Below, piece by piece: positions 1 to 32,606 of a stretch of 32,606 bases of DNA. Origin of the DNA: a virus; IMG/VR virus record IMGVR_UViG_3300037294_000198, positions 1-32,606 of that record. One strand, given 5' to 3'. Position 1 is the stretch's first letter. Each line of letters opens with the position of its first letter. The translations under genes and the position numbers were made by a program. The notes under the pieces were generated by a model. That model worked only from the letters and a program-made list of their open reading frames with translations. It did not search any database and was not told the origin of the DNA.

Positions 1-111
1 TTTCATGAATGGCAGGTGTTCCATGATGTCGTTGCTATTATAGAAACCAAAGGTCTTTATAGTGTGTTAAAAACAATTACAAACATGATGGAAGAGAAAG
101 GAATTAAATGA
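1..111 (+). CDS. C-terminal fragment of a gene cut by the window edge
   Basis: An open frame runs from the first base to a TGA at 109-111 and gives 36 residues ending ...NMMEEKGIK. The start lies outside the window. The fragment is not recognisable as a known family. Its stop overlaps the start of the next small ORF (ATGA at 108-111), the same coupling seen along this arm, which supports it being a real gene end. Confidence 0.5.
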   Translation, partial: FHEWQVFHDVVAIIETKGLYSVLKTITNMMEEKGIK

Positions 112-167
112 TTATTGTCTTAATTACAGTAACTGTGTTTGTTATTAACTTAATGGGTGATTTATGA
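108..167 (+). CDS. 19-residue hydrophobic peptide (possible membrane peptide)
   Basis: ATG at 108 overlaps the previous stop as ATGA, and the frame closes with TGA at 165-167, which again overlaps the next ATG at 164. The peptide (MIIVLITVTVFVINLMGDL) is almost wholly hydrophobic and could form one membrane segment. The double ATGA overlap is the main support. A purine-rich stretch (gaagagaaagga) lies just upstream of the start. No function can be assigned. Confidence 0.35.
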   Translation: MIIVLITVTVFVINLMGDL

Positions 168-340
168 CTATGATAAATGTGTCTCTACTTAAAGAGAATG
201 ACGACGGTAGTGCGGTTTATTCCTTTGACCTCTCAGAAGACATGAAGGATGCGTTATTGCGCTTTGGTATTATGAAAGCCATAGAAGCTGGCATCGCTGA
301 GGCAAAGACTTTACACCCCGATTTCCAAGGGGAGCCCTAA
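164..340 (+). CDS. small hypothetical phage protein (58 aa)
   Basis: The 58-residue frame begins at ATG 164, overlapping the stop of the preceding ORF, and ends with TAA at 338-340, whose last base is the A of the next ATG. The protein is acidic in its first half (KENDDGSAVYSFDLSEDM) and then predicted helical (KDALLRFGIMKAIEAGIAEA). It looks like one of the small accessory proteins common beside phage primase-helicase genes. I do not recognise a domain. The chain of overlapping starts and stops argues that it is translated. Confidence 0.6.
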   Translation: MTMINVSLLKENDDGSAVYSFDLSEDMKDALLRFGIMKAIEAGIAEAKTLHPDFQGEP

Positions 341-429
341 TGACGTGGCCTTTTCCTAAAAGGGATGCAAACGGTGATATCATTATCCCTCCGAAGCCAA
401 TACCGGTAAGAGAAGACGCATTATTTTAG
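340..429 (+). CDS. 29-residue hypothetical peptide
   Basis: ATG at 340-342 overlaps the previous TAA, and the frame ends with TAG at 427-429, ten bases before the primase-helicase start. The peptide is proline-rich (IIIPPKPIPV) with no recognisable domain. The upstream ribosome-binding sequence is good (AAGGGGAG about 7 bases before the ATG), which with the overlap makes translation plausible. Confidence 0.45.
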   Translation: MTWPFPKRDANGDIIIPPKPIPVREDALF

Positions 430-438
430 GGAAACAAG

Positions 439-2016
439 ATGAGCAAGTTTTTAAAGCATGTTGAGTGCTCTACATGTGGCAGCAGCGACGGCTGCGCCCT
501 ATATGACGACGGACACACCCATTGCTTTGTCTGCAACACTACGGCAGGGGATGGCATCGAAGCCCCAGTAAGGCAACAATTAATGAAAGCACCTATGGAA
601 ACAGTAGGGGAGATCAAGAGCATCCCAGACCGAGGAATTACCCGCTCAACATGCGCCAAATATGAGGTTAGACAAGATGAATTCAGCCACCATTACCCTT
701 ACACTGACGCAAGCGGAACTGTTGTTGCTGCAAAGGTCAGAAGTGTTGCGGATAAATCTTTCTCTATCCGGGGAAACTTTAAAAGCGCTCAGTTATTCGG
801 ACAATCCCTATTCAGTTCTGGGGGAAAGGCTGTCACCATTTGCGAGGGTGAGTTGGACGCTCTAGCAGCCTTTCAGATGCAGGGTAGCCTCTACCCTACG
901 GTGAGCGTTAGAAACGGGGCACAGGCGGCTCTGAAGGACTGCAAAGCCGCCTTTGAGTGGCTAGATAGCTTCGACTCAGTTGTAATCTGCTTTGATGCAG
1001 ACGAGCCGGGCATCAAGGCAGCTAAAGAAGTTGCCGAGTTGTTTGGGGGAAAGAGCAAGGTTGTTAAGCACTTGGCAGGCTTCAAGGATGCCTGTGATTA
1101 CCTGGCAGCCGGCAAGGATAAGGATTTTGTAAGCGTTTGGTGGAAGGCGGAGGAATTCAAGCCTGAGAACATTGTAACAGTTAGTGACATCAAGGAGCGG
1201 ATGCTAACGCCTCCAATGGCTGGGCTTCCGTGGTGCTTCCCAACGCTTACACGCCTCACATATGGGCGTCGTAAGGGGGAGATTTATGGCTTCGGTGCGG
1301 GGGTTGGTGTTGGTAAAACTGATGTATTTACGCAACAGATTAGCTATGACATTGACGTGCTGGGGGAGAAGGTGGGGGTGATTTACTTAGAACAGAATGT
1401 CGTAGAAACAGCGCAGCGGGTTGCAGGTAAGCTGGATAAGAAGCTGTATCACATCCCTGATGCAGGGTGGACGCGTGAACAATACGAAAACAGTGTTGAA
1501 AGGCTTGACAAGCGCAACCAGTTGTATATGATGGAGCACTTCGGAGCGATGGATTGGGCAGCAGTGAAGGGAATTATTCGGTACTTCGCCAAGGCTTATG
1601 ACATCAAGATGATTTATTTAGACCACCTAACGGCATTAGCGGCCAACGAACAAGATGAAAGGAGAGCACTCGATGGAATTATGGCAGATATGGCTAGCCT
1701 CGCTCAATCTGACGGCCTCATTATTCATTTTGTTAGTCATCTCACAACACCTGAGGGTAAGGCTCACGAAGAGGGGGGAAGGGTTCTTGAGAAACATTTT
1801 ACTGGTAGTCGGGCTATTGCTCGTTGGTCTCATTACATGTTTGGTTTAGAGCGAGACAAGCAAGCTGCTGATCCTGTGAAGAGGCAAACCACCACCTTCC
1901 GAGTGTTGAAAGACAGGTTTGCAGGTAGTGCCACCGGTGAGAAGTTTGGCCTACATTATGATAGGCGGACGGGGTATTTAAATGAGTGTTCTCTTATTGA
2001 TGAAACGGGGCTATGA
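439..2016 (+). CDS. DNA primase-helicase (T7 gp4-like)
   Basis: A 525-residue fusion that would unwind DNA at the fork and make primers. The N terminus has a zinc-binding motif (C10-x2-C13, then C29-x2-C32). A TOPRIM-type region follows, with the acidic motif ICEGELDA near residue 133 and FDADEPG near 185. The RecA-type helicase domain carries a Walker A loop (GAGVGVGKT near 285-294) and a Walker B strand ending IYLDH near 390. The length is close to T7 gp4 (566 aa). The start has an AGGGAAAC ribosome-binding region just upstream. It heads the replication block and its stop overlaps the next gene by 4 bases. Function by homology is secure. Whether its primase half is active cannot be told by eye. 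Confidence 0.95.
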   Translation: MSKFLKHVECSTCGSSDGCALYDDGHTHCFVCNTTAGDGIEAPVRQQLMKAPMETVGEIKSIPDRGITRSTCAKYEVRQDEFSHHYPYTDASGTVVAAKVRSVADKSFSIRGNFKSAQLFGQSLFSSGGKAVTICEGELDALAAFQMQGSLYPTVSVRNGAQAALKDCKAAFEWLDSFDSVVICFDADEPGIKAAKEVAELFGGKSKVVKHLAGFKDACDYLAAGKDKDFVSVWWKAEEFKPENIVTVSDIKERMLTPPMAGLPWCFPTLTRLTYGRRKGEIYGFGAGVGVGKTDVFTQQISYDIDVLGEKVGVIYLEQNVVETAQRVAGKLDKKLYHIPDAGWTREQYENSVERLDKRNQLYMMEHFGAMDWAAVKGIIRYFAKAYDIKMIYLDHLTALAANEQDERRALDGIMADMASLAQSDGLIIHFVSHLTTPEGKAHEEGGRVLEKHFTGSRAIARWSHYMFGLERDKQAADPVKRQTTTFRVLKDRFAGSATGEKFGLHYDRRTGYLNECSLIDETGL

Positions 2017-2312
2017 TGACTGATAAAGAACTGATACAGCAGACACTTAACACCTTAGAAAACTTATTCTGGAAGGCTGAGCACCCAGGTGGAGTTGCGG
2101 TTTGGCGGCTTGGTGGTTCATATGCGGTAAAGGAGGCTATAGACGCACTAAAAGCACGGCTAGAGCAGCCAGTTGTTGCACCTGCGTGGGTTGGGCTAAC
2201 ACCAGAAGACTACGACTCAATGCGTCCTCGTGTGCCATACATCGTCAATGACTTTTCGTTTGCGGATGTTGCGGTAATTGTCGAAGCCAAATTAAAGGAG
2301 AAGAACACATGA
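2013..2312 (+). CDS. hypothetical phage protein (99 aa)
   Basis: The 99-residue frame starts at ATG 2013 within the stop region of primase-helicase (ATGATGA) and ends at 2312, overlapping the next ATG by four bases. The sequence has a predicted helical N terminus (ELIQQTLNTLENLFWKAE) and an AVKEAIDALKARLEQP segment of the kind found in many small phage proteins. I do not recognise a catalytic motif. Translational coupling on both sides supports a real gene. Confidence 0.65.
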   Translation: MMTDKELIQQTLNTLENLFWKAEHPGGVAVWRLGGSYAVKEAIDALKARLEQPVVAPAWVGLTPEDYDSMRPRVPYIVNDFSFADVAVIVEAKLKEKNT

Positions 2313-2602
2313 GCGGCGGACACTTTGACTATGCTCAATACAAAGTTCAGATGATTGCAGAGCAGATCGAGGGTCTGATCCTATACAACAACTCAAACGA
2401 GAAGAATGAGTACGGTGATGTAGAAGGTCGTCACTTTACGTCCGCAACCATTACCGAGTTCACAGTTGCAATGAAGCTAATCCAACAAGCTTACGTTTAC
2501 GCACAGAGAATCGACTGGCTTGTCAGCGGAGACGATGGAGAGGATTCTTTTCACAAACGGCTAAAAAGTGATTTATACAAACTGAAGGAGAAGAACACAT
2601 GA
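2309..2602 (+). CDS. hypothetical phage protein starting MSGGHFDY (97 aa)
   Basis: The 97-residue acidic protein begins MSGGHFDYAQYKVQMIAEQIEG, an N terminus I recognise from a widespread family of uncharacterised phage and prophage proteins. A helical pair follows (TITEFTVAMKLIQQAYVYAQRIDWLVSGDDGEDSF). The ribosome-binding site is AAGGAG, 8 bases before the ATG. The last residues, KLKEKNT, match the last residues of the preceding protein because the 18-base segment around the stop is duplicated. Biochemical role unknown. Confidence 0.7.
   Translation: MSGGHFDYAQYKVQMIAEQIEGLILYNNSNEKNEYGDVEGRHFTSATITEFTVAMKLIQQAYVYAQRIDWLVSGDDGEDSFHKRLKSDLYKLKEKNT
2585..2602 (+). repeat. second copy of an 18-bp direct repeat holding ribosome-binding site and start codon
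   Basis: The 18 bases AAGGAGAAGAACACATGA are identical at 2295-2312 and 2585-2602. Each copy contains a strong AAGGAG, the ATG of the next reading frame and the TGA of the preceding one. The first copy starts a 97-residue gene. The second starts only a 17-codon frame. A local duplication, or loss of a gene that once followed the second copy, would explain this. Confidence 0.7.
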
Positions 2603-2652
2603 CCACAATAGCTAACTTCTATGTTATCATATCTGCCTATCTAGCTACATAG
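2599..2652 (+). CDS. 17-residue micro-ORF behind a duplicated start signal
   Basis: ATG at 2599 has AAGGAG at the ideal distance and overlaps the previous stop. The frame is short and hydrophobic (MTTIANFYVIISAYLAT) and stops with TAG at 2650-2652. It may be a tiny membrane peptide or the remnant of a lost gene. Only the ribosome-binding signal supports it. Confidence 0.3.
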   Translation: MTTIANFYVIISAYLAT

Positions 2653-2686
2653 ATGTGTGTTTTATTACAAAGAAAGAAGATTGAAA

Positions 2687-2935
2687 ATGAGCTTTGAAGA
2701 ACTAGCTGCTGAAATGCAGAATGAAGAAAGAGCTTTAGAGCTACAAATATTAGTTAAAGAGTTCTTTAATGACTACCTTAATAAAGTTGAGGAAAGCGAT
2801 GAGGGTAGAGAATTTCATCCAGTAACAATTTCATGTTGTCGATCGCTTATGGTGGAGCCTTTAAACAAACTACTGGATAAAATGAGAGAACTATCTGGTG
2901 CTGATGAAGCAGAAAGAAAACATGATAACCCTTGA
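2687..2935 (+). CDS. hypothetical acidic protein (82 aa)
   Basis: The 82-residue protein MSFEELAAEMQNEERALELQ... is acidic and mostly predicted helical, with a CC pair near the middle (TISCCRSL). I chose ATG 2687 because AGAAAGAAGA lies 6-8 bases upstream. A GTG at 2657 would add ten residues but has no ribosome-binding site. It overlaps the following short ORF by 14 bases. No domain recognised. Confidence 0.6.
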   Translation: MSFEELAAEMQNEERALELQILVKEFFNDYLNKVEESDEGREFHPVTISCCRSLMVEPLNKLLDKMRELSGADEAERKHDNP

Positions 2936-3062
2936 AACTGTAATTGCCCGTATGATGGAGCTAGAAACCAATTATTATGAGCTACAAACTAAATATCAGG
3001 AACTTATCCATGAGCACGAAGAGCTTAAACTAAAGGCACGCCATGAAGAGGATTGCGGATAA
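2922..3062 (+). CDS. 46-residue coiled-coil-like peptide
   Basis: ATG at 2922 and TAA at 3060-3062 enclose 46 codons that overlap the upstream gene by 14 bases and the DNA polymerase start by 20. The peptide is rich in Glu, Leu and Lys with heptad-like spacing (ETNYYELQTKYQELIHEHEEL), typical of a short coiled coil. The start is preceded by AGAAAGAAA. It fills the only space between two well-supported genes. Function unknown. Confidence 0.45.
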   Translation: MITLETVIARMMELETNYYELQTKYQELIHEHEELKLKARHEEDCG

Positions 3063-4797
3063 ACGAATTGTTGTGGACATTGAGACCACGTTAGATCATA
3101 AAACAATCTGGCTCTGCTGCACTAAAGACATCGACACTGGGGAGAAAAACACATGGTATCAGGCAAAAGCATTTCAGGACTATATCGAGGACGCTACATT
3201 ATTGATCGGACACAACCTAATCAGTTTCGATGCCTACCTATTGAACAGCTTATGGAAGACACGGATAGTTTTGAACAAGTGCTACGACACTCTTCTGGTT
3301 TCTCGACTGCTCAACCCAAGCCGAGAAGGGGGCCACAGCCTCGCCGCTTGGGGCAGCACGTTAAACACGCAGAAGATTGACTACAAGGCCACATGGGAGT
3401 GGATGACAGGGCGGCGGGAGGAATATAAAGGGGAGTGTTATGACAAACCTATTGACGGCTTGCTTGCTGTATATTGTGAGCGTGATATTGATGTCACTGC
3501 TCTTTTATATGAGTATTTGATTGCTGAGACATCGGCTCAGAAGTTCTCACAGCAAAGCGTGAAGCTAGAGCACTCTGTAGCAGTCTGCATTTCTAAGCAA
3601 GAACGTAACGGATTTAAACTGGACACACCACATGCAATTAGCCTTCTTACTTTGCTCAGAGGAAAACTGGATGGACTATATGAGGCTATGCAAGAACGGT
3701 GGCCCCCTTACGACGTCGAACGAGTTAGCGAGAAAACCGGCAAGCCTCTTAAACCAGCAAGAATTGTCTTCAACCCAGGAAGCAGACAGCAAATCGGAGA
3801 AAAGCTCATCGAGCTTGGGTGGAAGCCTGCCACTTTTACACCTACAGGGCAGCCAATTGTTGATGAGGGAAGCCTGGACGGATGCAACCTCCAAGAAGCA
3901 AAGCTAATCAGTGAATATTTAATGCTTCAGAAGAGGATTGCTCAGATTGAAAGCTGGTTGGAGGCTTTAGGGGATGACGGAAGGGTGCATGGACGAGTCA
4001 CCACTAATGGGGCTGTGACAGGGAGGGCAACACATTCGTCTCCCAACCTGGCACAGATTCCTAATAGCTCTTCTCCTTATGGTGTGGACTGTAGGCAGTG
4101 CTGGACTGTAGAAGATGATAGGGTGCTTGTGGGTGTTGATTTGTCAGGTATTGAGCTTCGGTGTTTGTCCCATTACATGCAAGATGAGGAATGGCAGAGG
4201 GAGCTATTGGAGGGAGATGTTCATTGGAAAAACACACAGGCTTTTGGTCTTGTGCCAATGGGCACTGTGAAGGAAGACACCAAGGAGCATAAGGATGCGC
4301 GTAATGTATCAAAAACACTGACATACGCAACTCTCTATGGTGCTGGTGCGGGTAAGCTGGGGGGCATTGTAGGCAAGTCAAAGAAAGCAGGCGCTGAGCT
4401 AAGTGAAAACTTCATGAACAACACTCCTTCTCTGAAGAAGCTAAAAGAGATGGTTGACCATATTTCTTCTAGTGGTTCAGTGCCCGGATTAGATGGCCGT
4501 AGGATTTTAGTGAGAAGCGAACACGCGGCATTGAATAGTCTGTTACAATCAGCAGGAGCAATCATTGCTAAGCAGTGGATTGTTTGTTTAACAAGGAACC
4601 TGGCAAATAGAAAGATTGATTACAAACTTGTTGCCTTTGTGCATGACGAGGTTTGTATTGAGGCTTTTGAGAAAGACGCAGAAGAAGTTGTTAAAATTGT
4701 GGTAGAATCAGCAGCAGAGGCGGGGGCGCTTCTAAAGTTTCGATGCCCTGTTGGCGCTGAAGGCCACATAGGAAAGACATGGGCAGATGTTCACTAA
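3043..4797 (+). CDS. DNA polymerase, family A, with 3'-5' exonuclease (T7-like)
   Basis: The 584-residue replicative polymerase has all three proofreading motifs: Exo I DIETT at 12-16, Exo II GHNLISFD near 57, and Exo III YCERDIDVT near 143. The polymerase motifs follow: motif A VDLSGIELR near 364, motif B RNVSKTLTYATLYGAG near 419, and motif C VHDEV near 533. It is about 120 residues shorter than T7 gp5 (704 aa), and the region between exonuclease and palm is compact, so the thioredoxin-binding insertion of T7 is probably missing. The start ATG 3043 has AAAGG upstream. It is followed within 20 bases by the next gene. Very secure assignment. Confidence 0.95.
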   Translation: MKRIADKRIVVDIETTLDHKTIWLCCTKDIDTGEKNTWYQAKAFQDYIEDATLLIGHNLISFDAYLLNSLWKTRIVLNKCYDTLLVSRLLNPSREGGHSLAAWGSTLNTQKIDYKATWEWMTGRREEYKGECYDKPIDGLLAVYCERDIDVTALLYEYLIAETSAQKFSQQSVKLEHSVAVCISKQERNGFKLDTPHAISLLTLLRGKLDGLYEAMQERWPPYDVERVSEKTGKPLKPARIVFNPGSRQQIGEKLIELGWKPATFTPTGQPIVDEGSLDGCNLQEAKLISEYLMLQKRIAQIESWLEALGDDGRVHGRVTTNGAVTGRATHSSPNLAQIPNSSSPYGVDCRQCWTVEDDRVLVGVDLSGIELRCLSHYMQDEEWQRELLEGDVHWKNTQAFGLVPMGTVKEDTKEHKDARNVSKTLTYATLYGAGAGKLGGIVGKSKKAGAELSENFMNNTPSLKKLKEMVDHISSSGSVPGLDGRRILVRSEHAALNSLLQSAGAIIAKQWIVCLTRNLANRKIDYKLVAFVHDEVCIEAFEKDAEEVVKIVVESAAEAGALLKFRCPVGAEGHIGKTWADVH

Positions 4798-4812
4798 ACA
4801 AGGAATTTAAAT

Positions 4813-4998
4813 ATGGAAGAAACTGAAGAAAATCTTAATGAAGTTGTGGGCAGGTTGCAAATTACGGTGTATAATGATTGCTTCTCTGTTGAACACACAG
4901 CCAACCTAAGCACCGAGGACATCATTGATTTGTTCACCGCGACGCTTGAGAAGCTGACAGGAGCTTTGGAAGAAACCGAAGATCGTGTGGTTCACTGA
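4813..4998 (+). CDS. hypothetical acidic protein (61 aa)
   Basis: The 61-residue acidic protein lies between polymerase and the predicted SSB, with AAGGAA 8 bases before ATG 4813. It has two predicted parts: a beta-like stretch (GRLQITVYNDCFSVEHTANL) and a helical C terminus (EDIIDLFTATLEKLTGALEE). No family recognised. Its position suggests a small replication accessory protein, but nothing in the sequence proves that. Confidence 0.6.
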   Translation: MEETEENLNEVVGRLQITVYNDCFSVEHTANLSTEDIIDLFTATLEKLTGALEETEDRVVH

Positions 4999-5077
4999 CA
5001 GGCCGGAAAGACGGCAAGTAGGGACTTCCTGCGAATATGTGTTAGAAAACGGCAAATGCCCTTTTAAAGGAACTATT

Positions 5078-5503
5078 ATGAGCGAAATGAAACCAGTGCG
5101 TATTACCGGCAACCTCTATTGGACACAGTGGATGACTAAGATCAATAAGGCGTTCAACGAGGACAGTATTAAATACGAGTGCACCATTGGTGATTTGTCC
5201 GACAAGGATTGCGAAGCATTGAAGGCTATGGGCATCAAGATTAAGAACAAGGATGGCCAAGGCAACTTCATTGTTTGCAAAAGCAACTATGTTCACAAGG
5301 CAGTTGACGAGGACGGTCTTGACATTGATCCAGCCACTATTGGTAAGGGTACGAAGGTTGTAGCAATCATGAGTTTCTACACTCACAAGATGAGCAAGCA
5401 GCATGGCAATGCCCCTTCAATCAAGAAGCTGATTATTACGGAACTTGTAACCTACAATCCCGGAAAAGAGCTTTCTGAGGAACTGGACGAATACGTTCTT
5501 TGA
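5078..5503 (+). CDS. single-stranded DNA-binding protein, gp2.5-like (predicted)
   Basis: The 141-residue protein sits between polymerase and exonuclease. It has a beta-rich body with a segment reading GKGTKVVAIMSFYTHK followed by IKKLIITELVTYNP, similar in pattern to the OB-fold end of T7 gp2.5 (GGGSKLKVKYSLVPYKW...). It ends in a short acidic tail (ELSEELDEYVL), as expected for phage SSBs that contact polymerase and helicase. ATG 5078 is chosen because AAAGG lies 8 bases upstream. An in-frame GTG at 4985 would add 31 residues overlapping the previous gene and lacks a good site. Assignment rests on fold-like features and context, not strong identity. Confidence 0.65.
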   Translation: MSEMKPVRITGNLYWTQWMTKINKAFNEDSIKYECTIGDLSDKDCEALKAMGIKIKNKDGQGNFIVCKSNYVHKAVDEDGLDIDPATIGKGTKVVAIMSFYTHKMSKQHGNAPSIKKLIITELVTYNPGKELSEELDEYVL

Positions 5504-6201
5504 TGACGGAACGCCCTAAAGAGGCGTTCATTGATGCTGACTACATGGTTTATCGCTTTGGATTTTCTAGTAAAGACGAAACTGAAGCGGTGGCCTGTAG
5601 TCGCATTGAGGAAAACCTGCTAAATCTTGTCTACATCGTGCTAAAATGTGACGACTACGACACATTCATCACAGGAAAGACAAACTTTAGATATGAAACA
5701 GCAGTCACCCACCCGTATAAAGGTAATAGAAAGTCGTTAGAGAAGCCAGCCCACTACAAAGCCTTACGTGAAAAACTTATTGCACTAGGGGCAACAGTTA
5801 GTGAGAACCAAGAAGCTGACGACGATGTGGCAATTGCTTCGACACAGTATAACGGATGGATTGTACATGTCGATAAAGACCTAAACCAGCTGCCTGGGTG
5901 GCATTACAATCCCACTAAAGGAGAAGAATACTACGTGACAGAAGAAGAAGGGCTACGGGCTTTCTACACTCAACTATTAACAGGAGATAGAATTGATAAC
6001 ATTGTGGGACTTTATGGGGTCGGCCCTGTCAAAGCTGCTAAGCTTCTTAAAGACTGCAAAGAAGAGCAAAGTCTCTTCAAAGCCGTGGTAGCTGCTTACA
6101 AGGCTGCTAATGAACCGATAGAACGTGTCTTGGAGAACGGACAGCTCTTGTGGCTTAGCCGCTACCATGGACAGCGCTGGGAGTTTCCCTGTGAAGCGTA
6201 G
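5503..6201 (+). CDS. 5'-3' exonuclease / flap endonuclease (T7 gp6-like)
   Basis: The 232-residue nuclease of the FEN/PIN type would remove primers and degrade host DNA. Metal-binding acids are visible in FIDADYMVYRF near the N terminus, in ENQEADDDVAIA near 105, and in HVDKDLNQLPG near 127. The helix-three-turn-helix DNA-binding region is clear in GDRIDNIVGLYGVGPVKAAKLL near 165. ATG 5503 overlaps the SSB stop (TGATG). It belongs to the same operon as the polymerase. A role in primer removal and recombination is inferred from the family. Confidence 0.9.
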   Translation: MTERPKEAFIDADYMVYRFGFSSKDETEAVACSRIEENLLNLVYIVLKCDDYDTFITGKTNFRYETAVTHPYKGNRKSLEKPAHYKALREKLIALGATVSENQEADDDVAIASTQYNGWIVHVDKDLNQLPGWHYNPTKGEEYYVTEEEGLRAFYTQLLTGDRIDNIVGLYGVGPVKAAKLLKDCKEEQSLFKAVVAAYKAANEPIERVLENGQLLWLSRYHGQRWEFPCEA

Positions 6202-6571
6202 CTCCTTCAATGACGGTGAATGGACAGCAGCTAGATTCAGAAGTTTTGTCACTGGTGCGCTACGCACGGCTACACGCCGCTGGCCTCCTAAGTACAAGGC
6301 TCTGAAGGAAGCTTTCACAGGCCGTCAGGTTAACAGCAAGACAGGCAAGCTGGCAATGCACTACCGCTGTGCTGGCTGCTCTTCTGAGTTTGTCAGTGGT
6401 GATGTGCAGGTTGATCATAAGAAACCAGCTGTAGACCCTGCTAAGGGGTTTGTAAGCTGGGATGTTTATGTCGACAGGCTCTATTGCGAATCAAGCAACT
6501 TACAAGTTCTTTGTAAGCCTTGTCATGCAGAGAAGACAGCCGAAGAGAAGAAACTAAGGAAGAAGAAATGA
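6191..6571 (+). CDS. HNH endonuclease
   Basis: The 126-residue HNH-type nuclease has a zinc pair C60-x2-C63, the catalytic D75-H76 (VQVDHKKP), an Asn in SSNLQVLC near 103, and a second pair C108-x2-C111 followed by H112. The N terminus (KRSSFNDGEWTAARFRSF) matches the usual beginning of this phage family. I chose GTG 6191 because GGGAG lies 7 bases upstream. ATG 6167 in the same frame is the alternative and adds 8 residues. It overlaps the exonuclease by 11 bases and thyX by 4. It could be a free-standing homing nuclease or a packaging/recombination enzyme. The sequence does not decide. Confidence 0.85.
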   Translation: MKRSSFNDGEWTAARFRSFVTGALRTATRRWPPKYKALKEAFTGRQVNSKTGKLAMHYRCAGCSSEFVSGDVQVDHKKPAVDPAKGFVSWDVYVDRLYCESSNLQVLCKPCHAEKTAEEKKLRKKK

Positions 6572-7203
6572 AGGTATCTACAGTGTGGGCAACACCTGAA
6601 GGCGAAAAGCTAGTAGCTTATATGGCGCGTGTTTCTAATCCTACTAATCAGGACAATGAGAAAACCGCACCTAAGCTCATAAAGTACTTGCTTCAGCATA
6701 AGCATTTTAGTCCTTTTGAAATGGTTAATATTTGTATGGAGATTGAGACCACCCGTGATATAGCCCGACAGATTCTCCGCCATCGAAGCTTTAGCTTTCA
6801 GGAATTCTCACAGAGATATGCGGAAGTTCCTCAAGACGGCTTTGAATACAGCGAGGCTCGATTGCAAGACAGTAAGAACCGACAGAACAGCCTTGAAAGC
6901 AATGATGTAGCGCTTAAAGACTGGTGGACTACCTCACAGCACAAAGTTGTCCTCTACACCGAGGGGCTGTACCAGCAAGCCTTGGATAAGGGGATTGCTA
7001 AAGAAGTTGCTCGAAAGCTGTTGCCTGAAGGACTGACTAAGAGCCGGATGTATATGAATGGTACGCTCCGCAGTTGGCTACATTACGTAGACATCCGCTG
7101 CGACGAAGCAACCCAGAAGGAGCACCGAGAGGTTGCTCTATTGTGTAAACAGGAGATCGCTAAGGCGTTCCCTAGCATGTTGGAGGTGTTAAATGCGTCT
7201 TGA
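6568..7203 (+). CDS. thyX: flavin-dependent thymidylate synthase ThyX
   Basis: The 211-residue enzyme makes dTMP from dUMP using FAD and methylene-tetrahydrofolate. The signature RHR-x7-S is present (R71-H72-R73 ... S81 in RHRSFSFQEFS). Nearby segments also fit the family: HFSPFEM near 46 and ETTRDIARQILR near 60. The C-terminal substrate-binding region LLPEGLTKSRMYMNGTLRSWLHY is intact. ATG 6568 overlaps the HNH stop and has AAGGA upstream. Together with the reductase further down it would raise the thymidylate supply during replication. Confidence 0.95.
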   Translation: MKVSTVWATPEGEKLVAYMARVSNPTNQDNEKTAPKLIKYLLQHKHFSPFEMVNICMEIETTRDIARQILRHRSFSFQEFSQRYAEVPQDGFEYSEARLQDSKNRQNSLESNDVALKDWWTTSQHKVVLYTEGLYQQALDKGIAKEVARKLLPEGLTKSRMYMNGTLRSWLHYVDIRCDEATQKEHREVALLCKQEIAKAFPSMLEVLNAS

Positions 7204-7486
7204 ATCAATTGAAGACATCTTGGATAGCTTTGACTTCCAGAGGGTGCAGAAGGCTATGGAAGCACTCGATTGGCATTGGTTAGATGCTGAGGAAGGCCTA
7301 CCATCAATTGCTGAGCTTCGTAGACAGGCAAGAGGCTTGCTTGAAGACGCTTATCGTTACCAAGACAGTCCCAGTATCACTATTGGATGTGGTGGCTTTG
7401 AAGCAACCCGCAGCATGGAAGTTGGTAGTTTAACCAAGTATTTGTCTATTAAATTTGTTGTAGAAGAAGGAAACAATCATGCATAA
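7193..7486 (+). CDS. hypothetical phage protein (97 aa)
   Basis: The 97-residue protein overlaps the end of thyX by 11 bases, with GGAGG just ahead of ATG 7193. It starts with an acidic helix (MRLESIEDILDSFDFQRVQKAMEALDW) and ends with beta-like ...LSIKFVVEEGNNHA. This pattern is shared with a family of uncharacterised phage proteins found among nucleotide-metabolism genes. No catalytic motif is visible. Confidence 0.65.
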   Translation: MRLESIEDILDSFDFQRVQKAMEALDWHWLDAEEGLPSIAELRRQARGLLEDAYRYQDSPSITIGCGGFEATRSMEVGSLTKYLSIKFVVEEGNNHA

Positions 7487-7712
7487 TTCTGAAGAAAACT
7501 ATACGTTTCAGTACACCGCTGGCGATAGAGACATAACTGTCTCCTTTACACCTGGAGACACATGGCATGAGGTATTGGAGCAGTTTGTTAGCTTCTTGGG
7601 TAACATATATGGGTACGACGTACGTGATAAAATAGCTATTAAGGAAAACCCACTTGCCCTATATGAAAACGGCTGGAGTGGTCCTGTGTTTAACCAAGAG
7701 GACATCCTGTGA
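7479..7712 (+). CDS. hypothetical phage protein (77 aa)
   Basis: The 77-residue acidic protein starts at ATG 7479 inside the previous gene's last codons, with GAAGGAAA upstream, and its end overlaps the following GTG by four bases. It reads as beta strands (YTFQYTAGDRDITVSFTPGD) followed by a helix (TWHEVLEQFVSFLGNIYGYD). Unknown function. The coupled reading frames support expression. Confidence 0.65.
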   Translation: MHNSEENYTFQYTAGDRDITVSFTPGDTWHEVLEQFVSFLGNIYGYDVRDKIAIKENPLALYENGWSGPVFNQEDIL

Positions 7713-7978
7713 CCTATTCATCCCGTGTATTTTTAAACAAGAAAGTAGGGATGGCTGCTATGCAGCTAACTTTCGAAGCATCACCAAATTATGTTGATAG
7801 CTCCTTTGTATTGAGTGATTGTGGTAAGCAAGTAACTATTGATTTTAGTAGCCATAGCGCTAAGGTGTTTGGTGAACGACAAGCAAAGCTAAATACAATT
7901 ATCCAAGAGTTGATGAATCTAGCAAACCAAATGACTGAATATCGAGCCTCTCCTGAATTCAAGAAAGCCTTTAAATGA
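7709..7978 (+). CDS. hypothetical phage protein (89 aa)
   Basis: The 89-residue protein starts with GTG 7709, preceded by AGAGGA at good spacing. ATG 7751 is a later alternative. The body reads as beta strands (MQLTFEASPNYVDSSFVLSD, QVTIDFSSHSAKVF) followed by a helix (AKLNTIIQELMNLANQMTEY). The end overlaps the phosphoesterase start (ATGA). No domain recognised. Confidence 0.6.
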   Translation: MTYSSRVFLNKKVGMAAMQLTFEASPNYVDSSFVLSDCGKQVTIDFSSHSAKVFGERQAKLNTIIQELMNLANQMTEYRASPEFKKAFK

Positions 7979-8745
7979 GAATCTTAGTAATTCCAGACTG
8001 TCAGGTTAAAGCAGGGATTCCCTTAGACCATCTGACATGGGCAGGAGAGGCAATCTGCGATTACCGGCCTGATGTTGTTGTGAACATTGGAGACTTTGCA
8101 GATATTCCTTCTCTCTCCACCCACGACACCAAGGGAAGTAAGTACTTTGAGGGGCTTCGATACAACATTGATGTGGAGATAGTTAAAACTGCTATGGAGA
8201 TGTTGCTCAAGCCTTTGAAAGACTTGCAAGAGAAGCAGAAGGAAGCAAAGCACAAGGTTTATAAGCCTCGTATGGTGCTAACTTTGGGCAACCACTGCAA
8301 CCGCATCAACCGAGCAATTAACAACAATCCCATGCTTGATGGGCTTATATCAGTAAAGGACTTGGGTTATGAAAACGATTGGGAAGTACATGAATTTCTT
8401 CATCCTGTCTTTATCAACGGGGTTGGGTTTAATCACTATTGGCCTGTTGGCGCTATGGGCCGTCCTGCCGCTTCTCCCGCAGCTATTATCTCTAAGCTTC
8501 ATATGTCTTGCATTGCTGGACACCAACAAGGCAAAGCAGTAGCCTACGGAAAGAGAGCAGACGGACAAAGCATCTGTGCTATCATTGCAGGGAGCTTCTA
8601 TCAGCATGATGAAGACTACATGGATCAGCTTAGTAACAAGCATTGGCGTGGCCTAGTCGTATTAAATGAAGTTAATGACGGCCACTTTGATGAGCTATTC
8701 TTGAGTATTGGTTATTTAGGGAGGAAGTATGGAAAAAGGGTGTAA
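7975..8745 (+). CDS. calcineurin-like metallophosphoesterase
   Basis: The 256-residue protein shows the metallophosphoesterase ladder: D8-C9-Q10 in place of the usual DxH, G39-D40-x2-D43 (GDFAD), G-N-H near 105-107 (GNHCNR), and G-H in AGHQQG near 182. The first motif has Gln where His is common, a variant seen in phage members. Possible roles are a nuclease or a nucleotide or protein phosphatase. Its place among dNTP-metabolism genes suggests a nucleotide or nucleic-acid substrate, which is inference. ATG 7975 overlaps the upstream stop. It overlaps the next gene by 17 bases. Confidence 0.85.
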   Translation: MRILVIPDCQVKAGIPLDHLTWAGEAICDYRPDVVVNIGDFADIPSLSTHDTKGSKYFEGLRYNIDVEIVKTAMEMLLKPLKDLQEKQKEAKHKVYKPRMVLTLGNHCNRINRAINNNPMLDGLISVKDLGYENDWEVHEFLHPVFINGVGFNHYWPVGAMGRPAASPAAIISKLHMSCIAGHQQGKAVAYGKRADGQSICAIIAGSFYQHDEDYMDQLSNKHWRGLVVLNEVNDGHFDELFLSIGYLGRKYGKRV

Positions 8746-9232
8746 CACTTGCTTCTACGAGAAAAGCACTGCATGGGGACACCCATGTGTACCTTGTTTA
8801 AATACAAGAGGATATGCTAATTGGGTGGCAGCAGACTTCTTAAAGAACGTACCAGACGACACAGCCAGTGTTGAAGGAGAAGGGGTTATGAGCCAAGTGG
8901 CTGAGCAGCTTCTACAAAGCAAGCCCTCTCAGGGCGTTAAGTATGACCAAGATAAGCTACAATGGTCTCTGCTGCCCTTCCGAGCTTTGCAAGAGGTTGT
9001 GAGTGTGTTGGGCTTTGGTGCTAAGAAGTATGCTGCTGATAATTGGAAGCATGTTCCAGAAGCACGTACTAGGTATGTTGATGCAGCCTTTCGACACCTA
9101 ACTGACTGGCACTTGAAGGAACGCTTAGACGGAGAGACAGGGAAGAGCCACTTAGCTCATGCTATTTGCTGTTTGTTGTTTCTCCTCTGGTTTGAACAAG
9201 AAGACCGAGGAAATGAAAATGATCTACACTAG
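8729..9232 (+). CDS. dATP/dGTP diphosphohydrolase-family protein with N-terminal Cys4 ribbon
   Basis: The 167-residue protein has two parts. Residues 5-23 hold C5-x2-C8 and C20-x2-C23, a zinc-ribbon-like motif. Residues 70-160 match the helical all-alpha pyrophosphohydrolase family annotated as dATP/dGTP diphosphohydrolase: KYDQDKLQWSLLP, VLGFGAKKYAADNWKHV, AAFRHLTDWHLKE with the conserved RHL, then GKSHLAHAICCLLFL. Such enzymes remove pyrophosphate from purine dNTPs. Relatives serve the diaminopurine (Z) genome pathway, but many phages carry them without PurZ, and none is visible here. Start ATG 8729 has GGGAGGAAG upstream. Confidence 0.75.
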   Translation: MEKGCNTCFYEKSTAWGHPCVPCLNTRGYANWVAADFLKNVPDDTASVEGEGVMSQVAEQLLQSKPSQGVKYDQDKLQWSLLPFRALQEVVSVLGFGAKKYAADNWKHVPEARTRYVDAAFRHLTDWHLKERLDGETGKSHLAHAICCLLFLLWFEQEDRGNENDLH

Positions 9233-9377
9233 GGTGATTCCTAGTAGCTATGCCTCAGGGGGTTTTCGACAACAAACCGTTGACGACTTCCTGAGTGCTG
9301 TTGCTTTTGTGCAACAGTTTAAGAAGTTTGACCAATTATATGTTTATGGACAAGAAAGAACTAATGATAATGAATAG
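9219..9377 (+). CDS. hypothetical phage protein (52 aa)
   Basis: The 52-residue protein MIYTRVIPSSYASGGFRQQ... fills the gap between the hydrolase and the reductase. Two in-frame ATGs compete. The one at 9219 is 8 bases from GAGG, while 9213 is only 2 bases from it, so 9219 is preferred. The start overlaps the hydrolase stop region and the end overlaps the reductase start. No family recognised. Confidence 0.5.
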   Translation: MIYTRVIPSSYASGGFRQQTVDDFLSAVAFVQQFKKFDQLYVYGQERTNDNE

Positions 9378-11328
9378 CCTTCCAAGCCTCCGCGCCCAAG
9401 TAATTACACGTCGCACCTATAATAGGCCTTTGCCTGAAGGTGGCTTTGAAAGCTGGGAGCAAACCGTTGAACGTGTTATTGGCCATCAATCATGGCTGTG
9501 GAACCGTGCTGATGTAAATGCCACTGGCATTGGTGCAGATGCAGAGCTAAAAGAGCTTCGCCAGCTAATGCTTGATCGAAAGGTGCTTACTAGTGGCCGT
9601 ACCCTGTGGTTAGGTGGCACTGAGGTTGCTAAGAAGCGTGAAGCCAGTCAATTTAATTGTAGCTTCACAAACATTGAAACAGTTATGGACTGCGTTGATG
9701 CTCTTTGGTTGTTGCTTCAAGGCTGTGGGGTGGGCTTTCGTCCTATTGTCGGTCAGTTGACAGGCTATCAGAAGCCCATCCCAACACTGACAATTAAACG
9801 AAGCACCCGCACTGAGAAGGGTGGCGTTGCCCATAACGTGGAGACATTTGATGCAGCAACCAGAGTGTGGACAATCAAGGTTGGAGATAGTGCAGAATCT
9901 TGGGCTAAAAGCATCGGTAAGTTGGTCGCTCATAAGTTTCCCGCCAGTGAACTTGTACTTGATTTCTCCGAGATTCGTCCGGCAGGAGAACGTCTTGCAG
10001 GATACGGATGGATTAGCTCAGGGGACGCTTCCTTGTGCAAAGCCTACACCGCCATCCACAAGCTGTTGAATCGTCGTGCAGGCTCTTTGCTCACACGTAT
10101 GAACATTCTTGATCTGGTGAACTGGATGGGCACAGTGCTTTCAAGCCGACGGTCTGCTGAGATTGCTTTGTTTACGTTTGGTGAAGATGAATGGGAACAG
10201 TTTGCAGTTGCTAAGAAAGACTTCTGGATTGCTAACGAGCAACGAGCACAGTCTAACAATTCACTTGTGTTTAACACAAAGCCTTTGCGCTCAGAGATGG
10301 AGAAGATATTTGCTTTGATGGTTGCTAGTGGAGGCTCTGAGCCAGGCTTCATCAATGGCCAAGCTGCTACAAAACGTGCTCCTTGGTTTAAGGGAAGTAA
10401 TCCTTGCGTAGAAATCTTGCTTGGTAATAAGAGCTTTTGTAATCTAACTGAGGTGGACTTGAATAAGTTTCATGGGGATAGTGCTGGGTTGCGCCGTGCT
10501 GTTGAGATTGCTGCACGAGCTAACTACCGCCAAACCTGTGTTAACTTGCGTGACGGTATCTTGCAGGAAGCCTGGCACATGAACAATGAGTTTCTTCGCT
10601 TGTGTGGTGTTGGTTTGACTGGTATTGCCACTCGACCAGACTTGCAGGCATATGACTACGCAGAGCTTCAGAGAACAGCAACGTCAGCGGCTTATGCAAT
10701 GGCAGATGAACTAGGTACACCCCGTCCTAAGAACATCACCACTGTGAAGCCAAGCGGTACACTGAGCAAGATTATGGACACCACCGAAGGGGTGCATAAG
10801 CCATTGGGCAAATACATCATTAATAACGTTGTGTTTAGTAAGTTTGATCTGGTTGTTCCAAAGCTGCGGGGAGCTGGTTACAAAGTGTTTGACCATCCGT
10901 TTGATAAAGAGAGTGTGTTGGTTGCCCTGCCCGTCAAGTGGGACACTGTTGAGTTTGACAAGCACAACGGCATGGAGGTTAATCTTGAGAGTGCTGTAGG
11001 TCAGTTGGAGCGTTACAAGATGTTGATGACCAATTGGTGTCAGCAGAATGTCTCAGCAACTATTTCCTACGATGAAGGAGAAGTGCCTGTTATCATTGAT
11101 TGGTTGCTAGACAATTGGGACAACTATGTGGGTGTGAGCTTCCTGTTCCGTAACGATCCTACAAAGACCGCTGCTGACCTTGGTTATCCATATCTGCCTC
11201 AAGAGGTTGTGACAAAGGAGGTGTTTGACAAATACATTGCCAACATTGTTGACTTTGAGCTTGATGAAACCACCGTATCGGATGTGTTGGAAGATGATTG
11301 TGCTGGCGGGGCGTGCCCTATTCGTTAA
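9364..11328 (+). CDS. nrdJ: ribonucleoside-triphosphate reductase, class II (adenosylcobalamin-dependent)
   Basis: This monomeric B12-dependent reductase, about 654 residues, converts ribonucleotides to dNTPs without oxygen dependence. The radical-site triad N-x-C-x-E is in GSNPCVEILLG near 346-350. The reducible cysteine pair is in SQFNCSFTN near 99 and NKSFCNLTEV near 359, and the C-terminal thioredoxin-exchange pair is in DDCAGGACPIR at the very end. TVKPSGTLSKIMDTTEG near 458-475 is the conserved substrate-phosphate loop. Start ATG 9364 follows AAGAAAG, and an ATG at 9370 is close by. No class I small subunit is present, as expected for class II. Very secure. Confidence 0.94.
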   Translation: MIMNSLPSLRAQVITRRTYNRPLPEGGFESWEQTVERVIGHQSWLWNRADVNATGIGADAELKELRQLMLDRKVLTSGRTLWLGGTEVAKKREASQFNCSFTNIETVMDCVDALWLLLQGCGVGFRPIVGQLTGYQKPIPTLTIKRSTRTEKGGVAHNVETFDAATRVWTIKVGDSAESWAKSIGKLVAHKFPASELVLDFSEIRPAGERLAGYGWISSGDASLCKAYTAIHKLLNRRAGSLLTRMNILDLVNWMGTVLSSRRSAEIALFTFGEDEWEQFAVAKKDFWIANEQRAQSNNSLVFNTKPLRSEMEKIFALMVASGGSEPGFINGQAATKRAPWFKGSNPCVEILLGNKSFCNLTEVDLNKFHGDSAGLRRAVEIAARANYRQTCVNLRDGILQEAWHMNNEFLRLCGVGLTGIATRPDLQAYDYAELQRTATSAAYAMADELGTPRPKNITTVKPSGTLSKIMDTTEGVHKPLGKYIINNVVFSKFDLVVPKLRGAGYKVFDHPFDKESVLVALPVKWDTVEFDKHNGMEVNLESAVGQLERYKMLMTNWCQQNVSATISYDEGEVPVIIDWLLDNWDNYVGVSFLFRNDPTKTAADLGYPYLPQEVVTKEVFDKYIANIVDFELDETTVSDVLEDDCAGGACPIR

Positions 11329-11338
11329 AGGAGAATAT

Positions 11339-11500
11339 ATGATTGTAGACTTTGAATGGAAAGCGGGTTTGGTCTTTGGTATAGATACAGATGAAATCAT
11401 TATGGTGGAGGAAGGAGAAGACTTGGATGAAAGCTCTTCCTCTGCAACTGTGATAACTCTCTACTTGGGAATTATTGCTATCAACATGATACTAGCATAG
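11339..11500 (+). CDS. small membrane protein (53 aa)
   Basis: The last + strand gene, 53 residues, follows nrdJ by 10 bases with AAAGGAGA upstream of ATG 11339. It begins with a beta-like acidic part (MIVDFEWKAGLVFGIDTDEIIMVEEGEDLDE) and ends with one hydrophobic segment (TVITLYLGIIAINMILA), so it is likely anchored by its C terminus. Similar tiny proteins are common at ends of phage operons. The bidirectional terminator begins 5 bases after the stop. Function unknown. Confidence 0.6.
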   Translation: MIVDFEWKAGLVFGIDTDEIIMVEEGEDLDESSSSATVITLYLGIIAINMILA

Positions 11501-11504
11501 ACGT

Positions 11505-11544
11505 GAAAAAGCCCCCACCGGATTGCTCTAGTGGGGGCTTTTTT
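11505..11544. terminator. bidirectional intrinsic terminator between convergent arms
   Basis: A perfect inverted repeat, AAAAAGCCCCCAC at 11506-11518 and GTGGGGGC plus T tract at 11531-11544, surrounds a 12-base loop. On the + strand the GC-rich stem is followed by six Ts and ends the replication operon. On the - strand the complement of the A tract supplies a U run, so it also ends the structural operon coming from the right. It lies between the last + gene and the last - gene. Confidence 0.93.
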
Positions 11545-11545
11545 G

Positions 11546-11635
11546 TTACAGTTTAGAGGCCATGTGCTTGGTAGTTCGACTACCGCGCTTAGGGAGGGGC
11601 ATACGTTTCTTAGGGGGCGCTTTCGGTTTCTTCAT
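11546..11635 (-). CDS. 29-residue very basic peptide
   Basis: ATG at 11635-11633 on the minus strand gives 29 codons, stopping at 11546 directly beside the terminator. The peptide is Lys/Arg/Pro-rich (MKKPKAPPKKRMPLPKRGSR...), with AAAGGAAGAA upstream at good spacing. It is the last gene of the structural arm. It resembles the small basic proteins at 29503 and 29646 in composition and may bind DNA or the virion interior, but nothing demonstrates that. Confidence 0.55.
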   Translation of the reverse strand: MKKPKAPPKKRMPLPKRGSRTTKHMASKL

Positions 11636-11660
11636 AGATACTTCTTCCTTTCTTAGTTGT

Positions 11661-14006
11661 CTATTGACGACGACGCATTTCAGCGTCTGTAAATCCAAAC
11701 GAGACATCCAGCGTGTTGGTCGGGTTAGCCCCTCGGAACTGCTGTGTTACTGGGCCTTGGCCACCTCTGGAGGTAGGGCGGGCCTGTAAAGTGTCTTGAA
11801 GCTGTTGAATAACATCCTCCATTTTCTCTCGTTCAATACGGGCTGCTGTTTGTGCATCCCTATTAGCAGCTCTGGTTTCTATCTCCGCAAAGCCCCTTGC
11901 CTTTTCTTTAGCTTTAGTAATAGTTTCCTGTACCCACATCCTGTCAGCTAGTTTTGTAGCAATTTCTCTGGCATCTAAAGACCTCAAAGCAGGAGAAACC
12001 GATTGAAGATCAACCTTTGTTTTATTCCAAGCCACCTTCTCAGCAGCCGTCATGTCAAACAACTTCCCAGCTGCAACCTTAGAAGCGGCTGTTGAAATAG
12101 AAGACTCTAAAGGTAGAGATTGTCCAACAGTTGCTCCAGGGGCTTGGTATGCCCTACGCTGTCCGTAGCTAGGGGACTGTGTTGGATCATTTGAGCGCAA
12201 CCGTTGAGCTAGTTCAGCATTCCTCTGTGCCTGAGTCACCTGCTGAGGAATCTCATTCGGCAGTGCTCGTTGTCCAAAGGAGGTGCTAAAGGTTGGTTGG
12301 TTTGGTTGTGTGTAATTGGGAAAATATGTACCCTCTCCTGGCATCAACACCTCAACCGGAGACTGATAAGGAACCATCGCCGTTGAAGGAGCCGCCTGAG
12401 CAGTCGCTGTTGCCGCTTGTGTTGCAGGGATACGCATGTCACTCAGCTTCAATCCTCTTTGGTAGCCCGGAGAAGCAATTATACGAGCAGCTCCTGATCC
12501 TAACAACTCACCACCAGCTGCCCCAACAACAGCACCAAGAGCACCACCTACGCCCTCACCAAGTGCATAACCACCTAGTAAGCCTAGAGTTCCCGCAAGT
12601 CCTGTCCTCTTCAAGTCTGGTTTAATAAACCCTTTTGAAACCGTTGTTGAAAACGCTTCTGGAAAGTTACCAGCCACTTGTGCAAGTGAAGCAATATCCC
12701 CTGTCAAAGCACTATCTTTAGCAGTCATTCGACTTAGTTTAGAAACATCAACAATTCCTGTGTTAAAGTCTGTTGCATTTTCATAAGCAAACGACTTAGC
12801 CAGTTTGCTACGTGAGTCCCTAAACCTATCCAACAGCTTTGGATCAGAAATATTGTTTTCAATCAGTGTTTCAAGCGTGTTAGCAATCCCAATGTTGGCC
12901 TGCGCTCTTTCTATTGCATCTACAGGAGATGCTTTGTTTCCGTATATTTTACTGGATTCTTCCCTAAGCGATCTAATGTTTCTCAATACTTCAGCACCGC
13001 CGATACCTGCTGATGTTGTTTTAATAGCTCTGTCAATACGTGCATTAATACGTTTAGCTGATGCGTCAGTTGTGATTAAATCTGCACCCGGACGAAGAGC
13101 CTCTAAAGCAGCTGTAATGCTGGGGTCAGCAGACATTACAGGAAGAGCTTTGATCTCTTGATAAGGCTTTGACAAAAGGGCACGAGATTCACTATAAGCA
13201 GCCTTTCCGTTTAATTGTCGGTCAAGTGGTAAACCAAGCTCACCTAGTACAATCTTACGAACAGTTGGTTGGTTTGCTTGTGCGATCCTGTCAATCCCTG
13301 CCTCTCCTGCAACTGAAGACAATAGTTTAGTGCCAAGCGTTGATTGGATGTTCGCAGGTGGAATAGCTAAACCAAGTCGTTGAGCTTCAGCACCTGCTTC
13401 AATCTGTGGGCCTCTTTCGTAATCTCGTAACGAGGCTGCTTCCCTACGGGCTTGTAGCTGCTTCTCAAACGGAAGTTGGACACCCGCTGACACTTGATCT
13501 ATGGTTGGTCTAACCATCCTCATAGATTGCCTCACAGCTCCGGGAACAGCCGGAGTTAGTGTTCCAAGATAGCTCTCAACGTCAGGAGCAGCAATACCTG
13601 TCTTATCTGCCACAGTACCTATTACATTCTGAGCACCCTGACCAACATATCCCATAAGCTTTCTACTGGCTTCATTCTGGTACAGAGGAGTTTCTGTAAC
13701 ACCTAGGAATTTGCCAAAGGGGTTCTCTAGGGGAGCAACCACCCGACGGGCACTTGCTTGTGCCTCTTCTGCTGTACGGTTTAAACGAGCAAGAGGATAA
13801 GCCATCATCTGAGCAACACCCGGCAAGACACTTCCTACTGTTGTATCCAAAACAGAAGCCACACCACCTAAAGAACCAAAGAAAGGCTCTTTAGCTGGAC
13901 GAGGAGAAGGAGGGGCTTGTGTATCTAGTTGAAAACCAGAAGGGAGGCCTCCCGTCGGCTTCTCTTCTTGGGCTTGGTCTAAAATAAAACCTTGGGGGAG
14001 GGCCAT
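11661..14006 (-). CDS. internal virion / DNA-ejection protein (781 aa)
   Basis: The large 781-residue protein is the third of three adjacent Ala/Gln/Gly-rich genes after the tail-fibre region, a position where podoviruses encode proteins that leave the capsid before DNA. The N terminus has two short repeats, LPQGFILDQ (4-12) and LPSGFQLDT (21-29). A long helical body follows, then a glycine-zipper hydrophobic stretch at about 470-510 (LGLLGGYALGEGVGGALGAV) that could enter a membrane. The C-terminal third is proline/Gln-rich, then helical. No enzymatic motif such as transglycosylase is obvious. Start ATG 14006 follows GAAGGT. Assignment is from composition and position. Confidence 0.65.
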   Translation of the reverse strand: MALPQGFILDQAQEEKPTGGLPSGFQLDTQAPPSPRPAKEPFFGSLGGVASVLDTTVGSVLPGVAQMMAYPLARLNRTAEEAQASARRVVAPLENPFGKFLGVTETPLYQNEASRKLMGYVGQGAQNVIGTVADKTGIAAPDVESYLGTLTPAVPGAVRQSMRMVRPTIDQVSAGVQLPFEKQLQARREAASLRDYERGPQIEAGAEAQRLGLAIPPANIQSTLGTKLLSSVAGEAGIDRIAQANQPTVRKIVLGELGLPLDRQLNGKAAYSESRALLSKPYQEIKALPVMSADPSITAALEALRPGADLITTDASAKRINARIDRAIKTTSAGIGGAEVLRNIRSLREESSKIYGNKASPVDAIERAQANIGIANTLETLIENNISDPKLLDRFRDSRSKLAKSFAYENATDFNTGIVDVSKLSRMTAKDSALTGDIASLAQVAGNFPEAFSTTVSKGFIKPDLKRTGLAGTLGLLGGYALGEGVGGALGAVVGAAGGELLGSGAARIIASPGYQRGLKLSDMRIPATQAATATAQAAPSTAMVPYQSPVEVLMPGEGTYFPNYTQPNQPTFSTSFGQRALPNEIPQQVTQAQRNAELAQRLRSNDPTQSPSYGQRRAYQAPGATVGQSLPLESSISTAASKVAAGKLFDMTAAEKVAWNKTKVDLQSVSPALRSLDAREIATKLADRMWVQETITKAKEKARGFAEIETRAANRDAQTAARIEREKMEDVIQQLQDTLQARPTSRGGQGPVTQQFRGANPTNTLDVSFGFTDAEMRRRQ

Positions 14007-14012
14007 AATAAA

Positions 14013-15425
14013 TTACCTTCTTGGTTGCCAAGTTAAACCACCGTCCATAGACATGATTTGTTGGCCGGTTGAGGGGTTAGTAGCGTACACAGCTGTTGAA
14101 GCAGCTTGTGGAGCCGCTGCTCTTTGTACGGGAATCTGACTGGCTGCTGATACAGGAGCTACATACTTCTTTAGTTCAGGAGAAGCAAATAGAGACGATC
14201 CACCTTCACCTGTCGTAAACCAAGAGTCTTCAGCCCCGTCGTATGTTTTGTTTTCTTTGTACCACTTGTCGTAAAAGCTCCGCTGTTTCAAGTCTCGTTT
14301 AAACTGAGCTTTTGCAATATCAACAAGAAACCTATTGGCTTCTTTTGTGTTACCAAGCTGTGCTCCTGTTTGCGTAATCCGGGCAGCGTCGGCCTCTGTC
14401 TGTGGGCCTTTTTGCTCTAGCTGACGGGTTAGAACAGCCTGAGCAGCCATACCAGTGAAGGTTTGTGCGTCTGTAGCAAACTTCTCTGCATCGGCAACAC
14501 CCAAAGCACCTAGAATACGAGCCCCTGCTGCTACAGTGGATGCTCCAAAACCAGTGCTAAAGTCAGCTTTATCCATAGTCAATAGCTGAGACTCAAGAGC
14601 TGGTAAAGACTTTGCAGCATTTCTTGCTTGTTCAGATATAGCCTTATATTGACTAACAAGTAAAGAGCCTCGCTCCTGCTGTTCTTTTTTCTCTGATGGG
14701 GGAAGGATAACATTTGAGGTGTTGCGTGCTGCTGTGGCTTGGGTTAGCTTAGTCTGATTAATATAGTCAGTCATTGCTTTCATCTGCTCTTGACTGTAGG
14801 CCCCCATACTAGGGTTTACAGGAAAACCAAGACGACCAGCCGCTGCTGCGTAGTCCACAGTGGTAGATACATTGTTCTCTTTTAGAGCTTGAGCAAAGGC
14901 TGTTGTATTAGAAGCAATACCAGCTGCTTGTGCGACAGGAACACCTGCTGCTACGAGCGTAGAAACCCTATCAGCTTGGTCTTTTCTCTCCGCTTCATTC
15001 TTAGCAACAGTTGATTGACTAGCAGAGGCCGAAGCAGCTGATGTTAGGGCTTGCTGTCTATCTAAACCTGTCTTAGCCTGTGATTCTTCCAAGGTTTTGT
15101 AGAGGGTAGAAAGCTCCTGAGCAGCGGGGTAGTCGTTAGACGCCATTGCTTTCTGAATACCGTCGGCAATAGAGGCAAGGTTATTCGGATTAACACCCCT
15201 GACAAGCTCTTGGCGCTTTTGTGCTTGAAGCATTTGGGGGTCTTGACCGCCAAGCATACGACCAATAGCTCCACCTAGTTGATTACCACCTCTGTAGAGG
15301 CCAGCAGACGCCCGTTGAAAGGGATCTAGCTGTGCATAAGCATTAGCTTCTTGATTAAGGGCCGCGTCGCGCGCTTGTTGAATGCTCTCAGGAGTTGCTC
15401 CGAAAAGACTTGGTGCTGTTGCCAT
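14013..15425 (-). CDS. internal virion protein (470 aa)
   Basis: The 470-residue, largely helical protein is rich in Ala, Gln and Ser. Heptad-like segments (YKAISEQARNAAKSLPALESQL) suggest coiled coils. It begins MATAPSLFGATPESIQQARDAAL, an N terminus common to phage internal core proteins, and ends with a short beta-like segment (MSMDGGLTWQPR). GGGAGG precedes ATG 15425. It lies between two genes of the same character, all probably ejected or core proteins. No catalytic site is seen. Confidence 0.65.
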   Translation of the reverse strand: MATAPSLFGATPESIQQARDAALNQEANAYAQLDPFQRASAGLYRGGNQLGGAIGRMLGGQDPQMLQAQKRQELVRGVNPNNLASIADGIQKAMASNDYPAAQELSTLYKTLEESQAKTGLDRQQALTSAASASASQSTVAKNEAERKDQADRVSTLVAAGVPVAQAAGIASNTTAFAQALKENNVSTTVDYAAAAGRLGFPVNPSMGAYSQEQMKAMTDYINQTKLTQATAARNTSNVILPPSEKKEQQERGSLLVSQYKAISEQARNAAKSLPALESQLLTMDKADFSTGFGASTVAAGARILGALGVADAEKFATDAQTFTGMAAQAVLTRQLEQKGPQTEADAARITQTGAQLGNTKEANRFLVDIAKAQFKRDLKQRSFYDKWYKENKTYDGAEDSWFTTGEGGSSLFASPELKKYVAPVSAASQIPVQRAAAPQAASTAVYATNPSTGQQIMSMDGGLTWQPRR

Positions 15426-15427
15426 GT

Positions 15428-16447
15428 TTAACCTCCCGATCCTTGGTTACCACTTAAATAACTTCCAGCCCCATTACCATAATCAGTAAAGGGGTTACTT
15501 CTGTTGTTGTACACTTGGTTGCCATTGCTATTGGTATTATTAAACAAGCCAGCAATACTAGATGTGAAGTCTTTGTTCTGAGACAACCCAGAGAGCGCAC
15601 TTCCCAACGGGCTGTATGAGTTAGCCCCAAGCATGGAGTTGGCTGCATTTGTCCCGCCAGTGAATAGGGAGTTTCCTACATTAGCGCCCGCTGCGGCTGC
15701 ACGGCCTCCCAAAGCACTGCTAAGATCAAAAGCTCCTTGACCCGCTGCTTCCAATTGCTGTCCCAAACCAAACTGAGCTTTGTAGGGGTTGTAGCCAGCC
15801 ACCATTTGATCACCACCTGCACTGAGCAAGCCCGTCCCAAAAGTTGTCTGAGCACGTCCTTGTTCTTGTGCTCGTGAAGCAAGGTTTAGATTGGTGTTTT
15901 GAAGGCTGTTGTAATAGGCTTGAAGCTCTGGGTTAGAAGCCCCCATACCGCCAGCGTCTGTGGCTCCAACTGCAAGGCCAGTAGTGCCCCGCTGTTGTTG
16001 GTTGTTACGGATAGCGGCAAGCTGTTGCTCCTGCCCGGGAGCCAACATAGCCTGCTGAGCAGTTAGGTATTGCTGGGCGGCCTGCTCAGGGCTTTGAGCC
16101 AGGTAGCCTTGTCCCAAGTTAAACAAGCCTTGTCCGGCCTGCTGTGACTGGTCAGCAAAGCCCATGCCCTGGTTCTGTGCTTGTGACAGAAAAGCATCCC
16201 GCTGAGCAGCAAGCTCAGGAGACAGGGTGTAACCCGCTGAAGACAGATTACCGTCAGAGCCAAACCCAAAGTTACTAGAACCAAAGGCAGTGGTGATGCC
16301 TACGGGCTTAAACCGTTGAGCGTCTGCTGCAATCTGTGCAGCTTTAATCTGCGCGTCTGCTTGTGTCTGGGCTGCTCTCTTGGCTGAATTGCCTCCAATC
16401 AATGAGCCTGCAAGTCCAAGACCTGCTGAAACTAGAGCCATTGGCAT
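15428..16447 (-). CDS. internal virion / DNA-transfer protein with Gly-rich N terminus (339 aa)
   Basis: The 339-residue protein starts with a glycine-rich hydrophobic stretch (LVSAGLGLAGSLIGGNSAKRAA) followed by a helix of Ala and Gln, then long Gln/Gly/Asn/Ser-rich sequence. This arrangement is familiar from phage DNA-transfer and ejection proteins (for example P22 gp7-type). The start at 16447 has AAGGAAGGGG six bases upstream. A second in-frame ATG follows two codons later. It is first in the ejection cluster. Family assignment is by composition and context. Confidence 0.65.
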   Translation of the reverse strand: MPMALVSAGLGLAGSLIGGNSAKRAAQTQADAQIKAAQIAADAQRFKPVGITTAFGSSNFGFGSDGNLSSAGYTLSPELAAQRDAFLSQAQNQGMGFADQSQQAGQGLFNLGQGYLAQSPEQAAQQYLTAQQAMLAPGQEQQLAAIRNNQQQRGTTGLAVGATDAGGMGASNPELQAYYNSLQNTNLNLASRAQEQGRAQTTFGTGLLSAGGDQMVAGYNPYKAQFGLGQQLEAAGQGAFDLSSALGGRAAAAGANVGNSLFTGGTNAANSMLGANSYSPLGSALSGLSQNKDFTSSIAGLFNNTNSNGNQVYNNRSNPFTDYGNGAGSYLSGNQGSGG

Positions 16448-16448
16448 A

Positions 16449-16754
16449 TTAAACCCCTTCCTTAATTAATACTTTGTCGATGTTGTCTGCGTCTGTTTCA
16501 GAGGTTGCGTGAATACAAAACCAAACACTGTCTTCCAGGGCATGAATTGCATGGTTCACATCCTTAACAATGTTAATACAAGCCGGGGCTATATATTCCA
16601 TACTAAGTTCCCCTTCAAACAACACTTGAACACGGCCTTGTGCAAGGATGCTGAGGTGGTCATAGGTGTGCTTATGCTGTACAGCAAAGGTGCCAGCCTT
16701 TAGTTGCACCTCTTTAGCATAGAGGCCGTCTGAGAAGTGATGAGATTGTATCAT
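16449..16754 (-). CDS. cupin-fold protein (101 aa)
   Basis: The 101-residue single-domain cupin has the metal-binding pattern H27-x-H29 with a further His in AGTFAVQHKHTYDHLSIL, then G in LAQGRV, and the second motif NIVKDVNHAIHALED. Cupins bind a metal and often a sugar or small acid. It is located between tail-fibre and internal virion genes, which is unusual for an enzyme. Perhaps it modifies or decorates fibres or the host cell surface (inference). The stop lies 1 base before the next gene. No strong ribosome-binding site is seen; it overlaps the previous stop, so coupling is likely. Confidence 0.7.
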   Translation of the reverse strand: MIQSHHFSDGLYAKEVQLKAGTFAVQHKHTYDHLSILAQGRVQVLFEGELSMEYIAPACINIVKDVNHAIHALEDSVWFCIHATSETDADNIDKVLIKEGV

Positions 16755-16954
16755 GTTTTAATAATAAAGGGTGCTATTGCACCAAAATCGCCGTTCAAAG
16801 CCTTTGTAAACAAGAGCTTCCCGTGTTCTTCAAAGTCGTTAGCATCTGCCGTAAACGGAAGCTCTTTTTCAAACTCCTGCCAAACAATAACTAAATCAAT
16901 ACGTGTTCCACTTCCATCCGACCACTGTGGGTTTTTAGCTGTTTTTAAAATCAT
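16751..16954 (-). CDS. small tail-fibre-associated protein (67 aa)
   Basis: The 67-residue protein starts at ATG 16954, overlapping the stop of the fibre gene (TAATG). It has the look of small proteins that follow podovirus and siphovirus fibre genes: an N-terminal AKNPQWSDGSGTRIDLVI strand and a helix ending ...GDFGAIAPF. Such proteins may be assembly helpers, but this has not been shown for the family as far as I know. An upstream TTG is a worse start. Confidence 0.55.
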   Translation of the reverse strand: MILKTAKNPQWSDGSGTRIDLVIVWQEFEKELPFTADANDFEEHGKLLFTKALNGDFGAIAPFIIKT

Positions 16955-17652
16955 TATGACACTCGAAGCCAAAGAGAAGAGCAGGCTTGGTGGTTTGTAT
17001 TGACACCATTATACTCAAAATATCCTTCAATATATCCCATAAGCATCCAAGTACCTGCTGGCGCAGGGCCTGTAGGGGTACTTACATAATTACCACTTCC
17101 AAACCGACCGCCCTCGCTCTGGGCAGAGCGGTATCGAAGGTTTGACCCTGCTTTTGTAGCACCCACTGAAACAATTACATTTTCAACACAACTTAGGAAA
17201 GCATAACTTCCAACAACACCCGCAGTAGTACCAGCCAATGCAGCAAGGACGTTGCTTGTTGTTGGGGGAGACACAACAACAGCCCCTGTAGACCCGTTAA
17301 CCGAGGTTACACCTCCATTGGATGCTGTTGTAGCTGTTGTAGCGTTGCCTGTGATGCTAATAGGCCATGTACCTGTGGCTCCTGTGCCATCCTTTGCAGC
17401 AGCTAGGTCTAACACCTTAGTAGCAACATACTGGGTAGTTGCTAGTTGTGTATTAACTGTACTTGTTGCCGCTGTTGCAGCCGTTGGGGTTCCTGTAAAC
17501 ACAGGGTTTAGCAGATCAGCTTTTGTAGCCACCGCTACGGCAATGTTGTTAAACTCCGTATCAATCTCAGTGCCCTTAACAATCTTCAAAGGATTGCCTT
17601 GGGGCAACGCATCCTTTGAAGCAAACGACGTACTCTTTACATATTGTGTCAT
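16954..17652 (-). CDS. tail fibre protein (232 aa)
   Basis: The 232-residue fibre-like protein has an N-terminal virion-binding motif often seen in podovirus fibres (PLKIVKGTEIDTEFNNIAVAVATKAD). A repetitive Thr/Ala-rich shaft follows, with phrases like NPVFTGTPTAATAATSTVNTQLATTQYV, and then a compact C-terminal domain ending NHQACSSLWLRVS. It directly follows the nozzle gene with a 4-base overlap. The likely role is receptor contact. Receptor type is unknown. Confidence 0.75.
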   Translation of the reverse strand: MTQYVKSTSFASKDALPQGNPLKIVKGTEIDTEFNNIAVAVATKADLLNPVFTGTPTAATAATSTVNTQLATTQYVATKVLDLAAAKDGTGATGTWPISITGNATTATTASNGGVTSVNGSTGAVVVSPPTTSNVLAALAGTTAGVVGSYAFLSCVENVIVSVGATKAGSNLRYRSAQSEGGRFGSGNYVSTPTGPAPAGTWMLMGYIEGYFEYNGVNTNHQACSSLWLRVS

Positions 17653-19190
17653 ACTAGTTTCCCATTCTTAGCTTGGATTTCTATTTTTTGGATACTCAAA
17701 GGAGCACCGTTAATCTCAGACTCATACCCTGTTTGAACAATCTTACCGCTGCCAGTTGGGTATGCTGTAAGTGTTTGCAATGAAGTTCCCGGACTGTATA
17801 CAGCTACATTATACTCTGCCTCTCCATAAAAGTCAACTCCTTGGGAAGGGATAAGTACGTTCTGTGCTAAGTAGTTTCCAGAGAAGTCATAGCCCCACTT
17901 AATTGTCACATACTGAAAACTCCCACCAATCACTACAACCTGTAGCCTTTTAAGCACCGAGGTGACTCCTGGGTCTCCTAAGTCGGCGTGGTTTGTAAAG
18001 TATTGAAACCTATAACTCTCACCGTTATCAGAGTAGTTTTTGTAAGACCCTACAAAGCCTTCCTTGCCAATAAGCATTGTTCGGTTACGAAGGAAACAAA
18101 ATGAAGAAGGACGTATGTTGTCCCAAGTAGTAATCCTTGCTGCCCCATCTTCTAGGGCTGCTCTCGTATCAAAACAATAAACCTGTTGAAGAACGGGAAA
18201 TGTAATGAGGTAGAAACTTTCAAAAGGATTATAAACACTCTTGATGGTTTTAAGAACTTCTCCTTGTACAGCGCTCATCAAGTCATCACGGACATTCTTA
18301 CTGATGTCTCTTAATGGAGCACTCTTTTCTTGCACTGTTCTAAGTACACTACGCACACCAGTAGCAGACAAGAAGATAACATCACTACCTGTATTTTGAA
18401 TGGTATCCCTAGCAATGCAGCCCATTCCTGTAATAGTGTCTGACAAAGCAATATCAGCTGGAACAGAGGCATTAGCGTAGACAAGAATTGTTTCTCTACC
18501 AAAGATAAACAAGAAGTTGTTATGAGCAGCAAGCCCTGTAATGGTGTCGGCACCAGCGGGCCACACAGTTGAGATGTCTAACGTACCTGCTGTACCCGCT
18601 GTCCACTTATGACCAGCCAACAGATCAGAGAAAGACACCACTGTCTTATTAGTTGTGGTGGAGGCAACCCACAGACGCCCATAGGCGCTCAAAGCAATAT
18701 CAGCTAAAGGAACAGTTCCAGAATAGCCCGTCTTTTCTGTAATACGTCGATAGGTTGAGGACGACACCAGTGGGTCAAAGACCAGCGGATCGTAGCCTTC
18801 TTGGAAGAAGTAGAGGGCTTGATTTAACGAGACAATCTGCCAGTTGTTATCGGCGATTGTAGGAGCTGTGCCGCCACCTCCGTAAGTAAGCTGGATTAAA
18901 GCTCCTGATACAAGCAAGAACAGTTTATTATTGCCAGCACATACAACATACTCAGTTCCATCATCAACAACCAATTCCTTGATTGCTTCGATGGGGGCTG
19001 TGCTAAGAGCTTCTGAAGCTGTGTTTTGTGGAGTCCAGCCTTTACGTGCTCCAATACGACCAAACTTATCAATCACAGCATTGTTGGCAACCAAGGCATA
19101 GCCCTGCGCAAGGTTTAGTGAAGAGTCTTGCGTGTTGAGACCAAAGAAGCCAGGAGCAGAAATACTAAAGGTTTGAATTGGTTGAGCCAT
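17649..19190 (-). CDS. tail nozzle / tubular protein B-like (513 aa)
   Basis: The 513-residue beta-rich protein starts MAQPIQTFSISAPGFFGLNTQ and has the opening pattern of podovirus tail tube or nozzle proteins (SLNLAQGYALVANNAVIDKFGRIGARKGW). Repeated propeller-like strands follow (YVVCAGNNKLFLLV, LAAHNNFLFIFGRETILVY, FLSATGVRSVLRTVQ). It pairs with the adaptor gene just upstream (1-base overlap), as T7 gp11-gp12 and P22 gp4-gp10 do. It should form the distal tail tube. Naming between the T7 and P22 types is uncertain. Confidence 0.8.
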   Translation of the reverse strand: MAQPIQTFSISAPGFFGLNTQDSSLNLAQGYALVANNAVIDKFGRIGARKGWTPQNTASEALSTAPIEAIKELVVDDGTEYVVCAGNNKLFLLVSGALIQLTYGGGGTAPTIADNNWQIVSLNQALYFFQEGYDPLVFDPLVSSSTYRRITEKTGYSGTVPLADIALSAYGRLWVASTTTNKTVVSFSDLLAGHKWTAGTAGTLDISTVWPAGADTITGLAAHNNFLFIFGRETILVYANASVPADIALSDTITGMGCIARDTIQNTGSDVIFLSATGVRSVLRTVQEKSAPLRDISKNVRDDLMSAVQGEVLKTIKSVYNPFESFYLITFPVLQQVYCFDTRAALEDGAARITTWDNIRPSSFCFLRNRTMLIGKEGFVGSYKNYSDNGESYRFQYFTNHADLGDPGVTSVLKRLQVVVIGGSFQYVTIKWGYDFSGNYLAQNVLIPSQGVDFYGEAEYNVAVYSPGTSLQTLTAYPTGSGKIVQTGYESEINGAPLSIQKIEIQAKNGKLV

Positions 19191-19849
19191 TACACACCAA
19201 TCCAGATTTCTTCTTCAATATAACGTGAAGCCTCAATTGCGATGTAATCGCTAAGAACATTTCTGTACAAGCCGTAGGCTTCAGAAGTGGATAATCCCCC
19301 ATCTTCACCACGTTCCACCAACGACCGAGCTAACGCAAGAAGGACAACCGGCTCTTTAGGAACAAACATTTGGTCAGCATCTTCTACCAGTTCTTCTTGT
19401 GGAATAAACAAGTTAAAGAAGATTGTGTACAGCTTGTCTGGAACAGGAAACAGATCAACCTGGGTGTCGCCATTGTTGTTGATGCCGTTGAAGTTGTAAA
19501 AGATAGGGCTTCCAATCTGAGGAACTTGAGAACCAACAAAGTGCTGAGTCATCTGACGGTAGCTTTTGTTAACTAAGAAGTGGCGGGCAGAGGCATTAAA
19601 CACCTCGATAACTTTAAACCGAGCACCTGATCCCTGTAGCACATAATTAAACACACCGTCAGTGGTTTCTGCTGTGAGGGTTGAGGTTAGGGCGTTCCAG
19701 TTATAAGCATCTTCTACTTGTCGTTTAGCATCATTAACAAACTTGCTTACCAGTTTAGAAAGAACATTCTCGTTAATAGTTGTAACGGCTGGCTCACGCA
19801 AGCGAACCAACACATCGTTTACAAGAGAAAGGTAGGAGGGGAGAGCCAT
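19190..19849 (-). CDS. head-tail adaptor / tail tubular protein A-like (219 aa)
   Basis: The 219-residue protein fits the T7 gp11-type adaptor. The N-terminal helical part reads LPSYLSLVNDVLVRLREPAV, then KFVNDAKRQVEDAYNWNALTSTLTAET, which is the usual signature. It is followed by strands (GVFNYVLQGSGARFKVIEVFN) and ends with helices (EPVVLLALARSLVERGEDGG). It would form the ring under the portal. ATG 19849 follows AGAGGAC. It sits next to the nozzle gene in the expected order. Confidence 0.82.
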   Translation of the reverse strand: MALPSYLSLVNDVLVRLREPAVTTINENVLSKLVSKFVNDAKRQVEDAYNWNALTSTLTAETTDGVFNYVLQGSGARFKVIEVFNASARHFLVNKSYRQMTQHFVGSQVPQIGSPIFYNFNGINNNGDTQVDLFPVPDKLYTIFFNLFIPQEELVEDADQMFVPKEPVVLLALARSLVERGEDGGLSTSEAYGLYRNVLSDYIAIEASRYIEEEIWIGV

Positions 19850-19851
19850 TA

Positions 19852-20307
19852 TTAAAGTCCTCTAAGGTAGACAGTTTTACCTGCTTTTTTAACAGCCCGC
19901 AGGCATTCATTTTTCAGATTATCAGGGTTGTAGCTAATATGAACCCAGCCGCTGTTAGGCTTGCCGTCTTCGTAAAACTCCAAGATTAGTTGTGTGAAGG
20001 GGTCGCCATCCTTAATCCACCGAGCAAGTTCTTTGTTATCAAAGCCATTAACTTGGATATCTGCTGCATAACCAAAGCAATGGTCACTGGTGGCCGAGCC
20101 TCCAATGGCTTTGTTAAGCTCAGGGCTTCGGTAGCCACTAGACACAACCACAGGGCCAAGCCGATCACGCACTGGCTGCAAGATGTTGTCTACAAGAGAT
20201 TGTAGGCTGTCAACAACCCGCAATGAAGGGGTGTTATCAATACACAGCCGCGTGGCCGTCATAGACCGTGTAAGCTCGTCAAGGGAGAAGTTGGTGGAGA
20301 GTTGCAT
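19852..20307 (-). CDS. endolysin, peptidase M15-type (zinc amidase/endopeptidase)
   Basis: The 151-residue peptidase M15-like enzyme has zinc ligands H76 and D83 in SATSDHCFGYAADI and H123 in SGWVHISYN. The SSGYRSPELNKAIGG segment at 56-70 is characteristic. It would cut peptidoglycan peptide cross-links at lysis. There is no signal peptide, so it needs the holin located directly upstream (TAA/ATG overlap at 20307). Start ATG 20307 follows CTAAGGAAATA. Confidence 0.9.
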   Translation of the reverse strand: MQLSTNFSLDELTRSMTATRLCIDNTPSLRVVDSLQSLVDNILQPVRDRLGPVVVSSGYRSPELNKAIGGSATSDHCFGYAADIQVNGFDNKELARWIKDGDPFTQLILEFYEDGKPNSGWVHISYNPDNLKNECLRAVKKAGKTVYLRGL

Positions 20308-20708
20308 TATTTCCTTAGAGCAATTATCTTTTCAAGGGTACGGCCACCAAAGTATGCAGACATAATAAGCATACCCCACTGGCCCAAGAGTTGTACATAA
20401 CTCTCATTAGCATTATACCCGAAAGCACTCATTAAAGCAAACAAGAAGTATCCGGCAAAGATGGCAACTAAGGACATTGGCCGGATGTTCATAGCAAGCC
20501 AGCTGTCTGTAGCTGTATCAGCCTTCCATCGAGAGGTGACATTGTCCTGCTCTGCTTTATACAGATCTGTCTCATTAGCCATCTTAGCCAGATCGCCGGA
20601 CTGAGCTAGTGAGGCCAGATCAAGCTGCGCCTGAGCCTTTGCAGCCGGATCAGGGATGAGCTTGTCAATGATTTTCCCTCCAATACTCAGTAAACCATCT
20701 AGTAACAT
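20307..20708 (-). CDS. holin, 3TM-type superfamily (133 aa)
   Basis: The 133-residue membrane protein begins with an amphipathic helix (LLDGLLSIGGKIIDKLIPDPAAKAQAQLDL), the usual opening of the holin family that also serves gene-transfer agents. Two clear hydrophobic segments follow, IRPMSLVAIFAGYFLFALMS and LLGQWGMLIMSAYFGGRTLE. It lies immediately upstream of the M15 endolysin and overlaps it by one base. It should permeabilise the inner membrane at the programmed time. Confidence 0.85.
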   Translation of the reverse strand: MLLDGLLSIGGKIIDKLIPDPAAKAQAQLDLASLAQSGDLAKMANETDLYKAEQDNVTSRWKADTATDSWLAMNIRPMSLVAIFAGYFLFALMSAFGYNANESYVQLLGQWGMLIMSAYFGGRTLEKIIALRK

Positions 20709-20719
20709 ATAATTCCTTA

Positions 20720-20944
20720 TTATTTCCTAAAATCTTGAGCAAGTAGAGAGAGAGCAGCAATTATTCCACAAACCCAGATAATAGGCTTTGCAGCTTTTGC
20801 AACCCACTCCAACACGGTGAAGGCTCCCTGCGCTGCACGGAAGGCAGCTATAACATCAACTGTGTCTTTAGCAACCTTATCCACCTTAATTTCCAAAACA
20901 ACTAATCGCTCATATATGGCGCTGTTGGAGTCATTAGTGCTCAT
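20720..20944 (-). CDS. small single-TM lysis-region protein (74 aa)
   Basis: The 74-residue protein has an N-terminal amphipathic/coiled-coil half (AIYERLVVLEIKVDKVAKDTVDVIAAF) and a single hydrophobic segment (PIIWVCGIIAALSLLAQ) before a basic end. This resembles XhlA-type holin-assisting proteins or an inner-membrane spanin-like part, but no strong match is claimed. GGAGA lies 7 bases before ATG 20944. It is adjacent to the holin. Confidence 0.65.
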   Translation of the reverse strand: MSTNDSNSAIYERLVVLEIKVDKVAKDTVDVIAAFRAAQGAFTVLEWVAKAAKPIIWVCGIIAALSLLAQDFRK

Positions 20945-21035
20945 ATATGGTCTCCAGAAGGATCGTAAGGGTCAAGGAGAGGCTCTGCCCAAGTAGCCTA
21001 GAGCCAATACCAAGAAGGGTGGTTAGTGGGAACAT
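20934..21035 (-). CDS. possible 33-residue hydrophobic peptide in the lysis region
   Basis: The gap between the two membrane genes holds a minus-strand frame from ATG 21035 to TAA at 20934, overlapping the next start by 11 bases. The peptide is very hydrophobic (MFPLTTLLGIGSRLLGQSLS...). There is no good ribosome-binding site, so it may be chance. I list it because it fills the only space in the lysis block. Confidence 0.25.
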   Translation of the reverse strand: MFPLTTLLGIGSRLLGQSLSLTLTILLETIYEH

Positions 21036-21047
21036 ACGTGCTTCGCT

Positions 21048-21254
21048 TTACGCCGTCTTGTCCGCCAGCGCAACCGTTGTCACCTCACGCAGCGCCAGCA
21101 TAATTACCGGCCAAAGCATGATGGTGTACTGGCGATACTGCACAGGCAGGAGCGTGCTCAAGAAACCTGAGTTAACTTCAACCACCGTCAGCAGAGCGCC
21201 GATGAGCGCCACCCAATAAGTCTTGGACTTGAGCCGCTGGATTAGCATGTTCAT
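21048..21254 (-). CDS. second holin-like membrane protein (68 aa)
   Basis: The 68-residue protein has two hydrophobic segments separated by a short polar turn (YWVALIGALLTVVEVNSGFL and YTIMLWPVIMLALREVTTVA), ending with the basic ADKTA. This layout resembles small class II holins. It is near the endolysin cluster but not directly attached to it. It may be a second holin, an antiholin or an unrelated membrane protein. The start at 21254 has no clear ribosome-binding site; a second ATG lies two codons later. Confidence 0.65.
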   Translation of the reverse strand: MNMLIQRLKSKTYWVALIGALLTVVEVNSGFLSTLLPVQYRQYTIMLWPVIMLALREVTTVALADKTA

Positions 21255-21259
21255 ATTGG

Positions 21260-21487
21260 TTACGCCTGTTCAGGCGCTTCAACCGGAACTGAGGCAAGCG
21301 CGTTCTTCAGTAAGCCGATGAAATGCTCTTTACCGCCAGCCAACTGCTGAAGCTGAAAAGTGGTTGAGCCAATTTTGCGGTCAAGGTCAATACAATGATT
21401 GAACAGGGCGACCTGCGTTTCATTGAAGTCGTTTGCGTCATACTCAACATTGTCGATACTGACGATCTGGGGCTTTTTGTTTTCCAT
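21260..21487 (-). CDS. small hypothetical phage protein (75 aa)
   Basis: The 75-residue protein begins MENKKPQIVSIDNVEYDANDFNETQ, with a DNVEYD strand followed by a helix predicted to end near SVPVEAPEQ. It resembles a small uncharacterised family found near tail and lysis genes (similar pattern: G/N-x-x-Y-x-x-x-x-L, then a long helix). ATG 21487 has AAAGGA 9 bases upstream. The in-frame upstream ATG would overlap the previous gene and lacks a site. Confidence 0.6.
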   Translation of the reverse strand: MENKKPQIVSIDNVEYDANDFNETQVALFNHCIDLDRKIGSTTFQLQQLAGGKEHFIGLLKNALASVPVEAPEQA

Positions 21488-21537
21488 TTCGTGTTTCCTT
21501 TCATTGTGCCACCAAGATTGGGCGGTGGCATCCCGTT

Positions 21538-21828
21538 TTACCAAGGCTTGCCGGAGGCTTGCACAGGATTCTTTTGAGCTTCAATTTGAGTTACCACCGA
21601 TGCTTCGGTAGCTGCAACAGTTTCTTCACCCATTGCCGATTTAACCCAGCCAATTGCTTGCTCTTCAGTTATGTCTTCGTAGGGTGTTGTCACAACGCCC
21701 TCTAGCCCGATAGCGCCGTATGCGCTGCCACTAAACTCACCGTCAACGCCAGAACAAGTCCAGTGTGCGGTATTTACAAAGCCGTCAGATGTACGGCGCT
21801 CAAGTTGTGAGATATTCCATGTTGTCAT
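21538..21828 (-). CDS. conserved small phage protein downstream of tail fibre (96 aa)
   Basis: The 96-residue protein starts MTTWNISQLERRTSDGFVNTAHWTCSG and later reads AYGAIGLEGVVTTPYEDITEEQAIGWVKSAMGEE. I recognise this pattern from small proteins encoded after tail-fibre genes in many phages. Its N-terminal beta part and helical C terminus are intact. It has AAAGGAAAC upstream of ATG 21828. The role is unknown; it may be fibre-associated. Confidence 0.7.
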   Translation of the reverse strand: MTTWNISQLERRTSDGFVNTAHWTCSGVDGEFSGSAYGAIGLEGVVTTPYEDITEEQAIGWVKSAMGEETVAATEASVVTQIEAQKNPVQASGKPW

Positions 21829-21872
21829 TTTAGTTTCCTTTAGTTAAAGATTAATGGTGATAGAAAGGGTGC

Positions 21873-23036
21873 TTAGAATGATGAGCCACCAAAAAATTGC
21901 ATTGAAACGGAGCAAGTGCTTCCACTTGTGTTGGTTACTCTAATTAAACCGTTAGCTGGTGTTGTAACGGTAAACGCCGCCCCCGCAGTTGTGCCATTAT
22001 CAGTTGCAATTTGCTGGATTGAGCTATCAGTGCTACGACCAAACACTGAGTATGTTTGTTGAGTTCTTGTGTTTGCGTTACTGGTCACAGTGTTTGATAC
22101 TAGCAAAAACCCCTGATACCCTCCCCCGCCTGTATCTACTGTAATATCAACTGTTCCATTATTTGCAACGCTATTGTTTGACTGGGAAATAATGCTGGCA
22201 CGAGACCCAACACGAATTACGCCGTCGCCAGCCATGCCCCCTACTGACGTAGTCCCCACCAGCAAGTTACCGCTGGAGTCGATACGCATCTTCTCACCAC
22301 CACCATTCCTAAAAAGCGCAACAGGGTCTGTGGTGTTATTAGTAACAACCAACAACGCAGCTTTACCCGAAATACTTACGTCACCACCCAGTCCCGCTAC
22401 AACTCCGTAGCCATTGGTTCCTCCGCTACCTGAGCGACCATACAAACCATACTGGTGTCCAGTCGTGTAGTTACTTATACCATTCACAAGACCATAAACA
22501 CCAATTTGACCGCCAGCGGAATTTACCGCAGCATTAGCGTTGTCAATTTGAAAGTATCCACCTGTCACTCTACCATTAGCAACTGCTGTCAACTCGGTTG
22601 CACGAATGTCAACAAGGTTAATGCTTTCAGAGGCGAGTTTAACTGTGCTAATGACCCTGCCAGTCGAAAAAACACTTCCGCCGGGGCGAACATCGGTAAG
22701 TGGCGCAGATTTAATTCCAATCGCAGTTGTCCCAAATGCAGCATTCAACGTAGTGAACGCACCAGCCGCAGGTGTACCCGCGCCGACAGTGCCGTTAAAG
22801 GCATTAGCGCCCGTCATAGTTTTTGCACCTGTGATGGTTTGCGCGGAACCTAAGTCCACACCTGTTTCAATATATAAGTCCCAATCAGCAGTTGTTGCGG
22901 GGTTGTTTGTGGTGGTTAGCACTTTACATATATACAAAGAACTATTGTATCGTACAATGTCCAGGTTTTTGTATGTACCAGCAGCCCATGTTCCTTTTGA
23001 AACAAATCCAATTCGTCCTAAATTTGTGGTTGGCAT
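21873..23036 (-). CDS. tail fibre / receptor-binding protein (387 aa)
   Basis: The 387-residue beta-rich fibre starts with a tail-attachment style N terminus (NLGRIGFVSKGTWAAGTYKNLDIVRYNSS). It then carries a linker of tail-spike flavour (GAKTMTGANAFNGTVGAGTPAAGAFTTL) and the widespread fibre phrase MRIDSSGNLLVGTTSVGG near residue 260. It ends in a short hydrophobic QFFGGSSF. Such a C terminus often forms a trimeric tip. AGGGA precedes ATG 23036, two bases from the preceding gene. Confidence 0.75.
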   Translation of the reverse strand: MPTTNLGRIGFVSKGTWAAGTYKNLDIVRYNSSLYICKVLTTTNNPATTADWDLYIETGVDLGSAQTITGAKTMTGANAFNGTVGAGTPAAGAFTTLNAAFGTTAIGIKSAPLTDVRPGGSVFSTGRVISTVKLASESINLVDIRATELTAVANGRVTGGYFQIDNANAAVNSAGGQIGVYGLVNGISNYTTGHQYGLYGRSGSGGTNGYGVVAGLGGDVSISGKAALLVVTNNTTDPVALFRNGGGEKMRIDSSGNLLVGTTSVGGMAGDGVIRVGSRASIISQSNNSVANNGTVDITVDTGGGGYQGFLLVSNTVTSNANTRTQQTYSVFGRSTDSSIQQIATDNGTTAGAAFTVTTPANGLIRVTNTSGSTCSVSMQFFGGSSF

Positions 23037-23037
23037 A

Positions 23038-24009
23038 TTAAAGTCCCTCGTAAGTAAGTATTAGTTCGCCATCAACAAGGGATGGGGTTGTAGTTGTTAG
23101 GTGAGACACAATAAGTTCACCTGCCGCCAACGTAAATGCACCAAAGTTAATTCCCAGCATAGACCCAGCATTAGCTAATAATAGTGATGTTGATGTTGCT
23201 GCTGTGGTGGCTGTTGTAGCAGACAACGATGCTTCATCTGCTTTTGTCGTAGCTGTTCCAGCGCTAGTGTTTGCTGCCGAGGCGCTGTTAGATGCACTAG
23301 TGACACTACTGTCTGCTGCGTTCTTACTTGCTAAAGCGCTTAACTCACTAGCATAAGCATTAGTGGCCGACGCTGATGCTGAATTCTTTGAGGAAAGCGC
23401 ATTAGACTCAGAGGTAGCGGCGTTGCTCTCACTTGTTGCTGCATTAGAGGCACTGGTTGCAGCTGCTGAGGCACTGGAAGAAGCATTGCTGGCTTGTGTT
23501 GTTGCAATGCCTGCTTGTGTAGAGGCTGTAGAGGCATTTGAGGAGCTATTTGATGCAGAGGTAGCCGAAGATGTTGCTGATACCCCTGCGGCATCTCTAG
23601 CAGTCTCTGAAGCTGTCTTAGCTGTGGTAGACGCTGTAGCGCTAGTAGCTGAGGCAGCAGCAGAAGCAGCCGCTACTGTGGCGCTGGAGGCGCTATTGGT
23701 TGCGTTGGTGGCAGCAGAAGAGGCACTAGTGCCTGCATTGGTTGCCTGAGTTGTTGCTGTGGATGCACTTGTAGCAGCATTGGTAGAACTTGTTGAAGCC
23801 TGAGAAGCACTTACAGAGGCTCCTGAAGCGCTTGTTGAAGCCCCTGAAGCACTCATAGCAGCCTCAGAAGCACTGGTGGACGCATTACCTGCTAAAATAC
23901 CCGCTTGATTTGCTGCTGAAGCGGCTGCAACACTGAGGGCTGCTATGGCAGTAAGTGCGGAATCACTGGTGGCATTTCCTCCCCCACCGGGGCCACGATA
24001 GATTGTCAT
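23038..24009 (-). CDS. Ala/Ser/Thr-rich repetitive tail fibre shaft protein (323 aa)
   Basis: The 323-residue protein has a glycine-rich start (MTIYRGPGGGGNATS). Residues from about 35 to 265 are then almost only Ala, Ser, Thr and Asn with a seven-residue period (for example SASGASTSASGASVSASQAS), which fits a trimeric coiled-coil fibre shaft. The last 50 residues form a beta end (INFGAFTLAAGELIVSHL). It lies between the capsid region and the fibre tip gene, starts in the stop of a small Cys protein (ATGA), and probably links tail to receptor-binding fibre. The repeats make it prone to length variation. Confidence 0.75.
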   Translation of the reverse strand: MTIYRGPGGGGNATSDSALTAIAALSVAAASAANQAGILAGNASTSASEAAMSASGASTSASGASVSASQASTSSTNAATSASTATTQATNAGTSASSAATNATNSASSATVAAASAAASATSATASTTAKTASETARDAAGVSATSSATSASNSSSNASTASTQAGIATTQASNASSSASAAATSASNAATSESNAATSESNALSSKNSASASATNAYASELSALASKNAADSSVTSASNSASAANTSAGTATTKADEASLSATTATTAATSTSLLLANAGSMLGINFGAFTLAAGELIVSHLTTTTPSLVDGELILTYEGL

Positions 24010-24149
24010 TCTTTTGCTTTCTTAGGCTTAGGGGGTTGTTTTACAACAAACACTTCTTCATACTCGGAGTGCTTACGCATATCCTTAATTGTCTCTTCGT
24101 CTGTCATTTCATACACACATCCCGTGTGCTTACATTTAAACATAGCCAT
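24006..24149 (-). CDS. 47-residue Cys/His peptide
   Basis: The 47-residue protein MAMFKCKHTGCVYEMTDEETIKDMRKH... carries C6, H8 and C11 near the start and another His at 28 within a helix, so a small zinc site is possible. It ends in a Lys/Pro-rich tail (KQPPKPKKAKE). ATG 24149 follows AAAAAGGAAAC, a strong site, and the stop overlaps the next start. It is unusual to find it between capsid and fibre genes. Function unknown. Confidence 0.6.
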   Translation of the reverse strand: MAMFKCKHTGCVYEMTDEETIKDMRKHSEYEEVFVVKQPPKPKKAKE

Positions 24150-24196
24150 GTTGTTTCCTTTTTAGAAAGCTTTGGTGGGGGGGAGAGAAGCCCTCT

Positions 24197-24221
24197 AAAA
24201 AGGAAGCCCCGAAGGGCTCCC
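24197..24221 (-). terminator. intrinsic terminator with UUCG tetraloop after the major capsid gene
   Basis: On the minus strand GGGAGCCC at 24221-24214 pairs with GGGCTTCC at 24209-24202 (8 bp, one G.U) across a TTCG loop, followed by five Ts at 24201-24197. It lies 13 bases after the capsid stop codon. C(UUCG)G loops are exceptionally stable. It should reduce transcription into the fibre and tail genes, or protect the capsid mRNA 3' end. Confidence 0.9.
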
Positions 24222-24233
24222 GTTTAAGCCAGG

Positions 24234-25093
24234 TTAGGCTGGAACTGCCAGAGCAACAGCAGAGCCGTCACGCAGTTCTTGAACACCGTACAGCGTGTCA
24301 GCAGTGAACAAGGTACCGAGGTATTCCTGTTTGTACTGAGTTTGCGAACGAACACCCATTTGCTCAACAAACACTGCGAAGTCTTTATGACCCATCAGTA
24401 CAATACGAGTGGCAGTAGAACCACTGGTCGTATCGGCGTTGTTGGTGACAAACACTGGGATGCCATAAACATTACCAATCTCACCGTTACGGATGGTGTT
24501 GGACGAACCAACTTCACCCACAAAGGCTTGCTCAGTAAAGCGGGCAATACCCATCAGCGTGTTACGGCTGGAAGGTGGAACCATCAAGAAGCGGCCGTCC
24601 ATTGGAACGTCGTTGTCATCCAAACGCTGAATGGAGCGACGGATAGCGGCGTCCGACAAAGCGCCAATGCCGACGTTTGCACCAGCAACATAAGAGGTTG
24701 TACCGTCAGCACCTGACTTGGCACCCGAATATGCAGCCGTACCGCTGCCGCCTTGAACGCCACGACCCAATTCAATAAGGGCAGTGTCAACTTGACGGGC
24801 CAGGGCGTAGCCAGCATCTTCAGTGTAGAAGTTGCGAAGCGAGGCCAAAGCCTGTGCTTCAACAATATCTTCAATCATGCGGCTATACTCATAGTGCTGG
24901 TCGATGGTGACAACAACTTCAGTGGCGGTGCCTGCAACCAAGGTGACTTGTGTGGAAGACGCTTTAACCGAAGCACTGCCGCGAACAGGAGCAGGAATGT
25001 GAAGCGAATCACCTTTCTTGCCCTTGAAGCTCATCTTCTTAACTAGATTAGCCAGTACAAGACTCTTCTTGTAAGTTGCAATGATTTCATCAG
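24234..25093 (-). CDS. major capsid protein, exon 2 (C-terminal 285 residues)
   Basis: The second part of the split capsid gene. Reading upstream from the internal methionine at 25034, the frame continues with DEIIATYKKSLVLANLVKK, which is the conserved N-terminal arm of this HK97-like capsid family, then meets the presumed 3' splice site at 25093/25094. Later regions include HYEYSRMIEDIVEAQALAS, ALIELGRGVQG and GDGRFLMVPPSSRNTLM-type segments (MDGRFLMVPPSS near 180). Spliced to exon 1 it yields 307 residues. The insert before it ends in G, as group I introns do. Taking the ATG at 25034 as start would drop 41 residues including the arm. Confidence 0.88.
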
Positions 25094-26010
25094 CGGGGAC
25101 ATTGCAAAACCTTCGACCATAGCTTACTCCGTAGAGTTGATTACACTTGGCCTGTGCGAGTGCGTATGACAGAACGCTAGTAGTTGCTCAATTTTGTGTT
25201 TTTTGAGCTTACTGTGTCGTAACACCTTACTTAAAAAGTGTTGTGCAAATGAGACATTAGAGGCTCCAAGAGAGTGCTTCCAGTCCATGATGTGTGGATG
25301 GCTCGCTCCCCGGTTGTTTAAGGTTCCTCCGAAGGCTTTGAAGAGCAGATCAAGGGCTACACGATCTTTGATGTGTGCCGTTGCCTGTACTAAGGCTCTG
25401 GGTGTGTTCTGACTAGGTGGTTGTTTAAATATGTAACTACCGTCCCCGTCTAAATACCCAGCAACCCAAGCCCAGGTTGGATGCTTCTTAGCTTTCAATG
25501 GGCCTGAGTCTTCACGCGAAGCCCTTGTAAAAACCTTTAACTGCTCTATTTCTGTATCTGTTAACACTTGAGATCGGAATTTCTTCCACATATCAAACAT
25601 GTTTTGCAGGTGCTTTCCTTTGATAACCATGTGCTTTACAAGACGGGGGGCGATCATTTCTAGATGAGATGCCTTGCTTATCTTCCAAACTGAGATGGGA
25701 GACCAATCTCCTCTTTGCTCTTTCCTACAAACTGTACCCATGCCTGTAGTTATTGGAAGAGAAGCTACGTAGCCTTGTCTGTCAATGGAATCTGATGCTG
25801 TAAGGCTGATTGTTAAATAAACTCTTTTATTAGTATATTCAAAACCAATGTGCCCATCAGCATCTAGCAAACCTGCCAAATACTTTACTTCTGTTTCATT
25901 TACGTGTTCTGTCATTTAGTACCCTTCATTTGTTTATGGGCATTCGCTTCTCTCGTGTTGGGGACAAGCCCTTCCACGTTATTCAGTAATCGTTACTTGG
26001 CCTTATGCTA
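25094..26010 (-). ncRNA. group I intron in the major capsid gene (917 nt)
   Basis: Exon/intron borders are deduced from the coding frame and from group I rules. The 5' exon ends in U, and its last seven bases AUUUGGU pair with GCCAAGU at 26001-25995 to form P1, with U.G at the splice site and a 9-base loop. The insert ends in G at 25094. P7-like strands are ACUACUA (25184-25178) and UAUGGU (25121-25116) with one bulged base. P3-like strands are AACGU (25980-25976) and GCGUU (25177-25173), in the canonical order P7-P3'-P8-P7'. A UAAG joining segment precedes P7'. Pairings were found by eye; no covariance score was computed. The insert carries an endonuclease ORF. Confidence 0.85.
25124..25915 (-). 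CDS. LAGLIDADG homing endonuclease inside the capsid intron
   Basis: The 263-residue protein has two LAGLIDADG motifs: YLAGLLDADG at 12-21 (catalytic D20) and WVAGYLDGDG at 150-159 (catalytic D158). This makes it a single-chain, two-domain enzyme. It should cut intron-less capsid alleles near the insertion site and so spread the intron. It may also act as maturase. ATG 25915 follows GAAGGG at 6 bases. The stop lies just before the P7' strand, so the last codons overlap the presumed P7, P3' and P8 elements of the ribozyme. Enzyme class is secure. Target is inferred from its location. Confidence 0.92.
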   Translation of the reverse strand: MTEHVNETEVKYLAGLLDADGHIGFEYTNKRVYLTISLTASDSIDRQGYVASLPITTGMGTVCRKEQRGDWSPISVWKISKASHLEMIAPRLVKHMVIKGKHLQNMFDMWKKFRSQVLTDTEIEQLKVFTRASREDSGPLKAKKHPTWAWVAGYLDGDGSYIFKQPPSQNTPRALVQATAHIKDRVALDLLFKAFGGTLNNRGASHPHIMDWKHSLGASNVSFAQHFLSKVLRHSKLKKHKIEQLLAFCHTHSHRPSVINSTE

Positions 26011-26074
26011 ACCAAATTTCTGGGATAAACGTTGCACCAGTAGTGGTGGTGATGTGATTAGTACCGAGAGCCAT
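26011..26074 (-). CDS. major capsid protein, exon 1 (N-terminal 21 residues)
   Basis: From ATG 26074 the frame reads MALGTNHITTTTGATFIPEIW, the typical start of this phage capsid family, and then the first base of a serine codon at 26011. Reading on without splicing gives two more codons (L, A) and then TAA at 26005-26003. Joined to exon 2 the codon becomes TCT (Ser), producing PEIWSDEIIATY, exactly the expected sequence. 64 + 860 bases is divisible by three. AAAGGAAA lies about 9 bases before the ATG. A short tandem repeat (TTAGCGCA twice, 26088-26103) lies just upstream. Confidence 0.88.
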
Positions 26075-26105
26075 TTTTAAATTTCCTTTAGCGCATTAGC
26101 GCATA

Positions 26106-26882
26106 TTACTTAACCCGCCCCTCCGCATAAGCCTGACGAATTTCAGGTTCAAGCGCTTCATATCGTGAGGGGTCTGTCATTCTAAGCCGGATAAGGTCGG
26201 CACGACGATAGACCTTCCTTGAAGACTCTCCAGTTCCACTAGTGTCAACCATTGCAGCTTTCATGTTCTGCTTAAGAACCTCAGCCCCGTCGGAGCGCGC
26301 TTGCGTTGTTTTAACACCACGAATCTGTTTAAATGTAGAAAGCAATTCATCAGCTGATTCAAAATCAAAGGAGGTGTCAGCTGCTGCATACATTTGCATA
26401 CGTAGCTTGCTTCCCTTAACCCAATCAATAAACTCCGGGTCTTGTACAACTTCTGAAAAATCGGGATGCTTCTTTTGGAGAGCACCTTGAGATTGCATTT
26501 GTTTAAATTGTGCCGCAGCTTGTTTAGCCGCTAAAACGTCCGGGTGTTTATCCACTGCGTTGCGAACTGCATTCTTTGGGTCTTCAAAGAAATCAATTTC
26601 ATCTTCAACTGTAGTAGGTGTATTTGTTTTAGAGAGTTGTTGTTTGAGTAGCTCATCTGCCAGTTTACGAACTTCACCTACCTCTTGGGCTTGGCGACCA
26701 ATTAGCTTCTCAGCCTCTTGGTGCATGTTCATGATGTCTTCCAGACTCTTGCCTTCATATTTAGAAGGAATCTTTGGACGCTCAGGAACCGCTTCTGGAG
26801 CCGCTACAGTTTCCTTGCGCTCCATGTTCTCCACTGCATCAAACTCACTATTAGTCATGTCTTCTTCATCAAATAATGCCAT
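26106..26882 (-). CDS. capsid scaffolding protein (258 aa)
   Basis: The 258-residue acidic, helical protein lies immediately upstream of the capsid gene, the position of scaffolds in podoviruses. It begins MALFDEEDMTNSEFDAVEN, has a coiled-coil-like middle (SLEDIMNMHQEAEKLIGRQAQ), a segment HPDFSEVVQDPEFIDWVKGS near 140 typical of these proteins, and a basic C terminus (SSRKVYRRADLIRLRM), which in scaffolds contacts the shell. AAAGGA precedes ATG 26882. Identity is by position and composition plus the HPDF...W pattern. Confidence 0.8.
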   Translation of the reverse strand: MALFDEEDMTNSEFDAVENMERKETVAAPEAVPERPKIPSKYEGKSLEDIMNMHQEAEKLIGRQAQEVGEVRKLADELLKQQLSKTNTPTTVEDEIDFFEDPKNAVRNAVDKHPDVLAAKQAAAQFKQMQSQGALQKKHPDFSEVVQDPEFIDWVKGSKLRMQMYAAADTSFDFESADELLSTFKQIRGVKTTQARSDGAEVLKQNMKAAMVDTSGTGESSRKVYRRADLIRLRMTDPSRYEALEPEIRQAYAEGRVK

Positions 26883-26947
26883 ACCGTCCTTTCATCCTGC
26901 CCGTGAGGGTTTTAGGATATTTAAAAATGAACTCCAAAAGGTTACTC

Positions 26948-27178
26948 TTACGAGGCTTTCTTCTGTTCTTGTTTGAGCTTTTCAGCCCGATTCTTTACCC
27001 ACTTGTCTGCGGCTCCGGGAAAAGCACCAGTGATGCCCTCCAACTTGATACGCGGGGTGGATAAGATTCTGATGGAATTATTGCCACATTCTTTACAAAC
27101 TGTGGTTCTAATGCCCTCATCAATCAATTGCTCTGTCACATGCCCTTCAGCACACATGAATTCATACATGCGCTTCAT
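26948..27178 (-). CDS. zinc-ribbon protein (76 aa)
   Basis: The 76-residue protein resembles FmdB-type regulators and phage ribbon proteins. It starts MKRMYEFMCAEGHVTEQLID and has C9-x3-H13 and C28-x2-C31 (VCKECGNNSI), a plausible zinc site, followed by SIRILSTPRIKLEGITGAFPGA and a basic helical tail. It starts in the stop of the previous gene (ATGA at 27178-27175). It is located between portal and scaffold, so it may be structural rather than regulatory. Confidence 0.65.
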   Translation of the reverse strand: MKRMYEFMCAEGHVTEQLIDEGIRTTVCKECGNNSIRILSTPRIKLEGITGAFPGAADKWVKNRAEKLKQEQKKAS

Positions 27179-27414
27179 TCTGAAGCCTCTTGTAAGCTCT
27201 CATATGCTGTTTCGCAGGCTTCTTTGCGGGATAAAAGCAGGTTAAGAATGTCTAGTTGTCCTTGTCGATGGAATAAGGAGTGTGCATCTTGGACTGTTGA
27301 CAATTCATTAACCGTGTTTTTAATCTTTGTGAAATCCTCCATCATCATGGCCCAACCTTTGGTTGCCATCATGGAGAATGTTTCATCATAAAAGTGCTGT
27401 AAATCAGGAGCCAT
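27175..27414 (-). CDS. small head-region protein (79 aa)
   Basis: The 79-residue acidic helical protein (MAPDLQHFYDETFSMMATKGW...) is the first gene after the promoter at 27447-27475, with AAGGAT 8 bases before ATG 27414. Small genes at this place between portal and scaffold occur in many podoviruses, but I do not recognise the fold or role. The ATGA overlap with the following ribbon gene suggests co-translation. Confidence 0.6.
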   Translation of the reverse strand: MAPDLQHFYDETFSMMATKGWAMMMEDFTKIKNTVNELSTVQDAHSLFHRQGQLDILNLLLSRKEACETAYESLQEASE

Positions 27415-27446
27415 TGGCTTTATCCTTCTGTTGTTTTAATGCAACC

Positions 27447-27475
27447 ATTGTAGCATATTTACAACGTTTTGTCAA
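27447..27475 (-). promoter_or_regulatory. sigma70-like promoter for the scaffold-capsid genes
   Basis: On the minus strand TTGACA (27475-27470), a 17-base spacer and TACAAT (27452-27447) form a near-consensus promoter. The -35 overlaps the portal stop codon. The predicted start is near 27440, 26 bases before the next ATG. It could raise transcription of the small head genes, scaffold and capsid over portal and terminase. Confidence 0.82.
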
Positions 27476-29499
27476 CTATGGGTTGTTTTCTGCATTTGCA
27501 TGGCTGTAATACGCTCATTACGCATGTTGTCATCCTCTTTGATGTTCAGGTCACGCTCTTTAAGCATAAGTTCCGTCATCCGGGCGCGTCGTTCAAAGTC
27601 TTTGCTCTCGTTGTCATCGTTTAGGTTGGTAGCAAGCGCTGCTGTAAGCTTTGCCTGTGCCAACTGAGGAGCCAACTGAGTTTCAACCTGAATTTGCTGT
27701 GATTCGGCTGATTTCTTCTGTGCCGCTGCTTGCAAGTCCTGCACCTGAGCCTGAATAAGAGCCATTTGAGCCTGCTGAGCCATTTGTTCAGCCTGTTGCT
27801 TCTGTTGCTCTGCTTCTGGGTCTGGTTGGCTCATCTTCTCAAGAGCAACCATCAACTCAGCACGATTACTCAAGCTGCTATTAGACAAAATACCCTTCAA
27901 AATGATAGGCAATACAGGTGTGTTGGGGCCAAGGGTTTGCAACAAGCCAATCATTTGCTGTTGTTCAAACTCACGGGCCAAGATTCCCAGGGTTGCTGTA
28001 GGCAAGAAGGTCATATCCACTGATGGATAGCGCTCTGGGTCAAACTGCATGTAGCGGTAGGCAGCTTTATTGATAAACGGGATCATGAAATCTTCTTGGA
28101 AGTTCACAAGGGTGCGTTTATACTTCTTAATAATGCCTGCCATAGCCATAGACATACCTTGTCCACTAGCGTCGCGCTGCGTAGCCGAAGGAAGCCCTGC
28201 TGAGTCAACTGTGCCTGTTGCTTGTAACAACATCCGCTCAAAGTTCTGAGCTGCTGCAGGGGCATCCACGTTGGATTGACCGAAATGGAACGGGAAGATC
28301 ACTTCTGAAGGTGGGCCGTTGGTCAGGATTGCCTTACCTGGCTTAACCTCAAACTTACCACCGCGAGGGATACGAGTGGCATCCATAGCAATCATAGGGG
28401 CTGTTGTAAGGGCTAGAGAGTCCATATGAGCACGTAGCTGGCCGTCAATGGCCTTCTGCATGTTGTACGCCTTCTCAACCGTCCCACGGCCATAGAAGCG
28501 GCCCGGAACCGTGTCGTCTTGGTAAGCAACAATAGGACGGTCTTTCATCATGTAGGGACTTTCTTCAGCCTTTAACAAGATGTTCTCATTGGCAATTACA
28601 ATGATGGCCTCAACCATGTCGCTGTAGTCGTCTGCCAAACTGTCTTCAGGAAACAGATCAATTTCGCTTTCTGATTCTTCATCGTTCAAAGCATTGAGAT
28701 ATTCACGGGGGATAAGACCGTAATAGGTTAGTAGCTTAACCTTGTCGTCGTCGTAGTTACGAAGCTCTTGGGTGGCTTCCAGCGTCTCATCTGTTGGAGA
28801 AATAACGATGTTACGCTTCATGTACACACCCTTCTCCATATTAGCCACAACACGGTGGATGGAGACATACTTCTCTACAGCGCAGCCCATGGCCTCTTCA
28901 ATGCTGTCGGCGTTGGGGTCAATAAGGAAGTTCTTTGGGTTGATTGGTTTAATCTTTACAAAGAAGCGTTCGCTTTCTTGCACACCAATAGCTGCGACAC
29001 CCTGTGAACCAGGCATTGTCTGGGTTGCTGGTTTGTACTCAGTGCTAGTGCCAATAATAACTTCACCGATGCCGGTGCCGTAGATTTCAGCCATCAGCTC
29101 AATGTGGTCAATGCTCTTCTTAATCTTGTCCCGCTTGAAGTCTTCCATCAGCATGGCTTTAATGGCTTCAACATCCATTGGGTTGCCGTCTACGTCCTTT
29201 AGGTCATCCTGAATGTCAAAGAACTCTCCTTGACCAAAAATGGCTTCAATGATTTCAGCGTGGCGTGTTTCCACAGCCTGCTGCGTTGCTGGGCTAATGA
29301 TGCGACTTCGTTCACTGTCACGGGTTTTGTCTTCAGAGGCCCATTGACCACGGAAGATGCGCTCGTACTCCTCCCAAAGCTCCATGAAGTTACTGTCTCG
29401 ATAGTCACGCCACCGCTCTGTGTGATCAACAACCCAAGAGACTAGATCTTTCTCTTCTGATGTGCTTTCTTCGAAGTCTTCTCGTGTTTCTTTAGCCAT
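27472..29499 (-). CDS. portal protein (head-tail connector)
   Basis: The 675-residue portal forms the dodecameric ring where DNA enters. Recognisable features are the acidic N terminus, the motif RSRIISPATQQAVETRHAEI near 65, IYGTGIGEVIIG near 140, and KPINPKNFLIDPNADSIEEA near 180. Further features are YNMQKAIDGQLRAHMDSLALTTAPMI near 345-370 and a Gln/Ala-rich coiled-coil C terminus (PEAEQQKQQAEQMAQQAQMALIQ), the usual barrel/helix end. It belongs to the large podovirus portal group. It is separated from TerL by three small genes. Confidence 0.92.
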   Translation of the reverse strand: MAKETREDFEESTSEEKDLVSWVVDHTERWRDYRDSNFMELWEEYERIFRGQWASEDKTRDSERSRIISPATQQAVETRHAEIIEAIFGQGEFFDIQDDLKDVDGNPMDVEAIKAMLMEDFKRDKIKKSIDHIELMAEIYGTGIGEVIIGTSTEYKPATQTMPGSQGVAAIGVQESERFFVKIKPINPKNFLIDPNADSIEEAMGCAVEKYVSIHRVVANMEKGVYMKRNIVISPTDETLEATQELRNYDDDKVKLLTYYGLIPREYLNALNDEESESEIDLFPEDSLADDYSDMVEAIIVIANENILLKAEESPYMMKDRPIVAYQDDTVPGRFYGRGTVEKAYNMQKAIDGQLRAHMDSLALTTAPMIAMDATRIPRGGKFEVKPGKAILTNGPPSEVIFPFHFGQSNVDAPAAAQNFERMLLQATGTVDSAGLPSATQRDASGQGMSMAMAGIIKKYKRTLVNFQEDFMIPFINKAAYRYMQFDPERYPSVDMTFLPTATLGILAREFEQQQMIGLLQTLGPNTPVLPIILKGILSNSSLSNRAELMVALEKMSQPDPEAEQQKQQAEQMAQQAQMALIQAQVQDLQAAAQKKSAESQQIQVETQLAPQLAQAKLTAALATNLNDDNESKDFERRARMTELMLKERDLNIKEDDNMRNERITAMQMQKTTHS

Positions 29500-29502
29500 G
29501 TG

Positions 29503-29646
29503 TTATTTCTTCTTTGGTGGTGTGTGGGACAATGTTTTACTAGCCGCTGTGTGCTTTTCACCTGTCATCAGCACACCCGCTTCTTTGTGGGTGGCCCCTG
29601 TGTGTAGCTTACCGCTGGGCAGGTAGTGGGGTTTTCCTTTAGCCAT
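29503..29646 (-). CDS. 47-residue basic protein next to portal
   Basis: The 47-residue protein begins MAKGKPHYLPSGKLHTGATHK and ends HTPPKKK. It is Lys/His/Thr-rich with no acidic stretch. ATG 29646 overlaps the stop of the previous gene (TAATG) and follows AAAAGGAAATA, a strong site. Similar mini-proteins are found in front of podovirus portals. It could be a minor virion or packaging protein. Function unknown. Confidence 0.7.
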   Translation of the reverse strand: MAKGKPHYLPSGKLHTGATHKEAGVLMTGEKHTAASKTLSHTPPKKK

Positions 29647-29795
29647 TATTTCCTTTTAGCGGTTTTTGCAGACTTAACGAAGTCGGCTTTAGAAGGGGCA
29701 GCTTTGGAGCCAACCTTGTTCATCTTTTCACCAGAACCACCAGCAATGCGTTTCTGCTTGGCGTTAATGTTTGCGTATAGGCCGGGCTTGTTCAT
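29646..29795 (-). CDS. conserved 49-residue basic protein (LYANIxAK type)
   Basis: The 49-residue protein MNKPGLYANINAKQKRIAGGSGEKM... matches a very common small podovirus/siphovirus protein located between terminase and portal (LYANI-x-AK-x-KRI-x-x-GSGEKM). AAGGAG lies 8 bases before ATG 29795. It is strongly basic and likely binds DNA or portal. Its role has not been shown, to my knowledge. It overlaps the next gene by one base. Confidence 0.75.
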   Translation of the reverse strand: MNKPGLYANINAKQKRIAGGSGEKMNKVGSKAAPSKADFVKSAKTAKRK

Positions 29796-29811
29796 TTCAA
29801 AACTCCTTGTA

Positions 29812-30075
29812 TTACCATTTAACTTTGTTAGCCCAATAAGCAGCTGACATTTTGCCTTTGGCTATGTTCTTGGCATGACGGGACTTAAAGGCTTCATTGC
29901 GGTCAGAACCATCAGGACTACCACTTACCCCCTGCTGTCCAAACCTAATTGTTTTAACCTCGTCGCCCTCCTTGGCAACAACAACGTGGCTTTTAGTTGG
30001 GTGAGAAGGGGTTCGTTTAGGGGCATTGAAACCCGTTACGCCTGCTTTTTCAAGTTTTGGATTCTTGGTAGCCAT
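29812..30075 (-). CDS. conserved phage protein ending KMSAAYWANKVKW (87 aa)
   Basis: The 87-residue basic protein contains KRTPSHPTKSHVVVAKEGDEVKTIRFGQQGV near residues 20-50 and ends RHAKNIAKGKMSAAYWANKVKW. I recognise this widespread but uncharacterised phage domain, often found between terminase and portal. Start ATG 30075 follows AGGAT. It may interact with DNA. Family identity is reasonably secure, function is not. Confidence 0.75.
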   Translation of the reverse strand: MATKNPKLEKAGVTGFNAPKRTPSHPTKSHVVVAKEGDEVKTIRFGQQGVSGSPDGSDRNEAFKSRHAKNIAKGKMSAAYWANKVKW

Positions 30076-30076
30076 G

Positions 30077-31336
30077 TTAAAATCCTATGGTTACATCGAG
30101 AACGTCGTATTCGTCATCCTCGTATTCTTGCTGATAAGTGCTAGTTGTTAGTTGAGAAACGTAGGACAAGGCATCCACCAAGTCATCATGCACCCCTGCT
30201 GTAGGGAACATGATTAGCTGGTCTTTAAACTCTTTCCAATCCTCATCCTCGTTGAAGGAGATTCTCCCATGCTCCAAGAGTCCTTGGAGGCTCCAGACAA
30301 CCCGATCAATCTTGCGTTTATTTCCGTGACTTAGCTCACTAATGTGGGTGTAGACATTGTTCTTTCGCATTAGATCAGAGACATAGGGCAAGACAGCCAA
30401 ACGAAGCGCTCCTTGCTCAATGCCTGTGGCAATGGGCTGCACCTCTCTAATGGCCTTTAGGATGCTCACAGCGGTCTTCATGATGTCCCAGCGCCCATGG
30501 TCGATGCGCTTAACCCACCAGTTTCCGTTGTCTGCAACCTTTACAATGGCAATGGCTGTTTCGTCTAGGCGCTTCTTTGCAGCCCCTGCGTTCTTAGCAA
30601 CATCTTCAAAACCTGCCAAGTCAATGGCAACAACATAACTACCACTCTTAGGCTCTGGCGCTGTCTTAAACCACGCTTCTTTAAACACATCGCTTCCAGC
30701 GTTATCAAAGGAAGACAGATATTCCTGCTTAAAGGCAAAGCTGCTCAGGGTTCGCTCAGCAGCTTCAATCTCCTTAGGGTCAATGGTTTCGTTGTCCTTA
30801 GTCGTGAAGTGCCAGCTACGCCATTCCTCGTCCGTCTCTTCCATGCCTAGCTTGTAGATATCATAGAACCAGTTGCGCCCAGAAGGGGTTGATATGAACA
30901 AAGCTCGTCCCTTGCGGTCAGACAACGAAGCCCGGATAACCTTTTCCCAAATGTCCTGTTTGATAAACGCAACTTCATCCAGCACCACGTAGGTGAGAGA
31001 CATACCTCGCAAGCTGTCCGGATTGTCAGCACCTCTCACCATAATCTTACGACCATTAATAAGGGTGATCTCCAGATTGTTGATGTGGCTGCTCTTAATA
31101 ACCTGCCTTCCTAGATCATGAATCAAGTCCCATATAATTGCACGGGCTTGTCCAAGGGTGGGGGCAATGTACATGACAGCTGCCCCTTCAGGGCAGTTAA
31201 GCCCCTCAATCAGAAGGGTGATAGCTGAAAGCCTACTTTTACCACAGCGCCGTCCAGCGGCTACAATCTTAAATCGTGAAGGAGAATTAAACACTTCCTT
31301 TTGCCAACGCAGAAGCTCAAAGTTTAGCTGGGTCAT
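30077..31336 (-). CDS. terL: terminase large subunit
   Basis: The 419-residue DNA-packaging motor has an ATPase with Walker A AAGRRCGKS at 26-34, Walker B YVVLDEVAF with D120-E121, and coupling motif FISTPSGRNWF near 148. The nuclease domain shows D239 (VVAIDLAG), E307 (ATGIEQGA) and the acidic cluster D384-D385-D388 (HDDLVDALSY). It should cut concatemers and drive DNA into the prohead. Start ATG 31336 overlaps the previous stop. It is directly downstream of TerS and a small secreted protein. Confidence 0.95.
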   Translation of the reverse strand: MTQLNFELLRWQKEVFNSPSRFKIVAAGRRCGKSRLSAITLLIEGLNCPEGAAVMYIAPTLGQARAIIWDLIHDLGRQVIKSSHINNLEITLINGRKIMVRGADNPDSLRGMSLTYVVLDEVAFIKQDIWEKVIRASLSDRKGRALFISTPSGRNWFYDIYKLGMEETDEEWRSWHFTTKDNETIDPKEIEAAERTLSSFAFKQEYLSSFDNAGSDVFKEAWFKTAPEPKSGSYVVAIDLAGFEDVAKNAGAAKKRLDETAIAIVKVADNGNWWVKRIDHGRWDIMKTAVSILKAIREVQPIATGIEQGALRLAVLPYVSDLMRKNNVYTHISELSHGNKRKIDRVVWSLQGLLEHGRISFNEDEDWKEFKDQLIMFPTAGVHDDLVDALSYVSQLTTSTYQQEYEDDEYDVLDVTIGF

Positions 31337-31569
31337 TTACTAACAGCCTTGCTCCAGCCTCGAAGCCCTGACTGATAAGCGTCTTGTATGGTTTTATTGA
31401 TGACGATATTGAGGGCTTCCATCTCAGCAGGAGACAACACCAAGCAGCCTTGTACACATTTAACTTCTGCCTGCTTCTGTGCCTCTTCAACAGAGGTAGC
31501 AATAACAAACTCCCCTGAAGCAATCAAGGGAGAGCTAAGAGAGATAATAACCAGTAGTTGTTTAAACAT
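31333..31569 (-). CDS. small secreted protein with signal peptide between terminase genes (78 aa)
   Basis: The 78-residue protein starts with a clear signal peptide (MFKQLLVIISLSSPLIASG), so the mature part would be periplasmic or outer-membrane facing. The mature part has a pair of cysteines in KCVQGCLVLSPAEMEALN and a helical end (QDAYQSGLRGWSKAVSK). It may help lysis (spanin-like) or block superinfection. No lipobox cysteine is directly at the cleavage site. AAGGAG lies 6 bases before ATG 31569. The upstream TTG is rejected. It sits between TerS and TerL. Confidence 0.65.
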   Translation of the reverse strand: MFKQLLVIISLSSPLIASGEFVIATSVEEAQKQAEVKCVQGCLVLSPAEMEALNIVINKTIQDAYQSGLRGWSKAVSK

Positions 31570-31951
31570 CAATCACTCCTTCATCCTTGTTGTACACCTG
31601 CTTTGCATCAGACAAGGCTGTTATATTTATGGTTACGGTGGGGGTGCTGTTGCTGTTCTTAGCAGCATCAAAGGCACTCATAGGGAGAATCCGTTCAGCA
31701 CAGAACTTCAGAGCAGCAAACTGATCCTTGTCTTCATCATCCATAGCTTTACGGATGAGCGTAGCAATGATCTTCTCTCCTGTTGTTCCCAACAGCCTTG
31801 CTTTAAACTCCTGAATCCTTGAAGCCTCTCCGGGAGGACGACCTAGTAGAACTCTTCCTCCTGGCTTCTTAGCAGCTAGGGCAGCCTTTGGAGGACGCCC
31901 CTTGCGTACCAACGGCTGCTTAGCCTCTTTGTCTTGTTGTTTGGTTGTCAT
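31562..31951 (-). CDS. terS: terminase small subunit (predicted, 129 aa)
   Basis: The 129-residue protein is basic at its N terminus, with two AT-hook-like motifs (RKGRPPKAALAA and LGRPPGEASR near 18-47). It then has a helical DNA-binding/oligomerisation part (FKARLLGTTGEKIIATLIRKAMDDEDKDQFAALKFCAERILP), a profile common for TerS. It is placed before TerL with only a small gene between. ATG 31951 follows AAAGGA. An upstream in-frame ATG (31975) lacks a site. Homology by eye is moderate. Confidence 0.75.
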   Translation of the reverse strand: MTTKQQDKEAKQPLVRKGRPPKAALAAKKPGGRVLLGRPPGEASRIQEFKARLLGTTGEKIIATLIRKAMDDEDKDQFAALKFCAERILPMSAFDAAKNSNSTPTVTINITALSDAKQVYNKDEGVIDV

Positions 31952-31981
31952 TGTCTTTATCCTTTCAGGAGACATAGGAGC

Positions 31982-31999
31982 CCTTTAAAGCCTTTAAAG
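31982..31999. repeat. tandem 9-bp repeat CCTTTAAAG
   Basis: Two perfect, adjacent copies of CCTTTAAAG at 31982-31990 and 31991-31999. The inner CTTTAAAG is palindromic and recurs at 32300-32307. The tandem lies in the 5' untranslated region of the TerS transcript, 31-48 bases before the ATG. Confidence 0.6.
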
Positions 32000-32085
32000 A
32001 CTCTGGAGAACTTAGTCTTCTAAGTTTCCCTATTAATTACATATTAAGACAGTAATCTAAATGAACTAAACACTTCTAAGAAGAT

Positions 32086-32114
32086 GTCATAGGCTCATGT
32101 CCAGATTCTGTCAA
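32086..32114 (-). promoter_or_regulatory. sigma70-like promoter P2 (TerS proximal)
   Basis: On the minus strand TTGACA (32114-32109), a 17-base spacer and TATGAC (32091-32086). The -35 is perfect, and the -10 matches 4 of 6. The predicted start is near 32079, about 130 bases before TerS. Confidence 0.6.
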
Positions 32115-32157
32115 GTTGCTATGATGGGCCCTGCATCACAGTTCATTTGAGTTACTG

Positions 32158-32175
32158 ATAGACTTTTATGTCTAT
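32158..32175. promoter_or_regulatory. 6-bp dyad at the predicted start of promoter P1
   Basis: ATAGAC-N6-GTCTAT at 32158-32163 and 32170-32175 is a perfect inverted repeat with a TTTTAT spacer. The predicted transcription start from the distal promoter is at about 32175, so the dyad could be an operator or a hairpin at the very 5' end of the mRNA. Confidence 0.55.
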
Positions 32176-32181
32176 AGAGAT

Positions 32182-32210
32182 ATTCTACACTATTGATCCT
32201 GTTATGTCAA
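32182..32210 (-). promoter_or_regulatory. sigma70-like promoter P1 (TerS distal)
   Basis: On the minus strand TTGACA (32210-32205), a 17-base spacer and TAGAAT (32187-32182, 5 of 6 to consensus) form the strongest promoter seen. It is directed towards TerS and the whole virion arm. Predicted start near 32175. Confidence 0.82.
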
Positions 32211-32254
32211 GCTTTATTTACTAAAACAGCAATAAACATCAATAAAGCCCTAAT

Positions 32255-32274
32255 CTTTACACTTCTTTACACTT
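32255..32274. repeat. perfect tandem 10-bp repeat CTTTACACTT
   Basis: Two adjacent perfect copies at 32255-32264 and 32265-32274. The period is one helical turn, so both copies would face the same side of DNA. They lie 45-64 bases upstream of the P1 -35 box, a position for a regulator or for replication iterons. Confidence 0.6.
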
Positions 32275-32420
32275 TATAGGGTGTCTTTGCTTAGGAGTTC
32301 TTTAAAGGGAACTACGTTAGCGCAGATTCCTTTATAGCTTTTATGTCTATTGTTAGTTAATTACTACTATATTTAACAATATCAACAGCTTACACGTGCT
32401 TTAGAGGCTTTGATCTGTCC

Positions 32421-32477
32421 CTATTTAATTGCTTTATAAGGGCTTTGAAGCCTTCCTTCTAAGCCCCCTTTTTCCAT
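32421..32477 (-). CDS. 18-residue micro-ORF with strong ribosome-binding site
   Basis: ATG at 32477 is preceded by AAAAAGGAAATA, the same type of site used by the portal-adjacent genes, and encodes MEKGGLEGRLQSPYKAIK before TAG at 32421. It could be a leader peptide or chance. No conservation is known to me. Confidence 0.3.
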   Translation of the reverse strand: MEKGGLEGRLQSPYKAIK

Positions 32478-32522
32478 TATTTCCTTTTTGTGAGCTTTAG
32501 AGGCTCCTACAATGTTTACAGA

Positions 32523-32606
32523 CTAGCAAGCCCCCTCCCCCCCATCAATGAAGCAGCAAGCCAGAGCTTCATAGCCTAAAGCTATCGAGCAACCAACATC
32601 GATAGG
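32523..32606 (-). CDS. possible C-terminal fragment at window edge
   Basis: An open minus-strand frame enters from the right edge and stops with TAG at 32523 after 27 residues (...GCSIALGYEALACC...). It could be the end of a gene located beyond the window. The frame includes a G-rich run, and nothing confirms translation. Confidence 0.2.
   Translation of the reverse strand, partial: PIDVGCSIALGYEALACCFIDGGEGAC

Follow-up and report, generated by a model that had tools for sequence, protein, structure and literature searches.

Does the gene of a homing endonuclease, which lies within a group I intron of a phage capsid gene, run through the ribozyme core of its own intron, and, if so, have the shared bases been selected as RNA, as protein, or as a switch between translation and splicing? 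The question was raised by a first-pass annotation of the window, i.e., the whole stretch of viral DNA that was analyzed (32,606 nucleotides, IMG/VR virus record IMGVR_UViG_3300037294_000198). We conclude that the locus very probably represents a mobile group I intron in the gene for the major capsid protein (MCP), that the 3' end of the LAGLIDADG gene in its loop L6 has crept into the core, and that the sequence from P6' to the stop codon is selected mainly as ribozyme and contributes to the protein no more than a tail that is probably disordered and dispensable. All features of the window described in the following are located on the minus strand.

The MCP gene is split by the intron. Exon 1 (26076-26011) reads MALGTNHITTTTGATFIPEIW + T, ending with PEIW + T, and its peptide and frame are those of intronless MCP homologues, e.g., L022 with ...FIPEIWSDEIIATY. 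In this uninterrupted homologue GAAATTTGGT is joined to CTGATGAAATC, and the boundaries are identical in the relatives that have an intron at the same site. Because L022 reads through uninterrupted at that place, the group I intron comprises exactly the 917 nt from 26010 to 25094, with the 5' splice site after U26011 and G25094 as the last intron base. A terminal G is shared by the window intron and the seven other same-site relatives with a parsed junction. The spliced MCP peptide is PEIWSDEIIATY. Exon 2 (25093-24234) has matches to Pfam Phage_capsid_2 (E 2.8e-8) and to the major head protein family phrog_267 (E 9.8e-46). Sequence inspection revealed P1 (26017-25995), which is formed by the exon sequence AUUUGGU (26017-26011) and the internal guide sequence GCCAAGU (26001-25995), and which in the window has a U.G pair at the splice site. 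The related introns L116-L159 are inserted at a number of different sites, of which several are within capsid genes.

The ORF in loop L6 (25915-25124) encodes a LAGLIDADG homing endonuclease of 263 amino acids (Pfam PF00961, E 2.7e-5), which contains the two motifs LAGLLDADG and AGYLDGDG. PDB profile matches were found to I-MsoI, I-OnuI, and I-SmaMI, and the Foldseek matches of the AlphaFold model (pLDDT 93.9) are LAGLIDADG meganucleases. The last well-predicted helix of the model comprises residues 239-252. Residues 253-263 were modeled with low confidence, with a pLDDT under 50 for residues 258-263 and averages of 62 and 45 for the last blocks. Judged from the model and from its absence in L109, L112, and L114, the tail encoded by the core is probably disordered and dispensable for the endonuclease.

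The core was located by a comparison of relatives. A scan with Rfam, performed with the window and with the intron alone, gave no group I match at the gathering threshold or up to E 10, probably due to the ORF insertion of about 800 nt, which splits the core. Relatives were gathered in two rounds, yielding 20 and then 57 loci, which are viral contigs and one cultivated phage. A tblastn search of phages with the endonuclease as query retrieved one record only, that of phage HHBS10_2, and relatives were also sought among genome contigs, where none was confirmed. Parsing succeeded on both flanks of the ORF for 44 distinct introns, which are the basis of the pair counts. L117 was excluded from the count because its P4' did not fit the search pattern, and the wrongly parsed P6 of L136 was set by hand to TGG in the pair count that covered P8 and in the contrasts. 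The order of the elements is constant in the 44 introns, namely P3, J3/4, P4-P5, P6, the ORF, P6', J6/7, P7 5', a joint of 3 nt, P3', P8, J8/7, and P7 3'. J3/4 is TGAATAA or TAAATAA in most introns, and J6/7 is GCA, with ACA found once. The spacing from the start of J6/7 to P7 3' is 37 nt, which is constant in nearly all introns without an insert in P8.

Upstream of the ORF, the window intron contains the 5' strand of P3 (CGATTAC, 25992-25986), which covaries with 25144-25138 in the 44 distinct introns, P4 enclosing P5 (25978-25954, with CGTG at 25978-25975 and CACG at 25957-25954), and the 5' strand of P6 (GAG, 25952-25950). The latter pairs, with covariation, with the 3' strand CTC at 25160-25158, where the overlap of ORF and core begins; P6a' (CGC) is found at 25164-25162. 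Inside the ORF there follow the 5' strand of P7 (CAGGCCA with A25153 bulged, 25154-25148), which was identified by its spacing to P7 3' and by covariation, the 3' strand of P3 (GTAATCA, 25144-25138), which covaries with P3 5', and the P8 hairpin ACTC-TACG-GAGT (25137-25126). The last base of this hairpin is the T of the stop codon TAA (25126-25124), so that the frame crosses P6', P7 5', P3', and P8 and ends at the junction of P8 and J8/7. The 3' strand of P7 (TGGTCG, 25119-25114) is located outside of the ORF. The group I topology, a pseudoknot of P3 and P7 with P8 between them, is present and is supported by covariation.

P4 and P7 are paired in all 44 introns. P4 occurs in the variants CGTG/CACG, CGGG/CCCG, CTGG/CCAG, and CAGG/CCTG, and P7 shows swaps between C-G and A-U, between U-A and C-G, and between A-U and G-C. 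The pair G25152-C25115 of P7 is invariant (44/44), and the bulge is either A or C. P6 is paired in 43-44 of the 44 introns per position, with 5' strands that include GAG, AAG, CGG, TGG, AGG, GGC, and GAC, while the respective value for P3 is 40-44. The first four pairs of P8 are formed in all 39 rows with a short P8, and at three of them both sides have changed. Independent contrasts, i.e., intron pairs on separate branches of the protein tree, were averaged over random pairings: for P3, P4, P6, P7, and P8, a change in one strand had its counterpart in the opposite strand 85.7 times, remained unmatched 9.3 times, and was contradicted 0 times. A control in which the register of P3 was slid by one base yielded 10.8 matched versus 17.8 contradicted changes. 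By this comparative evidence, the corrected helices are kept almost perfectly, beyond chance, across 44 distinct introns. At C25149-G25118 the window differs from every other counted relative, all of which have U-A. An extreme compensatory change was seen in L183 (about 2273-2320, outside the count), the P7 centre of which consists entirely of G-C pairs (ACGGCCG/CGGCCT) and has the same C-G as the window.

The covariation of the relatives thus places P7 5', P3 3', and P8 inside the ORF and bears out the claim of the first-pass annotation that the endonuclease frame runs through the ribozyme core. Its second claim, that the same bases serve coding as well as RNA folding, receives support after the helix positions have been corrected by covariation. 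The overlap is shorter than the roughly 20 codons first proposed: from P6' (25160) to the stop codon it comprises about 36 nt or 12 codons, and about 15 codons when P6a' is included. The stop codon is indeed located just upstream of P7 3', which begins four bases past it.

A conservation of synonymous sites had been proposed as a check of the overlap, and constraint was found in the codons of P7 5'. For 38 relatives with the same frame, the synonymous identity is 0.31-0.39 per 30-codon block of the gene body, and it is 1.0 and 0.95 at the two codons at the start of P7 5' (25156-25151). In the relatives, the Leu codon in P7 5' is CTA together with T in P7 3', and CTG together with C, so that this silent change of the Leu codon accompanies a Thr/Ile change in the tail. 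The letters of the core are unchanged in relatives that read another frame or stop earlier (L106, L109, L112, L114). As they are the same whichever frame is read, the tail is shaped by the RNA. On the basis of these sequence comparisons, the overlap is constrained by RNA, not by protein, and the combination of a freely varying tail and constrained P7 5' codons points to passive core creep, not to an evolved dual-function code.

The positions of the stop codons were mapped onto the tree of the shared protein (49 rows). The stop position has changed at least 15 times, and the reading frame across the core at least six times. ORF and core overlap to some extent in 46 of the 49 rows; the frame is open up to P7 3' in 29 rows, and beyond P7 3' in further rows. 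The clade of the window comprises eight rows. Three of its members (L109, L112, L114) have an ORF that ends before the core, whereas the end is in P7 5' in another three (L106, L111, L115), in P3' in L110, and in P8 in the window itself. L110 has CAA and L112 has TAA at one codon, the stop before the core, and the two loci are 82% identical. From the neighboring relatives we infer that this change was the loss of a stop. The moving stops in the window clade and the L110/L112 pair are the pattern that core creep predicts. Core creep can be seen under way in the intron family, in which stop codons are located upstream of P6', within P7, P3', or P8, or downstream of P7 3'.

What would the overlap mean for the RNA? 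Translation of the endonuclease to its last codon would melt P6', P7 5', P3', and P8, and the ribosome, while halted at the stop codon (25126-25124), would occupy P8, J8/7, and P7 3', so that a single RNA presumably could not both fold for splicing and make the endonuclease. By analogy with the intron of the T4 td gene, a conflict between splicing and translation is likely in the window intron. For T4 td and its endonuclease I-TevI, translation lowers splicing according to passages in two articles, with reference to Gibb and Edgell 2010 (PMC2988022, PMC3073962), and a passage in the former also states that splicing is reduced when the hairpin at the start of I-TevI is lost (PMC2988022). The window has a weak hairpin upstream of the ORF start (UGCCC 25942-25938 / GGGUA 25924-25920; RNAfold, -4.9 kcal/mol), and this hairpin (25942-25920) contains the GGG of the probable Shine-Dalgarno site. 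For most of the relatives examined, a stem composed of other letters was predicted at the corresponding position, and in the window clade this hairpin often has a 13-nt A-rich loop. In addition, the frame of exon 1 (TTA GCA TAA) meets an in-frame UAA (26005-26003), which ends 8 nt past the 5' splice site. An in-frame stop that ends 5 or 8 nt into the intron is found in each of the nine same-site introns examined, including that of the window. Together with this stop near the 5' splice site, the hairpin at the ORF start might limit ribosome entry, as in T4 td; alternatively, the hairpin may be a structural element of the intron. The possible switch suggested by the first-pass annotation is plausible in its mechanism, and T4 td provides a parallel from the literature.

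It could be argued that this conflict is an evolved regulatory switch, i.e., that the overlap was selected to make translation and splicing exclusive and thereby to time homing against capsid production. Such a role would be in agreement with the overlap in 46 of 49 rows, with the hairpin that directly precedes the ORF start in most relatives, and with T4 td, for which a passage in PMC2988022 reports that early translation of the endonuclease lowers splicing. However, the position of the stop varies freely, the ORFs of three relatives terminate upstream of the core, and, as the RNA letters are kept in any frame, the overlap can arise passively. We regard a switch as unlikely. Slightly less probable still is a protein function of the core-encoded tail, for example in DNA contact or as a maturase, with selection on both coding and folding. 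The QRLS motif, which is nearly constant in the relatives with frame 2, the continuation of the frame into a conserved zinc-finger-like module in L8 in six relatives, and the predominance, in the wider family, of frames that stay open to P7 3' (29 of 49 rows) or past it would favor it, but the same nucleotides are conserved where they are read in other frames or not at all (L106, L109, L112, L114), indels in P8 alter the tail and leave the RNA unharmed (L138, L147, L151), and the tail of the window protein is predicted to be disordered. The fold originally proposed, with P7 5' at 25184-25178 and P3 3' at 25177-25173, has virtually no chance of being correct, as its local matches in the window sequence (four bases, ACUA/UGGU, and six bases, GAAUGC/GCGUUC) are refuted by the near-perfect covariation of the other register, in which P7 5' is found about 30 nt further downstream, at 25154-25148, and P3 3', at 25144-25138, is paired with 25992-25986. 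The four-pair P7 ACUA/UGGU of that fold is fully kept in only 3 of 43 relatives, and the site of its P7/P3 varies in the manner of a protein-coding sequence, with the last well-predicted helix (residues 239-252) being encoded there.

Core creep, our preferred explanation, has an apparent consequence in other members of the family, namely, the gain or loss of a module beyond the core. Six relatives (L126, L136, L139, L140, L141, L148) have a frame that crosses P6', P7 5', and P3' and enters an enlarged L8, where it encodes a zinc-finger-like Cys/His module of the form C-x4-C-x9-C-x2-HY (at about 970-1065 in L141). Residues 263-291 of L141 match phrog_5351 (E 3.3e-5), and a Pfam search with the module gave sub-threshold matches only, to the WRKY19 zinc finger. 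The predicted model of L141 contains a final helix after a low-confidence linker, which is encoded by the core. For the L8 stretch of L126 versus L140, dN is 0.20 and dS is 0.96, which suggests that the module is under purifying selection on the protein; in other pairs, the silent sites have diverged too far to give a reliable ratio. L137 lacks 87 nt of L8 that are present in L141; the sequences flanking this stretch on either side are 91-92% identical between the two. On the tree, the presence of the module has changed at least five times, four of which are forced by well-supported branches; gains and losses could not be told apart. In these relatives, production of the whole protein needs translation across the core. 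We tentatively propose, with slightly less than even confidence, that in one branch the core is translated as an internal linker, that the endonuclease is encoded on both sides of the core with the zinc-finger-like module in L8, and that folding of the core and production of the full enzyme are mutually exclusive for each RNA at any one time. A literature search for an ORF that crosses the core into a module in L8 retrieved no report; as evidence of novelty, this is weak. A related known case is that of mitochondrial introns with ORFs fused to the upstream exon. The L8 variant is the most interesting part of our results and merits a separate study.

The window represents a known arrangement, core creep as in T4 td/I-TevI, in a new phage intron. 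Passages in PMC3073962 and PMC2988022 describe the T4 td intron as a group I intron with an ORF in L6 that reaches 3' into P6a/P7 sequences, and the hairpin that sequesters the ribosome binding site there resembles the window hairpin, which includes the probable Shine-Dalgarno GGG. However, I-TevI is a GIY-YIG enzyme and the overlap is about 20 nt, in contrast to a LAGLIDADG enzyme and about 36 nt through P6', P7 5', P3', and P8 in the window. The LAGLIDADG ORF in the LSU rDNA intron of Synechococcus lividus overlaps with P6/P7/P3/P8 and beyond by 81 nt (Table 1 of PMC3073962); it differs in residing in an rRNA gene and in its listed insertion in P8, compared to a phage capsid gene and L6. Core creep itself was described in a 2011 review (BMC Biology, PMC3073962), with which our series shares the variable 3' extensions of ORFs, a probably non-essential tail, and the probable loss of a stop by a point change (L110 versus L112). 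While the review presents the general idea, the present data add a series of many members in one intron family and the L8 extension. The capsid gene of mycobacteriophage LittleE also contains a probable group I intron with a LAGLIDADG-like ORF, and its splicing was verified by RT-PCR in LittleE (PMC3706429). However, that ORF is located on the opposite strand and therefore cannot cross the intron core as mRNA.

The cultivated phage HHBS10_2 contains the same intron type, and thus the competition of translation and ribozyme folding on one RNA is directly testable. In this Pseudomonas phage (PQ287653.1) the intron has 885 nt (L102, 2417-3301) and appears to split the major head gene. Its exon 2 (L102, 3302-4204; phrog_267, E 2.1e-55) is unannotated, and the record has a hypothetical gene on the opposite strand at this place. 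The LAGLIDADG ORF is named HNH endonuclease in the same record.
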